Shown here piece by piece: positions 1-64,000 of a DNA stretch of 64,000 nucleotides. The DNA lies in the NCBI RefSeq assembly GCF_003569045.1, contig NZ_BFCB01000003.1, forward strand, positions 2,046,001 to 2,110,000. The letters are read 5' to 3'. The DNA is from Aggregatilinea lenta (GTDB lineage Bacteria; Chloroflexota; Anaerolineae; Aggregatilineales; Aggregatilineaceae). The position numbers and the translations under genes were made by a program. The notes beneath the pieces are model-generated. The model was not told the DNA's origin and did not search any database. It saw only the letters and a program-made list of their open reading frames with translations. The number at the start of each line of letters is the position of its first letter. Position 1 is the first letter of the stretch.

Positions 1-49
1 CATCCTGTTGATGGCGATGGATAAACGTATCGATGTGAGCAAAACGTGA
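1..49 (+). CDS. 3' end of an unidentified CDS
   Basis: Frame 2 stays open from the window edge to a TGA at 47-49 and encodes only about 15 residues, ending in DVSKT. It stops 7 bases before the next gene, so the two could be cotranscribed. Too little is present to name the product. Confidence 0.3.
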   Translation, partial: ILLMAMDKRIDVSKT

Positions 50-56
50 GGATACC

Positions 57-500
57 ATGCGGCGCGTGCTTCTGGTGACGGACGGTTCACCCAACGCTTT
101 ACGTGCGGCTCGAACCGCCGCGCAGCTTGCCCAGCGATCACGCGGCGAGGTGTTGGTTATCTACGTGATTCCACCTGTTCAAGCCCTTGCTAAAAATACC
201 GTCAGCAAGGGCGGTGCTGGCTTAAACACTATCGTGGACGCGCTGCGCGATGCAATGCAAATGGGCCACACCGCGCTGACACAAGCTGCGAACATCCTGG
301 CCCAGGCCGGAATTTCGCACACGGCGCGACTTGAACAGGGTGTCCCGGCAACGGTGATCTGCCAGGTTTCGAGAAGCGAGTCGTGTGATGCTATCGTGAT
401 TGGCAGCGCCAACCTGGATCGCACGACTACGCTGGCGCTTGGCGAAACGAGCAAACGACAAAACAACTGCGATTCATGTGCAGTGATCATTGTCAGTTAG
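57..500 (+). CDS. Universal stress protein (UspA family)
   Basis: The 147-residue product begins RRVLLVTDGSPNA, the usual first strand and helix of the UspA fold, and ends in the hydrophobic strand CAVIIVS. A GSANLD stretch near residue 119 corresponds to the nucleotide-binding glycine/serine loop, though the canonical G-x(9)-G(S/T) motif is degenerate here (LGETSKRQN). Length matches single-domain Usp proteins. A GTGAGG Shine-Dalgarno lies just before the ATG. Such proteins are cytoplasmic and respond to starvation, oxygen or redox stress. The nearby FNR-type regulation of the region suggests low-oxygen stress, but that is inference. Confidence 0.85.
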   Translation: MRRVLLVTDGSPNALRAARTAAQLAQRSRGEVLVIYVIPPVQALAKNTVSKGGAGLNTIVDALRDAMQMGHTALTQAANILAQAGISHTARLEQGVPATVICQVSRSESCDAIVIGSANLDRTTTLALGETSKRQNNCDSCAVIIVS

Positions 501-663
501 CTCGTTTGACCACACGCCCGATACGACCCCATCACATCCGCCCCAAACCCGACTTTTGTCGATGACGGCCTCGCGCCAGGCGGTTACAGTGGAAGCACTG
601 AAACCAATTATTCGCTGGCTGTCTTCTTGACGGTCAGCATACCTGTCCAATGGAGGATATCTC

Positions 664-1125
664 GTGTTTAACCAATCCAAACCCAGTCTGAATGTCCACG
701 CTCTCATCCGAGACATGCTCGAAGATGAACGTGAACTGCTCATCCTGCTAGGGCAGGATTTTCTGACCGCGCACCTCGAAGACGTTGAAACCCGGCTCCA
801 CCGCTGGCAGAACTATTTTGAGAATCACTATGCCCGTGACACACCGCCACGCGGTGACGCCGACAAGCTGCGCGTTTACCAGATCGAGTATGCATTGATC
901 ACACAGTTAGCCACTGAATCGCAAACGGAACCTTTCCCGGTTGTCCACCAACGCGCCCTGCAACAAGCGCGGCAGCGGATGCGTCTGCTGGTCAATAAAC
1001 GGGACTTTACGAATGCTTCGCTCAAGTCCACGCGTTTTGAAGCACACCTGGAACAGGAGTTTCTGGTTGATCTGTGGTCCAAATGGCATACTTGGCTGAA
1101 ACCGCGCCGCTTGCAAAATCGGTGA
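664..1125 (+). CDS. Uncharacterised helical protein
   Basis: This 153-residue protein starts with GTG behind a good TGGAGG ribosome binding site. It is soluble, charged and mostly helical by composition (repeated E/L/R/Q), without signal peptide or recognisable catalytic motif. It lies between the stress protein and a membrane protein on the same strand, 163 bases after the former. I do not recognise the family. The function is unknown, though codon use and the ribosome binding site support a real gene. Confidence 0.6.
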   Translation: MFNQSKPSLNVHALIRDMLEDERELLILLGQDFLTAHLEDVETRLHRWQNYFENHYARDTPPRGDADKLRVYQIEYALITQLATESQTEPFPVVHQRALQQARQRMRLLVNKRDFTNASLKSTRFEAHLEQEFLVDLWSKWHTWLKPRRLQNR

Positions 1126-1233
1126 TTCCGAATCCTTCCGGCAAAATCCGACAAAAGTCGAAGAAACGTTCACTAATCTGCGCCATGATGGTGATAGTCC
1201 AACCCGCCCTGCCGCAAGAAATGAGGAGGTTCT

Positions 1234-1710
1234 ATGGCCAACAAGGATATCGTGTTTGCGCTCGTCGTATTCCTGCACGACCTGTTCACTGCCGTATGGA
1301 TTGGCGGCCTGCTCACGCTGACACTTAGCGTTTTACCATCCGCCAAAGCCGTGTTGGGCACCGGACCGCAAACCAAAGCACTGATGAAGGCCATCCAGCA
1401 ACGCTTGAGCATCCTGGTGTATGCAAGCATCGCTGGGTTGATCGTGACCGGTGTGCTGCAAGCGAACCGGAGTGATGAATTCAACGGGTTGGTCGCAGTG
1501 GATAACGACTATTCACTCGTGCTGACGCTCAAACACGTGCTGGTGATCGCAATGGTGCTGGTCACATTGATACGCAGTTGGGGCCTGAACCGCCTGAAAC
1601 TCGCGGCTCCAGCGAAAGAAAAACTCAGTATCCGGCTGCTGTTCGCCAATCTTGCGCTGGGCGTCGGGGTGCTTTTGTTAAGCGGCTTTTCAGCGGCCCT
1701 CGCCACGTGA
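1234..1710 (+). CDS. CopD-like four-helix membrane protein
   Basis: The 158-residue protein has four hydrophobic segments (about residues 6-28, 65-82, 92-113 and 130-155) and the opening FLHDLFTAVWIGGLLTL. A histidine and tryptophan close to a GG turn in helix 1 are typical of the CopD/DUF2269-type inner-membrane proteins linked to copper or heme. An AGGAGG site seven bases upstream fixes the ATG. Its nearness to a copper nitrite reductase operon makes a copper-related role attractive, but no metal-binding motif proves it. Confidence 0.6.
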   Translation: MANKDIVFALVVFLHDLFTAVWIGGLLTLTLSVLPSAKAVLGTGPQTKALMKAIQQRLSILVYASIAGLIVTGVLQANRSDEFNGLVAVDNDYSLVLTLKHVLVIAMVLVTLIRSWGLNRLKLAAPAKEKLSIRLLFANLALGVGVLLLSGFSAALAT

Positions 1711-1738
1711 CAACGAAGAACTGTGAAAGGGAATCCGC

Positions 1739-2326
1739 ATGAATCGCCGTGATGACATTATCCAGACCGCGCGCCAGTTATTCACTAGGCAGGGCTATCA
1801 CGCCACTTCCATACGCCAGATTGCTGCCGGTGTAGGGTGCCGGGAATCGGCGATCTATGTCCACTTTGAAAACGGAAAACGCGAGCTGCTGCAAACCATT
1901 CTGACCCACCACATGCCCGATTTTGACGAAATTCTGAGGGGATGCGCACCCGAATCTGCATCAGAAAACGCGTTTGACCGTTTGGGGCAACGCATGGCGG
2001 CTCTGGCACAAACGCACCTGCAAGAATGGCAGTGGGTCGTTGGTGAGTTCCCAACCCTAAAGGCAGACGAGCGCGCCATCGTTCGCGCGAAACTCGTTGA
2101 ACTGCATCAAGGGTTGGCCGACTGCCTGCAAGCCCATCGTGTTTCGGAGGCAGCGGCGCGATCAATCGCCTGGAGTCTCGTAGTGATGCTGTCCGGTTAT
2201 GCCCAATTGCACCGTGTAGGTGAACCGGATTTCGATATCGGCTTTTCGCCCGATCATTTCGCCAACATGCTCAAAGTCTTGCTCGCTGAAACACTTCGTC
2301 CCGAAGAGCAAGCGAACGTTCAGTAA
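1739..2326 (+). CDS. TetR/AcrR-family transcriptional repressor
   Basis: The first 50 residues form the TetR helix-turn-helix: DDIIQTARQLFTRQGYHATS followed by IRQIAAGVGCRESAIYVHF. The remaining 145 residues are a helical ligand-binding domain. Stop and next start are only 25 bases apart, so it is probably the local repressor of the drug-efflux gene that follows, a common arrangement in which the pump substrate relieves repression. The ligand cannot be predicted. Confidence 0.9.
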   Translation: MNRRDDIIQTARQLFTRQGYHATSIRQIAAGVGCRESAIYVHFENGKRELLQTILTHHMPDFDEILRGCAPESASENAFDRLGQRMAALAQTHLQEWQWVVGEFPTLKADERAIVRAKLVELHQGLADCLQAHRVSEAAARSIAWSLVVMLSGYAQLHRVGEPDFDIGFSPDHFANMLKVLLAETLRPEEQANVQ

Positions 2327-2351
2327 CCATTCCCAAGGAGGAACACATTTA

Positions 2352-3962
2352 ATGTCTACAGAAACCGCCCGCGAAAACCTGCCCGGCTATTCCAAACGGT
2401 GGATCGGCCTGCTCTTTATCGGCATCTCCCTGCTGGTAATCAGCCTGGATAACACCATCCTCAATGTGGCCTTGCCATCGATCTCAAACGATCTCGGCGC
2501 ATCGGCCAGCGATTTACAATGGATTGTTGACGCCTATGTACTCGTGTTCGCCGCGCTGCTGCTCACGATGGGATCGTTTGGCGACAAGATCGGGCGCAAA
2601 CGGGCGCTGCAATTCGGCCTGGTCATGTTTGGCATCGGTTCGTTGTGGGCGGCCTTGTCCACCTCTACCGAAATGCTGATCGCGGCCCGCGCCTTTCTCG
2701 GCATCGGCGGTGCGACGATCATGCCCGCGACGCTCTCGATCATCAGCGCCACCTTCCCCCGCGAGGAACGCTCGCAGGCTATCGCTGTCTGGGCGGCCAT
2801 TTTTGGACTTGGCGTCGGGATCGGTCCGGTTGTTGGCGGTCTGCTGTTGGAGCAGTTCGAATGGAACGCGGTCTTTTTCGTCAACCTGCCGGTAGTCGCT
2901 ATCGCGCTGCTGGGCGGAGCATTTTTCCTGGCCGAATCCAAAGATGAGCATGCGCCCAAACCGGACATCATCGGTGTCCTGCTTTCAGTCCCCGGCCTGT
3001 TCGCCTTGATTTACGGCATCATCGAGGCCGGTCAGGGCGCATGGACCGATTCGCACGTGTTGATCGCTTTTGGTATCTCCGCCGTGCTGCTCACAATCTT
3101 TACGTGGTGGGAGAACCGCAGCCCAAACGCCATGTTACCCTTGCATTTCTTCAAGAACATGTCGTTCACCGGGGCGAACATTGCCATGACGTTTATCATG
3201 TTCAGCATGTTCGGTTCGATCTTCTTCCTCAGCCAGTATCTCCAGACCATTCAGGGCTATTCGGCACTGGATGCTGGGCTGCGCATGGTGCCAATGGCTG
3301 TGTCATTGGCGGGTGTATCGGTTTTGTCGGCACGTATCGCCAGACGACTGGGCACAAAACGAACCGTCGCCCTCGGTATCACGATAGCCGCAGGCGGGCT
3401 GGTGTTCATGTCGCAAATGTACGATGTTGATACCGCCTACTCGACCGTGGTTGTCGGACAGATTATCCTGGCGAGCGGCATGGGGTTTGCGATGAGTCCG
3501 GCCACCAACTCGATCATGGGATCCGTGCCGGTCAGCAAGGCCGGAGTCGGCTCGGCCATGAACGATACCACCCGCCAGCTTGGCGGCGCGTTAGGGATTG
3601 CGGTGCTCGGCACGATCATGAATGGTCGTTACCTGGATGGCATCGTGTCGCTCAAAACCGCGCTGCCCCAACTACGCCCGGATATGTTCGACGGTATCAG
3701 TAACAGCATCCAGGCTGCACATAAAATCGCCAGCAATCCGGAAGTGCCGGAACCGTTCGCTAATACGATCATCGGCATTGCGGACCAGGCATTCGTCACC
3801 GGGATGAACGACGCCATGTTATTTGGGGCCGCCGTGATGCTGGTCAATGCGCTGCTGGTTCTCATCATCTTGCCCTCGCGCGTGCGCGCACCGCGTGAAG
3901 AGGCACACGTCGAGGAAGCACACGAACACGATCTGCCGAGTGTGGCTGTTGCGAGTGACTAA
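2352..3962 (+). CDS. DHA2-family MFS multidrug efflux transporter (EmrB/QacA type)
   Basis: The 536-residue protein has the 14-helix layout of DHA2 drug:proton antiporters. Near the N-terminus LDNTILNVALPSI is the D1 motif of helix 1, and GSFGDKIGRKRAL is motif A in the loop after helix 2. Motif C appears as IFGLGVGIGPVVGG in helix 5. An upstream in-frame ATG at 2220 lies inside tetR, so I chose ATG 2352 with its AAGGAGG ribosome binding site. The C-terminal tail is acidic and histidine-rich. A strong terminator follows, closing the tetR-efflux operon. Confidence 0.92.
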   Translation: MSTETARENLPGYSKRWIGLLFIGISLLVISLDNTILNVALPSISNDLGASASDLQWIVDAYVLVFAALLLTMGSFGDKIGRKRALQFGLVMFGIGSLWAALSTSTEMLIAARAFLGIGGATIMPATLSIISATFPREERSQAIAVWAAIFGLGVGIGPVVGGLLLEQFEWNAVFFVNLPVVAIALLGGAFFLAESKDEHAPKPDIIGVLLSVPGLFALIYGIIEAGQGAWTDSHVLIAFGISAVLLTIFTWWENRSPNAMLPLHFFKNMSFTGANIAMTFIMFSMFGSIFFLSQYLQTIQGYSALDAGLRMVPMAVSLAGVSVLSARIARRLGTKRTVALGITIAAGGLVFMSQMYDVDTAYSTVVVGQIILASGMGFAMSPATNSIMGSVPVSKAGVGSAMNDTTRQLGGALGIAVLGTIMNGRYLDGIVSLKTALPQLRPDMFDGISNSIQAAHKIASNPEVPEPFANTIIGIADQAFVTGMNDAMLFGAAVMLVNALLVLIILPSRVRAPREEAHVEEAHEHDLPSVAVASD

Positions 3963-3993
3963 CCACTCGCCCAAACCCTAATAGTTGAGATCT

Positions 3994-4037
3994 CACAGTG
4001 CAGGCCATAAGCGTTTGGCCTACACTGTGCTTTTTTT
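3994..4037 (+). terminator. Rho-independent terminator after the efflux gene
   Basis: CACAGTG and CACTGTG (3994-4000 and 4023-4029), extended inward by GGCC/GGCC pairing, form a long stem followed by seven T residues. It ends rightward transcription of the tetR-efflux operon. Confidence 0.9.
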
Positions 4038-4070
4038 GCGTAACATGCTTTTACCCATCACCAATTGAAC

Positions 4071-4084
4071 TTGATTAAGGTCAA
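4071..4084 (+). promoter_or_regulatory. FNR/CRP-type operator
   Basis: TTGATTAAGGTCAA matches the FNR/DNR consensus TTGAT-N4-ATCAA with one mismatch. It lies 53 bases before the degraded membrane-protein gene and matches the boxes at 7919 and 7938 in type, so the same Crp/Fnr regulator probably once controlled both transcripts. Confidence 0.6.
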
Positions 4085-4136
4085 TTGGGTAATTGGAGCA
4101 TATCCTGGATACACGTCTAATTCAGGGATTCATATC

Positions 4137-4432
4137 ATACCTCGTCTTGCTCGATGGTTTATCAAAGCCGGGCTGCTTTACTTTGTAGCGGCATTAATCA
4201 CCGGCGTTTTGCTCCAGGTGCGGACCGTCATCGACGCGAAGAGCGGTATGGAAATACTGGCCTGGCGTGGCTTGCATTTGCTCTGCTGAATGGTGGTGTA
4301 CTGGCAGTGGCAGTCGGCGAATGGTTTGACAATCTTGCCCCGTTGGTCCTGGTAGGACGCAGCGCGGAACTCGTGGCTGTTATCACATTTGCGATCACTA
4401 TCTGGCCGCGCGTTAAAGCCCTTGGAGGGTAA
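4137..4432 (+). pseudogene. Degraded small inner-membrane protein gene
   Basis: Two overlapping frames together resemble one small membrane protein often found beside nitrite reductase and NnrS genes. Frame 1 gives IPRLARWFIKAGLLYFVAAL and ends at 4289. Frame 2 resumes with LAFALLNGGVLAVAVGEW and ends WPRVKALGG. From memory, homologs begin MPRL and have a longer middle, so three lesions are visible: the expected ATG is ATA at 4137, the frame shifts near 4255-4290, and a central segment seems missing. A Shine-Dalgarno (CAGGGA) and an FNR-type box upstream are still present. It is probably non-functional. Confidence 0.6.
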
Positions 4433-4438
4433 AATGTA

Positions 4439-5566
4439 TTATACGCGGGATTTGTCTTGGGACCGATCATGCGGCGGTTGGCTTCCATTACGCACAGCCC
4501 CGACCGTATTGAGTAAAAACACTACAACTGCCACCACATTGAGCAAGCCGCCCCACTGTCGCGCCCCCATGTGGCCTGACAGATCGCCAATCACACGCAG
4601 TGCCAACGCCCCGTGCATAAGTGCGAAATGCAGATAGAATGAATTTTTGAACGGCACGCGCAACTTCAAAACCGCCGGAATGATGATCGGCGCGTGACCG
4701 AAGATCATCGAAAAAACAAAACCTAACAGGACTGCGTGCAACACCGCGTCATAATGAAAACCGCCTATCACCGCGCCATACTTCAGACTCAGCAGCCCGC
4801 CAATGCCCAGCCAGGCGTATCCTGTTAACAAACATGCGGCGATAAAACGCGGCAACCCGGTCTGGCGAATGGTAAAACGCGCAATGTCATAACGCAGCAG
4901 CCATGCTGCCAACGCCAGTTCTCCGATCCCTACCAGCCGTGCGCCGATATCAACCTCCGCACATGTCACTGCCACTCCCACAACAAACGCGGCAACGGCA
5001 ATACAAAACGTCGGCTGGCGCAGCCGTGAGGGACGCATCACGCGCGCCAGTTCCAGACGCTCGCCGACAATCGTGAGAATCAGAAAGCCCATCCACCAAT
5101 AGACCATGCTGTAAACCGGGCGATCGGTGGCCCACAGCGCGTTACCGATCAGCAGCATGTAACCGCCTGCGCCCATCACTACCGTGAATACAGTCGGCTG
5201 GCGGTGAATGACTACCGCATATACGACTACCAATCCCAGCCCGTTCAGGACGAGCAGCATCTTCCCGATGTCGATGGTTTCCACGAACAACAGCAGCGCT
5301 GCACCGATGGCGCTGAACAACGGTGGAAGGAAAGCCCCATAGGCCAGATGCGAACGGCTGTTGGTGCGCAGCGCTACAGCGCGTTCGACCGCGATCACAG
5401 TACCAAAGACCCCCGCGACCATTAACACGCCGTGTAAACCGGCGAGTTGAGTCTGGATCACCGGAAGGTCCCATCCAAGCCGGATGAGACCTCCATACAG
5501 CGCGCCGGTCAGCAACAACACAACCAGCAGCATTGGCAGGCGAACGAGACTGCGATTTTTCTGCAT
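4439..5566 (-). CDS. Polytopic membrane protein, NnrS-like
   Basis: The 375-residue product is almost entirely hydrophobic, with about 11-12 membrane helices. Histidines occur within helices (HAVLLGFVFSMIFGHAP, LHFALMHGALALRVIGDL), as in NnrS-type heme/copper proteins of nitric-oxide metabolism. An upstream ATG at 5746 would overlap the DUF2249 gene by 166 bases, so MQKNRSLVRLP at 5566 is the better start. It is the last gene of the leftward ferredoxin-nirK operon. The NnrS label rests on layout and context rather than a decisive motif. Confidence 0.55.
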   Translation of the reverse strand: MQKNRSLVRLPMLLVVLLLTGALYGGLIRLGWDLPVIQTQLAGLHGVLMVAGVFGTVIAVERAVALRTNSRSHLAYGAFLPPLFSAIGAALLLFVETIDIGKMLLVLNGLGLVVVYAVVIHRQPTVFTVVMGAGGYMLLIGNALWATDRPVYSMVYWWMGFLILTIVGERLELARVMRPSRLRQPTFCIAVAAFVVGVAVTCAEVDIGARLVGIGELALAAWLLRYDIARFTIRQTGLPRFIAACLLTGYAWLGIGGLLSLKYGAVIGGFHYDAVLHAVLLGFVFSMIFGHAPIIIPAVLKLRVPFKNSFYLHFALMHGALALRVIGDLSGHMGARQWGGLLNVVAVVVFLLNTVGAVRNGSQPPHDRSQDKSRV

Positions 5567-5579
5567 CGACTGACCCAAA

Positions 5580-5825
5580 CTAACTTGTAGCGACTCGACC
5601 GATACGCACACGCCAGTCTTCCGGGCCTTCTTCGAGATAATCCCAGGAAAACTGCTCCGGGCGTTCATGCAAGAATTGGTAGTAAAGCGGCTTGGGATCG
5701 TGATCGTTGACCAGAATAAACGCTTCCCCCGACTCCAAATCGTCAAAGATTTGGAAGATTTTCGGGTGCCGCATCATCGGGATCAGATCACGCACATCAA
5801 GCGTTTCTTTTATAGTGTCCGTCAT
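5580..5825 (-). CDS. DUF2249 domain protein
   Basis: This 81-residue protein contains LDVRDLIPMMRHPKIFQIFD followed by LESGEAFILVNDHDPKPLYYQF and FSWDYLEEGPEDWRVRIGR, the DUF2249 signature (a TusA-like fold of unknown function common near NO and nitrite enzymes). The start at 5825 has an AAGGAG ribosome binding site 8 bases upstream; an ATG at 5870 would overlap the upstream gene. It lies 13 bases from each neighbour, so it is cotranscribed. Confidence 0.85.
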   Translation of the reverse strand: MTDTIKETLDVRDLIPMMRHPKIFQIFDDLESGEAFILVNDHDPKPLYYQFLHERPEQFSWDYLEEGPEDWRVRIGRVATS

Positions 5826-5838
5826 TGTATGTGTCTCC

Positions 5839-6141
5839 TTATATCCATCCGAGTTGTTGTTTTGCTTCAAGCGACATCATCATTGGGTCCCAGGCGGGCT
5901 GCCAGATTAATTGAACATCAACACTGGCTGCCCCGGTGAGTTGTTCAACTGCAAACGTTGCCTCATCCACCAAATGCGAACCCAATGGGCAGGCGGGAGT
6001 CGTCATCGTCATCGTGATCAGGACATGGTCATCCAGCACCTGCGCTTCATACACCAGCCCCAGGTCAACGATATTAATCCCCAGTTCAGGATCGATCACT
6101 TGTTTTAGGGCTGCGATCACATCATCATAGTTTAGCGTCAT
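5839..6141 (-). CDS. DUF59/MIP18 metal-sulfur cluster biosynthesis protein
   Basis: The product (100 residues) carries the DUF59 core: VIDPELGINIVDLGLVYEA, then ITMTMTTPACPLGSHLVDEA, where the cysteine is the conserved Fe-S-carrier candidate. The usual C-terminal WDPMMMSLEAKQQLG is present. An ATG five codons upstream (6156) is possible, but GGAG nine bases before ATG 6141 favours the shorter form. Proteins of this family (SufT/PaaD-like) help mature Fe-S or other metal centres; here it probably serves the nirK/ferredoxin operon. Confidence 0.88.
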   Translation of the reverse strand: MTLNYDDVIAALKQVIDPELGINIVDLGLVYEAQVLDDHVLITMTMTTPACPLGSHLVDEATFAVEQLTGAASVDVQLIWQPAWDPMMMSLEAKQQLGWI

Positions 6142-6202
6142 CCTCACGGTCTCCATTTCTGTACGGCAGAAACAGCCGCTCCCGCCGTATTTTCGCCGCG
6201 TT

Positions 6203-7615
6203 TTAGTGACCCGAACCAGCGGTCAGTTGTCCATCAAAAATCGTTGGGTCGGGGTCGCCATCAACCAGCAGATACCCCACTAACCCGCGCTCCAGGCGGC
6301 TTAGCGCGTGGTCCACCAGGATGAAACGCCCCGGCACATCCAGCGTGACCTCAACTATCGTCGCACCACCCGGCGGCACGAGCGTCGTCTGCACATCCGT
6401 CAGCGGCGGACTGGTGAGCGATGCCCGGTCGTACACACGATCCATGATCTCGCCAATAACGTGGAACGACGAGGTGAAGTTCGGCCCACCGACGCCAAAG
6501 TAGAGGCGCACGGTTTCACCCACGTTGGCACGCAGCGCGTTGTCATCTGTGGTCAAACCACCTGCCGCGCCATTGAACACGAAGTATTCGGGCGCTTCAG
6601 CCAGCATTTTGGCATGATCGAAGTGAACGTAACCCTGCGTGCCAAAGGGTTCCTCGGTATAAATTTCGCCGTGCATGACATAAAATTCGCGGTCAACCGG
6701 GGCCAAACCCGCTTCCGGCTCGACCAGGATCATGCCGTACATGCCATTGGCGATATGGTGCGCCACGCTGGGCGTCGCGCAGTGATACACATACAGGCCA
6801 GGATTCAACGCTTTGAACGAGAACACAGTCTCATCGCCAGGATTCAGATTGCTGTAGACCGCCCCGCCACCAGGACCGGTCGCTGCATGAAAATCTACCG
6901 AATGCGGGAATTGACTTGTTGTGTCGTTGCGGAAATGCACCTCAACAGTATCACCGACACGCACGCGCAGCATGGGGCCAGGCACCGTGCCGTTAAACGT
7001 GAAATACGTCATAGACGTGTTATCCGCCAACTGACCGACAACTTCCTCGGCGACCAAATCCACCTGGACGGTTTGCGGCTCGCGTTCGCCCACCGGTGCG
7101 GGCCCATTGGCCGGGTGTTGCACAATGTTGGCACCGGTCACAGTTGGGGCAGATGGTTGGCCGACGACAAGCTTGCCCCACATCCCAGCCTGCCGGTGGC
7201 CCGGAACGGAACAGTAATACACGAATTCGCCGACCTGATCGGCAGTAAACGTAATGCTGTCTTGTTCATCTCGCCCGGAAAACTGGTCGGATTGGGCGTT
7301 GAATTCGTCAATAATCACGTCGTGCAGCATCCTGTCAGCGTTAATCAAGGTGATCTTGACCACATCACCAGGGTTCGCGGTCAGGGTGGGGTTGATTTGA
7401 CCATCAATATCACCACCAACACCGACAAACTCCAGTTGGCCCGTATCGCCACCGGTGAGCAAGGTGTATTCAACGGTCACGTTCGCCGACTTGTCATCAA
7501 AAATAGGTCCGGGATCGGGAGTTTCTGCTAGCGATAATCCCACTGTCAAAGTGATTATCACTCAGCTAGCAACAATCAAAGTGAGTGTTAGCGTTAATAT
7601 GGATTTGTGTGTCAT
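6203..7615 (-). CDS. nirK: Copper nitrite reductase with N-terminal cupredoxin; in-frame TGA in signal peptide
   Basis: Periplasmic enzyme reducing nitrite to nitric oxide. An N-terminal plastocyanin-like domain has complete type-1 copper ligands (LHDV histidine, YYCSVPGH cysteine and histidine, GMWG methionine). Two NirK cupredoxin domains follow: HSVDFHAA holds the catalytic Asp and a type-2 His, YHCATPSVAHHIANGMYG holds type-1 ligands, and SSFHVIGE and VDHALSR supply further histidines. The natural start overlaps the ferredoxin stop at 7615 (TGATG), giving a signal sequence interrupted by TGA at 7562-7564 (codon 18). The frame then continues as GTG at 7561. A functional enzyme needs readthrough, reinitiation at that GTG, or a sequencing correction. 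Confidence 0.85.
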
Positions 7616-7860
7616 CAATATCTCTCGCCTTTCGAGTCTGGATGGTCCTGCGAAAAAATAATCTGGTAGGGCAGCCCAATTGCATTTGTAGGGCAAACAT
7701 CCTCACAAATTGCGCAATAGGTGCAGGTTTGAGGGCGCACAACGACGGCTTTTCCGCCAATTTCACCTAACGCACCCGTGGGACACAGGACGATACAATC
7801 GCCGCAACCGGTACAGCGCACGTTGTCGATCTGGGGGGTCCATTGTTGCTGGATAGTCAT
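7615..7860 (-). CDS. 2[4Fe-4S] ferredoxin
   Basis: The 81-residue protein has two CxxCxxCxxxCP clusters, CTGCGDCIVLCP and CTYCAICEDVCP, the bacterial 8Fe ferredoxin pattern. It is the first gene of the leftward operon, preceded by tandem FNR-type boxes, and its stop overlaps the nirK start (TGATG), indicating translational coupling. It is probably an electron carrier for the nitrite/NO pathway or for metal-centre assembly; the partner is not evident. Confidence 0.92.
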   Translation of the reverse strand: MTIQQQWTPQIDNVRCTGCGDCIVLCPTGALGEIGGKAVVVRPQTCTYCAICEDVCPTNAIGLPYQIIFSQDHPDSKGERY

Positions 7861-7918
7861 GGGGCAACCCTTCTACTTTCAATTGACCGAAGCATAAACC
7901 ATTTCACATACGGTCACA

Positions 7919-7932
7919 TTGATGGGCGTCAA
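7919..7932 (-). promoter_or_regulatory. FNR/DNR-type operator, distal box
   Basis: TTGATGGGCGTCAA, one mismatch from the palindrome TTGAT-N4-ATCAA, centred about 66 bases upstream of the ferredoxin start. It is paired with the perfect box at 7938-7951, five bases away. Confidence 0.7.
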
Positions 7933-7937
7933 TCGAA

Positions 7938-7951
7938 TTGATCTGGATCAA
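7938..7951 (-). promoter_or_regulatory. FNR/DNR-type operator, perfect palindrome
   Basis: TTGATCTGGATCAA is an exact TTGAT-N4-ATCAA site. With the box at 7919 it lies between the regulator gene and the ferredoxin-nirK operon, so the adjacent Crp/Fnr protein probably activates this operon under low oxygen or nitrogen oxides. Confidence 0.8.
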
Positions 7952-7991
7952 GTAGAGGGGTAAAACAGCAAGAAGAATCGGAGGCGGCCTT

Positions 7992-8675
7992 TTACCGAAC
8001 GGCCATCGTCCGCAATAGTTCAGCGTTGGTAATCATGATCTTGTGGCGGTCGAAGCGGATAACCCCTGTATCCTGGAGCTTAGCGAGCACCCGGCTGATC
8101 GTTTCAGGTGTCGTCGCCAGGTGCGCCGCAATGGCAGCTCGCGTCACACCCGGACCACTCAGCGATGGATTCTCGGCCTGTGCTAATAAGAACCGAGCCA
8201 GTCGGACAATCACCGGGTATAGGGTCAGGTCTTCGATCTGGTGACCCAGAGCACGAATACGCGCCCCCATCATTTTCAGCGCCGCGTGCGCCATGACAGG
8301 ATAGCGATCCAGGGTGCGCTCCATCATCTCAGTTGGCAGCAGCCACGCTGACACAGGACTCATGGCAATCGCATTGGCAGGCGTAGGACCACCATCCAGT
8401 GCTGCAATATCATTGAATGAATCACCGGGGCCAAGCAAGTGGAGAATATACTCATTACCGGCCAAACTCAGCTTGGTGATTTTGATATTGCCATCCTCGA
8501 TGATCCACAAACCACGCGATTCGTCGCCTTCGAAAAAGATCGCTTCGTCCGGGGAAAATGTGAGATGAATAGCCTCACGCGCCAGACCAGCAAGTTCACC
8601 AGGAACTAACACACTGAAATACGGTATTTCCGCTAAGTACTCGTTTAAGGGCGTGGCAGATTCAGGAGTTTTCAT
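7992..8675 (-). CDS. Crp/Fnr-family regulator (DNR/NnrR-like)
   Basis: The 227-residue protein has an N-terminal cyclic-nucleotide-binding-type beta barrel (about residues 15-130: FFEGDESRGLWIIEDGNIKI) and a C-terminal HTH_Crp. The recognition helix TTPETISRVLAKL keeps the E--SR residues that read TTGA half-sites. There is no N-terminal cysteine cluster, so it is not a classical [4Fe-4S] FNR; a heme/NO-sensing DNR or NnrR type fits better. It lies just upstream of the ferredoxin-nirK operon, with two TTGAT-N4-ATCAA-type boxes between, and is the likely direct regulator. Confidence 0.9.
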   Translation of the reverse strand: MKTPESATPLNEYLAEIPYFSVLVPGELAGLAREAIHLTFSPDEAIFFEGDESRGLWIIEDGNIKITKLSLAGNEYILHLLGPGDSFNDIAALDGGPTPANAIAMSPVSAWLLPTEMMERTLDRYPVMAHAALKMMGARIRALGHQIEDLTLYPVIVRLARFLLAQAENPSLSGPGVTRAAIAAHLATTPETISRVLAKLQDTGVIRFDRHKIMITNAELLRTMAVR

Positions 8676-8818
8676 CGTTGATTGTTTAGTCCGCTCTCAT
8701 TCAACATTCAGGTCACTAGCGTACCATAACGCCCCCGGACTTGGAAGGTTCCAGAACATCAGCACTGGAAGAAATAGCTTTAAATGCGCCATAGAATGCA
8801 TTTTCGACAAAGCTTCCC

Positions 8819-8864
8819 CCAAAAAACTATTGCTCAGGTGCACACTGTGCAGCACCTGAGCAAT
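8819..8864 (-). terminator. Rho-independent terminator of the secreted-protein gene
   Basis: A perfect 13-bp inverted repeat (ATTGCTCAGGTGC at 8829-8841 with its complement at 8852-8864) is followed, on the minus strand, by a run of six T residues. It sits just past the stop of the leftward gene at 8922. Confidence 0.88.
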
Positions 8865-8921
8865 TCTTGTTGCAATACCTTTTGCCGAAAATCGGGACAT
8901 CTCTATCCCGCGCCGTTCGCG

Positions 8922-9572
8922 CTAACCGGTCGTATCGGGGATAAGGTGGAAATTCGCACGATTGGCGTTGACACCGCGCACTGGCTCGAACCGGTCCCAG
9001 TATGCCACGTAATCTTTGGTGACTGTGACTCCGACAAACATCGAGGCAGGAGCGCCAACGGCAAGACGGCTGCTCACCGTAAGCACACCAGAGCCAGCCG
9101 GGTTTCCGTCTGCATCCGCATAGGCGATGCGCATCACGGCCAGACCAGACCGCGCATCTGTGCGCTCAGCGATGGTGTCTCCGATGACAGGCGGGATGGT
9201 GCCCGGCGCTTCCACAAAGCTGATGAGATCCGTCACCGTGTACGTTCCCTCTCCCGTAGGCCGCAACCCATGTTCTGGGTAGGTCGTCCACGTTCCGCCG
9301 CCAGTTACCGCAGTGGGGTCGTCGGTTTGAAACGTTCCGGAACCGGTGAGCATGATGATCGTGCCATCCTGTGCGTAGGCGTAGGCGACACCGCCCTCCC
9401 CAGACGCGAAGGGCTCCATAAAAGGCTCGTCGTCAACGAACTGGAAAATATCCCAACGGTAGGTGGCGGCGCCGTCTTGAGCGCTCGCGCTTTTGATTCC
9501 AAACGTGACGCCGCCGAGTAACCCGACGAGCACACCGATCACCACGAAACTTCTTATTGTCCGCATAGTCAT
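8922..9572 (-). CDS. Secreted protein of unknown function
   Basis: A 216-residue protein with a clear Sec signal peptide (TIRSFVVIGVLVGLLGGVTF, cleavage near SASA-QD). The mature part is rich in G, T, D and V, as in extracellular beta-sheet proteins, and contains PTAVTGGGTWTTY and TGEGTYTVTDLISFVEAPG. These resemble short repeated beta-hairpin segments of secreted bacterial proteins of unknown role. It has its own terminator downstream and appears monocistronic. Confidence 0.7.
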   Translation of the reverse strand: MTMRTIRSFVVIGVLVGLLGGVTFGIKSASAQDGAATYRWDIFQFVDDEPFMEPFASGEGGVAYAYAQDGTIIMLTGSGTFQTDDPTAVTGGGTWTTYPEHGLRPTGEGTYTVTDLISFVEAPGTIPPVIGDTIAERTDARSGLAVMRIAYADADGNPAGSGVLTVSSRLAVGAPASMFVGVTVTKDYVAYWDRFEPVRGVNANRANFHLIPDTTG

Positions 9573-10078
9573 TGCTCCTTGTGCTTACGATCGAATACGC
9601 ATATCGGACAATCGATTGAGGTCAGTATCAACTCCAAAACGCACCACTGGCGCTACTGACCAGCAGATTGCATTCTGATGTTGAGGCGGTGTCGAAGGTC
9701 TCTGCCGCCGGCCTAATTGCATCTGCTGTCCGATTTCTCTCTGACCATACCATCCATTGGTTTGCGCGTCTCCGACTTAAGTCGAATTTGCTCATACCGC
9801 TAAAAAACCTCATTGTGGATGAAGTTTTTTTCTGCCCGATTCAGAATAGATGTGCATAGTAGACAGCACGCCTCTATCAATCAATCTCCAAGGATTGCCC
9901 ACACCCCGCAATCACGACCTTTCCAGCCTCTCCGGTTTGTATATCAGAAACGAATTCTTCCCACATAGTGTCATGGAACTTTTTATTTGTTGCTGCGATA
10001 GTTGACAGATATCCGTTGGAGATATAATATTCAAGTATTCTCTTTATAAAAGGAATATCGTGCATAGGAACACTATCC
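9573..10078. other. Intergenic region with divergent promoters
   Basis: About 500 bases separate two divergent genes. The right part (roughly 9960-10078) is AT-rich and probably carries the promoter of the ArsR-rhodanese gene. I see no confident RNA gene or repeat. A small minus-strand frame (9877-10137) overlaps the next gene's start and is not convincing. Confidence 0.4.
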
Positions 10079-10744
10079 ATGGACATCAAATACCAGCAGA
10101 AGAGCCGACTGTACGACCTCTTCGCCCAGATCGGCAAGGCACTGTCCAGTCCTGGCAGGCTGGAACTTCTGGACTTGCTAACTCAGGCCCCGCGCACCGT
10201 CGAAGAACTCGCGGTCGAAACGGGCATGAGCATCTCCAACACCTCGCAGCATTTACAGCGGCTCAAGCAGGCACACCTGGTTGCAACCGAGCGGGAAGGA
10301 ACCTTCATCCGCTACCGGCTGGCTGCTTCTGCCGTGGGTGAACTCTGGCACACGCTGCGCCAGGTGGCCGAACAGCAGCTTAGCGATGTTGACCTGGCCC
10401 TGGACGACTATCGCGAGCGACGTCACGAGTTTGAGCGCATCAGTGCCCAGGACTTACGGCTGCGCCTTCAAAGCAGAGACGTGGTCCTGCTTGATGCGCG
10501 TCCTACGGTGGAGTACGAAACCGGCCATCTGCCCGGCGCGCTGTCCGTCCCGGTCGAAACTGTAGAACAGTTGCTGAAATCACTTCCCGACGACAAGACC
10601 ATTGTGGCTTACTGTCGCGGCCCTTACTGCGTGCTGGCCGATGAAGTCCTGGCAATGTTCGCCCAGGCTGGCAGACAGGTTGCACGGCTGGAAGAAGGCG
10701 TTACCGAGTGGCAGATGGCAGGTTATGAAGTCTCTCGTGCATAA
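10079..10744 (+). CDS. ArsR-family regulator fused to a rhodanese domain
   Basis: Residues 10-100 form an ArsR winged helix (SSPGRLELLDLLTQAPRTVE, then MSISNTSQHLQRLKQAHLV). Residues 125-221 form a rhodanese domain: VVLLDARPTVEYETGHLPGA, the catalytic cysteine C179 in AYCRGPYC, and the closing GVTEWQMAGYEV. C184 is a second cysteine in the active loop. ArsR-rhodanese fusions are known regulators in which sulfane sulfur on the rhodanese cysteine is thought to modulate DNA binding. It begins a sulfur cluster, 26 bases before the DsrE-like gene. Confidence 0.92.
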   Translation: MDIKYQQKSRLYDLFAQIGKALSSPGRLELLDLLTQAPRTVEELAVETGMSISNTSQHLQRLKQAHLVATEREGTFIRYRLAASAVGELWHTLRQVAEQQLSDVDLALDDYRERRHEFERISAQDLRLRLQSRDVVLLDARPTVEYETGHLPGALSVPVETVEQLLKSLPDDKTIVAYCRGPYCVLADEVLAMFAQAGRQVARLEEGVTEWQMAGYEVSRA

Positions 10745-10770
10745 TCACTGAAGGAGAAAGTACACATCCA

Positions 10771-11136
10771 ATGGATAGTCCAACCGCACAAAATATCCTG
10801 ATTATTATCAACGATGGACCCTACGGCAATGAGCGTGCTTATAATGCGCTGCGCCTGGGGATGAATCTGGCGAAACGGGCCGAGGCAACTGTGCGTGTAT
10901 TTCTGGTAGGCGATGGCGTGGCATGCGCCAAACGCAACCAGACCACGCCCCAGGGATACTATAATGTCGAGCGGATGCTCAAACCGATCCTCCAGCGCGG
11001 CCAGGTCGCGGTTTGAAACAGCTGCTGTGAGGCTCGCGGGTTCGAGCCAGAGGTGTTAATCGAAGGCGTTGTGATTGGGTCGATGGATCTCCAGGGGGAG
11101 TGGACCCTGGCTGCCGACAAAGTGCTGGCTTTCTAA
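10771..11136 (+). CDS. DsrE-family sulfur-relay protein, candidate selenoprotein (TGA = Sec82)
   Basis: The frame encodes 81 residues typical of DsrE-like proteins (NDGPYGNERAYNALRLGMNL, VFLVGDGVACAK, GYYNVERMLK), reaches TGA at 11014-11016, then continues as NSCCEARGF, VLIEGV, GSMDLQGEWTLAADKVLAF and a TAA at 11134. Homologs have CGTCMDARG there, so TGA occupies the first cysteine and gives a U-x-x-C redox motif, the classic selenocysteine context. A stem-loop begins 14 bases after TGA. Conventional gene calling would truncate the protein at 81 residues. Neighbours (rhodanese regulator, SQR-like flavoprotein) support a sulfur-transfer role. The alternative is a recent nonsense mutation. Confidence 0.8.
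11031..11048 (+). promoter_or_regulatory. Candidate bacterial SECIS stem-loop
   Basis: GGCTCG (11031-11036) pairs with CGAGCC (11043-11048) around a six-base loop CGGGTT. The loop guanines lie about 22-24 bases after the TGA, within the 16-37-base window of bacterial SECIS elements, which need a G in the apical loop. Confidence 0.6.
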
Positions 11137-11204
11137 GTCTCTCCACATCATAGACCAGGGCGGCAGGCGTGTGTCTGCCGCCTCGTCGTACTCAGGAGAA
11201 AACC

Positions 11205-12440
11205 ATGAGCAGTAAAACGATCCTCATTCTCGGAGGTGGCGTCGGAGGGCTGGTCACGGCCAATGAACTGCGCCATCACCTACCGCTTGAACACCGGATT
11301 GTGGTCATCGACCGGCAGACCCAGCACATCCACAACCCCTCCCTGTTGTGGCTGATGGTGGGTTGGCGCGACGCGTCGAACCTCCAAGCCGATCTGCGCC
11401 AACTGGCGCGCCGCAATGTCGAGTTTGTGCAAGCCGACATCCAGGCTATCGAGCCGGACAACCATCGTGTGCAAACTTCCGCAGGGGAATTTGCTGGCGA
11501 TTACCTGGTGATCTCCCTGGGCGCGCAGCCTGCTCCTGAACTGACGCCAGGGTTTGTCGAAGCAGCGCACACACCGTACACGCTGGAGGGCGCGAGCCAA
11601 CTGCGTCAGGCTCTGGTCGAATTCAAGGGCGGGAAGTTGGTTGTCGCTGTCACCGGCCTGCCGTACCGCTGCCCGGCTGCGCCCTACGAGACAGCATTGA
11701 TATTGCACGCGTACCTGAAAAAGCGTGGCCTGCGGGATCAGACTGACATGGTGATGATCTCGCCGGAAGCCATGCCGATGGGCACTGCCGGTCCCGTCAT
11801 GGGGCAAGCGATCCAGAGAATGCTGGCCGAACGCGATATTCCCTATCGCCCATTGACCCCCTCCCAAGCCATCGACGCTGACAGCCATGAGCTGATTCTG
11901 AACTCCGGCGAACATGTTCCGTTTGATCTGCTGGTGGGAGTTCCTGCGCATCGCAGCCCGCAGGTTGTGCGCGAGTCGGGATTGACCAATGAAGCCGGGT
12001 GGATTCCGGTTGACGCAACTTCCCTGGCAACACGCGCTGAAGGTGTTTATGCGCTGGGCGATGTGACCGTCATCCCCCTGCCGGGACGCTTCCAGCCGGA
12101 CGCAGCGCTGACACTCCCCAAAGCAGGCGTTTTCGCCCACCGGCAGGCGGAGGTGGTTGCGTTCAACCTGGCAATGGAGATATCCGGTCGGACAGAACGC
12201 CGCGCTTTTGACGGTCTGGGCGGCTGTTTTGTCGAACTGGGCGATGGTCGGGCGGGTTACGGCGCGGGCAATTTCTATCATCCCCAAGCGCCAGCCGTGA
12301 CGCTGCGCAACCCTACCCGGTATTGGCACTGGGCGAAAGTACTGGTCGAAAAGTACTGGCTGTGGCGCTGGTTCTCATCCCGGTTCGCCAATGCGCAGTC
12401 CATCGGTGACCGGCTATTGTTTGGGCGGACGTCACGTTAA
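11205..12440 (+). CDS. SQR-like FAD/NAD(P) oxidoreductase
   Basis: The 411-residue flavoprotein begins KTILILGGGVGGLVTANEL, a Rossmann FAD site. It has GVYALGDVTVIPLPGRFQPD, the second FAD motif that precedes the quinone site in sulfide:quinone oxidoreductases. VTGLPYRCPAAPYETA holds the conserved cysteine of the SQR superfamily. ATG 11205 follows AGGAG; an earlier in-frame start at 11169 lacks a ribosome binding site. With the rhodanese regulator and DsrE-like protein it forms a sulfide/sulfane-sulfur cluster. Typical SQRs have three key cysteines; I see only one clear candidate, so the acceptor and substrate are uncertain. Confidence 0.85.
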   Translation: MSSKTILILGGGVGGLVTANELRHHLPLEHRIVVIDRQTQHIHNPSLLWLMVGWRDASNLQADLRQLARRNVEFVQADIQAIEPDNHRVQTSAGEFAGDYLVISLGAQPAPELTPGFVEAAHTPYTLEGASQLRQALVEFKGGKLVVAVTGLPYRCPAAPYETALILHAYLKKRGLRDQTDMVMISPEAMPMGTAGPVMGQAIQRMLAERDIPYRPLTPSQAIDADSHELILNSGEHVPFDLLVGVPAHRSPQVVRESGLTNEAGWIPVDATSLATRAEGVYALGDVTVIPLPGRFQPDAALTLPKAGVFAHRQAEVVAFNLAMEISGRTERRAFDGLGGCFVELGDGRAGYGAGNFYHPQAPAVTLRNPTRYWHWAKVLVEKYWLWRWFSSRFANAQSIGDRLLFGRTSR

Positions 12441-12463
12441 TTCTTCAGAAGGCAACACAACGG

Positions 12464-12693
12464 GTGCCAAAAACAGGGTCCGTGGATAACTTTACGGCTG
12501 ATTATGACGCCTGGTTCGAAGATTTCCGCGCGGTCTACGAATCGGAACTGGAAGCGATCCGGACGCTACTGCCGACAGGCGAATCGGAGATCGAAATCGG
12601 GGTCAGCACGGGAAGGTTCGCTGCACCGTTAGGCGTCAGGTTTGGCATCGAACCCTCGCGGACGATGGCACTCATTGCCTGTTCCGTGTACAT
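12464..12693 (+). pseudogene. Methyltransferase 5' fragment truncated by an IS element
   Basis: From a GTG start the frame encodes the beginning of a class I SAM methyltransferase: FTADYDAWFEDFRAVYESE, then EIEIGVSTGRFAAPLGVRFG, motif I with the GxxTGxF glycine loop. It runs into the left end of the IS at 12694, and the last residues of the open frame come from the element. No continuation appears on the far side of the IS, so the 3' part was lost rather than only interrupted. Confidence 0.75.
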
Positions 12694-12758
12694 TGACCTG
12701 CCCCCCATAAACTGATCCAGTTTGTATGTTAGGATTGGACAATCAAGGAGGCAGAGAA

Positions 12759-13034
12759 ATGCCACGCAAGAGGTATTCACCCGACGAGATCATCCACAAG
12801 TTGCGCGAGGCTGAAGTCTTGCTCAGCCAAGGGCTGACGGTGCAAGAAGCGGTGCGACAGCTCGGCATCGCGGAACAAACCTACTACCGCTGGCGCAAAG
12901 AGTACGGCGGGCTGGACAAGAGCCAAGCGACGCGGCTGAAAGAACTGGAGCGCGAGAACCTGAGGCTGAAGAAGTTGGTGGCGGACCTCTCGCTGGACAA
13001 GTCGATTTTGGAGGAAGCGCTGTCAAAAAAGTAA
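12759..13034 (+). CDS. IS3-family transposase OrfA
   Basis: A 91-residue HTH_Tnp_1 protein: PRKRYSPDEIIHKLREAEVL, GLTVQEAVRQLGIAEQTYYRW, then a leucine-zipper segment (LKELERENLRLKKLVADLSL). The ATG at 12759 has an AAGGAGG ribosome binding site. The sequence AAAAAAG at 13025-13031, just before the stop, is the usual -1 frameshift site producing the OrfAB transposase. Confidence 0.92.
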   Translation: MPRKRYSPDEIIHKLREAEVLLSQGLTVQEAVRQLGIAEQTYYRWRKEYGGLDKSQATRLKELERENLRLKKLVADLSLDKSILEEALSKK

Positions 13035-13057
13035 TCAGCCCGGCCAGGCGACGCGAG

Positions 13058-13894
13058 ATGGTGGCGCATGTTCAGCAGCAGCTGGACATTTCTGAGCGGC
13101 GCGCCTGCCGGGTATTGAGACAGCCCCGTGCCACCCAGCGTTACGCCAGCCAACGGAGTGATGAGGACCGGCGGCTGACGACGCGAATTGTGGAACTTGC
13201 CAGTGCGTACGGTCGCTACGGCTACCGGCGCATCACCGCCTTGCTACGGGACGAAGGCTGGCGTGCGAATCACAAGCGCGTCGAGCGGATCTGGCGTCAA
13301 GAAGGCTTGAAAGTGCCACCCAAACAGCCCAAACGAGGACGGTTGTGGCTGAATGACGGATCCTGTGTCCGTCTGCGGCCCGCCTATCCCAATCATGTGT
13401 GGAGCTACGATTTCATGCAGGACCACACGCATAACGGCGTGCCGTTTCGGATCTTGAACATCATCGACGAGTACACGCGCGAATGCCTGGTCGCGCGCGT
13501 GGAACGATGCTTATCTCATCGTGAGGTGCTGGAAGAACTGACCTGGCTGTTCTGTACGCGGGGGCTACCCGCCTACATCCGTTCCGACAACGGCCCGGAA
13601 TTCACTGCCCAGCGGGTCCGCGACTGGTTGTCTCGCCTGAACGTCGGACCGCTCTTCATCGAGAAGGGCAGCCCCTGGGAGAACGGCTACATCGAGAGCT
13701 TCAATGGCAAGATGCGGGATGAACTACTCAACGGCGAGATCTTCTACTCCCTGAAAGAAGCCCAGGTGCTGATTGAAGACTGGAGGTGCCACTACAACAC
13801 ACGACGACCCCACAGCTCGCTTGACTACCGCCCACCGGCTCCGGGGGCTATACTGGTTCCACCACTCGCCACAAACGCCTGGAGTCTAACTTAA
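13058..13894 (+). CDS. IS3-family transposase OrfB (DDE integrase core)
   Basis: The 278-residue product has an HTH_21 segment (YGRYGYRRITALLRDEGW) and the rve catalytic core: first Asp in WSYDFMQD, second in IRSDNGPEFTAQ, Glu in SPWENGYIESFNGKMRDEL. It ends in the usual YNTRRPHSSLDYRPPAP. The frame opens upstream into the -1 frame of orfA, so the active protein is probably the OrfAB fusion. Catalytic residues are intact, so the element may be active. Confidence 0.93.
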   Translation: MVAHVQQQLDISERRACRVLRQPRATQRYASQRSDEDRRLTTRIVELASAYGRYGYRRITALLRDEGWRANHKRVERIWRQEGLKVPPKQPKRGRLWLNDGSCVRLRPAYPNHVWSYDFMQDHTHNGVPFRILNIIDEYTRECLVARVERCLSHREVLEELTWLFCTRGLPAYIRSDNGPEFTAQRVRDWLSRLNVGPLFIEKGSPWENGYIESFNGKMRDELLNGEIFYSLKEAQVLIEDWRCHYNTRRPHSSLDYRPPAPGAILVPPLATNAWSLT

Positions 13895-14146
13895 CGAGTG
13901 GTACAGACTCTGGGGGCAGGTCAAGGGCGTAAAGGTCCCTTGTCATACGCACGATCTAGGGTGTCATACAACCTCACTGGATCAATTACTGCCTCAATTT
14001 TCTTTCCAGCGAGACGTTTGTTAAAGTCAACCATTGGCTCCACCTGAAGGCTATACTAGCTATAGGGGCTGAACACGCTTTGCCCTAGACTCAGATGTTC
14101 TCGGCCCTTTTCGATCACCGAGAACGCACTACCTTACGTGTAACAT

Positions 14147-15733
14147 TCAGCGTTGTAGGCTGTGTTTCTGAAAAATCCAGCTGACCAGTCTTTTCACAGA
14201 ATCGTAGAGAAGTGATGATGCTTCAAAGGGAGACGATGCTAGTTGTCGGCAGGAATGTTGGCAAGAGTTTAAGTAGTAACAGACACCGTCCCCGACCTGA
14301 CGATAGCCACATATTGGAACTCCATCTGTTGTTTCTACCAGAACGATCGAATCTGGACGTGCTTCCGCTATTTCATAGGAGCTCGTGTATTCGAATTGAC
14401 CAGAAAAAATCTTCTGTGCAATTTCGTGTTCCGTAGGTACACATGAGAGTTTCACATCCTCTATGTACTTAATATATTTAAAGGGCAAACACATGGAAAA
14501 AAGCTGCGATCTGGTTTCCCAACCCACCCACGGCGTTGCCAGCAGTATGCCGCCGGATCGGAGAAAATACTCCAGGGTCGAATATAGCCTACCGCTACCA
14601 ACAATTCCCATGTGCTCGCCGCGTACGAGTACAACTAGATCATACACGCCGAGAATTTCCTCTAGTCTTAAGTCAAATGATTCAAGCGCAATATTCGTGA
14701 TTGGGTCTAATTCAGTGCTCACCAAAAAGTAACCGGCATTTTCGACAGTAAACCCCAACTGATGTGAGAAATCCGTTCCATCTGTCAGCATTAGAGCTGC
14801 AGGGATTTGCATAGCAGATCTTAATGCGAATGACTTAACAAGCCAGTTGTCGCTATTCGCGAGAAGGACTTCAGTCTGTTGAGTTGAGATTGTAGAACCT
14901 AAATAGAGCAATGTATCGATAGCAGTACTCAGAACCAATGTGTCTTGTTCATCTACGAGACGAGTAATAACCAACCCGGACGCATATTCCAATCGTAGAC
15001 TTCGGATCAGGCGAAGTGCACCTGAGCGAATACTTACATTTGTATGCCTGAGAGCAAGTTCTAGGATTTCCAAAAGGCTGGCATGATCAATGCCGGAAAG
15101 CCAGTTTGTTAAGTCCGGAATAATCTCATTAAACCCTTCCTGTTTTGAGGCCAGAACCACACCATACAGAATGTACTCTGACAAATCAGAACTCACTCCT
15201 GCTATCGAAATGCCTGGAAGAACGAAACGAAGTGCATTTACGTCTAACAGGTCGCGTTCATGTGCCCCGAACATTAACCAATCCTCATAATTCCTCCTTA
15301 CAACATCGTGCGCTCGCTGGCGGGCGACAGCATCTTCCTGAACTCCAACTCCTAAACTCGAAAGTACTCGCTCTAGAGCAGTTTCAAAGGGTAATCCGAC
15401 AAAATCGATATATTGGAATCGATTCAATTGAAAGTGTAGGTTCGCCGGACGATACAAGATGGGAATAACTATTTTCTCCTGGTCAAGAAAATACTGCCAT
15501 TCATCTTCTACGTTCGATGATGCCATTGAGTTTGGAGAAACGATCAATAACATAGTCTGGCAACTATCGAGTCCGGCTTGAACGGCTTTGCTCCATTTCA
15601 CTCCAGGTACAATATCGCGTGTGTCCAGCCACGCTTCAACGCCATATTCCAGAAGAGAAGTGGCTATCTTGTTCGCGAATTCCATATCATGGCGACTGTA
15701 GCTAATGAACACTTTGGGCATGTACTCGCTCAC
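14147..15733 (-). CDS. TIR-domain protein with HEAT-like repeats and a C-terminal glutaminase-like domain
   Basis: Residues 6-125 form a bacterial TIR domain: KVFISYSRHDMEFANKIATS, AWLDTRDIVPGVKW, LLIVSPNSMASSNVEDEWQY, with E78 in the position of the NADase glutamate. Residues about 170-310 are helical repeats (LLEILELALRHTNVSIRSGA). Residues about 330-528 look like a class I glutamine-amidotransferase/ThuA fold (LEEILGVYDLVVLVRGEH, LRSGGILLATPWVGW) without an obvious catalytic cysteine. TIR effectors cleave NAD+ in anti-phage defence. It lies beside a NACHT-CHAT gene on the same strand, 300 bases apart. The C-terminal assignment is tentative. Confidence 0.8.
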   Translation of the reverse strand: MSEYMPKVFISYSRHDMEFANKIATSLLEYGVEAWLDTRDIVPGVKWSKAVQAGLDSCQTMLLIVSPNSMASSNVEDEWQYFLDQEKIVIPILYRPANLHFQLNRFQYIDFVGLPFETALERVLSSLGVGVQEDAVARQRAHDVVRRNYEDWLMFGAHERDLLDVNALRFVLPGISIAGVSSDLSEYILYGVVLASKQEGFNEIIPDLTNWLSGIDHASLLEILELALRHTNVSIRSGALRLIRSLRLEYASGLVITRLVDEQDTLVLSTAIDTLLYLGSTISTQQTEVLLANSDNWLVKSFALRSAMQIPAALMLTDGTDFSHQLGFTVENAGYFLVSTELDPITNIALESFDLRLEEILGVYDLVVLVRGEHMGIVGSGRLYSTLEYFLRSGGILLATPWVGWETRSQLFSMCLPFKYIKYIEDVKLSCVPTEHEIAQKIFSGQFEYTSSYEIAEARPDSIVLVETTDGVPICGYRQVGDGVCYYLNSCQHSCRQLASSPFEASSLLYDSVKRLVSWIFQKHSLQR

Positions 15734-16032
15734 TTATTAACTGTGATTATCTTGATAATTCTCTTTGACAGCGCGATCCTGCATTTTCCGGCATTCACTT
15801 TCCTTTTGCTGCGTGCGGAAAGCCCCAAACGTTCAGTCAAATCCTCTCCTATGTGTCTCCAAACAAATGCGCCCGGGAATGGCAGAGGCGAGCCAACCGC
15901 GCTTCCCAGTTGGCTAAGCAACGGCCATAATCAAGTGCTGCATGCTGCCCAAGCGAGACACTTTTTCAATGCTAAGGCTGTAGCGCCATAACGATCGTCC
16001 GCTATGCCGCAAGTGCCTTCCTAAACAACAGT
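15734..16032. other. Intergenic gap between TIR and NACHT-CHAT genes
   Basis: 299 bases between two leftward genes. I see no coding potential, strong hairpin or repeat; it presumably holds the promoter of the TIR gene. Confidence 0.4.
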
Positions 16033-19000
16033 TCACGAATGATCATGTTGCCCGTGCGATCCCAGTACCGAAGGTCTTACTAATACCATTCTACTAGAAT
16101 TGGCACTCTCAGCCTCGAATAATCTAGGAACGTCCACTTCCGAAATACCTTCAAGCATGATGGCCGTCCTCGCTTGCTCAAACGCCGATCGAACCGAGCG
16201 ACCAAACCCAATCGACGAATAGAACTGTGCAGCAAAGATACGGGCTGCGTTATCGCCTATGGACTCGCTCATACCTATGGCAACAGGTACATGTTGGACA
16301 GCTTTGAGCGCCTGAGAAGCAGAATCACATGAATTGAAGATAACGACCTGGAGCCTGTCGGCTGTTACAGTTAGAAGTTCCACGATGGCTTCAGTAGGAA
16401 TCACTATTGTCCCGGCAGAAGAGTCAAGAAATGCTAGTCCGCCCTCATTTCCATGCCCACTGAACTGCACAATGTGAGGTTGGTGCTCATTCAATGCCTG
16501 AATCAGATCGTCTGTTCTGACTGCCCAGCGTGCAATTAGCTCAACGGAATCTCGGTACTCCGAGGCCCTAATTTTCTCTGTGATTGCACGATGTTCTTCA
16601 TCAAGCGCTAGCGGGGATTGATCATGTGGCTGAGCAGCAAACAGCAGCACCTTTATTCTTTCGGGCAATTTTGAAGCATCAGCTGCCATCGCGAAAATCT
16701 CCCCAGGTGTTTTTGGTGCCCATCGGAGCCGTTGTACACTTTCGCGGACTTCTTGTAGTGCTCGCTGGACCCGATAGATAGAGGGATAGACTTCTGCAAT
16801 ACGCTCAATACCTTTCTGGGCTTCTGGGGTTCCTCTTTGAGCCAAATTTTCAAGGAATTTGTCTCGCCAAGTGGTAATTTCCATACGATCAGTTATTGTG
16901 TGGACCCCAAGAACGTAGGGATCCTCTTCAAATGGATAATTCTCGGCAACCCACAAATAAAGATTGGTCAGTTCGGCCTCTGGTAAACGAAAACTAATTG
17001 CGACTGCCTGCCGATCATCAAAACTGCTGGCTACTTTTTCAACGACACTCTTGCCAAATTCAGTGTTCTTCTGCATAAGTGGCCACACTCTGGACCACCA
17101 GGACACGTTGTCTGGATAGAGAATCAACGCTCGTGTAGTCTGGATTGCGCGCTCACGATCTGGTCCATCATCAGGCAAAGGCCTAATACACGAAAGTGCA
17201 AAATCGATAGCCCCTATTACGTTGCGTTGGAGAAGGCGTAACATAATGACGTTAAGGGTGTCAGGCGCTAACTCCGGATCGTGTAGTTTATCCACCAATG
17301 CTTGATCTATTCGGTCATCCCAGCATTCAGTGAACTTTTCAAGTAGTTCATAGATATAGATTACTTCATGCCCTTGATCGTCTTTAAGCCCAATCAAATC
17401 GACTAGAAAACTAACCATTATTTCAGCAGCGTGCCGATAAGCCGCCTTCACTAATTGGTGATGCAATTCGGAATTCTGCTCATATCCCGGCGATGAAACG
17501 TGGGATCGATAAGCCATAATGATCGATGCCCACTTTTGCCATACTTCCTGCTCCAAAATCGGTTCATCCGGTAATAACTTGTGAACTAACATTAGTGCAC
17601 GGTATCCAGCTATCGCAGGCCAGTGTATCAAACCCAGGTAAAACCATTTTTCATTTTCTGGGTTCTGGTCCTTCAAGTATTGGATACCCGCCTGTAATAT
17701 CCTTGTTCGTGTATTCGCGTCAGCCTCCTGCCAGCCAGGCATGGCAGTAATGTCCGGCTCATAAATGAAATGATTGGTACCATCCGCTTCAAAGATTAGA
17801 TTGTATGATAGTCGCCCCCACTCACCGGAGTCTTGTGTCTCACATATTTCAAGTTGTTCGGCGATCAGAGTTGCTGGAAGTGGATCTGGCGGTTGTGGTC
17901 TGGCTTCTTCGCGCCGCGCCTCGATTTCTTTCATTCGCTGGTGATGTTCCCTACTTGATCGAGCCTCCGCAGAGTCTAGATTGGTGACGAAAAAGGGACG
18001 AAAATGTTCTTCCAGTACTTTGTTTTTTTGCATTGCATCAAAGATGATCATCAAATGGTTTGCGTCCCATCGATAGAACGCTATCTGAATTAATTCGAGA
18101 AATACTGCTTGCAAGTCCCCGGTCTCTACTTCCTCAAATCTGCCTATCAACCATTCCAGGTCCTCGGGAATTACCAATGGCGTGACATGATCTGCCAAGA
18201 AGTGCAGATGGTCTGCGTAACCCAGCAAAGAGGGAATGGCCGCCTCAAGGATCTGATGTCTCTTGCTATGATTAGTCACAAGTTCGGACTTAAACTCAGC
18301 TATCTTGGGTTTTCTATCATCGTCTACCAGATAGCTCTCCTGCCCGGCAATAGGGTGAAACTCTCTCAACCGAGCCAGGGCGACATTCACAAATCCGTCC
18401 AACACCTCGGGGGAATCTAAGTATTGCCAAGCGATCAGAACTATCTCGTCAATGGCATTTTGCAGCGCATAATCACGTTCTAGTGGGCTACCTAGCGCCC
18501 GATCAACCTTCGCTGTAGCCCACCGCAATGCGTGAGGTAAGTCAGCAGGACCAAGACGTTCGAAGGTGTCACGATGCAAAAACATGCGATATGCACCAAA
18601 AAAGTTCGACTGCTTGGGTGGAGTTAGAACTGCAAAAAGCTCCTCCGCTGCAAGGTGATCGGGCCATAACGCCAGCAGCGATGCGCCCTTTAGTTCATCG
18701 TCGTCATCGTCGATGTCGCCATATATCAAGGGCTTCAGCTGCTGTTTTGCTGCAATGTCGCCAATTCTCCAGATCGCGTAGGCAGCGTTTTTTCGTACCA
18801 AGTGGGGAGTCTCTACATCCAGAGCAGTTCGTACTAGTTCGTCCTGAAGTTCTCTGACTTCACAGGCTTCTGCAATATCTATCGCTACATATCGGGCGTG
18901 ACGGTTGCCTTCTCGATTCACGATATATGGTCGAAGTTGTGCCGCAAGGTCAGGATGTAACCATCGACGATACTGAGTTCGTCGATCAAACCCAAGGTCT

Positions 19001-20310
19001 AGCAGATTCCCATTTTCGTAGAGATGCAACAGTGCTGATACTAAACGAGGGCGATTAGTACTGTCCGCTAGAATAATGTCACCTTGCAGCAACGCCTGGG
19101 GATCACGCTGCAGAACCTCGGCAAGAATGTCGCTATTCATGCTAGATAGCCACGCAGTCAGAGCACGCAATTGTGGTACTATGGCACCGTCTTGAAATAC
19201 GAGCTCATGCATTTGCGGCACGGTCAAGTAGTGGTTGAGATATCGAGCTGCAAGGAATTCAGCGAAGGTTTGATGCGCCCATCCGAGACGTTTTTCGCCT
19301 CGCGAAGCAAATAAACCAGTTGACAATGCCTCTTCGATCAAATCTCTTTTGAGGTTTGACTGAGGACTTTGAAGTTGATCAATCGGAATAATGCTCACAG
19401 GCATGCCATCCAGTGAACCGTAAATCCAGACGGCATTCTGGTTAGTAAGGACCATGATAGCCGCGATTTGACTGGCGGCGTCCAATCGAGAAGCTGCGGT
19501 ATACTGCCCAGTCAATTTCCGCTCTATACGAACGGGGTTCTGCTCCTCGCACAACCGTAAACAGTACCGCTCATACAGATCAATTTGGGTAGCTGGGAGT
19601 TTTCCCTGTTGTTCTTGAAATTCCCGTATAAGCGACTTCAACGTAAGAGGCTTCACGGCTAGAGGCTCCAAACCAAGAAGCTCGATTTCCTCCCAGAATG
19701 CTTGTGAGTCCACCCTCTCGATTTCCGTAGCCAGTAGAGTGTCTGTATACTGCAGCGGGGCAAGTTCGTAGATCTCGGGAAGTGTGCCATTCCAGAGATT
19801 GGCCAACTCAGTTGTAAGCGTGTCGGGCCAATCAGCTGTGCGGCATGTAATCCGGAGAAACAGTCGATGCAAGGTAGATTGAGGAAGCTTACCTAGATAA
19901 CGCGTAAGCCAATAGCCAATATCAATTGGGCGTAGAGTCCCCTCGTCGAGTCCGTCAAGGAACAGATAGAAGTTATGGGAACCGTGCTGCCAGTCAGCAA
20001 AACGCGGATCTTCAAAAATCTCTTTTAGACTCTCTGAAGGGCTATACCGAGCTATTCTGTCGAGAACTTTTTCGTCAGGTCCAGGAGGTACAAAGGCGTC
20101 GTATGCTCGTTCCAGCTCGGAAGACTTCCCTATGCCGGGCTCGCCTAAAAGCACCAAGCATTGAACCGAATTGAGGTCCTCAAGTGCTGTCCGCACATCA
20201 TTTTCTGGAAAGCTTAAAAGCAACGATTCCAGACGAACGTCCGTCGAACCTGTGCTACGCATGCCTCGCTTGTGCCACCTACGCTGCCAGTCGTATTGTC
20301 GCTCGTTCAC
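16033..20310 (-). CDS. NACHT NTPase with helical repeats and C-terminal CHAT caspase-like protease
   Basis: A 1425-residue STAND protein. The NACHT domain has Walker A LLGEPGIGKSS (G56-S63) and Walker B FLDGLDEG (117-124). The middle, about residues 400-1180, is helical repeats of HEAT/ARM type, probably the ligand sensor. The C-terminal ~220 residues form a CHAT protease with catalytic His1286 in FSGHGNEGG and Cys1328 in FNSCDSAS. Such NLR-like proteins sense phage components, oligomerise and activate the protease. No gasdermin or other obvious protease substrate is adjacent; the nearest candidate partner is the TIR protein downstream. Confidence 0.9.
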   Translation of the reverse strand: MNERQYDWQRRWHKRGMRSTGSTDVRLESLLLSFPENDVRTALEDLNSVQCLVLLGEPGIGKSSELERAYDAFVPPGPDEKVLDRIARYSPSESLKEIFEDPRFADWQHGSHNFYLFLDGLDEGTLRPIDIGYWLTRYLGKLPQSTLHRLFLRITCRTADWPDTLTTELANLWNGTLPEIYELAPLQYTDTLLATEIERVDSQAFWEEIELLGLEPLAVKPLTLKSLIREFQEQQGKLPATQIDLYERYCLRLCEEQNPVRIERKLTGQYTAASRLDAASQIAAIMVLTNQNAVWIYGSLDGMPVSIIPIDQLQSPQSNLKRDLIEEALSTGLFASRGEKRLGWAHQTFAEFLAARYLNHYLTVPQMHELVFQDGAIVPQLRALTAWLSSMNSDILAEVLQRDPQALLQGDIILADSTNRPRLVSALLHLYENGNLLDLGFDRRTQYRRWLHPDLAAQLRPYIVNREGNRHARYVAIDIAEACEVRELQDELVRTALDVETPHLVRKNAAYAIWRIGDIAAKQQLKPLIYGDIDDDDDELKGASLLALWPDHLAAEELFAVLTPPKQSNFFGAYRMFLHRDTFERLGPADLPHALRWATAKVDRALGSPLERDYALQNAIDEIVLIAWQYLDSPEVLDGFVNVALARLREFHPIAGQESYLVDDDRKPKIAEFKSELVTNHSKRHQILEAAIPSLLGYADHLHFLADHVTPLVIPEDLEWLIGRFEEVETGDLQAVFLELIQIAFYRWDANHLMIIFDAMQKNKVLEEHFRPFFVTNLDSAEARSSREHHQRMKEIEARREEARPQPPDPLPATLIAEQLEICETQDSGEWGRLSYNLIFEADGTNHFIYEPDITAMPGWQEADANTRTRILQAGIQYLKDQNPENEKWFYLGLIHWPAIAGYRALMLVHKLLPDEPILEQEVWQKWASIIMAYRSHVSSPGYEQNSELHHQLVKAAYRHAAEIMVSFLVDLIGLKDDQGHEVIYIYELLEKFTECWDDRIDQALVDKLHDPELAPDTLNVIMLRLLQRNVIGAIDFALSCIRPLPDDGPDRERAIQTTRALILYPDNVSWWSRVWPLMQKNTEFGKSVVEKVASSFDDRQAVAISFRLPEAELTNLYLWVAENYPFEEDPYVLGVHTITDRMEITTWRDKFLENLAQRGTPEAQKGIERIAEVYPSIYRVQRALQEVRESVQRLRWAPKTPGEIFAMAADASKLPERIKVLLFAAQPHDQSPLALDEEHRAITEKIRASEYRDSVELIARWAVRTDDLIQALNEHQPHIVQFSGHGNEGGLAFLDSSAGTIVIPTEAIVELLTVTADRLQVVIFNSCDSASQALKAVQHVPVAIGMSESIGDNAARIFAAQFYSSIGFGRSVRSAFEQARTAIMLEGISEVDVPRLFEAESANSSRMVLVRPSVLGSHGQHDHS

Positions 20311-20462
20311 CGCTAACCGACCTTTGATGCATCAAAGCGCCATCGTTTCCTAGTTACTCGTTTTGCGACGCGCTGAGAGTAATCTAACATCCTATTTAAT
20401 CAGATAGACTCACGAGAAAATCAGCAAGCAGTCTTGATAGAGACTAAACGTATCGAGGCCCT

Positions 20463-23400
20463 TTACTCAAAAACCTCATATGCCACTAGCCGTAAATCCT
20501 CGGTGCGAACTTGTTCCAGCGTTGTCTTAGGTGCTATCACATCGCGATACAGTTCGTTCTCGATGAAGAACTCGTCCAAACCTTCTACCAAAGCGCGTTG
20601 ATTCTGATCGTCTCGATACTGAGTTCGAAGAGTTTTGAGCGTTTTATCTCGCTTGAAGGCGTCCAAAGAAATGTTCTGGATGACTTGCTGCACCTTCTGC
20701 CGCAATTCTTCAGGTGCAACAAGTTCGTCGGCTGATGCAACATTTGTAGTCGTGAGCAAGGTGGGCTGCCGTAACGCCGCGTCCAGCTCCATATTTATGG
20801 CGCTCATCTTGGGCTTGATGCGCTGTGTTCGGAGGGCCGAGTTGATTTCCTTAAGCACATCGTTCGTCGCTTGATCAAGGAGGTCGTAGACCTCAAATCC
20901 AGACGGCATGGATCGGGGTTCGGTCGGATCAACCAGTAGGTAGCGAAAGAGCCTACGCTTGTCGCTGATCACTTCATCGGTCGTGTATAACCGCCAGAAA
21001 TGTCGATCTCCGGCCTGGAAGGCAAAGAGAACACCTGACGGTCGAGGTGATTTGGCAATGCCAGAACCGATGCCTAGCGGAATGCTTCTGATCTTCTCCA
21101 GCCCTGCCTGCTGCAGGTAGAGAATGAGAGGAAGTTTCATCTCGTCTGTTGAAACAAGCTCGCTGTCCTGCTCCAACTGATCAATCACGCTTTGATCCTC
21201 GTCACGCAGCTTCCGAAGTTGGTCAAGAGAACGCTTACTGACAATTTCCCCCAGGATACTGGCATCCAGCCCTACTGTGCGGTCAATGTCGCGGATGCGG
21301 TCCTGCAACCGCTCCACTAGACCCAACAGCTTTTCCAGACCGGTTTGGGGAAAGCAGTTGAAGACGTGCAGGGTCTCGAAGTCAGTACCCAGGCGATCGA
21401 TACGACCTGCCCGCTGAATCATGCGGATTGGGGTCCAGTGGAGGTCGTAGTTGATAATGATGCCCGCATCCTGAAGGTTTTGCCCCTCGCTCAGAACGTC
21501 GGTTGAGATAAGGATGTCGATTTCTGGCTTCACCTCAGAAGTGGGCGATGGATTGTCTTCGGTTGTATTGGCTTTCGGGGCAAAGCGCTTGACAAGATCT
21601 TCCCGCTTGTGCGCGTCTGTGTTGCCGTGGATAACCTCAATCGTTGGCGGTTTGGACCATAGATCCTGCCATGCGGGGTCGCTGACAACCGAATCGTAGA
21701 GATACTGCGCAGTGTCGCGATAATACGAGAAGATCAGGATTTTCTGATTGCATAAATCACCCGCCAGCAGTCGCTTGACCTCGGCCAGCTTTGCATCGCG
21801 TTTCCGTTCATCGTCCAGGCGCTGGACCAACGCGACATCGTCAAGAATAGCGTCCAGCGTACTCATGTCCTGGCGGAGTTCGCGCCGGAGCGCACGCAGA
21901 TCGTACTCGGTGATATCAGCTTCAGGCAGCGAATCGATAATCGCCTGGATGTCCTCAGTTGCTGTATCATCCTCAAGTGCTTCGAGGGCTAGGAGACGGC
22001 GGTTGGAGCGCGAGTCAAGCAGCCGACCGTGGTTTGCCAGCAGGTCATAGAACCGCTCCTGGAATTGCTGCTGTCGCCGGATACTAACCTCAAACGCGGC
22101 AAGCGAGCTTTCCAGGCGCTTGAGGTACAACGTTTTCAGGATGCCAATTAGCGCGTTTGAATACTGCCTGACCCGCTCGATTTCTTGATCGACTTCGCCT
22201 TTGCGATACTGCTCAATATTGAAGCTGATCAGCGACAGACTGTCGATGCGCGTCGCGATCCTGTCGTAGAAGCCATCGTAGGTTGCTTCCAGATCGTAGT
22301 TGACACTGTGCAGCATGCGTTCGGGGAAGTGAATAATCCCTTTGCCCGGTAGGCGAATCTCCTCCCCTGCCCGCTGACGCTCCCTTACGTCCTGACGACT
22401 GCGCCGGACCATCGTCTGTTCCAACACAGTGAAGATGTCCGCGCCACCGTCCTGCACCTCACGGAAGAAGCCCTTCAGGTTGCGGATGCCGTACTCGCGG
22501 AAGTATGTATCCTGGCCGCGCGTGAGGAACGAAACCTGATGGTATAGATCCCACACCGAGTTGTTGACTGGCGTGGCCGTCATGAGGATCACTTTAGTTT
22601 CCGGATTGCCCGTCGCCAGCATCTTCATGAGGTTCTGGTAGCGGTTTGTATTCGCGTTGCGGAAGTTGTGGCTTTCGTCGATCAACACGACATCGTAGCC
22701 GTTGTAGTGCTTCCAGTCGAAGGTGTCGCGGCTGATCAACTCCTGAGAGATCACCTCGGCCTTGATGCCATACTCGTCCAGCTTCGGCTCCCAGACCAGA
22801 TCGCGAAGCTGGGCGGGACACACTACCAACCCACGCGGGATGAAGCCTTTGCGCCGCTTGCCGAGCACGTAATGTTCCAGCAGGCTCATTCCGATATACG
22901 TTTTGCCCAGGCCGACCGCATCGCTGACGATTACGCCGCCATGCCGGTCGATCAGGCGGATTGCTTCGCGCAGTCCCTCCTGCTGGAAGCTCGCCAGTTC
23001 GACGCCGATACGTGCCTCAATATCCTCAGGAATGATGCGGTCACGAAAGTATTCGTACAGCACTTTGATGAACACGTCGTGCGGAGTCCAGGGCGCGTCG
23101 CCAAACTTACTCTCGTTCAGCGCGTCAATCAGATCCTGCTTGTGATCGGACGAATATTCCCACATGCGCTCGAACCAGTTCTGGCGCAGGTCGCGGATCA
23201 CCGCCTGATTCTGCTGCACGAGATTCAACTCCGCCTTGCGCGTCATACCCGATGGCGTGAAGTTGCTGCTGCCCACGATGGCCGCATTGAGCGTAAGGTA
23301 GGCTTTGGCATGCAGGAACGCACCGTTGTAGTAGCGAACCTGTACCAATTCTTGCGCCAGAAACGTTGTCAGCTCGTCAATCATGCCCGCGTAGTGACGG

Positions 23401-23693
23401 TCCAGTGGCAGAGCTTCGAGATCCTGGCGCAGCCGCTCGCGGTAGAACCACTGCAAATTCACCACCCCATCATCGGCACTCGGCGCTTCGAGTTCGGGTG
23501 GGCGGCCAAGCAGCAGGCGGAATACCTCCAACTGCTGGAGCGCATCGGCCAGCATTTCCCAGACCTTCGGCTCGAAGAAGCCGCTGGCGATATCCAACTC
23601 GCGCTCGTCCCATTCGGTGAGTAGACAGCGCAGCACAGTGCCGAGGGTACGTTCGTCGGCAGTATTGTCGATGTAATCGGGTGGATGGTACAT
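20463..23693 (-). CDS. PLD-domain SNF2-type helicase
   Basis: The 1076-residue protein joins an N-terminal phospholipase-D-like domain (single H-x-K motif, H128/K130, then GSSNFTPSGM) to a superfamily-2 ATPase: Walker A AVGLGKTY (259-266), DESH box (339-342), motif III TATPVNNS, and C-terminal motifs V/VI in STDVLSEGQNLQDAG and QRAGRIDRLGT. Single-HKD PLD domains may dimerise to form a nuclease. It ends a leftward operon after a methylase and a DUF3644 gene, a setting like restriction systems or DISARM (DrmD-type helicase), but the other DISARM genes are absent. Confidence 0.88.
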   Translation of the reverse strand: MYHPPDYIDNTADERTLGTVLRCLLTEWDERELDIASGFFEPKVWEMLADALQQLEVFRLLLGRPPELEAPSADDGVVNLQWFYRERLRQDLEALPLDRHYAGMIDELTTFLAQELVQVRYYNGAFLHAKAYLTLNAAIVGSSNFTPSGMTRKAELNLVQQNQAVIRDLRQNWFERMWEYSSDHKQDLIDALNESKFGDAPWTPHDVFIKVLYEYFRDRIIPEDIEARIGVELASFQQEGLREAIRLIDRHGGVIVSDAVGLGKTYIGMSLLEHYVLGKRRKGFIPRGLVVCPAQLRDLVWEPKLDEYGIKAEVISQELISRDTFDWKHYNGYDVVLIDESHNFRNANTNRYQNLMKMLATGNPETKVILMTATPVNNSVWDLYHQVSFLTRGQDTYFREYGIRNLKGFFREVQDGGADIFTVLEQTMVRRSRQDVRERQRAGEEIRLPGKGIIHFPERMLHSVNYDLEATYDGFYDRIATRIDSLSLISFNIEQYRKGEVDQEIERVRQYSNALIGILKTLYLKRLESSLAAFEVSIRRQQQFQERFYDLLANHGRLLDSRSNRRLLALEALEDDTATEDIQAIIDSLPEADITEYDLRALRRELRQDMSTLDAILDDVALVQRLDDERKRDAKLAEVKRLLAGDLCNQKILIFSYYRDTAQYLYDSVVSDPAWQDLWSKPPTIEVIHGNTDAHKREDLVKRFAPKANTTEDNPSPTSEVKPEIDILISTDVLSEGQNLQDAGIIINYDLHWTPIRMIQRAGRIDRLGTDFETLHVFNCFPQTGLEKLLGLVERLQDRIRDIDRTVGLDASILGEIVSKRSLDQLRKLRDEDQSVIDQLEQDSELVSTDEMKLPLILYLQQAGLEKIRSIPLGIGSGIAKSPRPSGVLFAFQAGDRHFWRLYTTDEVISDKRRLFRYLLVDPTEPRSMPSGFEVYDLLDQATNDVLKEINSALRTQRIKPKMSAINMELDAALRQPTLLTTTNVASADELVAPEELRQKVQQVIQNISLDAFKRDKTLKTLRTQYRDDQNQRALVEGLDEFFIENELYRDVIAPKTTLEQVRTEDLRLVAYEVFE

Positions 23694-23731
23694 TGGTTGC
23701 CCTCAATTACGGATGGTTACTTATGGCGAGA

Positions 23732-24808
23732 CTAGTGGGTCGGACTAGGGCGCCGCTTGTACTCTTCCCACATCTCATCCAAATCGTGGTCTTCAATGAC
23801 CTGCCGAATTCTTTGAATCGCCTTTTGCGAATACCTTTTGTGTTCTGTTTTTTCAATCCGAATCGTCTTAAAACAGTCTGGATCAAACTGGAGATCACTG
23901 AACCAGATCACAGCAAGACACTTTGGCTGTGTTAGACCCACTTTCTGGCGCAAGTTGGTGAGACTCAGATTGTAAAAATCCAACTCATTGACTCGTCGTA
24001 CAGCGACCACACTTGCGCCCGCTGTGCCCTCCGGTACGGCTTGAATGGGAACTCCTTCCTTTTGCGTCCAGTGAATCTCTAGCGCGGGACCGTATCCGGT
24101 CGTTGTGAATTCAATGGCTGCAACACCAGGGAAAACTTCTTCCCAACTGTGACCCGCAGCTAGAGCTGAACCAATTCTGCCCAACTCACGCTCACTCGGT
24201 TGGTTTTCACGCCCCTCTAGTGCGTTGTTCAGAATAGCAAGGGAGCGTAAACGAGCACGCCCTTCTGTTCTTCTTCGCTTGCCAGGCTGAAATAACCTGC
24301 GAACTTCCTCAATTTCATTCTCAAACATAGCGGAGATATGTGTGGGAGCAATTGTAGATACAGGCAACACTCGTGCCGGGAGATACTCGCACAAATCTAT
24401 CTCAAAGACTTTCAGCAGGATCTCACGAAATAGAGTTAATCCAGTCTGAGCCATCACATATAAAAGGTGTTCTGAAACTTCGGTCAGAAAATGTTGAGCA
24501 GCGTCCCTTTGTCCATTTAGCGCCTGCAGAGCCAGAACCTGTTCTTCGGCAAGGAATTGCACATCTCCACCGTCAAGTCCAATGCGAAGACATTTGTCGA
24601 ACCCGATCTTTTGACTGGGTTGATCTTTATCGGTTATATCTCCACCCCGCTCAACGATGGAGGCTTTCAGTAACATCTCAAAAGAATGATCTAGAAGAAT
24701 TAGGACGGCCTCGGCTCGTCCAGTATCTTGGCAGCAGTTAAAATGATCAATGCTCAGTATGAGCGAATCGATGGCTTTCTTGAGAAGTAGTCTCGCCTCT
24801 CTCTTCAT
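23732..24808 (-). CDS. DUF3644-type protein
   Basis: The 358-residue protein starts LLLKKAIDSLILSIDHFNCC and RAEAVLILLDHSFEMLLKAS, the helical pattern of DUF3644, related to HEPN-like domains, followed by GQRDAAQHFLTEVSEHLLY. The C-terminal half has a DNA-binding-like segment (YSQKAIQRIRQVIEDHDLDE). It lies between methylase and helicase with gaps of 21 and 38 bases, so it is part of the same operon and probably the third component of a restriction-like system. Its enzymatic activity is unknown. Confidence 0.65.
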   Translation of the reverse strand: MKREARLLLKKAIDSLILSIDHFNCCQDTGRAEAVLILLDHSFEMLLKASIVERGGDITDKDQPSQKIGFDKCLRIGLDGGDVQFLAEEQVLALQALNGQRDAAQHFLTEVSEHLLYVMAQTGLTLFREILLKVFEIDLCEYLPARVLPVSTIAPTHISAMFENEIEEVRRLFQPGKRRRTEGRARLRSLAILNNALEGRENQPSERELGRIGSALAAGHSWEEVFPGVAAIEFTTTGYGPALEIHWTQKEGVPIQAVPEGTAGASVVAVRRVNELDFYNLSLTNLRQKVGLTQPKCLAVIWFSDLQFDPDCFKTIRIEKTEHKRYSQKAIQRIRQVIEDHDLDEMWEEYKRRPSPTH

Positions 24809-24829
24809 TGTGGGATTGCCTCTGGATTT

Positions 24830-27800
24830 TCAGGGCTCCATATTCTGAGGCGACGCGTCCGGCATTCTCTGCGGAGCGGTGCGCCAGAGCAATTCGAGTT
24901 CTTGTGGCGTTAACCCGTATGCTTGATTGACTAACTCGGAAAGCTGTTTCTCAAGGTGTCGTCTTTCACCTTCCACTTCAGGCGTTTGAAGCTCGGTAGA
25001 GAGGTTAATCAGTTGTTTGACTGCAGGCTCAACTTGATTACGTAGTGTGTCACTAGGTACTGCAATCGGTAGATCGACCATCTTTGCGCCAGCCGGATTC
25101 AAAGCTTCATCTTTCATGTGGCCTAGGTATCGCCAGTTGTGCCACCACATAAGTGGTGAATTTAGAACTGCAAGAAGATAAAGGTCCACGTTTGGCAAAA
25201 AGAACGTCTTGTCATTCGAAAGATATCCGTTCATGTCGCAGCTATACTGAGCATAGTATTGGATAACTTGGTACATGATCTTTGGTTGCTCAAAAACGCT
25301 GTAGTACGCGCAAGAGCGAAGTTCCCACCAGTAACGGCCCTGATCGGATCGATTGCGGAGTTTCTTCTCAAGGGGTTTTAAGCGTTGGTACAACGACGGA
25401 CATGTGCTTGCAAATACCTGTTCGGCTTCCTTGCCTGCTTCACTCCATGGCCAATGAAAATTCTCGCTTGACTTCAACAAGATCATCCAGAGGCCAGCCC
25501 ATTCTGGCGTCCAGCGTTTGATATCCTGACCGCGTAGATAGGGCTTGATGATGTTCTCACATGCTGAATCTTCTTCTACCAGGCTATTCCTTGTTGCGGT
25601 GTCAATTAGAAACGCCTCGTTGAAGCCCGTCTTGATGCCGTAGTAGGGTTCCGCACCGATATATTCCCGCAATGGCACTCCTGCCTCCTGAATCTTTGCC
25701 ATGAGTCGCTCAACTTCTGGCATTTCAAGACTCCAAGGTGTGGAAGAAAAGCGCTTCGTGGACACTCCATAACTCTGGTGCTCCACGAAATCACGCAGCT
25801 CCCAGTGCTTATACTCTTCTCTTGGGAACTGCGTCACATTGGTTGTCATTTCGAGCGGTGGTTTGCCATCTGCTTTCTGAAACTTAACAATACAGGGAAA
25901 AGTATCCGCGCCCTTAAAGACTGATGCATGTCCAAAATCGATAATCTGCTCAATTTCTACAGAGTTTGCGAAAAATCCCCGGAGTTTTTCGCCATACCCA
26001 GCGCGCAACCACTTGTTTGGAGCGATGTAGGAAAGCTGGCCATGTGGCTTTAGGAGTTGGATGCCCCTTGCAAAGAAATAGACATAAAGATCTGCCGTAC
26101 CTATGTAAACATCAGGATAGGCAGCTTCGAACTCGGGTTTCTGATCTTTTATGGCTTCCATGCGAACATATGGTGGGTTCGCCACGACAATGTCAAAGCC
26201 GCCCTTAGCCGCAAAGACCTCACTGAAGTGCAGACGGTAGAGGAAAAACGGAAGTGGGGCTTCCGGGTTGCGCAGGTCCTCTTGTAATGCCGTGAGTCGA
26301 GCCAATTTGGTCGTTGCAGATTCGAGCTTGCGCCGATCAGAACGTTCCAAGTGTCCATTCTGCTGTCCGGCTTTGCGCCCAAGGTGATCGATTGTTTCCT
26401 GCGCCTTCTCTGCCTTTTCTTTCAGGCTGGAGAACACGATGCGTCGTTCTTGTGCGGTAATTTCGGCGCGCAGTTGGCGGCGTTCCTCCGGGCTGGCGCG
26501 GAAAAACTCAGCGCGCAGTGCATCAAGCTTCACGCGCTCATGTTGCGTCTGTTTTTCGGACTCAAAGAGGTCCATCCGCATTTGCATCGCGTTAGGCTCA
26601 AACATCTTGAGTTGGGACTCGGCAGCTTCCCAGTCACCATTGAACGAAGCCGTAAGCAAGGCAGTCGCGCTCTCGGTCAGTACTGGTTCGCCGTCGATGG
26701 TTTCGATCAGGCTGTTGCCCGCCATTAGCTTGTAGTCGAGATTAGGCAGTGGGCGGGCCCGGTCGATGGTCTGGTCTACAACAAGTGCCAGCCAGAGCCG
26801 GAGCTGCGCGATCTCGATGGCTTCCGGCTTGATGTCCACGCCATAAAGTGTGTCGCGAATGATGGCCTCTTTCCAGTCAGCCACCGTTGCCGGATTCACC
26901 TCGATACCCTGAGCGCTGGCACACGCACGACGCAGCAGGATAATCTCCTGCAACATGCCAATCAGGAAGGAGCCGCTGCCGACAGCCGGATCGAGCGCGG
27001 TCAGCGTATCAAGCGCTGCCATAACCCGTTGTGCTTCGTCGGGAGTGAATCCAAGCGAACTGTCGGGATCAAACTGCGTACGGGTCGTATCGCGCGGGAT
27101 GCTCGCGCTTTCCTCGAGATATCCCGCCAGCACCTCCTGGCACATATACGACACAATCGTGCGCGGGGTATAGAAGCTCCCTGTCTGGCCCCGGTCACGT
27201 TCTTCAAGCATGTTCTCGAAGACCTTGCCGAGCATTTCTGGGTCCACGGCCACATCTTGTTCCAACGGCGTATCGTCGGCAACCGTGAAGTTATAGCGAT
27301 TGAAAAACGCCAGCAGACCACCGCTGCTGTGCGGATCGAACAGCGAATCCGGCAGAATAATCATGCCCTCGGGATCGCGTCCTCTGTCGAACAAGCCGCC
27401 GTTCAGATAAGGGATACGCACTCCTGGCCAGCGCGTGACATTGTCGGGCCGTCGAGTGTTCATCGTCTCGAAGAACAGCGGCTCCAGCACCTCGCCGTAG
27501 TAGTAGAACGTTTCCTGATCGCCACCGAACTCCCCTGCATGACGCCTGACCGTGTCGATGAACTGATCGGTCAGAAACCGGTGATGCCCACCGAGCCAGC
27601 CTTTACGTTGGAGGAAGTATAAGAACATCAACCGGCCCAACAGCCGCTGCGTGAAGGCGTGGAGCTTGTCTTCCTGGTCCGCATTCTGGAATTCAGGAAC
27701 GCCTCGGTTGTAACGGCGAATCGCTTCCCGCGCGCGGTCGTAGTGATCCTTATACTCTTTGTAAAAGCGGTTTGTGATTTTGATGGCATCGAACGCCTCG

Positions 27801-28279
27801 CCTTGCGCCTCATACACCTGTTGGCCGGTTCGACGGTGCGCGTGAATCGCGTTTAGTGTGTCGAGATCGTGGCGCGTGGGGTCGCTGGTAATCAGCTTTA
27901 GCTTGTCAACGCGCACATTGCTCTTGGTAGCATTGCCGACGAATCGGGGGTGCGCGAAGACGACCTCCCGATAATCGCGCGTTACGATCAGCAGCGCTGT
28001 GCCACCACGCTGGAGGGCATTCCAGGCCAGACCGCGCAACCGTGTTTGCCGGAGATCGCTGACCTCGTACAAGTAGACGGTGTGGTTGTCAAGATTTGAT
28101 ACCAGATATGCGCGGTTGACTGAAGCGGCATCAACCTCGTCCAGTTCCAACTCGTCCAGATCCGCGCCCTCAAAAGGCTGGGGATCATAGACGTCGTAGC
28201 CCAGAACACGAAACAGCTCGTGAACGTCTTCGGCAGAATGCAGAGCAAGGTGCTGAAGCCCGAGAGAAACAATCGACAT
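24830..28279 (-). CDS. Eco57I/BREX-type adenine-specific DNA methyltransferase
   Basis: The 1149-residue protein has SAM motif I ALDPAVGSGSFLIGML near residue 433 and the amino-methylase motif IV NPPYVRM near residue 700, so it makes N6-methyladenine. The ~420-residue N-terminal region contains a helical FTQRLLGRLMFLYFLQRKGW, as in type IIG, PglX-like and type ISP methylases; I see no clear PD-(D/E)XK nuclease motif. The last ~250 residues resemble a target-recognition domain. It is the first gene of the leftward operon and probably protects host DNA while the PLD-SNF2 protein acts on unmodified DNA. Confidence 0.9.
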   Translation of the reverse strand: MSIVSLGLQHLALHSAEDVHELFRVLGYDVYDPQPFEGADLDELELDEVDAASVNRAYLVSNLDNHTVYLYEVSDLRQTRLRGLAWNALQRGGTALLIVTRDYREVVFAHPRFVGNATKSNVRVDKLKLITSDPTRHDLDTLNAIHAHRRTGQQVYEAQGEAFDAIKITNRFYKEYKDHYDRAREAIRRYNRGVPEFQNADQEDKLHAFTQRLLGRLMFLYFLQRKGWLGGHHRFLTDQFIDTVRRHAGEFGGDQETFYYYGEVLEPLFFETMNTRRPDNVTRWPGVRIPYLNGGLFDRGRDPEGMIILPDSLFDPHSSGGLLAFFNRYNFTVADDTPLEQDVAVDPEMLGKVFENMLEERDRGQTGSFYTPRTIVSYMCQEVLAGYLEESASIPRDTTRTQFDPDSSLGFTPDEAQRVMAALDTLTALDPAVGSGSFLIGMLQEIILLRRACASAQGIEVNPATVADWKEAIIRDTLYGVDIKPEAIEIAQLRLWLALVVDQTIDRARPLPNLDYKLMAGNSLIETIDGEPVLTESATALLTASFNGDWEAAESQLKMFEPNAMQMRMDLFESEKQTQHERVKLDALRAEFFRASPEERRQLRAEITAQERRIVFSSLKEKAEKAQETIDHLGRKAGQQNGHLERSDRRKLESATTKLARLTALQEDLRNPEAPLPFFLYRLHFSEVFAAKGGFDIVVANPPYVRMEAIKDQKPEFEAAYPDVYIGTADLYVYFFARGIQLLKPHGQLSYIAPNKWLRAGYGEKLRGFFANSVEIEQIIDFGHASVFKGADTFPCIVKFQKADGKPPLEMTTNVTQFPREEYKHWELRDFVEHQSYGVSTKRFSSTPWSLEMPEVERLMAKIQEAGVPLREYIGAEPYYGIKTGFNEAFLIDTATRNSLVEEDSACENIIKPYLRGQDIKRWTPEWAGLWMILLKSSENFHWPWSEAGKEAEQVFASTCPSLYQRLKPLEKKLRNRSDQGRYWWELRSCAYYSVFEQPKIMYQVIQYYAQYSCDMNGYLSNDKTFFLPNVDLYLLAVLNSPLMWWHNWRYLGHMKDEALNPAGAKMVDLPIAVPSDTLRNQVEPAVKQLINLSTELQTPEVEGERRHLEKQLSELVNQAYGLTPQELELLWRTAPQRMPDASPQNMEP

Positions 28280-29006
28280 GACTTGTCCTTAAACGCAGAG
28301 CAAATTACGGTAGATAGTGAAACGCTGGCCTACGTGGGCAAATGTCACTTTGCGACACTATGCGCGACATACCCTCATGTGGCCCGGTCAGTGGAACATG
28401 ACGCTGAAATGCAGCAGATGCCATGACTGGTAACGTGTGCTGCCTGGAAAAAGTGAAATGACAGTGATCAAACAGTGCCCCTGTATCCCGCTAGTTATCT
28501 ATGATACGCAAAACGCTGCGGGCTGCAATTAAGGATACAACGGTACACTTCTCCGGGGTCATGAAAGATCTGTGAATTTGCACGGCTTTGTTTCGACCCC
28601 AGGAGGTTGGAACCTGTCCTGCCTCTACTCGTATCAATCGGATCAGGCCGGCGTGCCAACGAGTCCAGAAAACCGGGAAAGTGAATTTTCGTGTGCAACA
28701 GAAGGACCAGGACGGCATGGGGAGTAGCGAGGAAGGCAATGTGGCCAGGGCCGATGATCTACGGTTTCCTCTACGGTTACCAATAACCGTAGTTTTCAGC
28801 CGTAAACGCCCTCAAATCCAGGCAAAAATCGCGCAATAACGCACTCACAGCGCCGCTCCCACTACTATGTATATAGGGAGAAGGGGCCGGATTTTTGTTT
28901 CAGTGATTTTTCGCACTTTTGAATTTTCCCCAACGAGTGTCCCAACTCTGCTATTCAGAGCCATCTCTTCATATATGCCAGGCTTCGGCCTGGGATCTGT
29001 ACCCAC
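28280..29006. other. Intergenic region upstream of the methylase operon
   Basis: About 730 bases without a convincing gene. The left part should carry the leftward promoter of the methylase operon. A hairpin-plus-T-run lies at 28771-28796. The right boundary is the orphan IS end at 29007. Short frames at 28491-28839 have improbable composition and no ribosome binding sites. Confidence 0.5.
28771..28796 (+). terminator. Hairpin followed by T residues
   Basis: CTACGGTTA (28771-28779) pairs with TAACCGTAG (28784-28792) across a four-base loop, followed by TTTT. It could terminate rightward transcription, although no rightward gene precedes it. A third CTACGGTT copy lies just upstream. Confidence 0.5.
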
Positions 29007-29052
29007 TGACCTGCCCCCAGAGTTTATACCACTCGTTAAGTTAGGCTCCGGG
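29007..29052 (-). mobile_element. Orphan end of an IS407-type element
   Basis: The 46 bases from TGACCTGCCCCCAGAGT onward match the complement of the right end of the IS at 13877-13923 with about four mismatches, including ACCACTCGTTAAGTTAG. There is no transposase. Similarity ends where hsdR-like sequence begins, so an IS insertion or deletion probably truncated hsdR. Confidence 0.85.
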
Positions 29053-29055
29053 CGG

Positions 29056-29669
29056 ACATGGCAAGCTGATATGGCATGTCCTTGGGGCCAAGACACTCGA
29101 TCTGATACACGAGAACATCCACGTTGAGGATGTGCGCGACGCTCGACACGCTAGTTATGGATGCAGATTTTGTCGAAGACTTACTGCTCAATCGCAATCC
29201 CATCAAGGCCAAAGTGCTTGAGATCAAACTGATAGCACGGCTGCGCAAGCATGGGAATAATCCGATCTTTATCAAGCTCGGAGAGCGACTCGAAGATCTA
29301 AAGAGCAAATATGAAAAGGGGCTGGTCACCAGCATCGAGTTTCTAAAGATGCTGCTCCAAATCGCCCGCGATACGGTGCTTGCCGAAAAGAGGGTGGCGC
29401 CGAAACCTGATCCAGAGGAACAAGGACAAGCCGCGCTAACGGAGCTGTTCAACTCGATCCGTAGTGAACGAACCCCGGTTATGGTTGAGCGTATCGTTGC
29501 TGATATTGACGAGATTGTGCGAATCACGCGTTTCCCTGGTTGGCAGAGCACTCGCCAGGGGGAACGCGAGGTCAGAACGGTAATGCGACAAGCTTTGTCA
29601 AAATATGATCTGCATCGCGATCAGGAATTGTTCGATAAGGCTTATAGCTACATCGCCGAATACTGCTAA
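29056..29669 (+). pseudogene. 3' remnant of a type I restriction endonuclease gene (hsdR)
   Basis: The region encodes the C-terminal DUF3387 part of HsdR. One frame gives GKLIWHVLGAKTLDLIHENI and HVEDVRDA (29056 to about 29130). A second frame gives LDTLVMDADFVEDLL, KAKVLEIKLIARLRKHGNN, MVERIVADIDEIVRITRFPG and DQELFDKAYSYIAEYC to the stop at 29669. The two frames join as one protein if two bases are missing near 29130. Full HsdR proteins have several hundred more N-terminal residues with helicase and nuclease domains. No hsdM or hsdS is present. The piece starts at the orphan IS end. Confidence 0.85.
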
Positions 29670-29703
29670 GGGGCTCAGGATCTAGTGAAGCGGAGATAAG
29701 CGA

Positions 29704-32700
29704 CTAGCAAGGTGAAACGACAGAGCGTACCTGCTGCGCAAGTAAACTCACCGCTCCCCCACTCCGCTGGACCACACCGCGTACCATCAACAACGGTGAT
29801 TCCCGAATGATCCGTCGATACTCCGCATAGATTGGTGGTTTCACCACGACATCCACTAGGCCATCCTCGTCTTCAAGCGCGATGAAATGCACACCTTTCG
29901 CAGTAGGTGGAGCCTGATGCACGACTATTTGCCCGGCTATTGTGACGAGCTGCCCCGTCTTACAGCGGCGAAACTCCATGCTAGTCAGCACATTGTGTTC
30001 TGTCAGCCAGCTTCGGTAAAGGGATACAGCATGGGTGTCGGTAGACAGCCCCATTACACTGTATTCGAAGGCCAACTTCTCACCAGCTTCCAGCTCTGGT
30101 AGCGAGATGTCATCGTCAGGGTACGATAGGTTCAGTTTATCCACCGGATATGAAAGCTTGCCTAGCTCCCACACAAGCTTGCGACGCGGAATCCTCCAGC
30201 GGTCAAACGCACCAGAAAGAATCAGGTTTTCCACGATGCGCGGCGGTAACCGCGTTCGGCGACATAGATCCCTCAAATCCACAAAGACTGATTCCGCTCT
30301 TGCCTTGATCAGCCGTGCCGCTCCACTCTCCCCAACCGACTTGACATAGTTGAAGCCTAGTCGGACATGCTTGCCTTCGAGTATGCACCGAGCCTCACTT
30401 GCCACGATATCAACGGGAAGCACGGTAACACCGTGTCGCTCAGCATCGTGGATAAGAACACTCGGACTCCAAAACCCCATAGGTTGGTTATTTAGAAGCC
30501 CCACCAGAAGAGCGGCAAGCCAGTTGCGCTTAAGCCAGGCAGACTTATAGACGAGGGTCGCAAATGCCGCAGCGTGGGATTTCGGGAACGAATAGCTACC
30601 AAACGCTACCAAAGCCTCGAAGACCTCTTCGGCGATAGTTACTGGCACCCCTTTTCGTTGTGCCCCTTCAATGAAGGAGGTTCTGAAGGTAGCGACGGCC
30701 TCTTCGCTGCGCTTCGAGCCGAGTGCTCGACGTAGCAGCTCGCCTTGACCACCGGTGAAACCCGCTAAGTCTCTGGCGACCATCAGCACCTGTTCCTGAT
30801 AGACTACTACGCCTAGCGTTTCGCTGAGAGCATTTTCCAGCCGGGGATGAGCATAGGTAACTGGTTCTAACCCATCCCGGCGGCGCAAAAAGGGGTGCAC
30901 CATATTGCCCTGGATCGGTCCAGGCCGGATAAGTGAAATGGCAATAATGAGGTCAAGAAACGATTTTGGTTTGAGCCGGGGAAGAAGCATCGACTGTGCG
31001 CGGCTCTCGACCTGAAAGACACCGATTGTGTCTGCGCGGGATAGCATCGCATATAGCGCTGGATCGTCAAATCGCAGGCTATTGAGATCAGGACGCTGGC
31101 CAGTCTGCTGTTCGACTAGATCGACTGCTTCGGCTACGGCAGAAAGCATACGCAACCCAAGCAAATCTATCTTGACTAAACCGACTGCCTCCAATTCCTT
31201 TTTGTCCCACTGGACAACCATTCGTCCCGGCATAGTCGCCGGTTCAGTCGGCACATGCTCGATCAGCGGCGGTCCCATGATGACCATCGCGCCGTTGTGA
31301 ATGCCCAGATGTCTAGGATAACCGTCTATTTGGCGGCAGAGATCAAGCACCTGCTGCCATACTGGAGATTGGTATCCCTCCCCTATTGCTTGCTCCATGG
31401 TGTTTTCATCAGGCGTGCGAAGATCCAATGCTCTAGAGGCCTGTTCAAGCAAGTGTAAAGGTAGTCCCAGTACCTTACCGACATCACGCAAGGCGGAGCG
31501 AGCGCGAAACGTGATGAACGTGCAGGCCATCGCCGCATGAGTAGTGCCATAATGCTGGTAAACATATTGGATCACTTCTTCACGTCGCGCCGCATCGATA
31601 TCAAGGTCAATGTCGGGTGGAAGCTGGCGTTCTGGAGACAGAAAGCGCTCGAAGACGAGACCATGCTCGACCGGATCTATCGGCGTGATGCCTAGCAGAT
31701 AAGCGACCAGTGAACATGCTGCTGAGCCGCGCCCCTGACACAAGATGCGATGAGTGTGCGCGTATCGAACGATGTCCCACACGATCAAAAAGTAGTTAGC
31801 TAGTCCACCGCGCTCAATGATCGACAGCTCATGTTCCAGGCGTTGCTTAACAGGATCTGGAGGAGATGCATAGCATCTGGGCAAAGCCTGAACGCACAAG
31901 CGGCGCAGATGGCTTGTAGCGCTCATTCCATCTGGTGTGGGAAAGCTGGGGAGATCTTGGACACCGTAGCGCAGCACAAACTGGCATCGTTCCGCAATAC
32001 GCAGCGTGTTACGTAAGGCTTCGGGATATCGCGCAAAAAGCGGAGCCATTTGTCGGTTGGACTTGAGATAGTACTCGGAATTGGGGCGGCGTAGCCGACC
32101 CGCTTCATCCAAAGTGACATTCTGCCCGATACAAACCAGGACATCCTGTAAACGGTGGCCGTCACGAGTGGCATAGTGGACGTTGTTCGTCGCGACATAG
32201 CCCAGGCCCATCTCGTGAGCCAGGGCAATTTGTCGTTCAATCAGCCATTCATCAGTAGGCAAGAGGTGATGCTGCAATTCGATCCAAAGCCTATTCGACC
32301 CAAACAGGGCACGATACTGCCTGGCACTTGCCCGCGCTGCTTCCCAATCCCCTTTCAGAAGGGCAGTAACAATCGCACTGGAGCGACAGCCAGTGAGCGC
32401 AACCAATCCATCAGTGTGCCCCTCCAGCAATGACGAGGGAAGACTTGCAGATCCTTTCGGTGCATTCTGTCGGGCCTGGCTGATAAGCCAGCACAGGTTG
32501 TGCCATCCGGTGTTGTCTTCCACGAGCAGGGTCAGATGGGCACCCTCATCAAGCGTCAACTCGGCTCCGAAAATGGGATGGATATGATATTGCTCAGCAG
32601 CTTGAGCAAAGCGTACTGCGCCGTAGATGGCGTCATGATCTATCAACGCCAGTGCGGACATTCCGAGGCGTGCGGCTTCCTCCACCAATGCTTCAGGGGA

Positions 32701-32772
32701 AGATGCCCCATCCAATAGACTGTAGAACGAGTGGCAGTGAAGCTCAATGTAGTTCGCATCAGTCGTAGTCAC
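29704..32772 (-). CDS. dnaE2: Error-prone DNA polymerase III alpha subunit (DnaE2/ImuC)
   Basis: The 1022-residue protein starts with a PHP domain (ELHCHSFYSLLDGASSPEAL). The polymerase core has CQGRGSAACSLVAYLLGITP and LPPDIDLDIDA, where the catalytic aspartates lie, then FPKSHAAAFATLVY and a C-terminal OB fold (GQLVTIAGQIVVHQAP). Length and the neighbouring imuA and imuB genes mark it as DnaE2, the translesion polymerase of the SOS mutasome. It is the last gene of a leftward operon and overlaps the DUF6504 gene by 14 bases. Confidence 0.95.
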   Translation of the reverse strand: MTTTDANYIELHCHSFYSLLDGASSPEALVEEAARLGMSALALIDHDAIYGAVRFAQAAEQYHIHPIFGAELTLDEGAHLTLLVEDNTGWHNLCWLISQARQNAPKGSASLPSSLLEGHTDGLVALTGCRSSAIVTALLKGDWEAARASARQYRALFGSNRLWIELQHHLLPTDEWLIERQIALAHEMGLGYVATNNVHYATRDGHRLQDVLVCIGQNVTLDEAGRLRRPNSEYYLKSNRQMAPLFARYPEALRNTLRIAERCQFVLRYGVQDLPSFPTPDGMSATSHLRRLCVQALPRCYASPPDPVKQRLEHELSIIERGGLANYFLIVWDIVRYAHTHRILCQGRGSAACSLVAYLLGITPIDPVEHGLVFERFLSPERQLPPDIDLDIDAARREEVIQYVYQHYGTTHAAMACTFITFRARSALRDVGKVLGLPLHLLEQASRALDLRTPDENTMEQAIGEGYQSPVWQQVLDLCRQIDGYPRHLGIHNGAMVIMGPPLIEHVPTEPATMPGRMVVQWDKKELEAVGLVKIDLLGLRMLSAVAEAVDLVEQQTGQRPDLNSLRFDDPALYAMLSRADTIGVFQVESRAQSMLLPRLKPKSFLDLIIAISLIRPGPIQGNMVHPFLRRRDGLEPVTYAHPRLENALSETLGVVVYQEQVLMVARDLAGFTGGQGELLRRALGSKRSEEAVATFRTSFIEGAQRKGVPVTIAEEVFEALVAFGSYSFPKSHAAAFATLVYKSAWLKRNWLAALLVGLLNNQPMGFWSPSVLIHDAERHGVTVLPVDIVASEARCILEGKHVRLGFNYVKSVGESGAARLIKARAESVFVDLRDLCRRTRLPPRIVENLILSGAFDRWRIPRRKLVWELGKLSYPVDKLNLSYPDDDISLPELEAGEKLAFEYSVMGLSTDTHAVSLYRSWLTEHNVLTSMEFRRCKTGQLVTIAGQIVVHQAPPTAKGVHFIALEDEDGLVDVVVKPPIYAEYRRIIRESPLLMVRGVVQRSGGAVSLLAQQVRSVVSPC

Positions 32773-33013
32773 GCTGTAAATACCAATTCCCGGTATGCAA
32801 ATCTCGAAATAGGATCACCAGTCTGTTATCTCGCGTAATGAGTTTGAAGTACTCGCGCCATACCCGGTTATTCCACCAATCCTCATCCACGCGCCAGCGA
32901 GTCAGAACTTGCGCGACGACGTAACTATTACCTTGCTGGTTGAAGCTTAAAGGGGCATGTAGGTCATCCATATCAACCACAATGGATACCCCTGCCCGCC
33001 ACAAGTAGGTCAT
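32759..33013 (-). CDS. DUF6504-like small protein of the mutasome operon
   Basis: 84 residues, rich in W, R and D (VLTRWRVDEDWWNNRVWREY, then FKLITRDNRLVILFRDLHTG, ending NWYLQRDYD). Small proteins of this type (DUF6504) commonly sit between imuB and dnaE2. The start overlaps the imuB stop (ATGA) and the end overlaps the dnaE2 start, so translation is coupled. Its role is unknown. Confidence 0.75.
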   Translation of the reverse strand: MTYLWRAGVSIVVDMDDLHAPLSFNQQGNSYVVAQVLTRWRVDEDWWNNRVWREYFKLITRDNRLVILFRDLHTGNWYLQRDYD

Positions 33014-34352
33014 CGTCCCTTGGCCTTGTCCACCCGAAAACGACGTTCGGGTAACCGGTGGTGCTCGTCAGTCAACACGACCCGGTAAAAGTGTTCCTCA
33101 CCATGTCGCGAAATGAGGTCTTCTAGCACTTGCCGGAGATGCTCTTGGGGAACAGGTTGCCGGTCGAAGAAAGTCAACTGACGTGCCGCTGGTGGTCGAG
33201 TCAAGCTGAAAGAGAGAGTCACCTCAACGATATGATTCTGGACTGGCAGCGAATGCGCCAGGTCAAGGCAGGCTTCTACTAGCGAATGGGCACGCATGAC
33301 TGGTTCGCGCAAGACCAGCTCATTTTCCAGTACGATTTGGTTTTCAAGCGTGATGCTGAGATGAATGCGATTAGTTGCCCAGTTAGGAGCCTGCAACCCG
33401 GCAGCCAGGTGTTCCACCTTTACCGACAAAATATGATCGAACATCGCCCAGTTATCGACGGGACTCTCGAATTGATGTGTGAACATTTCTCGACGAGGTG
33501 GTTGGTACGGCTGCACTGGGCTGGTATCGCGACCTTGAAGTGCTCCTTGCTCAAGTCGCCCATCGCCGGTGGTTGGTACGGCTGCACTGGGCTGGTATCG
33601 CGACCGTTCGCTAGCCGATGCAAAATGCGACCTTGTGACCCAAAGCGACTAAACAGCGCAGCGACGGGTAGTTCCGCAATGTGTCCTAGTGTATGTAGAC
33701 CAAGCAGCGATAACTGACGCAGTGTTTCGCCATCTACCGGCAGCAATGCACTGCTGTAAGGTGCGAGGAAATCCCGTTCTCTCCCTTCAGGGACGAGCAG
33801 ACATTCGCTGGGCCTCAATGAAAACGCCGCCACACGCGCAGGAAACTTTCCGCTCGCAAATCCTACAGCCGGAGATATGTCAAGCATTCCCTGGACTGAA
33901 CGTTGAATCTCGGCGGATACCTCCTGCAGCGCCTCCTGGTTTAGCTTGCCGAGATCCAGATAACAGGTCGCTGAAGGGTGTTCATCCATTTGAGGTGCAA
34001 CCAGGTAAGCTGATATGATTCGTCGACGGCGCGCATCGGCATGCAGAATGAGCGTGTCCTCTGGCTCGATGTGGGTCGAGAAGCGGGTCAGCACCTCTAG
34101 CAGTCTTTCGAATTCTCGTTCGTAGTGGCTATGTCGTGCCGGGATAATCTGAAGATCCGAGCAGAGCGACTGGGCTTGACGCAATGACATTCCCGCACGG
34201 ACGCCCTGGTCTGCCGCCTCTATTGATACGCTGTACACGGATTGAGGAGCCTGAGGTGGTTCTCCAACCCCTATCGGTAGCCCACTTAGCTCAGAACGAT
34301 CCCGTTGCTCGATAGTCGCCGGAAAGTGAGGTAAACGGATGCAGGCAATCAT
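33010..34352 (-). pseudogene. imuB: imuB, Y-family polymerase homolog, frame broken by a 71-bp insertion
   Basis: The first part (from ATG 34352) is a Y-family polymerase-like protein: ACIRLPHFPATIEQRDRSEL, then GVRAGMSLRQAQSLC and GLHTLGHIAELPVAALFSRF. At about 33605 the frame meets a 38-bp direct repeat separated by 33 bases, net 71 bases, and goes into a false C-terminus that stops at 33420. A second frame (33516 to 33010) supplies the true C-terminal region (PVDNWAMFDHILSVKVEHLA, then RLPERRFRVDKAKGR). Removing 71 bases joins them. ImuB is a catalytically inactive adaptor linking DnaE2 to the beta clamp, so the mutasome may be disabled unless this is an assembly artefact. Confidence 0.8.
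33497..33605. repeat. 38-bp direct repeat with 33-bp spacer inside imuB
   Basis: Positions 33497-33534 and 33568-33605 are identical (GGTGGTTGGTACGG to ATCGCGACC). The 71-base offset is not a multiple of three and breaks imuB. Confidence 0.92.
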
Positions 34353-34354
34353 GG

Positions 34355-35071
34355 TCAGATCGCATTAACGAAAGTGACAGGGAGTGAAATATGATGTCCG
34401 GTGGGTTTGGACGGTGATTTTTGAACGACGATCCGTGTTTCGCAGCCCTTGACGTCCCCTTCATCCCACAGCCAGCCGCGATGAACGAATAATAGACGTA
34501 GGACAATATATGGCGACAGGATATCTGCTGAGAGGTTGCCCGAATCTGGTGTGATGTGACTCAGGAAGATGACAGCACTCGAGCTGGTATACGCGGCTTG
34601 TTTGAGCTGACGTAGCACAGATGCGAACTGTCCACTGCGGGCATTGATCAAGGATTCCGCGTGATCCACGATGATCAGTGGCGCATTCCCCTGTTTGACC
34701 AGATCAAGGAGGATATCCAATGCTTGTTCAGGGCGAGCGCGTACGACCAGTAACTGATCCAGATGGATGCCACAACGGGAGGCGTAATATGGGTCCAGAG
34801 TCTCGCTTAAGTCAAAGTAAATCGGTGTCGCACATTGTGCTTGCGAATGACCGGCGAGACGCAATGCGACGGTGGTCATACCACAGGTGGGCCTACCGAC
34901 AAATTCAGTGAGCTTTCCACGCGGGATGCCGTTTATCCCAGTGAGAGCATCCAAGGCGGCATCGCCGGTAGACCATGCAGATAGCGGCTTTGAATCCGCT
35001 CTTGCCTGGTATAATGCCTGTGGTCCCCACTGCTGCTGAAGTGACAACATAACGTCATCAATGCGCGCCAC
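34355..35071 (-). CDS. imuA: ImuA-like RecA-fold protein
   Basis: From GTG 35071 (ribosome binding site AAAGGGGA) the product is 238 residues with a RecA-like core: GIPRGKLTEFVGRPTCGMTT, PIYFDLSETLDPYYASRCGI, APLIIVDHAESLI and AVIFLSHITPDSGN. The P-loop reads GRPTCGMTT, with methionine replacing the conserved lysine, so ATP use is doubtful. It leads the leftward imuA-imuB-DUF6504-dnaE2 operon; two bases separate it from imuB. A longer frame to 35155 lacks a ribosome binding site. Confidence 0.8.
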   Translation of the reverse strand: MARIDDVMLSLQQQWGPQALYQARADSKPLSAWSTGDAALDALTGINGIPRGKLTEFVGRPTCGMTTVALRLAGHSQAQCATPIYFDLSETLDPYYASRCGIHLDQLLVVRARPEQALDILLDLVKQGNAPLIIVDHAESLINARSGQFASVLRQLKQAAYTSSSAVIFLSHITPDSGNLSADILSPYIVLRLLFVHRGWLWDEGDVKGCETRIVVQKSPSKPTGHHISLPVTFVNAI

Positions 35072-35309
35072 GGTGTTTCCCCTTTTAGTACCCTGGTCCC
35101 TGTTATAGAACGTTCGTGCTATTGCATTATAGGATGCAATACCAAGTGAAAACAATAGAACAAGGAGGCAAGATGGTTAGGGAATTCAAACGCTTGGGGA
35201 AATTTAGCCGTTAGTGGTGACTGCAAGCGGCTAGGTGCAACATTCGTGGCACCGAACTGAGATTTCGGGAAAGATTCCGGAAGGAATGAGCTATCCCCTG
35301 CCAGAGCAG

Positions 35310-35699
35310 TTATTCCCCACCATAAGCTCTTTCCTGAAGCAGCTTCTGTGCAGCAAATTCCAACTCGTCCCAGAAAACGTCGTGCAAAAAATGATTTGTC
35401 ATGTTTTCTACAATGGAGGTCAGAGCGTCGTTGTTGAGTGCTGCGATAGCCTCTTCAGACAGATTGACCTGACGCAATGTATCAGGTGTCAGTAGTGGCT
35501 GTACTGATTCTGCTACAACCGACGGCAATGAATCTCTGTCCTCTTCTAGCAATCTGCGCAGCATAACTGCCGTAACTCGAACCTTATCTTCTGACGGCAG
35601 CCTCCCCCACTCTTTGAGAATCTCCATCTTCTGAGCAGCGATACCAGCATCAGGTAATGGTTGCAGATCGTGTTCTCTCACTAAGAGCAGCTTATACAT
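35310..35699 (-). CDS. Unknown helical protein, paralog of the gene at 45979
   Basis: The 129-residue protein is soluble and helical. Its central part (EILKEWGRLPSEDKVRVTAV, then VNLSEEAIAALNNDALTSIV and HFLHDVFWDELEFAAQKLLQ) aligns along its length with the gene at 45979 (SILMQWDRLPSDHQASMALV, IGLTDEEIGQLDETNHRNI, HWLTDWFWQELEYQTRQVLE). No known domain is recognised. It is divergent from the primase gene, and the two paralogs roughly flank the plasmid-like region. Confidence 0.65.
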   Translation of the reverse strand: MYKLLLVREHDLQPLPDAGIAAQKMEILKEWGRLPSEDKVRVTAVMLRRLLEEDRDSLPSVVAESVQPLLTPDTLRQVNLSEEAIAALNNDALTSIVENMTNHFLHDVFWDELEFAAQKLLQERAYGGE

Positions 35700-35764
35700 T
35701 CAGACAGCGGATGGCAAGCAGTCACATCTGAGATCGGATGGCTCTCCCCCGTCTATAATGAACC

Positions 35765-36724
35765 ATGCAGCCCGAGAGACGACCAAGCGGTGAACTAGAA
35801 CCAGAAATCATTCACGCCTACGCCAGCACGTTTCTCGCCCGTAAAGATATGTATTCCCTGCAAATAAGGAGTGGTAGCTACGTCGCGGTGTACAAACGTC
35901 TATCCGAACGACTCATCCTCGCTCACCTCAATGGCAAGATCACGCTTGGTGCGTATGCGCTTGACGAAGATAGTCGAGCGCACTGGATCTGTTATGACGC
36001 GGATGCTGACGAAGCATGGAACAGGCTGCGCACGGTGGCAGTGCAGTTAGCGGATAAGGAAGTTCCTTCATATCTGGAGCAATCACGCCGGGGTGGGCAT
36101 CTCTGGCTGTTTCTCCCCGCATCAATTCCAGGACGGCAAGCTCGACAGTTCGGGTATCACTTGCTGAATCAATATGATATTGAGTCTGTAGAGCTATTTC
36201 CCAAACAGGATGAGCTGACGACCGGACCCGGCTCCCTGGTGCGTCTTCCGCTCGGATTCCACCGCAAAACCGGACGCCGGTACCATTTTGTTCACACAGA
36301 CGGCTCCCCTATTGCTCCCACCATTTCTGAGCAAATTCCACTCCTGGCCCATCCACGCTGCGTACCCACTGAGTTCCTCTTCTCAATGATTGGTCAGGTG
36401 GATCTGGCTCAGCGTAGCGCTCTACCAGTTCCGACCGGACGTGGTGCAGGCGAAACGCTCTCCGAGCGTATTAAAGACCGTATCACCGCATTCAACTTCA
36501 TCAGTCAGTATGTGACACTAGACGACCGTGGCAGTGGGCACTGCCCATTCCATGACGATCAGCATAAGAGCTTCGCGGTGAACCAGGACCGGAACTACTG
36601 GCATTGCTTTGCGGGCTGTGGCGGTGGCAGCGTAATCGACTTCTGGTCACGGTGGCGAGAGAAGGAGGGTCTGGACTCCTCTTTTACAGCCACTATCAAA
36701 GACCTCGCAGAAATGCTCTTCTGA
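35765..36724 (+). CDS. Archaeo-eukaryotic-type primase fused to a CHC2 zinc finger
   Basis: The first ~200 residues form an AEP primase of the TOTE type: D78 and D80 in CYDADADEAW, then SRRGGHLWLFLP with H112, and ELFPKQDELTTGPGSLVRLP. The C-terminal part is a DnaG-like CHC2 finger (C260, H263, C281, C285 in GHCPFHDDQHKSFAV and HCFAGCGGGSVIDF). AEP catalysis with a DnaG zinc finger is a plasmid and mobile-element combination, suggesting a replication primase. It is transcribed toward the partition genes. Confidence 0.85.
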   Translation: MQPERRPSGELEPEIIHAYASTFLARKDMYSLQIRSGSYVAVYKRLSERLILAHLNGKITLGAYALDEDSRAHWICYDADADEAWNRLRTVAVQLADKEVPSYLEQSRRGGHLWLFLPASIPGRQARQFGYHLLNQYDIESVELFPKQDELTTGPGSLVRLPLGFHRKTGRRYHFVHTDGSPIAPTISEQIPLLAHPRCVPTEFLFSMIGQVDLAQRSALPVPTGRGAGETLSERIKDRITAFNFISQYVTLDDRGSGHCPFHDDQHKSFAVNQDRNYWHCFAGCGGGSVIDFWSRWREKEGLDSSFTATIKDLAEMLF

Positions 36725-37027
36725 CGCTAGCAGATCAATTCTAAACCCAGGACGCACCCCCTTCCGGTGCAGTCGTCATCTGAGATTTCGGATACGTTTA
36801 AAATGGCCGAACGGGCTGGCAAAAAGAAGCCATGAGCCTCTCCCCTACCATTGCACTGAATCTTTCCGCAAAATCCCCGTCTAAGATGCGATTTCTCACC
36901 CAACCCTAGATTCCCCTTTCTGGCTGCGTGGAGTTGAATTCCAAAAGCCATAGAGCAAGAAACTGTTCGCTTTTTTTCTGAGCTGGTTCATTTCCCCACC
37001 ACATAAGCTCCCGCCCGGTTTCCACTC
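36725..37027. other. Intergenic region before the partition cassette
   Basis: About 300 bases with mixed composition and no convincing gene. It may hold the 3' end of the primase transcript and operator sequence for the following promoter. I see no perfect iteron array here. Confidence 0.35.
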
Positions 37028-37056
37028 TTGACATCGTAACCGGTGATGAGTGTAAA
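37028..37056 (+). promoter_or_regulatory. Sigma-70-type promoter of the partition operon
   Basis: TTGACA at 37028-37033, a 17-base spacer, then TGTAAA at 37051-37056. Transcription would begin about 25 bases before the ribbon-helix-helix start. Confidence 0.6.
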
Positions 37057-37087
37057 CTGTTGCAGTGGTTCCTGTTTAGACCCATAT

Positions 37088-37255
37088 ATGGCCAAGACAA
37101 ACAGAAAAAACATTGACGAAGTTCTGATTAAGTTTCGCGCCCCAGCTAAACTTAAGCGGTCGGTGCAAGACCTAGCCAATGAGCGCAATATCGCGCTCTC
37201 GGCCTTCCTTCGACTCATCACGACTGAATACGTCAAACGCCATGAACAGACATGA
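37088..37255 (+). CDS. Ribbon-helix-helix DNA-binding protein
   Basis: 55 residues: an N-terminal beta strand (NIDEVLIKFRAPAKLKRSVQ) followed by two helices (DLANERNIALSAFLRLITTE), the layout of CopG/ParG-type proteins. ATG 37088 gives a clean RHH; the longer frame from 37043 starts within the promoter region. Its last four bases overlap the parA start (ATGA), so it is translationally coupled and is probably the autorepressor or centromere binder of the partition system. Confidence 0.8.
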   Translation: MAKTNRKNIDEVLIKFRAPAKLKRSVQDLANERNIALSAFLRLITTEYVKRHEQT

Positions 37256-38013
37256 TTATCTCAATCGCCAACCAAAAAGGAGGAGTCGCGAAAAGCACGA
37301 CGGCCATCAACCTGGCCGCCGGGCTAGCACGGGAAGGCTATAAGACGCTGCTGATCGACAACGATCCGCAAGCCAACACCACCCGCGTGTTTATTCACCC
37401 CGACATTGAGATTGAACCTGAGAAATCGTTATACAACGTCATCATCAAGTTCGCGCCTCTCCCCTCCGTCATCCGTGAGACGCGCTGTGACAACCTCTCT
37501 GTCGTTCCATCGCATATTCGGCTCTCGAGTGCTGACCTCGAACTGGCGCAAGCGTTTGACAACCGTAGTGAGCGGTTAAAGCGGGCGCTAGACAAGCTTC
37601 AAAACAAGTATGACTACGTGATCATCGACAATCCCCCCTCACTTGGGCTGCTGGCAATCAACGCCTTTGTGGCCAGTGAGAAGTTGCTCATCCCGGTCTC
37701 CACCGGCTTCTTTGCCCTATCAGGTTTGGTTCAACTTCAGGAGACCGTTGACATGGTGCGGCAAACGCAGCTGAATCCGAGCCTGGACATCCTGGGCGTA
37801 CTTTGCACCTTTACTGAACACACGAATGTTTCCAAAGATGTCGAGCGCCAGTTGCGTACCTACTTCGGAAACCTCGTGTTCGAGACGATGATTCCGAAAA
37901 ATGTGAGTCTGGAGGAGGCCCACTCAAATTACACGCACGTCTTCGATTATGCGCCCAATAGCGCGGGGGCGCGTGCCTACAAGGCACTTGTCAAGGAGGT
38001 GGTGGCCCGATGA
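37252..38013 (+). CDS. parA: ParA-type partition ATPase
   Basis: The 253-residue protein starts at once with the deviant Walker A motif KGGVAKSTTAINLAAGLARE and has LIDNDPQANTT and YDYVIIDNPPSLGLLAINA, the ParA/Soj hallmarks. No N-terminal HTH is present, so it is the small ParA (type Ib/III) class whose partner is usually a small RHH or ParB-like protein. It is sandwiched between an RHH gene and a small unknown gene, both overlapping by four bases, a compact partition operon of a plasmid-like element. Confidence 0.95.
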   Translation: MIISIANQKGGVAKSTTAINLAAGLAREGYKTLLIDNDPQANTTRVFIHPDIEIEPEKSLYNVIIKFAPLPSVIRETRCDNLSVVPSHIRLSSADLELAQAFDNRSERLKRALDKLQNKYDYVIIDNPPSLGLLAINAFVASEKLLIPVSTGFFALSGLVQLQETVDMVRQTQLNPSLDILGVLCTFTEHTNVSKDVERQLRTYFGNLVFETMIPKNVSLEEAHSNYTHVFDYAPNSAGARAYKALVKEVVAR

Positions 38014-38516
38014 AAAAATCCGGCCTCGCCGACAGCCCCTTTTTTCATGTCCCCACCGAACAAACTGAAGTCGCTACTTCCCCACCTGACAGCCAGAAAT
38101 TGCCACAGAAGCGAGGCACGACTCAGCGAGAAGATCCGGTCGAACCCGATCGACCCGCCGATCAGGCGACTCCTTTAAAAAGAAAGAAACCAATATCTCG
38201 GACTGGAGGGATTCGTGCTGACGATGATACCATGCTACCACGACACCATGATACCGTGGTACCACGATACCACGAGACCATGGTTGAGAGCATTCGGGCC
38301 GCTGTCAGACAGTTTGGGAAAGAAGCGGCGACTCATCGTTTTACCCCCGAAGAGAAAAAAGCAATTGCCGACATGATCTACGCTTATAAAGCTCACAAAA
38401 TCCGTACCAGCGAAAACGAGATCTCGCGTATTGCCGTCAACTTTGTGATAGACGACTACCGGGAAAATGGAGAGAACAGCATTCTCCACAAGGTATTGAA
38501 AGCCTTAAATGGGTGA
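38010..38516 (+). CDS. Small ParB-position protein with repeat-encoded linker
   Basis: 168 residues in the ParB position, overlapping the parA stop by four bases. The N-terminal ~70 residues are disordered, rich in P, Q, T and K. Residues about 72-92 (DDTMLPRHHDTVVPRYHETM) are encoded directly by palindromic DNA repeats. The C-terminal 70 residues form a helical domain (HRFTPEEKKAIADMIYAYKA, then ENEISRIAVNFVIDDY), probably DNA-binding. Homology to known ParB families is not visible; position and the DNA repeats imply a centromere-binding partner of ParA. Confidence 0.6.
   Translation: MKKSGLADSPFFHVPTEQTEVATSPPDSQKLPQKRGTTQREDPVEPDRPADQATPLKRKKPISRTGGIRADDDTMLPRHHDTVVPRYHETMVESIRAAVRQFGKEAATHRFTPEEKKAIADMIYAYKAHKIRTSENEISRIAVNFVIDDYRENGENSILHKVLKALNG
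38222..38283. repeat. GATACC palindromic repeats within the ParB-position gene
   Basis: Several copies of GATACCA/GRTACC in direct and inverted orientation occur here. The 24-base unit at 38249-38272 recurs with one mismatch at 38514-38537. These are candidate centromere (parS) or operator sites lying within coding sequence. Confidence 0.75.
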
Positions 38517-38577
38517 TACCGTGGTATCACGATACCATGCCACCATGCTAGCACGGTATCAAGCATGATATCGCGGT
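38513..38577. repeat. Second block of GATACC palindromes after the partition operon
   Basis: Begins at the stop codon with the palindrome GATACCGTGGTATC and continues with CACGATACCATGCCACCATG, GCACGGTATC and GCATGATATCGCGG. Related to the block at 38222-38283; a likely parS cluster. Confidence 0.75.
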
Positions 38578-39056
38578 GCGATTTCCTGGTTGACGCTGAC
38601 AATATCAATCTGATTATCTGTATGCAGTACGTAATTTTTTAACCCGGCTACTGAAGTAGAGATGTCGTCGGATAAATCCGAACCGAAAGCCTTGCGGCTG
38701 TAGGGGAGCGTAGGGAAACACCTACCACGACCTAGGGGAAGCCCGAACGAAGGAGGTGGCTGGTCGGTCGCTGGCAGCGAAAAAGGCTGTCTGGAGCTTC
38801 GAAGCAAAAAAACAGCGCTTCGAAAAACTCAAAGCGCCGTTTACTCATGTCTAGATTGGTTATTAAAAACCCAGGCAACTTGGTAAGCCGTTTTTTTAAT
38901 AACGAATTTGCCGTAGGCAAATTAAGTTTAGATTCTGGGGGTGATGTGTGTCAAGTCGCACATTGTTTCTATCACACAATGATCATGAAACGATTTTCAG
39001 GGGGATGGAGTAGCCATTCAACGGCAAATCCAATATGACCAGTAAAAGGGGAGGAG
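38578..39056. other. Noncoding region with several inverted repeats
   Basis: About 480 bases without a gene. Inverted repeats: TTCGAAGC/GCTTCGAA (38798-38805, 38817-38824), GTTATTAAAAA/TTTTTAATAAC (38859-38869, 38893-38903) and AATTTGCC/GGCAAATT (38905-38912, 38916-38923). The AT-rich stretch beside a partition operon could be a replication origin or terminator region. Confidence 0.5.
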
Positions 39057-39299
39057 GTGAAGCATCTGAGTACCAAAACCAAAAAAGTTGACGTGGAAAG
39101 CAGACAGATCCGGGCCGGAGCGCGCACTTACTTTTTCGACGTGGCTTTGACGAGCGATGGCAAGCGTTATCTGAAGATTACCGAGAGCCGGTTCAAGGGC
39201 GAGAATGATCAGCGTGAGCGGACCTCGATCCTCGTGTTTCCAGAACAAGCAGAGGAGTTTCTGGAAGTGCTGACCGACCTGCTGAAAGCGCTGAAATAG
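39057..39299 (+). CDS. PUR-alpha-like/DUF3276 single-strand nucleic-acid-binding protein
   Basis: 80 residues: RQIRAGARTYFFDVALTSDG, then KRYLKITESRFKGEN and SILVFPEQAEEFLEVLTDLL form the compact PUR fold (beta strands and a helix) of bacterial Pur-alpha-like proteins. GTG 39057 lies inside a perfect AGGAGGTGA Shine-Dalgarno, so translation more likely starts at CTG 39066, five bases after it, a rare start codon. It may bind single-stranded DNA of the plasmid-like element. Confidence 0.75.
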   Translation: MKHLSTKTKKVDVESRQIRAGARTYFFDVALTSDGKRYLKITESRFKGENDQRERTSILVFPEQAEEFLEVLTDLLKALK

Positions 39300-39948
39300 T
39301 GATCCGGATAGCTTTTCACGCAGCGTGTAGCCTGTCGTTTTGACTATAGTTACAGGTAACCATAGGGACCCCGTCCGTTATGGGGACCGGAATGTGTGCA
39401 CACCTGCCGCCTTCCTCGAACGGGGGATGCGCTCCATCGGCACGATTTACGCCCGAAAATTCGGGCTCAAATCAGCCAGTTGCGCCGCACCCCCGCCCTC
39501 GTCGTGCGGCCCCCCGTCGGCCTTCTTCACCCGCGCCCGTGGCCCGTTTTCGAAGTCCGACCGCCCCTCTCGTCGCCTATGCGCCGTATCCCCCCGCTTG
39601 CGCTCTGGCTGGTCCCGGCTTGCCGCAGTAGTTTGCCCACTGTCTGCGGCGCCCGCACAGGAACTGACATCGCTAGCGCTTGCCAGTCCCTGCGCTCGAT
39701 CGGGGCGGTCGGTCTTTCAGACCGACGGGGGTTGCGCGGCAAGCCGCGCGGCGAATATGGGATGGCTACTCGACTTGTGCAGTCGATTCCAGTGCTACTA
39801 TAATTGAGCTTGTTGTCATTACTAAACATAATTAAAGATATGATACTGTGCGTGGCGTGTGGTACCGCAGCCGCTTGCCCTCAGGCCTTTTCACCGCCAC
39901 GATCCCAACGCCCGCCGCTCGATAAAAAGTATTTGCGGAGGCAGCCCA
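39300..39948. other. GC-rich noncoding region with strong hairpins
   Basis: About 650 bases upstream of the large ATPase gene, mostly GC-rich without a believable gene (the open frames are proline, cysteine and serine-rich shadows). Two tandem hairpins: GTCGGTCT/AGACCGAC (39708-39715, 39719-39726) and GCGCGGC/GCCGCGC (39734-39740, 39743-39749). The position before transfer ATPase genes suggests a regulatory RNA, terminator or transfer origin. Confidence 0.5.
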
Positions 39949-42747
39949 ATGTCGTCGCAAGACCCGTTCGATCAGATGATTGATGAAGTTTTCGGCTGTT
40001 TAGTCGGGGCAGTCCTTGGCCTTTTTGGTGGAATTCTTTTTGGAAAGTGGCAACATAAGCAACAAGAGAAGTGGGAGCGAGAACGGCAGATTAGATTCCC
40101 ACCCACACTGGAGCTTCCGGAAGAAACATCGGAACCGCACCGTGCACTGCCTCGCGTTTTTACCGGCCAGTATTGGTATGAGGCCATCATGACACTAGGA
40201 GCCTGGAGCACGGGCGCGCTGGCATTTGGCGTTGGGGCAATGGCCATAGTTAGTATCGCCATTGATACTACCGCTGCAAGTATCATCCGGGGCGTTCTTG
40301 CCTTCGCACTAGCTGCGGCCATGGGCTATGGGGCCGTTAAACTGCGAGGCCAGAACACACAGATAAAACACAAGGGAAAACGCGACGAAGCGACGTCTCA
40401 AGCATCGCATGTGGCGCCACTAGATCTAACGAGGGCGCGTCTTTACATCGTCAGACTACCCAAGACAGTCGAATGGCAACCTCAGCCTGCAGCGCGCTTC
40501 ATGGAGCAAATCCTGCACAAGGTGCAGCGCCTAACCTTCCAAATTGTCGCTGAAAATGGATGGGTAAGTTGGCAAATTCTGGACCTTCGGCGAAATCTGC
40601 ATCCTGATGTTATCAAACAGGCAGTGCACGCCTTCTATCCCCAGGCCGACATAGAAGAGAAGAGAGTAACCTGGGAGGAGTTTCGAGGGCCTTTTTTCCG
40701 GTATGTGATGCCATTTGAGCAGTTTAGTGAGCCGCTATTTCCAATCGCTTATGCTGAGGACCTGACGCGCTTCGACCCGCTTGTCAACCTCTCCCAAGAG
40801 CTAAGCGACCTTCGTCCGGGAGAGCGGGTCGTCTATACTGTTTTTGTAGCGGATCTGGCGCGGTTTGCTTATGAACAAATGGAGAGACTCCTGACTGTTA
40901 AGCCAGACTTTAACCCATTTCAACTTCTCTCACCGAATGGATGGGCTGATGCAGGCTACAACTTAAGCACACAAGATCAGCAGCGCCTAGCTGTGTTTGA
41001 TCCACAAGACCAGCAGGTTGTTCACACGAAAGTCTCCAATATGCTGTGTCAGTCACTTCTGTTTCTGCAGATAGATGCCGCTACTCCTGAGCGTGTAAAA
41101 GACCTCGCGCGAATAGGGAGCCATGTTCGCCAGTTTAGCAAATTCCCCTACGGGCTTGTTGTCCGCTACGATGAAACTCTTGCAGAGACAACCGAGCTTG
41201 TTGAGACCCCTGAACAAGCATATGAGACAAGCACGCTAGGGTGTCTTAACCGTTGGCTCACGAACGAGAGTACGAACTGGCGGAATTTCCGCATGCTTCT
41301 TGACACCCATGAACTTGCTGCGCTATGGCACCTGCCCAACAAGAACTTCACCGGCCCAGCAATTGAGTGGGCCCGAAACCGGGTGCAGCTGCCCCAACAG
41401 GCGCGAGGACTGCGAAGCGGGCTTTGTCTTGGCGTGAACCGCTTTTCGGGGCGGGAGGAGTGGGTCTACATTCTGGATGAAGACCGGGCAACCCATGTCA
41501 ATATCCTCGGAATGACAGGAGTAGGCAAAAGCACTGTCATGCATCACCTTATCACGCAAGACATTCACCTTGGGCATGGTGTAGCTTTGGTTGACCCGCA
41601 CGGAAAACTCGTGCGCGATGTTCTTCAGACCAGTATTCCCGAGGGACGTGAGGGTGATGTGGTAGTCCTTGATTTGGCCAACCTTGAGTATCCGCCACCT
41701 CTTAATCCACTGGCTGGTACCGATTCTCGAGCTTCAACTGCCCGCGTCATCAGCATTTTGGAAAAGATTTACGGCGGCTGGGAAGATGCGCCTCGTATGG
41801 CAAACGCCCTGACAAGCGCTTTGATGACACTGCGCTCCGAGCCGCAGGCGACGGTCCGGGATGTGGTGCGGTTGTTCGTTGATGAAGTGTACCGTGAGCG
41901 TCTTTTGGGAAGCGTTGATGATGAAGTGGTAGAGGAGTTCTGGCGCGACGAATATGGGGCTTCGACAGTGGGCCAGCAGCATCAGATTCGTGAGCCAGTT
42001 ATTTATCGCATGCGCTCGTTCTACGGCATACCCGACCTGTACCCGATTATTTGCCATCCTAAGCGACTGGACTTTGGAAAGCTTATGGAGGAGGGCAAGA
42101 TAATCCTTATATCTCTGGGTATGGACGAGGAACGTATCCCGGAACGCGAGCGAAACCTTGTGGGAGCGGTGGTTGTTTCTCAGCTTCAAATGGCCGCTAT
42201 GAAACGAAGCACTGAGTCGCGCCCCTTCTACCTCTATGTTGATGAGGTACAGAATTTTGTGACTACGTCGCTTGACAAGGTGTTCTCGGAAGCGCGGAAA
42301 TTCGGGCTCTCACTAACTGTTGCCAACCAGTACCTCCAGCAGCTAGCGGGAGATACCCTTGATGCCATGATGGGAAATGTGGGCGCGATGATAGTTTTTC
42401 AGTGTGGTCTGGATGACGCGCGTCGGCTCGCGCCTTACACGCTTCCGGGGTTTGCTGCCGAGGACCTGGTCAACCTCGATAAATATGAGGCCGTAGTCAA
42501 GATGCGCGTCCAAGGTCAAACTCTGTCCGCTTTTAGCTTGGCGCCTTTTCCGCCACGAACGGTGGAATCCTTGGCACCTAACGAGCGGTACCAACACCTC
42601 CAGGCTGAACTGCGTATCCGGCAGTTGTCACAGGCTTCCTACACTCCCATGAGTCGGGACGAAGTGACCGCCTGGCTCTCCGAGCGCTATCCACGTCGGA
42701 AAAAAGAGCTTGGAATGGCCGACGAAGGCGATTTCTACGAAGCTTGA
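39949..42747 (+). CDS. Membrane-anchored HerA/VirD4-like ATPase
   Basis: The 932-residue protein has membrane segments at about residues 11-28 and 70-120, a long central region, then a HerA/TraD-type P-loop ATPase: NILGMTGVGKSTVMHHLITQ near residue 522, VALVDPHGKLVRDVL, and Walker B-like FYLYVDEVQNFV. The C-terminus resembles TraM-recognition TraD proteins. ATG 39949 has GGAGG ten bases upstream; a start at 39859 has none. Likely a conjugative coupling ATPase that pumps DNA. It begins a three-gene block with the replication-relaxation gene and a second related ATPase. Confidence 0.85.
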   Translation: MSSQDPFDQMIDEVFGCLVGAVLGLFGGILFGKWQHKQQEKWERERQIRFPPTLELPEETSEPHRALPRVFTGQYWYEAIMTLGAWSTGALAFGVGAMAIVSIAIDTTAASIIRGVLAFALAAAMGYGAVKLRGQNTQIKHKGKRDEATSQASHVAPLDLTRARLYIVRLPKTVEWQPQPAARFMEQILHKVQRLTFQIVAENGWVSWQILDLRRNLHPDVIKQAVHAFYPQADIEEKRVTWEEFRGPFFRYVMPFEQFSEPLFPIAYAEDLTRFDPLVNLSQELSDLRPGERVVYTVFVADLARFAYEQMERLLTVKPDFNPFQLLSPNGWADAGYNLSTQDQQRLAVFDPQDQQVVHTKVSNMLCQSLLFLQIDAATPERVKDLARIGSHVRQFSKFPYGLVVRYDETLAETTELVETPEQAYETSTLGCLNRWLTNESTNWRNFRMLLDTHELAALWHLPNKNFTGPAIEWARNRVQLPQQARGLRSGLCLGVNRFSGREEWVYILDEDRATHVNILGMTGVGKSTVMHHLITQDIHLGHGVALVDPHGKLVRDVLQTSIPEGREGDVVVLDLANLEYPPPLNPLAGTDSRASTARVISILEKIYGGWEDAPRMANALTSALMTLRSEPQATVRDVVRLFVDEVYRERLLGSVDDEVVEEFWRDEYGASTVGQQHQIREPVIYRMRSFYGIPDLYPIICHPKRLDFGKLMEEGKIILISLGMDEERIPERERNLVGAVVVSQLQMAAMKRSTESRPFYLYVDEVQNFVTTSLDKVFSEARKFGLSLTVANQYLQQLAGDTLDAMMGNVGAMIVFQCGLDDARRLAPYTLPGFAAEDLVNLDKYEAVVKMRVQGQTLSAFSLAPFPPRTVESLAPNERYQHLQAELRIRQLSQASYTPMSRDEVTAWLSERYPRRKKELGMADEGDFYEA

Positions 42748-42766
42748 GTGCTAGACTGGGTGGAGA

Positions 42767-43642
42767 ATGGGCGAAACTCAGAAGCGGCGGAGGCGAGACC
42801 GTCGCGACCCGAATGTGTCCCGAATGGTGCTAACCGAGCGCGACAAGCACATCATTCGAGCTGTCTATGACTATCGAGTGTTGCGACAGGACCAGGTCCA
42901 GGCGCTATTCTTTGGGTCCAGTTCGGCAGCGCAACGCCGTTTGGCGCTTCTGTACCACCATGGATACCTGGAGCGGCAGTTTTTGCTCGTGCACACGGGG
43001 TTTATGACCAGCCCTACCGTTTACTTGTTGGATAGGCGCGGGGAAGAACTGCTACGGGTAGAGTTTGGCCTTGACGAGGTGCACTGGAAGAGCAGCCACA
43101 ACCAGGTCAGCTACGACTTTTTGGACCACGCGCTGGCTATCAATGACTTCAGGATAGCTGTAACTGTGGCCTCCAGACAGCCAGGGTATGAGCTTCTCGA
43201 CTGGCACTCAGAGGCCGAGATTAAGCAGGACTACGACCGGGTCAACATTCAGACAGCTAAGGGGCGTAATCGAAATGTTGCGGTTGTGCCGGACAGTTAC
43301 TTCGCCCTTAGCACACCGTATGGCAACACTCACTTTCTGCTGGAGCTTGACCGAGGCACGATGACGACGAAGCGGTTTCGGACCAAAGTCGAGGCGTACA
43401 TGGCCTACTATCGGAGTGGGGGATACGAGAAGCGCTATGGAGCGCGAAGCCTGCGTATGCTGACCGTCACGCTCAGCCAGCGACGGCTGGAGAACCTGAA
43501 AGCCGTGACTGAAGAAGCGGGAGGAACACGGTGGTTCTGGTTTGGCGTGCTTTCCGAATTAACGCCAAACGCCGTGTTTGGCGAATCTGTCTGGCAGGTG
43601 GCCGGTCAGGAAGGATGCGCTCCACTTATTGCGGCGACGTAG
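42767..43642 (+). CDS. Replication-relaxation family protein
   Basis: The 291-residue protein has an N-terminal winged-helix (MVLTERDKHIIRAVYDYRVL, then QDQVQALFFGSSSAAQRRLA and LLYHHGYLERQF) and a catalytic-looking core (VVPDSYFALSTPYGNTHFLL, then ELDRGTMTTKRFRTKVEAYM AY-type helix), as in the Replic_Relax family (PF13814) of plasmid mobilisation and replication proteins. It starts 19 bases after the large ATPase gene and is cotranscribed. It may be the DNA-processing partner of the two ATPases. Confidence 0.8.
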   Translation: MGETQKRRRRDRRDPNVSRMVLTERDKHIIRAVYDYRVLRQDQVQALFFGSSSAAQRRLALLYHHGYLERQFLLVHTGFMTSPTVYLLDRRGEELLRVEFGLDEVHWKSSHNQVSYDFLDHALAINDFRIAVTVASRQPGYELLDWHSEAEIKQDYDRVNIQTAKGRNRNVAVVPDSYFALSTPYGNTHFLLELDRGTMTTKRFRTKVEAYMAYYRSGGYEKRYGARSLRMLTVTLSQRRLENLKAVTEEAGGTRWFWFGVLSELTPNAVFGESVWQVAGQEGCAPLIAAT

Positions 43643-43690
43643 TAATTTCATGCGCTTGAAGAGGGAAGCGCTCTTCTGGTAGTTTAAGAT

Positions 43691-45109
43691 ATGCTTCCCC
43701 TGCCATGGCGAGGCGCGTCGCGTCGGAATAGCTTGATCTTGGGCCGTGCTGGCCCATTTTCGTTTTCTCCGAAGTACCTCGTTCCCGAACACGCACGCAG
43801 CACCCACATGTACGTGATTGGCATTACCGGTAAGGGCAAGTCCAAGCTTTTGGAGTCGTGCCTTTATCAGGATATTTATCACGGGCGAGGCTGCGTCCTG
43901 ATCGACCCTCACAGTGACCTGACAGAGGACGTGCTGCGTTATTGCCTCAGTCAGGGCATATTGAGTCCGGCTATGGTCGAGCGCTTCATCTACTTTGACC
44001 CGACACGGCGAGACTACGTCATTCCGTTCAACGTGCTGGCCACAGAAGGCGACCCGTATGAAATCGCGCAGAGGGTCGTGGAGGCATTTCGACGTACCTG
44101 GCCGGAGAGCCTGCGTGAAGCACCGCATTTCTCGAACGTCGCAACGGCAGCCCTCATCACTCTGGTCGAGAATGGGCTTACTTTGATTGACATGCATCGT
44201 CTCCTTGTTGATGCTAATTGGCGAGAACAGCTCTTGAGCCAGGTGAGTAACCCGGAAGTGGCGAGTTTCTTCCACGAACGCTACGACCGGTGGGGGAGAG
44301 ATGCGCCTGTTTTGCGCGAGAGCACACTGAATAAAGTGGCGGCCTTTGCCTTCAACCCGTACTTGAGACTTGTGTTGGGGCAGCGCGAAAACCGGCTGGA
44401 TTTACGACGTATCATGGACGAGGGGAAGGTGCTCCTGGTTGATTTAGGACGTTGTGATGGAGAGACGAGGCGGTTGTTAGGCTCGTTGTTGGTGACAGGG
44501 CTTGAGCAGGCCGCTGTAAGCCGTCATGATGTGCCGCGTGCCGAGCGTCGCCCTTGCTACACCTACATCGACGAGTTTCAGGACTTTGCGGCCAATCCGG
44601 GATCGGTCAAGAGCCTGGCGCAAATTCTGTCTGAGTGCCGCAAGTTTGGGCTGCATTTGACCCTGGCGCATCAGAACTTGAGCCAGTTGAACGGGCGGAT
44701 GCTGGGAGCGATTGGCAATATTCAGACCCGTGTGATTTTTGGCCTTTCGCGACGGGATGCGGAATGGTTTGCTCAGGAAGTGGGCAAAGTCAATACCCAG
44801 GCTATCAAGCATGAATCGCAAACCGAGACGCAGCACCCGGTGTTTTCGCCGCTCAATGAGCAGTGGGAAGATTGGGCTGTGCAGTTGAAAGACCAACCAG
44901 CGCGCCAGGCATTTGTGGCGGGTCACGATGGGACCGTGCGGCGAATATGGACGCTCAAGGTACCACGTTATCAGGTGACTGATGAAATGCTGGCTGAAAT
45001 GACTGTTTCAAGCCTTAAGAAACACGGCATGCCCTTCCAAAAAGCGGTCGCTAATGTCGGTACAACAATGCCAGATCCCGAACCGATGGTGCCCCCGATG
45101 TACGAGTGA
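43691..45109 (+). CDS. HerA/VirD4-like ATPase, soluble paralog
   Basis: 472 residues with Walker A VIGITGKGKSKLLES (G44-S51), VLIDPHSDLTEDVL, the Walker B-like CYTYIDEFQDFA and sensor region LTLAHQNLSQL. It matches the C-terminal ATPase of the 39949 gene in layout (LVDPHGKL, YVDEVQNF, VANQYLQQL) but has no membrane anchor. Same operon, 48 bases after the replication-relaxation gene. Probably a second coupling or translocation ATPase for the mobile element. Confidence 0.85.
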   Translation: MLPLPWRGASRRNSLILGRAGPFSFSPKYLVPEHARSTHMYVIGITGKGKSKLLESCLYQDIYHGRGCVLIDPHSDLTEDVLRYCLSQGILSPAMVERFIYFDPTRRDYVIPFNVLATEGDPYEIAQRVVEAFRRTWPESLREAPHFSNVATAALITLVENGLTLIDMHRLLVDANWREQLLSQVSNPEVASFFHERYDRWGRDAPVLRESTLNKVAAFAFNPYLRLVLGQRENRLDLRRIMDEGKVLLVDLGRCDGETRRLLGSLLVTGLEQAAVSRHDVPRAERRPCYTYIDEFQDFAANPGSVKSLAQILSECRKFGLHLTLAHQNLSQLNGRMLGAIGNIQTRVIFGLSRRDAEWFAQEVGKVNTQAIKHESQTETQHPVFSPLNEQWEDWAVQLKDQPARQAFVAGHDGTVRRIWTLKVPRYQVTDEMLAEMTVSSLKKHGMPFQKAVANVGTTMPDPEPMVPPMYE

Positions 45110-45188
45110 TATCTCTTGACAAGGGCGAAATCCGGTCTGCATACTGATTAGGGCATGCAATTCCCCGCGATTTGCCACCCCGCTTGTC

Positions 45189-45962
45189 ATGACGTGGGTT
45201 GAGAAGAACAGGCCAACCTCAGTTGATGAAACGCCGATTCCAGGCTTGTTTCTGGTAGACGGCGATATGCTTTATGCCCTCCGCGATGACGACCGGTTTC
45301 GTGCACAGAAGTGCCCGGCGGTTGCCTTCCCGTCCGGTGTGGTCCGTGTCCTCAATACGGGCGATATCCTCGATACCACTACTGTTCAGCTGTTTGAGGA
45401 ACTGGACGTGCCGGTCAAGGCAGACGAAAGGCACTTTCAGGAACTCATTGAAGGCGTGCTGGACTTGGGTTATGGGGCGACCAGAGTGGGGGAATGGGAG
45501 GTGGAACTTGAAGACACTATCAGCGGCGAGCGCTTTCGAGTAGTTTACGACGAGATTACCGGATATATCCAGGATGTAGTGCCTATAGTAGTGCAGATCA
45601 GGCCTCCCGAACGGCCTCGATCCATACCTCGCCCTATGCCGCTCTTGACTGACGAAATCCGCGCGAATCTGCCTAAGCTCTATGAAACCGAAGAGCAGGG
45701 CCTTTCAGCACCGGTCCAGGTCAAGTTCTTTACACCAGATTCCGGCTGGACGTGGTACGCCAGCGAATTTGATGGTGAGGATATCTTCTTCGGATTGGTA
45801 TCGGGACTGGAGCTAGAGTTTGGCTACTTTTCTCTCAGCGAGCTCGAAGCGGTACGGGGGCCATTGGGGTTGCCGATTGAGCGCGACCTCTACTTCACGC
45901 CGACGACACTTGGCGAGCTAAAAGAGCGCCACGAACAGGAGCGGTCGAATAGGCAGGAATAG
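45189..45962 (+). CDS. Protein with C-terminal DUF2958
   Basis: 257 residues. The C-terminal ~100 residues match DUF2958 (ANLPKLYETEEQGLSAPVQV, then WTWYASEFDGEDIFFGLVSG and FGYFSLSELEAVRGPLGLPI), a small domain common on plasmids and conjugative elements. The N-terminal 140 residues are acidic, with a possible antirestriction-like fold, unrecognised. It follows the ATPases in the same direction with a short gap. Confidence 0.75.
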   Translation: MTWVEKNRPTSVDETPIPGLFLVDGDMLYALRDDDRFRAQKCPAVAFPSGVVRVLNTGDILDTTTVQLFEELDVPVKADERHFQELIEGVLDLGYGATRVGEWEVELEDTISGERFRVVYDEITGYIQDVVPIVVQIRPPERPRSIPRPMPLLTDEIRANLPKLYETEEQGLSAPVQVKFFTPDSGWTWYASEFDGEDIFFGLVSGLELEFGYFSLSELEAVRGPLGLPIERDLYFTPTTLGELKERHEQERSNRQE

Positions 45963-45978
45963 GTCGAAACCAACGTAT

Positions 45979-46386
45979 ATGACTGAACAAGAATCCGTCA
46001 CACCATCCCCGGAAGAATTACACGCAGTCAAAGAGAGTATCCTAATGCAGTGGGACCGGCTCCCTTCTGACCACCAGGCTTCAATGGCCCTTGTTCTCGT
46101 TTCCAAAGTCGCAGATGGCGAATACAGGGGCTGGCTTCTCTCGTCGATGGCACTCCTTAATCCCCAGGGCAGTCTACCCGTGGATGTTTCAGATGAACAT
46201 CTCAAGCAGATAGGATTAACCGATGAGGAGATCGGACAACTGGACGAAACCAATCATCGAAATATCCGCCACAGAATAATAAACCATTGGCTCACGGATT
46301 GGTTCTGGCAGGAACTCGAGTACCAGACCAGGCAGGTTCTAGAGGAGAAAAACACGGTTTCCGGCGGCTCAATAGGAGAGCGCTAG
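45979..46386 (+). CDS. Unknown helical protein, paralog of the gene at 35310
   Basis: 135 residues, helical, no known domain. It shares the W-x-RLPS, L-x-E-E-x-I and WQELEYQ-type blocks with the leftward gene at 35310, so it is a second member of an unnamed family. It is 16 bases from the DUF2958 gene and 25 bases before the next gene, within the same mobile-element operon. Confidence 0.65.
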   Translation: MTEQESVTPSPEELHAVKESILMQWDRLPSDHQASMALVLVSKVADGEYRGWLLSSMALLNPQGSLPVDVSDEHLKQIGLTDEEIGQLDETNHRNIRHRIINHWLTDWFWQELEYQTRQVLEEKNTVSGGSIGER

Positions 46387-46411
46387 ATCGGACATATCAT
46401 TCTGAAAGGCA

Positions 46412-46936
46412 ATGTCAGTCGAGCAAGATAAACCAGCCAAATACCCAAAACCAGCCGAAGAGTTCGGTTTGACCGAGCGGGAGCAGTTATATGACCGGGT
46501 GAGCCACACCCGCTTTCTAACATTTCTTGATGAGCCATCGATCACGATCCACCGGCTGGAGGAGTCATATAACAATTACGGCGAATATCTCTTTGTCACT
46601 CTGAGCCGCCCCGGCACAAATCGGCGCATCTACATCAGCTTTTGGGGTCTTGGTTACCACGAGTACCGGGAGAGATGGATTACCGATGAGTGGTTCTGGT
46701 ACCAGGCCACACCGAGGCCGGAATTTGAGGAACAGCCGCTGCTGATAGAAGAAGTCAAACGGCAGATTGAGGAGCGCTATAACACTGTCAAAGGTTATGT
46801 CAACCAAGCGACCCAAACCAGGCGAGGCCAAGTCTTCGAGATCCTTGCTGACTTAACCGACGAGGATGGCGCTGTCGTGGAAATGGAAGACTTGCCGGAT
46901 TGGTTGTTGAATGAAGACGATTTGGATCTAGGATAG
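46412..46936 (+). CDS. Unknown acidic protein
   Basis: 174 residues with a possible globular middle (FVTLSRPGTNRRIYISFWGL, then ERWITDEWFWYQATPRPEFE) and an acidic tail (VVEMEDLPDWLLNEDDLDLG). A TGA-terminated, well-packed operon member five bases before the next gene. I do not recognise the family. Confidence 0.6.
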   Translation: MSVEQDKPAKYPKPAEEFGLTEREQLYDRVSHTRFLTFLDEPSITIHRLEESYNNYGEYLFVTLSRPGTNRRIYISFWGLGYHEYRERWITDEWFWYQATPRPEFEEQPLLIEEVKRQIEERYNTVKGYVNQATQTRRGQVFEILADLTDEDGAVVEMEDLPDWLLNEDDLDLG

Positions 46937-46941
46937 TTCGT

Positions 46942-47238
46942 ATGTCTAAAGAACACTTACTGCAACAAAATATGTTTACCGGCGAGTTGGACGATACTCG
47001 CACCAGGCGGCAGAAAAAGCTTGATCAGCAGCGCGATCAACTCCATCAGCAGGAGATGTTTTCCCAGCGGGACCTGGCCCAATTTGGCGTGAACCCACAC
47101 CCCCTTTTGCCACTATCTCCCAATACAAAACTGCTCTTGATTCCCGAAGATCCTCGGACGGAAGAAGAAATAGAGCGAGATACGCAGAAGCTGGCGGAGG
47201 AGCAGACCCGAGCCCTTTTCGACGACGACGGACTATAA
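46942..47238 (+). CDS. Small charged protein, last gene of the mobile-element operon
   Basis: 98 residues rich in Q, R, D and E (TRRQKKLDQQRDQLHQQEMF, then RTEEEIERDTQKLAEEQTRA), probably coiled coil. It starts five bases after the previous gene. The MFTGELDDTR opening recalls small helper proteins of plasmids; function unknown. Confidence 0.55.
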   Translation: MSKEHLLQQNMFTGELDDTRTRRQKKLDQQRDQLHQQEMFSQRDLAQFGVNPHPLLPLSPNTKLLLIPEDPRTEEEIERDTQKLAEEQTRALFDDDGL

Positions 47239-47303
47239 CTGATCGGTACCCCGTAAAATAAGACACAAGTTTGCGATAATAAACGTCAACAAGGGGTGAT
47301 CAG

Positions 47304-47705
47304 ATGAACCGACGAATACCCAAAGAGATCAAGGAAGAAATGATCAGCAAGGTCCAGGGTCGCTGATCTGGCCGAGCAATACGCCGTCAGTACCAAGACG
47401 ATCTATGGTTGGTTACGGCAGGACAGTGGAGAAGCCGTAGTCTCGGTGCTGCAATACAACAAGCTCAAGCGTGAAAACGAAGAACTCAAGAGGCTCATCG
47501 GCGAGTTGACTTTGAGCATGCACCTGCAAAAAAAGTCGACCTAGTGCGGCGTGGGAGGATCAAGTCGGTATGGGCCGAAGCGCTGAACATCAGTCGCAAG
47601 AATATCTACCGCCAATTGAAGCACGCCAGCCTGGCGTATACAAAGCGATATTTAGGCATCACGAATGATGACCTGGAAGCAGTAGTAAAAAGACTCAATT
47701 TGTAG
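47304..47705 (+). pseudogene. Degenerate IS3-type transposase remnant
   Basis: MNRRIPKEIKEEMISKV starts an orfA-like reading frame that stops at 47366; a shifted frame continues as VADLAEQYAVSTKTIYGWLR, QYNKLKRENEELKRLIGELT to a stop near 47544. Downstream, VWAEALNISRKNIYRQLKHA resembles the start of an OrfB. The shifts and missing catalytic core show it is a dead element. It separates the plasmid-like region from the Tat cassette. Confidence 0.75.
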
Positions 47706-47766
47706 TTCGTTGCGTCGTATAGTCGTAAATCTTTTTCCACCAACATTTTCTCGCATTCTAGTTCGA

Positions 47767-48648
47767 CTATGTCACTGCTACGTAATCCATTAGTTCAGGG
47801 CGGGCTTCAGCATCCCACACGATAGGCAGTGGGAAGCCAGGGTTTTCAATACTGATGCGAAAACTGTACGGGACATTAGCAACTCCCTGTCCACCGCCAT
47901 CCCAATAGTAATCAGTGCAGGAATAATATATCCCATGAGAATCTTCTGTAGAACAATTAATGAGAGAAATTAAATCTTCTTGTTCACTGCCCAATTCCGA
48001 AAGGTTAAGTAACCCACAACTCACTGATTGGCAATTCGTTAGAGCCAAGCTTGAAGGTGCAATTTGATTATTCCAATTATGGCAGAATACGCCATAAGCA
48101 GAGGTTCCGGTAGGAGAACCAGTGTGCTCGAAAATACAGTCAGTACAGGTAATGTGCTGGTGGGCGTGCAGGCCTATTCCAAGTGTAAAGCCGTTTGAGT
48201 GTTCAAAATGAACATTTCTCAAAGCAAGTGTCCACTGATACGCAGAATCACTATGGATACAGTACTTAACGTCATTAACTCGAATAGTCATGTTGCGAAT
48301 GGTCATTTGATGATAAATTCGCCAGCCGTGTTTGTCGCTCTCGGACATATCAACATATCTCTGCCCTGAGACCGGATCGATATCTGTACGTGTTCCATCA
48401 GATACCATTATCACACCATCGAGTGACTCACCCTCGATTGTTAGCCAGTTTTTTCCATCAATCTGAATTTCATTATAAGTACCATTACTAACATAAATTT
48501 TTTTTCTTCTACTAAACCGAGGAGTAACCGCTTGCACTGCAGACTTAATAGACGTGTAGTCTCCGCTACCTGCTGCATCAACAACAACAGTGTCATTAAT
48601 ATATTTTAGTGGTGGATGATATCTTCGTAAGTTAGTATAGGCTGCCAT
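47767..48648 (-). CDS. Right-handed beta-helix (pectin-lyase-like) surface protein
   Basis: 293 residues with VVVDAAGSGDYTSIKSAVQA, the opening of pectinesterase-like beta helices, then KKIYVSNGTYNEIQIDGKNW and repeated rungs (MTIRNMTIRVND, LRNVHFEHSNGFTLGIGLHA). No signal peptide. It abuts the next gene by two bases and shares its AT-rich style, so it is part of a leftward cassette with fibre-like proteins. It may be a phage-like tail spike or surface polysaccharide-binding protein; no lyase active site is assignable. Confidence 0.7.
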   Translation of the reverse strand: MAAYTNLRRYHPPLKYINDTVVVDAAGSGDYTSIKSAVQAVTPRFSRRKKIYVSNGTYNEIQIDGKNWLTIEGESLDGVIMVSDGTRTDIDPVSGQRYVDMSESDKHGWRIYHQMTIRNMTIRVNDVKYCIHSDSAYQWTLALRNVHFEHSNGFTLGIGLHAHQHITCTDCIFEHTGSPTGTSAYGVFCHNWNNQIAPSSLALTNCQSVSCGLLNLSELGSEQEDLISLINCSTEDSHGIYYSCTDYYWDGGGQGVANVPYSFRISIENPGFPLPIVWDAEARPELMDYVAVT

Positions 48649-48650
48649 TC

Positions 48651-49814
48651 TTAGTTCCTCGCATATATAGAGAACAAATCATGTGTATTGGCTACATTAG
48701 TTGTATATAGTCCATAAAGGGTTTGAGAGGAACTGGGAACTGTAGCTTGTCCAATTCGTGTATTGTTCCAATACAGCTGAGTTATCGTTCCATCAATTAC
48801 AATTCGCAATTTTCCAGCTCCAAAAGACTGTGCTCCAGTTATAAGTGTATTCTCAGCTCCACTAACGCGGGATACTAAAACTGCATTTGTTCCATCATGC
48901 CCTGCATACAAATAATTATCTGCATCACTATATCGTAGAACACAGCCCACAATTCCTCCAGATCTAGTTAAAGTTTGATCAAAAATAACGTTGGTATCTC
49001 CAGCATCCACGGTAGCTATTGCAACTCCACCGCTGAGAGCGGTTGCCTGTGCTTTACCAGAAGTTACGTTCCAAGCTCCCTGTTTAACAGACCATGTTTT
49101 TTCACTGCCACCTTGACCAACAACAGCCTCCGCAATTCCTTCTGCATGTCCTTTTCCGTCTGTGGTACCCCAAACAGAAAATCCGTCAGAGACCAGTGGA
49201 GACATCATCCATAATTCTGTTAGTACGCCAACATGCAGCAAATCAAGGTCAATACCCAACCCAGATATACCCACATATAAAGTTGAAGTTGAGTTGATAT
49301 CGCTCCTCCATAGCAGGGTTGGGACAGAGTATTCTCCACCTTGGACAAAAATATCAGCACCTGTTGACCTCAGCGTCATAGTCACATCGTAGACAGTGTT
49401 GGTCAAAAAATCGTAAGGCTTAATTATGATGTTCTCAGGCCAAACGCCTCTTGCTAAAAAGAGTGCGTTAGCTCCCAGCGCCCCACTGCGATCTATATCC
49501 ACTCCAAACATTCCGGCTGATTTATTTAGTACAAAACGCCAAACAATATTTTTACCAGCTTGGCGACTAATCGCGGGGGAGTACCATAGACCTGGGTTGC
49601 CGTAAGCAGAACCTCCGCCAACAAAAACTGCTGCAGCCCCGTTTGTATAAAGTCTGTTTCCTGTATCGACAACGGTTCGAGTTGCATTTCCATCACTGCT
49701 AAGGGTCCCATCCACGCTTCCAGCTGCATGAACATCTGTGAACTCGTCAATCCAGTCATACTCGATTTGTTGCCCTTTAAAAAACGCCAGTGGAAATTGT
49801 GTCTGAATTGGCAT
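48651..49814 (-). CDS. Fibre-like beta-rich protein
   Basis: 387 residues, rich in G, S, T, V and N, with alternating hydrophobic strands, e.g. IIKPYDFLTNTVYDVTMTLR and LRIVIDGTITQLYWNNTRIG, typical of concanavalin-like (LamG) domains found in tail fibres and secreted adhesins. No signal peptide. It lies between the beta-helix gene and a tail-fibre-like gene, with 2 and 3 bases between them. Confidence 0.6.
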   Translation of the reverse strand: MPIQTQFPLAFFKGQQIEYDWIDEFTDVHAAGSVDGTLSSDGNATRTVVDTGNRLYTNGAAAVFVGGGSAYGNPGLWYSPAISRQAGKNIVWRFVLNKSAGMFGVDIDRSGALGANALFLARGVWPENIIIKPYDFLTNTVYDVTMTLRSTGADIFVQGGEYSVPTLLWRSDINSTSTLYVGISGLGIDLDLLHVGVLTELWMMSPLVSDGFSVWGTTDGKGHAEGIAEAVVGQGGSEKTWSVKQGAWNVTSGKAQATALSGGVAIATVDAGDTNVIFDQTLTRSGGIVGCVLRYSDADNYLYAGHDGTNAVLVSRVSGAENTLITGAQSFGAGKLRIVIDGTITQLYWNNTRIGQATVPSSSQTLYGLYTTNVANTHDLFSIYARN

Positions 49815-49817
49815 ATG

Positions 49818-50336
49818 TTAGCTAAAATTGCCCTGGAACGAGCCATAGAGACTGGTTCCGTCACTTAAGAAAGCAATAATGTCTACCGCATTGGCTGCGG
49901 TACTTAGGGTGGGATCAGTCCCATCAGCGAATTTGTACGCATCACCAAAAGTTAGGATTCGGCCACCCTCCTCATCTTGCTTGATAAGCAGAATATAGGA
50001 TGCGCCGTTGATAAGGTGGGTGGGGTTGGCGAGAGTTCGATTGCCACCCAGGGTCACTTGAGCAAACGCGCCATCTGCTGTATCCCAGTTAATCGTCTCC
50101 CCATCTTCGAGAATCTGGGTGCTATAGAGCTTGTTTTGAAGCGTCGAAGGAACTACAACGCGCTCCTCATCTGTTCCGGCGTCAACTTCTGTCTGAGTAG
50201 CCAGCTCAACTACTCCTTTGCTTGTGGCACTTGCATCCTTGTGAGTTCCACCAGCATTGTGTTCTACTTCAAGAAACCCATTAAGAATTGTTCCCCAATT
50301 GTCATCATCTCCACCGACTGTTGGTAATCGTGCCAT
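49818..50336 (-). CDS. Tail-fibre-like protein (MARLPTVGGDDDNWG type)
   Basis: 172 residues with the N-terminal MARLPTVGGDDDNWGTILNG, a phage-tail-like motif recurrent in Patescibacteria and actinobacterial fibre proteins, followed by a coil (HKDASATSKGVVELATQ) and a beta segment (INGASYILLIKQDEEGGRIL). Leftward; the next gene upstream is a small Tat-signal protein. Probably an extracellular fibre or adhesin. Confidence 0.65.
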   Translation of the reverse strand: MARLPTVGGDDDNWGTILNGFLEVEHNAGGTHKDASATSKGVVELATQTEVDAGTDEERVVVPSTLQNKLYSTQILEDGETINWDTADGAFAQVTLGGNRTLANPTHLINGASYILLIKQDEEGGRILTFGDAYKFADGTDPTLSTAANAVDIIAFLSDGTSLYGSFQGNFS

Positions 50337-50339
50337 AAA

Positions 50340-50531
50340 TTAGACCTCCTTTCTTTTCCCGCCGTATGCTCCAAACCCAAATCCACTTTGCCTCCCATGC
50401 GAGTCTAAAAGACGTGGGTTTGAAAGTGTATGCATAAGCCCAGAAATCCCCGTTACAGCAAGAAATAGAAGTCCCAGATACTTTAAAAATTCTTTTCTGG
50501 ATAGTTCTTTTGAAAGTAAAATATTAAACAT
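50340..50531 (-). CDS. Small Tat-signal protein
   Basis: 63 residues: MFNILLSKELSRKEFLKYLG followed by a hydrophobic helix (LLFLAVTGISGLMHTL). SRKEFLK fits the twin-arginine consensus SRRxFLK with RK instead of RR. The C-terminus has GFGFGAYGG. ATG 50531 with an AGG site is preferred over 50576. Adjacent tatC/tatA and the tail-fibre genes indicate a Tat-dependent membrane-anchored substrate of this cassette. Function unknown. Confidence 0.65.
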   Translation of the reverse strand: MFNILLSKELSRKEFLKYLGLLFLAVTGISGLMHTLSNPRLLDSHGRQSGFGFGAYGGKRKEV

Positions 50532-50572
50532 AATAATACCTACATATAGAATAGACCTTGCGCAGATAGCGG

Positions 50573-51358
50573 TCAAGGTTTTTGCATAGAAATCCCCGAA
50601 TGGGCTTCTTTTTTGTGCTTGTTGATGAGCCAGATAACGAATATTGAAACTTGATAGAGGAGAATGATGGGAACAGCCATAATTAACTGATTAAAGACAT
50701 CCGGGGTTGGAGTGAGAATAGCGGCCAAGATGAAACTCACGAGGACGACCCATTTTTGATACCGAAAAAGGGTGCGAATTTTTAATTTGTAGAACGAATT
50801 AACAAGTACCATGACCAGAGGTAACTGGAAAAGCAGGCCAAACCCAAGCATATAGCGGGAGACAAATGAAAAATACTCAGATGTAGATATGAGAGAAGCC
50901 ATTTCCTCTGACCCAAATGAGCTTAAAAAATAGAGTGCTGCTGGCAAGCTCACAAAGTATGCAAACACCACACCCACAACCACCAGGAGACAGGAAGCAG
51001 CCAAAAACTTTGCGACTCCCAGTTTTGTGTTTTTAGGTATGGCAGGTTCAACAAACCGCAGTACATGATAAATAAGCACGGGGAGGGAAGCCAGAAATCC
51101 AAAAAAGAGACTTATGGTGAGGACAAAATCAAATGCTCCCGCTGGGGAAGAATAGTAGAGGGTTTGACCCAGAGGCTTGGTCAAAAAAGAAATGATTGAC
51201 GAATGAATGCTGTAGCCAATAGCTGAGGCGATGGCAAAGCTTGCCAGATACCACAACAGCCTGTCACGGAGTTCCTGCAAATGAAATAAAAATGGCTGCT
51301 TTACTTGAACCTTAGGTGGTTTTTTCTGGGGATTTCTTTTCCGTAGTTTCGTTGACAT
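50573..51358 (-). CDS. tatC: TatC, twin-arginine translocase subunit
   Basis: 261 residues with the TatC signature: FLFHLQELRDRLLWYLASFA (the conserved ELRxRL), then SPAGAFDFVLTISLFFGF (P-x-E-F-like region altered to GAFDF) and a closing FILAAILTPTPDVFNQLIMA (the LTP-D-x-x-[NQ] motif). Six membrane helices. It overlaps tatA by 47 bases in this reading, so the start may be later, but no other start codon precedes the conserved block. With tatA it forms a minimal Tat system for the small Tat-signal protein just downstream. Confidence 0.92.
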   Translation of the reverse strand: MSTKLRKRNPQKKPPKVQVKQPFLFHLQELRDRLLWYLASFAIASAIGYSIHSSIISFLTKPLGQTLYYSSPAGAFDFVLTISLFFGFLASLPVLIYHVLRFVEPAIPKNTKLGVAKFLAASCLLVVVGVVFAYFVSLPAALYFLSSFGSEEMASLISTSEYFSFVSRYMLGFGLLFQLPLVMVLVNSFYKLKIRTLFRYQKWVVLVSFILAAILTPTPDVFNQLIMAVPIILLYQVSIFVIWLINKHKKEAHSGISMQKP

Positions 51359-51494
51359 CTCCAGTAAGGCCTTTCCTGAGTTCTTTCATGGCCTGACCAA
51401 TGCTGCGAGAGAGTTCTGGGAGCTTTTTCCCACCAAAGAGGAGCAAAAGAATTGATAAAATGACGATTAGTTCTGGTGTTCCTATTCCAAACAT
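51312..51494 (-). CDS. tatA: TatA, twin-arginine translocase pore subunit
   Basis: 60 residues: MFGIGTPELIVILSILLLLF followed by GGKKLPELSRSIGQAMKELR, the single membrane helix and FGxKKLPEL amphipathic helix of TatA/E. ATG 51494 is preferred to a TTG at 51506. Leftward, overlapping tatC. Confidence 0.93.
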   Translation of the reverse strand: MFGIGTPELIVILSILLLLFGGKKLPELSRSIGQAMKELRKGLTGDVNETTEKKSPEKTT

Positions 51495-51568
51495 GGATAT
51501 TTTCAATACTTTAGCATAATATTAGTATATATCTGTCTAAAAGTACAGATTCAACAAACAAAACCCGC

Positions 51569-52708
51569 ATGAGGAATTTCACCGCTACAACCATCTTTCT
51601 CAAACGCACCCTTTTAGTAGTTTTTTCTTTGGGAATGTACTTTACAGTATTTTCCACACCTGTCTTTGCGACAACGTACGGAGAGGGCACTTACGGATCG
51701 GGAAAATATGGCAAGGGACAAATGACCACTTCTCAAACAGGATCTCCTGTGTGTAATGATGTCCAGCCCGGCAGTGCTCCCTGGTTGTATGGGGCAGCGG
51801 CCAAAGGAGCCAACTCCATTCTGCTTCAGTTTGGGGAAGCATCTGATCCTGTCAGCGAATATGTTGTTGAATATGGAACCCAGTCAGGTACGTACCAATT
51901 TGGGATGGGGCAGCTTGGGGACAAAGGAACAACAAGCTACCTGGTGCAGAGCCTGTCCCCCAACACGATGTACTATTTTCGAGTTCGAGCAGGAAATGGA
52001 TGCGCTACCGGTGCATGGTCAAGCGAGATCTCGGCCAGAACGCTTTCCCGTTATACAGCATATACAAGCACTTCGACTCTGGAAACCGAGATTGTCGATG
52101 CTCAGGTTACCAAGCGCCCTGATGTTCAGTGTGAGCTATATGCTGTGGTGAGTGGAGACACTCTCCAAGGTATTGCCCAACGACTTTTGGGGAGCTCTGA
52201 CAGGTACATGGACATCACTGATCTCAATAAGGACCAGCATCCGGCTTTGGTGACAAATCCTTCAGCTTTAGAGGTTGGATGGGAACTGCTGATTCCATGC
52301 GAAGACCGAAGACCAAGTAGCAGCGAAGAGGATCAATCTGAGGCAAAGGTCTTGAAGGTGAATGTTAAGATCAAGGTGATCGATGAACAGGAAACCACGA
52401 TTGAAGGAGCTTCAGTCACTCTACACTCTACTCCCCGTGAAGGAATCACGGACGAGCGCGGTATAGCCCTCTTTGAAAACGTCGAAGTGGGGGAGCATAC
52501 GGTAGTTATTGCTTACAAGGGTCAAACTGGGGAGCAGAAAATCAACGTCCAGGGTGATACGGATGTGGAAGAAGTGAGTTTCACTGTCCAGATCAAATCC
52601 GTTTCGCCATTTTTAGAGCCCGCTGTAATGTTTGTCATCGGCGGGCTGTCCCTTGCGCTGGTCTCAGCGATTGTGGTCATCGCTAGAAACAGACTGAAGC
52701 ATGGCTAG
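51569..52708 (+). CDS. Secreted FN3-LysM protein with YGxGxYG repeats and C-terminal membrane helix
   Basis: 379 residues. Signal peptide to about residue 34 (cleavage near VFA-TT), then short repeats TYGEGTYGSGKYGKGQ, an FN3 domain (NSILLQFGEASDPVSEYVVE, then NTMYYFRVRAGNGC), a LysM domain (YAVVSGDTLQGIAQRLLG, then DITDLNKDQHPAL), a carboxypeptidase-regulatory/Cna-B-like domain (VTLHSTPREGITDERGIALF, then EVGEHTVVIAYKGQTG) and a C-terminal helix with basic tail. It is divergent from tatA. The repeats and the tail resemble Patescibacteria surface proteins. Confidence 0.8.
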   Translation: MRNFTATTIFLKRTLLVVFSLGMYFTVFSTPVFATTYGEGTYGSGKYGKGQMTTSQTGSPVCNDVQPGSAPWLYGAAAKGANSILLQFGEASDPVSEYVVEYGTQSGTYQFGMGQLGDKGTTSYLVQSLSPNTMYYFRVRAGNGCATGAWSSEISARTLSRYTAYTSTSTLETEIVDAQVTKRPDVQCELYAVVSGDTLQGIAQRLLGSSDRYMDITDLNKDQHPALVTNPSALEVGWELLIPCEDRRPSSSEEDQSEAKVLKVNVKIKVIDEQETTIEGASVTLHSTPREGITDERGIALFENVEVGEHTVVIAYKGQTGEQKINVQGDTDVEEVSFTVQIKSVSPFLEPAVMFVIGGLSLALVSAIVVIARNRLKHG

Positions 52709-52740
52709 TAGATGATGGTCCAAATTGCCGGATAGCTCAA

Positions 52741-53022
52741 CTAGCGCCCTAGCAATTTTTCTAATACATCAGGATAAGAACATCCTCGGCTTCCTCGATT
52801 TCCAGGATTGCCCGGAGATCCTGGATTGCCTATGTTCCCATAGTTTCCCAGGTGTTTGTTTACCACCATATCGTCACATAATTCGCCGACGTATGAACCG
52901 GACAGCTTATGGACGTGGGTGCCATTTAATTGACCCACGGCTCTGCCTCTCATGTCGTAGATATACCGCCCACGACGGAAACCTGCCGCTTCGCCACTTT
53001 TTCTGTAGATGTAGTCAGTCAT
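52741..53022 (-). CDS. Beta-flower-like protein with collagen-type Gly-X-Y tail
   Basis: 93 residues. The first ~60 (YIYRKSGEAAGFRRGRYIYD, then MRGRAVGQLNGTHVHKLSGS) form repeats of short beta hairpins as in 4-fold beta-flower proteins. The tail NYGNIGNPGSPGNPGNRGSR is about seven Gly-X-Y triplets, rare in small bacterial proteins. Leftward; no signal peptide. Confidence 0.6.
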   Translation of the reverse strand: MTDYIYRKSGEAAGFRRGRYIYDMRGRAVGQLNGTHVHKLSGSYVGELCDDMVVNKHLGNYGNIGNPGSPGNPGNRGSRGCSYPDVLEKLLGR

Positions 53023-53064
53023 TTGCCCCTACTCTCTGTGCGTAATGCTTTCAATTGAGTATGC

Positions 53065-53256
53065 CTACTTCTTATCGGGTTTAGGTGGACCGGTACGTTC
53101 CCATGTGCGTCCAGGTTTTTGAGTAGGTGGGAGCGGTTTATCTCCAGGTTCGATGGTGACAGTGCGAGGGTTAGGCACTTCACCACCACGAGGCCCTCGT
53201 TCGGTATATTCACCAGGACGATACGGGTTTTCTCCGGGTTTTTGTCTGTTGCTCAC
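53065..53256 (-). CDS. YjzC-like small protein
   Basis: 63 residues, RQKPGENPYRPGEYTERGPR followed by NPRTVTIEPGDKPLPPTQKP, matching the shape of Bacillus YjzC-type proteins (basic, proline-rich, about 60 residues, with a GD-x-x-PP motif). Function unknown. Confidence 0.65.
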   Translation of the reverse strand: MSNRQKPGENPYRPGEYTERGPRGGEVPNPRTVTIEPGDKPLPPTQKPGRTWERTGPPKPDKK

Positions 53257-53293
53257 GGTTTCATCCTTCTTGTGTATCTGAGCGATCTGCTAC

Positions 53294-53557
53294 CTAGTTG
53301 ATGGTATATTCTTGCCACGGGATGGAGTGGAGTGAAACCCGAGACAGGAAATTTACGATATCTCGACGACCATAGTAGGAAGGGACGCCTCGGGGTTCTT
53401 GTGCCATGAGAATAACAGGGATTTGTCCGAAAACGGTTTGTTGGAAGCTTGAGATCAGCCTGTTGACCTCTACATTGTTTTTGAGAATGTGTGCCTTCAC
53501 GACTACAATCGCGAATGTCACACCTTGCTCTTTGATGACTGCACCCTGGAATTGCAC
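53294..53557 (-). CDS. Conserved hypothetical protein (VQFQGAVIKEQG type)
   Basis: 87 residues from GTG 53557, with AAAGGA seven bases upstream: VQFQGAVIKEQGVTFAIVVV, then FQQTVFGQIPVILMAQEPRG and VPSYYGRRDIVNFLSRV. The pattern is that of a widespread small hypothetical protein; no function known. Divergent from the XRE promoter. Confidence 0.65.
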   Translation of the reverse strand: MQFQGAVIKEQGVTFAIVVVKAHILKNNVEVNRLISSFQQTVFGQIPVILMAQEPRGVPSYYGRRDIVNFLSRVSLHSIPWQEYTIN

Positions 53558-53580
53558 GTTCTTATCCTTTCTTAGACAGG

Positions 53581-53627
53581 TTGACATCTGCGTAATCCAG
53601 GCCTATGATTACGCTAACAACGTAATC
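53581..53627 (+). promoter_or_regulatory. Promoter and operator of the XRE/ImmA pair
   Basis: TTGACA (53581-53586), 17-base spacer, TATGAT (53604-53609): near-ideal sigma-70. Three GATTACG/CGTAATC half-sites (53591-53597, 53607-53613, 53621-53627) overlap the promoter and start site, so the XRE protein probably represses itself. Confidence 0.7.
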
Positions 53628-53698
53628 GTAAACCAAAGTCGATACGCTGTCAACATATTAGAATGGTTCAAATACGCTTTTAACATAATGAGGATGAA

Positions 53699-54088
53699 AT
53701 GAAGCTACATGCTCGCTTAAAAGAAGTGCGAATGGCACGCGATTTAACGCTGAAGGCCCTTGCGGAGCGATCCGGGCTTTCTATTTCCTATCTGTCGGAT
53801 ATTGAACGTGGAAGAACAACACCATCGCTGAGTACTCTGGAATCGTTGGCAACGGCCCTGGAAATGACGGTGATTGACTTTCTAACTGGTGTCGATTTTG
53901 CTGGGGAAACAACGAGTGCAAGTCTGCCCCCAGGGCTTGCCGATCTAATCGAGGATAAAGAATATCGGAATGAGATCACGCCAGAATGGGTGGATATGAT
54001 GAGTAAAATCCAACTGCGGGGAAGGCGACCGCAGACGAAGGAAGACTGGCTGATACTATATCTTCAACTCAAGCGTATTCTGGAGTAG
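53699..54088 (+). CDS. XRE-family repressor
   Basis: 129 residues: residues 3-60 form an HTH_3 domain (HARLKEVRMARDLTLKALAE, then SGLSISYLSDIERGRTTPSL and LATALEMTVIDFL). The C-terminal half is helical (NEITPEWVDMMSKIQLRGRR). It is 7 bases before an ImmA/IrrE peptidase gene, the usual repressor-protease pair of mobile elements. Confidence 0.93.
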   Translation: MKLHARLKEVRMARDLTLKALAERSGLSISYLSDIERGRTTPSLSTLESLATALEMTVIDFLTGVDFAGETTSASLPPGLADLIEDKEYRNEITPEWVDMMSKIQLRGRRPQTKEDWLILYLQLKRILE

Positions 54089-54094
54089 ACGGGC

Positions 54095-54958
54095 TTGATA
54101 CACCGAGTTACCGAGCGGGAATTGCTCAAGAAGGCTTGTGTATTAGCTGAAAAGACGCGGCGTGAACTCGATGAGGCCGGGTTATCCCCGGATGATTTTT
54201 GTGGCATTGCTAGGCGATACAGCGTCGAGCTCACGTGGGATTCTTTGCCAGACGATAATCCCGGCTGCTACGTTAAAGAGCGGAAGAGAATTGTGCTTGA
54301 TCCTAGTGCTCAGTCGCCGGAGCGTCTGAATTTTACGTTCTTCCACGAGTTAATGCACGACCGCATCGAGCACAACGACAACATGCTGAGTATGCTCGCC
54401 GATGCTTATGTTAGCTCAGACGAGATTGTGATGGAAAGACTCTGCAACGCAGGAGCCGCAGAATTACTGATCCCGACAGCGGATCTGCGGAAGACACTGC
54501 AAGAGTGTGAATTTTCGACCGGTTGTATTCCGGTGTTGTGTGAAAGATACAGCGCATCTAGCATTGCGGTTGCTTTCAAAATGATCTCAGCAGTATCACA
54601 TAATTGCTTTCTCGTCATCGCTGAGCCTCGATTTGTCGCGCCAGAGAATAACGGGGTCCCCATGCTGCTTGAGGCACCTGCGGTTGACGGGCAATGTAAA
54701 CTGCTGATTATCTATTCAGCGACCTCGCCTGGCATGAGGAAGTATTCAATCAAAATAGGCCAACAAGTAGCCTCTGACCATCCGATGTATGATGCCTTGG
54801 GTCAAAACGGCCAAATTGTGCAGGGTCAAGCGAAGATTCCGTTTGCCAGTGGTAGGCCCTGGAGCGTTAAGTTCGACGCTTTGTTCTACCGCAGCAAAGT
54901 CTTCGCGTTCTTCCATGTATCCTCACCTGTAAGCGCAAATCAATTACCATTACTCTAG
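54095..54958 (+). CDS. ImmA/IrrE-family metallopeptidase
   Basis: 287 residues from a TTG start, with the zinc motif HELMH (H84-E85-xx-H88 in FTFFHELMHDRIEHND), then ERLCNAGAAELLIPTADLRK typical of COG2856. In ICEs and phages such peptidases cleave the paired XRE repressor after DNA damage and induce the element; in Deinococcus IrrE acts on DdrO. The partner here is the XRE gene upstream. Confidence 0.92.
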   Translation: MIHRVTERELLKKACVLAEKTRRELDEAGLSPDDFCGIARRYSVELTWDSLPDDNPGCYVKERKRIVLDPSAQSPERLNFTFFHELMHDRIEHNDNMLSMLADAYVSSDEIVMERLCNAGAAELLIPTADLRKTLQECEFSTGCIPVLCERYSASSIAVAFKMISAVSHNCFLVIAEPRFVAPENNGVPMLLEAPAVDGQCKLLIIYSATSPGMRKYSIKIGQQVASDHPMYDALGQNGQIVQGQAKIPFASGRPWSVKFDALFYRSKVFAFFHVSSPVSANQLPLL

Positions 54959-55065
54959 GTTAATCGTATTTATTGGCAGATAACGTCGTCTAATCAGCGT
55001 TAGGCGTCTTAAAAGGCCCGCGCGGGGCACTTTTCGTGCATCTAAGAGGGGGTCAAATGGATGGT

Positions 55066-55096
55066 TTGACGACGATATTTCTGCACATGCTATACT
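55066..55096 (+). promoter_or_regulatory. Promoter of the tyrosine recombinase gene
   Basis: TTGACG (55066-55071), 19-base spacer and extended -10 TGCTATACT (TATACT at 55091-55096). The ATG at 55102 lies only five bases after the -10, so the mRNA is likely leaderless. Confidence 0.6.
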
Positions 55097-55101
55097 GAAC
55101 C

Positions 55102-56046
55102 ATGACAGGACTATTCGATGAAACGAGTAGCGATGTACTGGGAACAATACGACCAGAGGATCTGACGTGGGACAAGGCGCTCGAGCTTTTTGAGACTTTC
55201 TACATGGCCAGCCGAAACTTGGCGCCACGCACCAGAGTAGAGTATCGAACTGATATCGTTCAACTGATCGACTTCCTGAACAGCAATGGTGGCCCCGGAC
55301 CGGCAGAAATCGGACTGTCTCATCTCCAGGCGTTCCTGGCTCATCTGGATACTCGAGGATTGTCGGGCGTAACGCGTCGCCGCAAGACCGCGTCCATGAA
55401 AGCCTTTTTTAGCTACCTCGTCAGCGTCAACCTGATTCCCCGTAATCTTGCCCAACAGCTTATTCCGCCCGAACGTGAGTACAAAGAACCTCGTTTCCTG
55501 ACCATACAGGAGTATCAGGCGCTCTTGCGTGCTTGTGCACACGAGACGCGCGACGCCGCCATCATCGAGCTTATCCTGCAGACGGGCATTCGACTATCGG
55601 AAGTGGCGCGCCTCAAAATCCATGACATTGAGCTCCCGCTGCGCATCAATCGCGATCCGGCAAATACCGGCAGCCTGTATGTGCAGGGGAAGGGGAGAAA
55701 GAACCGGACGCTGCCGATTAACTACAAAGCCGGACGAGCGCTCAAAGCCTGGTTGGCTGTCCGACCTGATGTCGACCACCTCACGCTGTTCATCACGAAG
55801 TTTCAGGAGCCGATGGGGCCACGAGCTATCGAGCGGGCAGTTGAGAAGTACGTCAAAGCCGCCGGGCTGCACCATGTGTCGGTTCATACGCTGCGCCACA
55901 CGTTTGCAACCCAGCATGTCGCGCACGGTACCAACTTGCGTACAATCCAGGAGGCGCTTGGTCACGCCGATCTCAAAACGACCTCGATTTACGTGTCAAC
56001 CGCGAAAGAAGCGATGAAACGAGAACTGCAGCATAACGCCCTGTAG
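55102..56046 (+). CDS. XerC/D-like tyrosine recombinase
   Basis: 314 residues: N-terminal SAM-like core-binding domain (FYMASRNLAPRTRVEYRTDI) and a catalytic domain with R164 (TGIRLSEVARL), K198, H262-x-x-R265 (HTLRHTFATQH), H288 (LGHADLKTT) and Y297. All catalytic residues are present. It lies next to the XRE/ImmA pair, so it is the probable integrase of this element. No attachment site is identified. Confidence 0.92.
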   Translation: MTGLFDETSSDVLGTIRPEDLTWDKALELFETFYMASRNLAPRTRVEYRTDIVQLIDFLNSNGGPGPAEIGLSHLQAFLAHLDTRGLSGVTRRRKTASMKAFFSYLVSVNLIPRNLAQQLIPPEREYKEPRFLTIQEYQALLRACAHETRDAAIIELILQTGIRLSEVARLKIHDIELPLRINRDPANTGSLYVQGKGRKNRTLPINYKAGRALKAWLAVRPDVDHLTLFITKFQEPMGPRAIERAVEKYVKAAGLHHVSVHTLRHTFATQHVAHGTNLRTIQEALGHADLKTTSIYVSTAKEAMKRELQHNAL

Positions 56047-56071
56047 CTCGGTATCGCAACATGATGACGCA

Positions 56072-56584
56072 GTGACAAAAGAACGGAGGCAAGAACTACC
56101 ACCAATACTGTTTGACGCCGTAGTTGAGCTGGCCATAGAAACCGCACTTCGCGAAGGGGGGCACGTACCGACCCTGGTCATCGATGGCACTCGCCAGCCG
56201 GTCGTTCTCCAAATCCCCGAACTAGCCCCGACCCACGAAGAACGCATCCAGCAGATGTTTATCGCTGGAGTGGCCTTGGCTCAACATGCCCACGTCGGAC
56301 AGCTGCGGCAGATTATGTTCGTGAGCGAAGGTTGGATGAGTGAACCCCAGGAAGGCAGACTGCCCGAAATCCCACCGTCCCAGGACCCAAACCGGAGAGA
56401 AGTCTTGTTCATTACCGGATTTGAGCCGCGTACCGGGCTGACGCGAGGTGTCATTCTGGAGATGATTCGGGACCAGGACGAGATGCTGCGGGAACTGCGA
56501 CCTTTCGAACCTCCGGGAGTGGACGAAAGCGAGGTGAAGAGTCCACTGCTAGATGCCTTTGTTCAGGGATTATTCGCTGGATAG
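56072..56584 (+). CDS. Unknown protein after the integrase
   Basis: 170 residues from a GTG start, 25 bases after the integrase stop. Contains PPILFDAVVELAIETALREG, GVALAQHAHVGQLRQIMFVS and EVLFITGFEPRTGLTRGVIL. No domain is recognised. Possibly cotranscribed with the recombinase; followed by a hairpin. Confidence 0.6.
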   Translation: MTKERRQELPPILFDAVVELAIETALREGGHVPTLVIDGTRQPVVLQIPELAPTHEERIQQMFIAGVALAQHAHVGQLRQIMFVSEGWMSEPQEGRLPEIPPSQDPNRREVLFITGFEPRTGLTRGVILEMIRDQDEMLRELRPFEPPGVDESEVKSPLLDAFVQGLFAG

Positions 56585-56587
56585 GGA

Positions 56588-56614
56588 TTGGGGGGTAGCA
56601 ACGCTACTCCCCAA
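56588..56614 (+). terminator. Hairpin after the 170-aa gene
   Basis: TTGGGGGGTAGC pairs with GCTACTCCCCAA (one mismatch) across AAC, right after the stop codon. No T run follows, so termination would be intrinsic-weak or Rho-assisted. Confidence 0.55.
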
Positions 56615-56638
56615 CAGTCAGACAACAAGCGTTATCCG

Positions 56639-56866
56639 TTACCGAGTGGAATCTCCGATGCACCAGTGGCAGTTATCGAAACCTTCGCGCTTAGCTGCTT
56701 CAAGTGAGTTGTAAGGTCTATCATTGCCTGCCGCAATGACTTCGTCTATTTGACATTGGTTGGAACCGGTCTTTTCATTGTCAAGATCATGTACTTCACG
56801 GTGATCGCTGTCGATGTTAGCAAGATATCGCTCGCCGTTCATGTGCCCTTTATATCTTCTTGCCAT
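56639..56866 (-). CDS. Small protein with Ada-zinc-like C-terminus
   Basis: 75 residues: ARRYKGHMNGERYLANIDSD, then CQIDEVIAAGNDRPYNSLEA and AKREGFDNCHWCIGDSTR. The SLEAAKREGFDNC-x-x-C part resembles the small cysteine finger of Ada-type and related domains. A clear AAGGAGG ribosome binding site precedes the ATG. Confidence 0.65.
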   Translation of the reverse strand: MARRYKGHMNGERYLANIDSDHREVHDLDNEKTGSNQCQIDEVIAAGNDRPYNSLEAAKREGFDNCHWCIGDSTR

Positions 56867-57132
56867 TACGTTATCCTCCTTTTTATATATTGCGTATAAC
56901 TGACATTATATATTAAAATCGAGCACGAGTCAGAATCCATAGTCAGGAATCGCGAGCCTGATTGCATCGACAGAATAATCTGAGCATATTTAGGACGAGC
57001 ACAAGGTGAACACGAGGCGTTTGGTCACCTAGACCTGATAGTGGTCGTAAAACTTATATTGTGCGACACAGACCTCAGAAATTCGTCCCTTTTACACTGC
57101 TGCTATTGTACTGACATGGCGTTTCTCCCCTA
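56867..57132. other. AT-rich intergenic region
   Basis: About 270 bases with divergent promoters for the small zinc-like gene and the Phd/PIN pair. Beyond AT-rich promoter-like sequence I see no feature. Confidence 0.4.
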
Positions 57133-57161
57133 TTGACTTTCATTAGCATAAATATTACAAT
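57133..57161 (+). promoter_or_regulatory. Promoter of the Phd/PIN toxin-antitoxin operon
   Basis: TTGACT (57133-57138), 17-base spacer, TACAAT (57156-57161). ATG 57172 is only 10 bases further, so the transcript would have almost no leader. The ACAATTACTACAAT repeat is a candidate antitoxin operator. Confidence 0.65.
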
Positions 57162-57171
57162 TACTACAATT

Positions 57172-57486
57172 ATGACAAATATTGCTAGAAACGCCAGTGT
57201 CATCAGTGCGATGGACTTTCGGAAAGAACCCGGAAGCGTCCTAGATCGGGTTGATTACCGGAATGAGACGTTTGTAGTGAAGCGGGCCGGAAAAGCGAAA
57301 GCTGCGCTCATTCCTATGCGAGAATATGAGCAGTTGCAGCGGATTAAGCAAGATGCGAAAGACCGCTTTTGGCTCATGACCCAGGAACTTCAGGCGGCTT
57401 TTAGAGATGTAGATCCTGGTGAGGTTGAGCGCGAAATAGAACAAGCTGTGAGAGAAGTTCGAACGAAAAAAAAACACGATTCATGA
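57172..57486 (+). CDS. Phd/YefM-type antitoxin
   Basis: 104 residues: ARNASVISAMDFRKEPGSVL, then VKRAGKAKAALIPMREYEQL, the PhdYeFM DNA-binding fold, followed by a helical toxin-binding tail (AFRDVDPGEVEREIEQAVRE). ATG 57172 is preferred; an earlier start at 57133 lies in the promoter. It overlaps the PIN gene by four bases (ATGA). Confidence 0.88.
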   Translation: MTNIARNASVISAMDFRKEPGSVLDRVDYRNETFVVKRAGKAKAALIPMREYEQLQRIKQDAKDRFWLMTQELQAAFRDVDPGEVEREIEQAVREVRTKKKHDS

Positions 57487-57947
57487 GTTTAGCTTCCTCT
57501 CCCCCATTATTGGCCACTTTAGACTCCAATGTAATTGTAAGCGGCGGCACCGTCTCCCATATGGCACCATCACAAATTATCCGGGGTTGGCGGGCAGGCG
57601 CCGTCGACTTTGCTCTGTGTGAAGCAATTCTTGGGGAGGTACAAGATGTACTCGCCCGCCCGTACTTTGCCGACCACGTTGGATGGACGCAGGAAACCAT
57701 TGTTGCCTACGTCAATGAACTTCGAAAAGGATCGCTGATCGTGCCCGCAAAAACTAAGGTCAATGTATGCCGGGACCCAGATGATAATATGGTCTTTTCT
57801 TGCGCGATGGAGGCTCAATCGGACTATATTGTCAGTGGCGACGAGGATATTCTGGACGTCGGCACATTTCAGGGAATACCTACGTTGCCGCCCGCTCAGT
57901 TTGTGGAGGTTATGAAGCGGAACAAAGGACGTGGAAAAGCAGCATGA
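57483..57947 (+). CDS. PIN-domain toxin (COG1569 type)
   Basis: 154 residues with TLDSNVIVSGG (first acidic residue), FALCEAILGEVQDVLARPYF and CRDPDDNMVFSCAMEAQSDY, then IVSGDEDILDV with the closing acidic residues of the PIN nuclease. Such toxins cleave RNA and are neutralised by the adjacent Phd protein. Confidence 0.9.
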   Translation: MSLASSPPLLATLDSNVIVSGGTVSHMAPSQIIRGWRAGAVDFALCEAILGEVQDVLARPYFADHVGWTQETIVAYVNELRKGSLIVPAKTKVNVCRDPDDNMVFSCAMEAQSDYIVSGDEDILDVGTFQGIPTLPPAQFVEVMKRNKGRGKAA

Positions 57948-58002
57948 CTGACGCCAAGAAAAAAGCAACCGTACCTGGCTTGAAAGCCGAATTAGGGCGG
58001 TT

Positions 58003-58251
58003 GTGGTGGCGTCTAAACGAAAAAAGACATCCGTTTCTTACCTCATCCAGAAGTATATGCGTATCGGACTTTCCGCTGATAAACGGGAAATACGCACACG
58101 TGGGCCCACAGCTTGGGCTAAGGCGCGTGGCAGGATAAAAGGCCCTGTAACCGATACAGCTTCCAGTATTGACACCATTCTCTACGGCGAGAAGGGTGCA
58201 TGGCGCGGAACAATGCCTGACACCAACGAAGAAGAACTCGAGCAAAAATAA
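58003..58251 (+). CDS. Possible small basic protein
   Basis: 82 residues (KRKKTSVSYLIQKYMRIGLS, then AWAKARGRIKGP and YGEKGAWRGTMPDTNEEELE). It overlaps a second frame (57944-58138) that is translationally coupled to the PIN stop. One of the two may be real, or together they may be a frameshifted gene. Not recognised. Confidence 0.3.
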   Translation: MVASKRKKTSVSYLIQKYMRIGLSADKREIRTRGPTAWAKARGRIKGPVTDTASSIDTILYGEKGAWRGTMPDTNEEELEQK

Positions 58252-58365
58252 TACTGGTGGGTAGTGAGCGCTTTCGACGGTTTTTTGCCGTATGCAAAGG
58301 CTGAGGATCGCGAGTTAGGCTCCCGACTCTTTCCCCTCTTCTCGCCTCCGGTGTACACTTCTCGT

Positions 58366-58593
58366 ATGCCTGACAAAACGAGCGATTCCGCCGGAGAGAA
58401 AGCCGTACAGCTCATCTCCTTGACGGAAGCCGCTGAAATCAGTGGCCTGTCTCACAGCCATCTTAGGCGCCTTGTACGTGATGGAAAAATATGGGGAACC
58501 AAGATAGGCCGTGATTGGCTAACCACTGAGAAGGCGGTCAAGGACTACCTGTTGACTGAACGACGACCGGGGCCGAAACCTAAGGAAGGTTAA
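58366..58593 (+). CDS. Excisionase/MerR-like helix-turn-helix protein
   Basis: 75 residues from ATG 58366: LISLTEAAEISGLSHSHLRR, then LVRDGKIWGTKIGRDWLTTE and AVKDYL, the HTH_17 (excisionase-type) domain. An earlier ATG at 58264 adds a non-homologous N-terminus. Likely a regulator or recombination directionality factor near the two recombinases. Confidence 0.8.
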   Translation: MPDKTSDSAGEKAVQLISLTEAAEISGLSHSHLRRLVRDGKIWGTKIGRDWLTTEKAVKDYLLTERRPGPKPKEG

Positions 58594-58752
58594 AGTAGGA
58601 AGACACCTCGGAAAGTGGTGTTTGTTGACATTGAGACTCCTAGCGATTATAATTATCACAGTCACAGAAAGTGACTGCTTTCATTTATGCGGCAAATTAG
58701 AGAAGGAGCAACACCATGGGTGGCGGCAGCACGTAACCTTACGCGGGAGCCG

Positions 58753-59502
58753 TTACCACGTCCACTTGAGGGTGTAAGTTTCGAACAGCTTAGGGTTACT
58801 GGTTTCCCAGAAAACCCGGGTTCGACCGTCAGGCATGACTTGCGTGTTGGCTTCCCCCAATGGTGTGGTGCGGTTCTGATTCACCTCCAACAGTGCCACG
58901 CGCTGTGGAGGTCGCTCCGCTGGAAAGATGACCGCGATTTGGAAACGGTGTGTGCGATGCAGCACCACCGTTTCACTCCATCCAGTGCCTGTATCGAACC
59001 CATTGCGAATAGTACGGTCGATGCAGATACGAAGGATGTCACCCCGCCGCATGGCCTCTCGAAGCGAAATCAGGACGCAGGTCTTATGCCCACAGCGATA
59101 TCGGTCCACCGGAATGCCGGGGCTGCATTTGTAGTCGGCGAATATTTGCCCCTTTCCCCACGCGTGATCTACGTAGGCGGCGACATAGTCCTGGAGCAGG
59201 CGGACCGTTTCAAGCTTATGGTAGATTGCCTCGTTGCCCTCGTCATCCAGCAGTTCGAGCGTATGCTCAAAATCCAGCACCTCGTACAGTCCCACCAAGC
59301 GCTCGGCACGGATCTTTTGCACGAGCCTCCATGCTTCCAAAATGAGTGTAGCCCAGTCGGAGTTGGCCACGCGAAAGAGGATATTCCAGAGGCGGGTTTG
59401 CTTGATGTCCGTCGTGACCACAGGTCTACGAGCAGCGTAGAAGACCGGAACGGTCATGTCAAGAGCCGGTGGCCGAAGAACTGGAAAAGCGATCTCAAGC
59501 AC
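58753..59502 (-). CDS. Unknown protein, possibly 5'-truncated
   Basis: 249 residues from a GTG without a clear ribosome binding site: LRPPALDMTVPVFYAARRPV, AWRLVQKIRAERLVGLYEVL, and PGIPVDRYRCGHKTCVLISL. The frame stays open upstream to 59616 (HRPKDEPKLRPIISELSPIR looks coding) without a start codon and meets a TGA at 59617-59619, so the gene may be truncated. Composition supports this strand over the overlapping plus-strand frame. Family not recognised. Confidence 0.55.
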   Translation of the reverse strand: MLEIAFPVLRPPALDMTVPVFYAARRPVVTTDIKQTRLWNILFRVANSDWATLILEAWRLVQKIRAERLVGLYEVLDFEHTLELLDDEGNEAIYHKLETVRLLQDYVAAYVDHAWGKGQIFADYKCSPGIPVDRYRCGHKTCVLISLREAMRRGDILRICIDRTIRNGFDTGTGWSETVVLHRTHRFQIAVIFPAERPPQRVALLEVNQNRTTPLGEANTQVMPDGRTRVFWETSNPKLFETYTLKWTW

Positions 59503-59870
59503 TCTGATCGGAGACAGTTCCGAGATAATTGGTCGGAGTTTTGGCTCATCTTTCGGACGATGAACCGCAGAGCAGAGCTTGAGCGACTGGTTGGGTGGGC
59601 TAAACGCAAGCGATTGTCAGGTCCCCGCCGAGCCTACCAAAATCACCTTGATGATGTGGAGCGCAAGCTTCTGCGCGATACACTCCGCTCCCCTGTCATA
59701 ACTCGGTGGGCACGGCGAACCTATTGCCTTAAGCGGCTGATTGTTCCTACTCCCCGGTATCCGGCGAGGGGCTCCGCAGCCGCGTATTCGAGAAGAAGTC
59801 ACAGTAGCCAATCCTATAGTAGTCAGTTGAGGAAAGGATCTGGTCGAGCGTAGATATTTGAAATGAGCAA

Positions 59871-60122
59871 ATGAGTGAAGCAGAACAACTACCTTTATCG
59901 GGTTTCGTGAAACAGCCGCCGCGGAAACGGTTAGTGGAATACGTTCTTCCAACGCCCGAGAGGGTTGACCAATATGTCCATTCAGTGTGCATGGCGCTCA
60001 CCAAGAAACAAGGCGCAGATTACTGCGACATCGGTTTTGTTCACGGATTGACGAACTTCGTGCAGGTGGTGATGAATATCCAGGTTAAGCACTTGAATGA
60101 AGGAGTGAAAAATGCCGGGTAA
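59871..60122 (+). CDS. Small protein overlapping the serine recombinase start
   Basis: 83 residues: EQLPLSGFVKQPPRKRLVEY, then PTPERVDQYVHSVCMALTKK and FVHGLTNFVQVVMNIQVKHL. Its end overlaps the recombinase start by 11 bases, suggesting coupling. Unknown. Confidence 0.6.
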   Translation: MSEAEQLPLSGFVKQPPRKRLVEYVLPTPERVDQYVHSVCMALTKKQGADYCDIGFVHGLTNFVQVVMNIQVKHLNEGVKNAG

Positions 60123-62100
60123 AAGGGCTCCAAAGCCATCGGATCGTAACATCGCCCTTTGCTACGTGCGTCAATCCTATACCCGCGATGAGGATGACCG
60201 AAATAGCCCTGAGCGTCAACGATCAAATATAGAGACATTCCTCGCCCAGAAGGGCTGGACGCCCGAATGGTATGAAGATGTAGGCGGACATAAATCGGGC
60301 CGAGGTGAGGCAAACCGCCCGGAGTGGTTGCGGCTCAAGGCTCGACTTGGCGACCCTGACGTTATCGCATTGGTAGCCAATGACTTGTCCCGTCTTCACC
60401 GGAAAGGCTGGCGTGTGGGTGATCTTGTCGACTTTCTAGAGAAGCGCAACCTCGCCTTGGTGCTCGCCGCTCCTGGCCGTGAAGTGGACACCTCGACTGC
60501 TCTGGGGCGTTTGTTTATTCAGTTTACGGCGATTATCGATGAATATTATGCCGATGATCTTGCGCAGCGAGCTAAAGACAGCGTGCAGTATCGCAAGGCA
60601 CGAGGAATTAGCATCGGAAAGCCACCTTTCGGGACCTTGCGCGGTGAAGACGGTTATCTACTGCCTACGCCAGAAGGAGCTTGGCTTCTCACCGATGGCA
60701 CCTTCGTCGCAGGTACAGAAGACAGCATTCCTCAAGACGGTGCTCTTTGGCGTAGCTACTATGTTGCAGCAGAATTCATCCTGAGGCTGTATGCAACTGG
60801 GAACGTGGGCCTGGAAAAAATCGCCTATCAGTTTAACGAGGAAGCATGGGCTTATCGAGATCGTGCGGGAGAGCCACGCTCCATTTCCCGCGATGATGTT
60901 CGCCGGGTCGTGGCTAACTGGCCGGAGTATGGTGGCATTGTGATGAATACCAGTGCCAAGGCCCGGCCAGCTTATGTGAAACACAACGTCGACGAACTTC
61001 CTTTTCTACCTGATAGAGCCGTTTTTCCAACCAAACTGCTCAAGGAAGTTGCGCGCGTGCGCCAGGAACGAACCGTGCGCCCTGTCGACAAGGGCGTGAT
61101 GAAAAACACCTACTTTTATCCCCTTGCAGGGATTACCTACTGCGCTCATTGTGAACGTCTAGCCGCCGAGAAGAATAATCCCCGATTGCGCAGTCCTTTT
61201 GGTGGTCTCAAAGGCAACGGTGTTCCGCGTTATCGACACAAGACCGGTGTGACGTGTGGTGCTACCAATCGCTCGGTTCGCTGTGACCTTTATGAAGAGG
61301 ATTTTACCCGACTGATCAAACTGCTTACGGTTCGCCCGGAGATGCTTGATCTTATGACCGAACTGGCAATTCAGGCGGACAAAGGCAATGGCGATCACCG
61401 CGATGCTGCGGACCTGGAGGCGGAAAAACAGGAAGCCATTGCGCTATGTCAGCGTAGGATTGAGGCGGCGGTGAATCTCTATGGCGATGGGCGCGTTGAT
61501 CGTGCGGAGTACCTACGACGAGTAGAATTCAATGAACGCGAAATCGCTCATTGGCAAGCTCGAACGACTGAGACCGAAAAGCTGGCATTCGAATTTGCGA
61601 TGTGTGCTGAGGCGCTTGACAAGATTGTTCGCTTATGGGAGATGAGTTCCAACGAGGACAAGCAGGGGTTGACCCGTAGCCTATTCTCTAGCATCGTTTA
61701 CGACCTGGATACCCAGCGAATTGTGGACTTCCGTTTGAAGCCCTGGGCTGATCGGTTCTTGATTCTGCGAGCTGCTCTGTATGAGGATGAAGGCGATGAA
61801 GGGGAAGGCCCCGCAGGTACTGGCCAATCTGGAGGGGGTCAGGCGGCACTTGGTAATGAAGATGGTATGTATAAGGATATGACTCGTAGTCCCCTATGGG
61901 GCATAGGCTGCCACATGCCTTCAGAGCAGATGGCAGCTTTATTTTATCCCTCGAAGACGCAATTGCTCGCCTTGTTTTCCACCTCTATGTGGGCCAAACT
62001 ACACCAACTTCACCACAGTCTCAAGCTACCCCAAAACAGACTGTCCGCAATGAAGAAATCCGTGCTCGTTACGCGGCGGGCACAAGTGTGCCAGAGTTAG
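60112..62100 (+). CDS. Large serine recombinase
   Basis: 662 residues: the resolvase domain has catalytic S22 in CYVRQSYTRDEDDR, then GHKSGRGEANRPEWLRLKAR and ALVANDLSRLHRKGWRVGDL. A recombinase domain follows (GISIGKPPFGTLRGEDGYLL), then a zinc ribbon (ITYCAHCERLA, later TGVTCGATNRSVRCDL) and a coiled coil. The last ~65 residues lack usual composition, and another frame there encodes an HTH, so the C-terminus may be frameshifted. Probable integrase of the Dnd-carrying segment. Confidence 0.88.
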   Translation: MPGKRAPKPSDRNIALCYVRQSYTRDEDDRNSPERQRSNIETFLAQKGWTPEWYEDVGGHKSGRGEANRPEWLRLKARLGDPDVIALVANDLSRLHRKGWRVGDLVDFLEKRNLALVLAAPGREVDTSTALGRLFIQFTAIIDEYYADDLAQRAKDSVQYRKARGISIGKPPFGTLRGEDGYLLPTPEGAWLLTDGTFVAGTEDSIPQDGALWRSYYVAAEFILRLYATGNVGLEKIAYQFNEEAWAYRDRAGEPRSISRDDVRRVVANWPEYGGIVMNTSAKARPAYVKHNVDELPFLPDRAVFPTKLLKEVARVRQERTVRPVDKGVMKNTYFYPLAGITYCAHCERLAAEKNNPRLRSPFGGLKGNGVPRYRHKTGVTCGATNRSVRCDLYEEDFTRLIKLLTVRPEMLDLMTELAIQADKGNGDHRDAADLEAEKQEAIALCQRRIEAAVNLYGDGRVDRAEYLRRVEFNEREIAHWQARTTETEKLAFEFAMCAEALDKIVRLWEMSSNEDKQGLTRSLFSSIVYDLDTQRIVDFRLKPWADRFLILRAALYEDEGDEGEGPAGTGQSGGGQAALGNEDGMYKDMTRSPLWGIGCHMPSEQMAALFYPSKTQLLALFSTSMWAKLHQLHHSLKLPQNRLSAMKKSVLVTRRAQVCQS

Positions 62101-62162
62101 CTCGCGACTATGGGATCTCGAAAAAACGCGTCTACCAGATACTTCGGGGTAGGCGGAAGTAG
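61896..62162 (+). CDS. HTH segment in a shifted frame at the recombinase 3' end
   Basis: 88 residues ending RNEEIRARYAAGTSVPELAR, DYGISKKRVYQILRGRRK, a typical resolvase/recombinase C-terminal HTH. It overlaps the recombinase gene by 205 bases in the -1 frame. Either it is a separate small gene or the true recombinase C-terminus reached by a frameshift between about 61875 and 62040. Confidence 0.45.
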   Translation: MGHRLPHAFRADGSFILSLEDAIARLVFHLYVGQTTPTSPQSQATPKQTVRNEEIRARYAAGTSVPELARDYGISKKRVYQILRGRRK

Positions 62163-62434
62163 CGTTATCGATTCTTGAGCCGCCATGCTGTTCAGCACCG
62201 TTACTGATACGTGAGCGGGGTATAAGCCTGCTCATTTTTCTTTGTGCAATCCATTTATGCATTTAACTCGTACATTGGTCTACGTTCTGAAGATTTTCTC
62301 TTAGAACAGCCGGGCAGAATACTCAAACCCAGTCGAAACTTTCTGAAACAATATTTGACGTACAGATAACCAGATATATACTTCCAAATGTCAAGAATAA
62401 ACTTCCAATCCCAAGACAATATCGGATGTAAATT

Positions 62435-63526
62435 ATGGAAGCATATAACTATCAATTCACTGCATTAAGAGGAATACAATCTGGCCGAGAGTATTATGTA
62501 GCGATGTGCCCACTCAGGCTCATTCCCAAAATCTTCCTCTTTGATGAGGAAGAAATACCTCCTGAACTGCGTGCTCAGCGCGTATTGAACCGTGCTCGAG
62601 TACCTCAGATTGCTCAGTATATTATAGACTACCCCGATGATTATGTGTTCTCATCCCTTACTGCCTCAATTGATGGCGACGTAAATTTCGAGTCTCTGGC
62701 GGAACACGGGTATGGCCGCAACGCTGGTGTTCTGACAGTATCGATGAACAGTAGGTTTTTGATCAATGATGGACAACATCGTCGGGCTGCAATTGAAGAA
62801 GCGCTTAAACAGAATCCCAAACTGGGTGAGGAGACGATTTCGGTTGTATTTTTTGTTGATGCAGGATTGGAACGTAGTCAGCAGTTGTTTGCCGACTTGA
62901 ATAAACACGCTATTCGTCCGACGAAATCTATAGGCATCCTCTATGATCGGCGCGACCCCTTTTCACAACTCTCGCTGAAACTCATGGACAGCGTACCGAT
63001 ATTCAGAGGGCTGACAGAGACTGAAAAAACAACTATTTCGAACCGAAGTTCAAAAGTATTCACTTTGAGTGCTATCTACCAAGCAACGATGGCGCTGCTT
63101 CACATGAAGCACAGCGACATCGTCACGGAAAGCGACCTGCAAATCTCACGGGAATATTGGACTCTTTTGGGTGAGACTATTCCAGAATGGCGCTTGGTTA
63201 TCACTAAGCATATCAGTCCAGCGGAACTTCGGCAGAATTATGTTCATGGTCATGGAGTAACGTTACATGCTTTTGGAATTGCTGGCCATACGCTTATTGA
63301 AACTTCCCCTCGCGACTGGCAGAAGCGCCTCACACCGCTAGGAACTGTGGACTGGTTGCGCACAAACCGGATATGGGAAGGAAGAGCAATGATCCGTGGC
63401 AAAATGAGCAAGGCGGGGGACAGTGTGGCATTGACCGCGGCTCTTATAAAGAAAGTTCTAGAGCTTCCGTTGACATATGAAGAAACAGAACTCGAGAACA
63501 CTGTGTTAGCATTGCAGGGGGAGTGA
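62435..63526 (+). CDS. dndB: DndB, DGQHR-domain protein of DNA phosphorothioation
   Basis: 363 residues with the diagnostic DGQHR motif (112-116 in FLINDGQHRRAAIEE), FFVDAGLERSQQLFADLNKH and RPTKSIGILYD. DndB represses the dnd operon and regulates phosphorothioate modification. It stops one base before the dndC start. The dnd locus continues past the window. Confidence 0.93.
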   Translation: MEAYNYQFTALRGIQSGREYYVAMCPLRLIPKIFLFDEEEIPPELRAQRVLNRARVPQIAQYIIDYPDDYVFSSLTASIDGDVNFESLAEHGYGRNAGVLTVSMNSRFLINDGQHRRAAIEEALKQNPKLGEETISVVFFVDAGLERSQQLFADLNKHAIRPTKSIGILYDRRDPFSQLSLKLMDSVPIFRGLTETEKTTISNRSSKVFTLSAIYQATMALLHMKHSDIVTESDLQISREYWTLLGETIPEWRLVITKHISPAELRQNYVHGHGVTLHAFGIAGHTLIETSPRDWQKRLTPLGTVDWLRTNRIWEGRAMIRGKMSKAGDSVALTAALIKKVLELPLTYEETELENTVLALQGE

Positions 63527-63527
63527 G

Positions 63528-64000
63528 ATGCATCGAATTGGCCTACCCAGCGAAGATCGTTCTGTATTCGATGCGCGGACGCTAGAGGATATCTACACCG
63601 AAATCCGCGAAGTCTATTTGTCAACTAGACTACCTTGGGTAATTGGCTATAGTGGCGGCAAAGACTCAACCGCAACTGTTCAGCTTGTTTGGTACGCTCT
63701 TGCAACATTACCACAAGGACAATTGGAATTTCCTGTTTATATCATCGCCTCTGATACCCTTGTCGAAACGCCTGTGATCTCGGATCATCTGAATGCTACT
63801 TTGCGGAAGATGAATGAAATGGCCAGAGAACAAGGCGCGCCATTCGAGGCCCACAAAGTTACCCCTCAAGTAACAGATACTTTCTGGGTAAACCTCATCG
63901 GTCGAGGTTATCCAGCGCCCAATCAGCGTTTTCGCTGGTGCACTGAACGCATGAAAATTCAGCCCGCAAATCGCTTTATCCTTGATCGCGCCGCTGAATA
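63528..64000 (+). CDS. dndC: DndC, phosphorothioation sulfurtransferase (partial, runs off the window)
   Basis: The first 157 residues of a PP-loop protein: LPWVIGYSGGKDSTATVQLV, the SGGKDS ATP-pyrophosphatase motif, then YIIASDTLVETPVISDHLNA and FRWCTERMKIQP. DndC is the PAPS-reductase-like Fe-S component of the Dnd complex. Translation starts at ATG 63528; the 3' end is outside the window. Confidence 0.92.
   Translation, partial: MHRIGLPSEDRSVFDARTLEDIYTEIREVYLSTRLPWVIGYSGGKDSTATVQLVWYALATLPQGQLEFPVYIIASDTLVETPVISDHLNATLRKMNEMAREQGAPFEAHKVTPQVTDTFWVNLIGRGYPAPNQRFRWCTERMKIQPANRFILDRAAE

Follow-up and report, generated by a model that had tools for sequence, protein, structure and literature searches.

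A predicted YchN-type DsrE-family selenoprotein in Aggregatilinea lenta and its SECIS-like hairpin

A dsrE gene of Aggregatilinea lenta, located at positions 10771..11136 (+ strand) of the window (the whole stretch of DNA that was analyzed, 64,000 nucleotides), almost certainly encodes a selenoprotein, as judged from comparative sequence evidence. Readthrough of an in-frame TGA at 11014..11016 (+), interpreted as selenocysteine (Sec) at residue 82, gives a YchN-type DsrE-family protein of 121 residues, an assignment based on matches to PF02635 and to solved structure 1jx7 and on a structure model. Under the standard code, the protein would end just before its active-site residue. The full explanation that we favor, with moderate confidence, is a YchN-type selenoprotein whose Sec82 is inserted under the direction of a hairpin and which takes part in sulfane-sulfur metabolism.

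The frame from 10771 to 11136 contains this single TGA and closes with a final stop, and its standard-code translation has only 81 residues, the truncation that the preliminary description of this DNA had predicted. The Pfam DsrE score is 41.2 bits for the 81-residue part and 69.8 bits for the read-through protein (PF02635, cut-off 22.7), with the latter match covering profile positions 2-116 of 116. This increase and the match to the last profile position indicate that the sequence beyond the TGA is genuinely DsrE, and they bear out the earlier claim that the frame continues in family-consistent fashion to a proper stop. No NCBIfam 20.0 model matches the protein at or above its own cut-off. 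The TGA replaces precisely the first cysteine of a C-x-x-C motif, as had also been proposed, to give U-x-x-C, with the partner codon, for Cys85, at 11023..11025 (+). In all 47 aligned homologues, Cys or Sec occupies both positions of the motif, and positions 82 (with C written for U), 85, Ala88, and Arg89 are invariant.

Relatives were collected by a contig scan that found 151 loci, of which the best 80, from named genomes, were used. Aligning the 121-residue translation to these homologues, a check that the preliminary description had suggested, places the TGA at a cysteine codon: in the best 80 of the 151 loci, the codon aligned to residue 82 is TGA in 24 and TGC or TGT in 56, and no other codon occurs. 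The 24 TGA loci come from 22 genomes, and the frame is matched across the TGA in them. Altogether, Sec forms are seen in 26 genomes, including that of the window. Because the TGA recurs in other genomes, a sequencing error at 11014-11016 appears very unlikely. That the codon is an ordinary stop, marking a truncated gene, a pseudogene, or such an error, is an extremely improbable reading overall. TGA does function as a stop in this host, where it ends 10 of the 31 window ORFs of at least 200 residues (in a greedy, non-overlapping set), but the same codon recurs with its frame matched in 24 of the best 80 loci, the downstream part matches the DsrE family to its end, and the stem of the hairpin described below is kept.

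The genome (6.2 Mb in five contigs, 98.38% complete and 4.66% contaminated) contains the Sec machinery that the preliminary description had proposed to look for and whose complete lack it had named as a refutation, with selC, selB, selA, and selD all above their respective cut-offs. The tRNA-Sec (selC) scores 68.8 bits, is called as Sec, and has a TCA anticodon; two further above-cut-off matches of this search are tRNA-Ser. The selB (332 bits) and selA (540 bits) genes lie with selC inside 6 kb of a contig that differs from the window's contig, which, given the contamination rating, counts somewhat against the case. The window's own contig, however, carries selD (351 bits), which itself has an in-frame TGA within the sequence SCAGUASK. 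This selD is at 91765-92697 of the contig, and the adjoining frame resembles cysteinyl-tRNA synthetase by eye. A change in the genetic code is ruled out by the use of TGA to end long ORFs in the window. When frames are joined across TGA throughout the window, 27 motif matches are obtained on the basis of pattern only, the DsrE one included. The homologous residue is Cys, so that translation might place cysteine or some other amino acid at this codon independently of Sec, through a reassigned code, a suppressor, or an allo-tRNA. This possibility is highly improbable given that TGA serves as a stop elsewhere in the window, that the selA-selB-selC set and the TGA-containing selD are present, and that a hairpin accompanies the TGA forms.

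The bacterial SECIS-like hairpin is located at 11031..11048 (+). Its 6-bp stem begins 14 bases 3' of the TGA and closes the loop CGGGUU, which has a G at its second position, so the stem-loop with a G-bearing loop noted in the preliminary description is indeed present. The distance from TGA to loop is 20 nt and the predicted energy is -8.7 kcal/mol, and the hairpin is within the limits for bacterial SECIS elements quoted in PMC13188914. Folding energy by itself is weak evidence: the 18-nt hairpin alone is more stable than most shuffles (z -2.38, 3/200 as good), and the 50-nt stretch from the TGA onward is no more stable than its shuffled versions (z -0.48, 62/200 as good). No Rfam match above the gathering score was found at 9500-12500. 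The weight of the argument rests on comparative evidence.

For this comparison, 28 distinct Sec sequences were set against 78 distinct Cys rows, the latter remaining from 85 rows after removal of identical and short ones. The 85 Cys rows included two motif matches due to chance, from sequences other than DsrE (the second match in each of L036 and L123), and these were left in. Loci L020 and L102, which represent the same contigs as L021 and L032, respectively, were removed before the hairpin comparison and tree construction. Outside the 28 are L139, a second Sec copy in genome G137, and seven distant Sec forms considered below. All six stem pairs can form in 23 of the 28 Sec sequences, and the other five have five pairs and are without the outermost one. 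In contrast, the numbers of Cys rows with 0, 1, 2, 3, 4, and 5 pairs are 7, 17, 34, 13, 6, and 1, and none has six (rank test p 1.2e-15, a value that ignores relatedness). In the alignment of the 28 Sec sequences, 97.0% of stem cells pair, versus 54.8% or 53.0% when the stem is slid by one base.

Covariation is also evident in the 28 Sec sequences. Cells changed on both sides number 16, compared with a shuffled mean of 6.0 (0/500 shuffles as high). Two other measures, namely the number of stem pairs changed on both sides (2; equaled or exceeded in 417/500 shuffles) and the number of additional pair types (3; 500/500), are not above shuffles, because three of the six stem pairs never vary. The column pair 21-32 covaries without exception, with C-G in 17 sequences and U-A in 11. 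It joins the third position of codon 88 (Ala) to the second position of codon 92, and consequently GCU goes with Glu92 and GCC with Gly92 in all 28 sequences. Each side of the pair changes five times on the best tree, with only one independent switch on well-supported branches, and 32 of the 78 Cys rows are able to pair at this site. The RNA element therefore seems to fix an amino acid of the protein, with the Ala codon GCU accompanied by Glu92 and GCC by Gly92.

The Sec forms also group together in phylogenetic trees, which have few columns for so many rows and only a midpoint root. In a tree of 114 rows, the 28 Sec forms make up one side of a branch with support of 100/95. When the Sec residue was excised together with the 14 residues that follow it, a tree of 111 rows gave the Sec clade support of 99/97, which rules out the clade being a product of SECIS-coding residues alone. 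The 111-row tree was made by removing one chance row and the two rows of distant Sec forms; the chance match in L036 had been removed from the 114-row tree for its length, and that in L123 was kept there and removed from the 111-row tree. The simplest reading of these trees is that the Sec forms have one origin.

Most members of the Sec clade occur in Chloroflexota. The search of the phylum covered 400 genomes and gave a match in 49 of them; close TGA forms are found in the window's own genome, in G035, G129, and G394, and twice in G137, which is apparently the genome of L032. One of 17 other genomes of the same family has a copy (G011, corresponding to the contig of L021). Sec forms from named genomes are labeled Chloroflexota, except for those in two Acidobacteriota MAGs (L043 and L049) and in one MAG called Firmicutes (L028 and L031). 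Relatives on plasmids (36 records) all have less than 60% identity, and two pattern matches in viruses were found, neither of which was confirmed. In three Pseudomonadota loci (L034, L036, and L039), two Cys-form DsrE genes are about 370 bases apart, and each pair includes one gene that ranks by identity with the nearest Cys relatives of the window protein within the best 80 of the 151 loci.

The distribution of selA agrees with Sec decoding. All 25 other genomes known to carry a Sec member of the clade were searched, along with 46 Cys genomes picked by hand down the lists. A selA gene above the cut-off is present in 24 of the 25 Sec genomes versus 21 of the 46 Cys genomes, and 25 of the latter are without selA (Fisher p 1.8e-5, with relatedness ignored). 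The one Sec genome in which selA was not found in this search (G435, the genome of L045 and L046) is a draft MAG with two Sec-SelD genes.

A second, distant group of Sec forms is present in another family of the phylum, f32, in which all seven matching genomes (G313, G320, G112, G224, G334, G096, and G299; loci L132-L138) carry a DsrE protein with an in-frame TGA. Its motif at the place of residue 82 is UKGC or URGC, followed by AEARG. A hairpin of the GAGGCCC/GGG type follows the TGA in six of the seven folds, and L136 folds otherwise. The L132 protein scores 45.4 bits with PF02635 and is 34% identical to the window protein. A selA gene is above the cut-off in six of the seven genomes.

In the window, the selenoprotein gene is preceded by a gene at 10079..10744 (+) that encodes an ArsR-type regulator fused to a rhodanese domain (PF01022 and PF00581; NF033788 at 75 bits, cut-off 55) and ends 26 nt upstream of dsrE. 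The fused protein is probably a sensor of sulfane sulfur. Ahead of the ArsR gene, an imperfect palindrome (10036..10057, 85% complementary) is a possible operator, a weak candidate that may be due to chance. Downstream, at 11205..12440 (+), is a gene for a flavoprotein resembling sulfide:quinone reductase (SQR; PF07992 and PF21706). Its best NCBIfam match, at 243.8 bits and so below the cut-off of 525, is NF049943, a model of the selenoprotein subtype of type III SQR. The lack of an in-frame TGA rules out the Sec form of this SQR that the match had led us to suspect.

Several other genes in the region can be mentioned. A pair of transposase genes with HTH_Tnp_1 and rve domains, presumably IS3-like, is located at 12726-13894, just downstream of the sulfur cluster (in the segment 12464-13894), and beside it is a short ORF that has no Pfam match and may, by eye, be a methyltransferase fragment. 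At 14147-20310 (-), a TIR-domain protein (14147-15733) adjoins a 1425-residue protein (16033-20310) whose CHAT domain is close to the end, and this pair is possibly related to defense. Upstream of the sulfur cluster, 5839-8675 (-) includes genes for a multicopper oxidase with cupredoxin matches, a 4Fe-4S ferredoxin, an Fe-S assembly protein, and a Crp-type regulator; by eye, the oxidase may be a nitrite reductase.

The ArsR-rhodanese/SQR setting had been thought notable for a DsrE selenoprotein, but it proves to be common in the family. The neighbors were compared within flanks of unequal length, from less than 0.5 kb to at least 5 kb. Of 28 Sec loci, eight have the fused ArsR-rhodanese gene nearby, 13 an ArsR gene of any kind, eight an SQR-like gene (broken in one case), and four both the fused gene and an SQR-like gene; for 79 Cys loci, the corresponding counts are 46, 49, 32, and 25. 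Other neighbors of Sec loci encode a histidine kinase, a P-type ATPase, a glycosyltransferase, a chromate transporter, a cupin, a DsbH-like thioredoxin, or a GGDEF-EAL protein. In L022 and L030, the adjoining gene encodes an MBL-fold protein, with a rhodanese domain in L022; the best NCBIfam match of these is GloB (hydroxyacylglutathione hydrolase) and the second is Blh (sulfur transferase/dioxygenase), all below cut-off. These varied neighbors indicate that the sulfur operon is not the sole setting and that several others occur. Because only a minority of Sec loci have SQR or ArsR genes and several are beside unrelated genes, a role in a sulfide operon may not hold for the whole Sec clade.

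The family placement is clear from sequence and predicted structure. A profile of 47 sequences matches four solved sequences at E 0.01, namely E. coli YchN (1jx7) at 115.9 bits and TusD, DsrE, and DsrF at 19 to 23 bits. The structure model (pLDDT 94.6, pTM 0.88) has 1jx7 as its best solved match (TM 0.88, 38% identity, full-length cover). In the model, residue 82 ends the strand 78-82, and Cys85 is within the helix 83-89. The DsrE label in the preliminary description is accordingly correct for the family (PF02635) and less apt for the subtype, since the closest solved relative is YchN and not DsrE or TusD. The TusD model TIGR03012 scores 31.3 bits, below its cut-off of 89.25, so the protein is not classed as a TusD/DsrE equivalog.

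The ArsR-rhodanese and SQR-like neighbors, together with the alignment of the TusD/DsrE cysteine with Sec82, lead us to think that the Sec82 protein probably has a role involving sulfane sulfur. The following mechanism is modeled on established knowledge of SQR, rhodanese, and sulfur transfer by the DsrE family, and on gene order. SelB and tRNA-Sec would decode UGA codon 82 as selenocysteine, directed by the hairpin at 11031-11048, and U-x-x-C would thereby replace the family's C-x-x-C, with Sec82 predicted at the end of a strand and Cys85 in the next helix. Sec82 might then act as the nucleophile that takes up sulfane sulfur, in the form of the persulfide or polysulfide that the neighboring SQR makes. 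Cys85 could resolve the selenenyl sulfide, with the sulfur then handed on or released as sulfide. A buildup of sulfane sulfur might act on the fused ArsR-rhodanese repressor to switch the operon on.

Alternately, the protein could be a general thiol-disulfide or peroxide oxidoreductase that is near sulfur genes by chance. The U-x-x-C at a strand-helix junction of the model and the Sec loci in which no sulfur gene was recognized nearby would fit such an activity. This reading is nonetheless doubtful, because ArsR-rhodanese and SQR-like neighbors recur with both Sec and Cys forms, and because the 16 solved chains that match at E <=0.001 are DsrE-like or unnamed small proteins plus one designed cage, with YchN, DsrEFH, and TusBCD as the best.

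The selenoprotein might instead serve selenium handling and not sulfur handling, for example as a source of reduced selenium for SelD. In two loci of MAG Prado095 (L045:960-2390, and L046 upstream of 3648), a TGA-containing selD, scoring 341.7 bits in L045, is directly upstream of the Sec dsrE. An SQR-like gene is about 2 kb beyond the cassette in L045; in L046 it adjoins the cassette, is broken by a stop codon (TAA or TAG), and lacks part of its frame. The window's SQR also matches TIGR03169 (Nterm_to_SelD), at 83.7 bits and thus below the cut-off of 310, and PMC5322559 links YedF, whose DsrE-like domain carries CGXC, to the use of selenium. We consider selenium handling unlikely, because among 30 Sec and 79 Cys loci, selD-like matches occur only at L045, at L046, and weakly at L055 (33%, 1.6e-8), the ArsR-rhodanese/SQR setting is common to the Cys forms, and 25 of the 46 Cys genomes are without selA. 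A specific form of the idea, that the Sec-DsrE/SQR pair carries zero-valent selenium to SelD besides or instead of sulfur, has as its main hint the cassettes of L045 and L046 and is distinctly unlikely; if it were true, a selenoprotein would help to feed selenoprotein synthesis.

The sulfane-sulfur reading can be related to proteins of established structure. E. coli YchN (1jx7), the closest solved relative by both sequence and fold, has the motif CKTC with Cys at both positions, whereas the window protein has U-x-x-C. DsrE and TusD (2hy5_A and 2d1p_A) share the fold, and their motif Cys, which carries sulfur, aligns with Sec82. In contrast to YchN, they score only about 23 bits, and the alignments shown have no Cys of theirs opposite Cys85. 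A protein that exists in both Sec and Cys versions in like operons offers a natural comparison.

As stated in the preliminary description, DsrE-like selenoproteins are known from metagenomic surveys, and they have been in print since 2005, beginning with the Sargasso Sea. The accessible sections of the published accounts describe two Sargasso sequences in 2005, one from D. vulgaris in 2006, and DsrE 1 and DsrE 2 in 2008, with reviews in 2022 and 2026, and place these proteins in D. vulgaris and marine metagenomes (PMC1088965, PMC1794560, PMC2398784, PMC9312934, PMC13188914). Three selenoprotein families, left unnamed, are counted for Chloroflexi in the relevant section of PMC1794560. Among the matches listed in the open-licence literature, none describes a DsrE selenoprotein that is YchN-type or comes from Chloroflexota. 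The published DsrE-like selenoprotein (PF02635, UxxC; for example, WP_014524487.1), has its Pfam family and U-x-x-C motif in common with the window protein and may or may not belong to the YchN-type clade. The window protein thus adds what the sequence data strongly support as a further example of the known DsrE-like U-x-x-C selenoproteins, and what the analysis adds is a defined YchN-type Sec clade, mostly of Chloroflexota, with its conserved SECIS and its settings, and a second group of DsrE-type Sec proteins.
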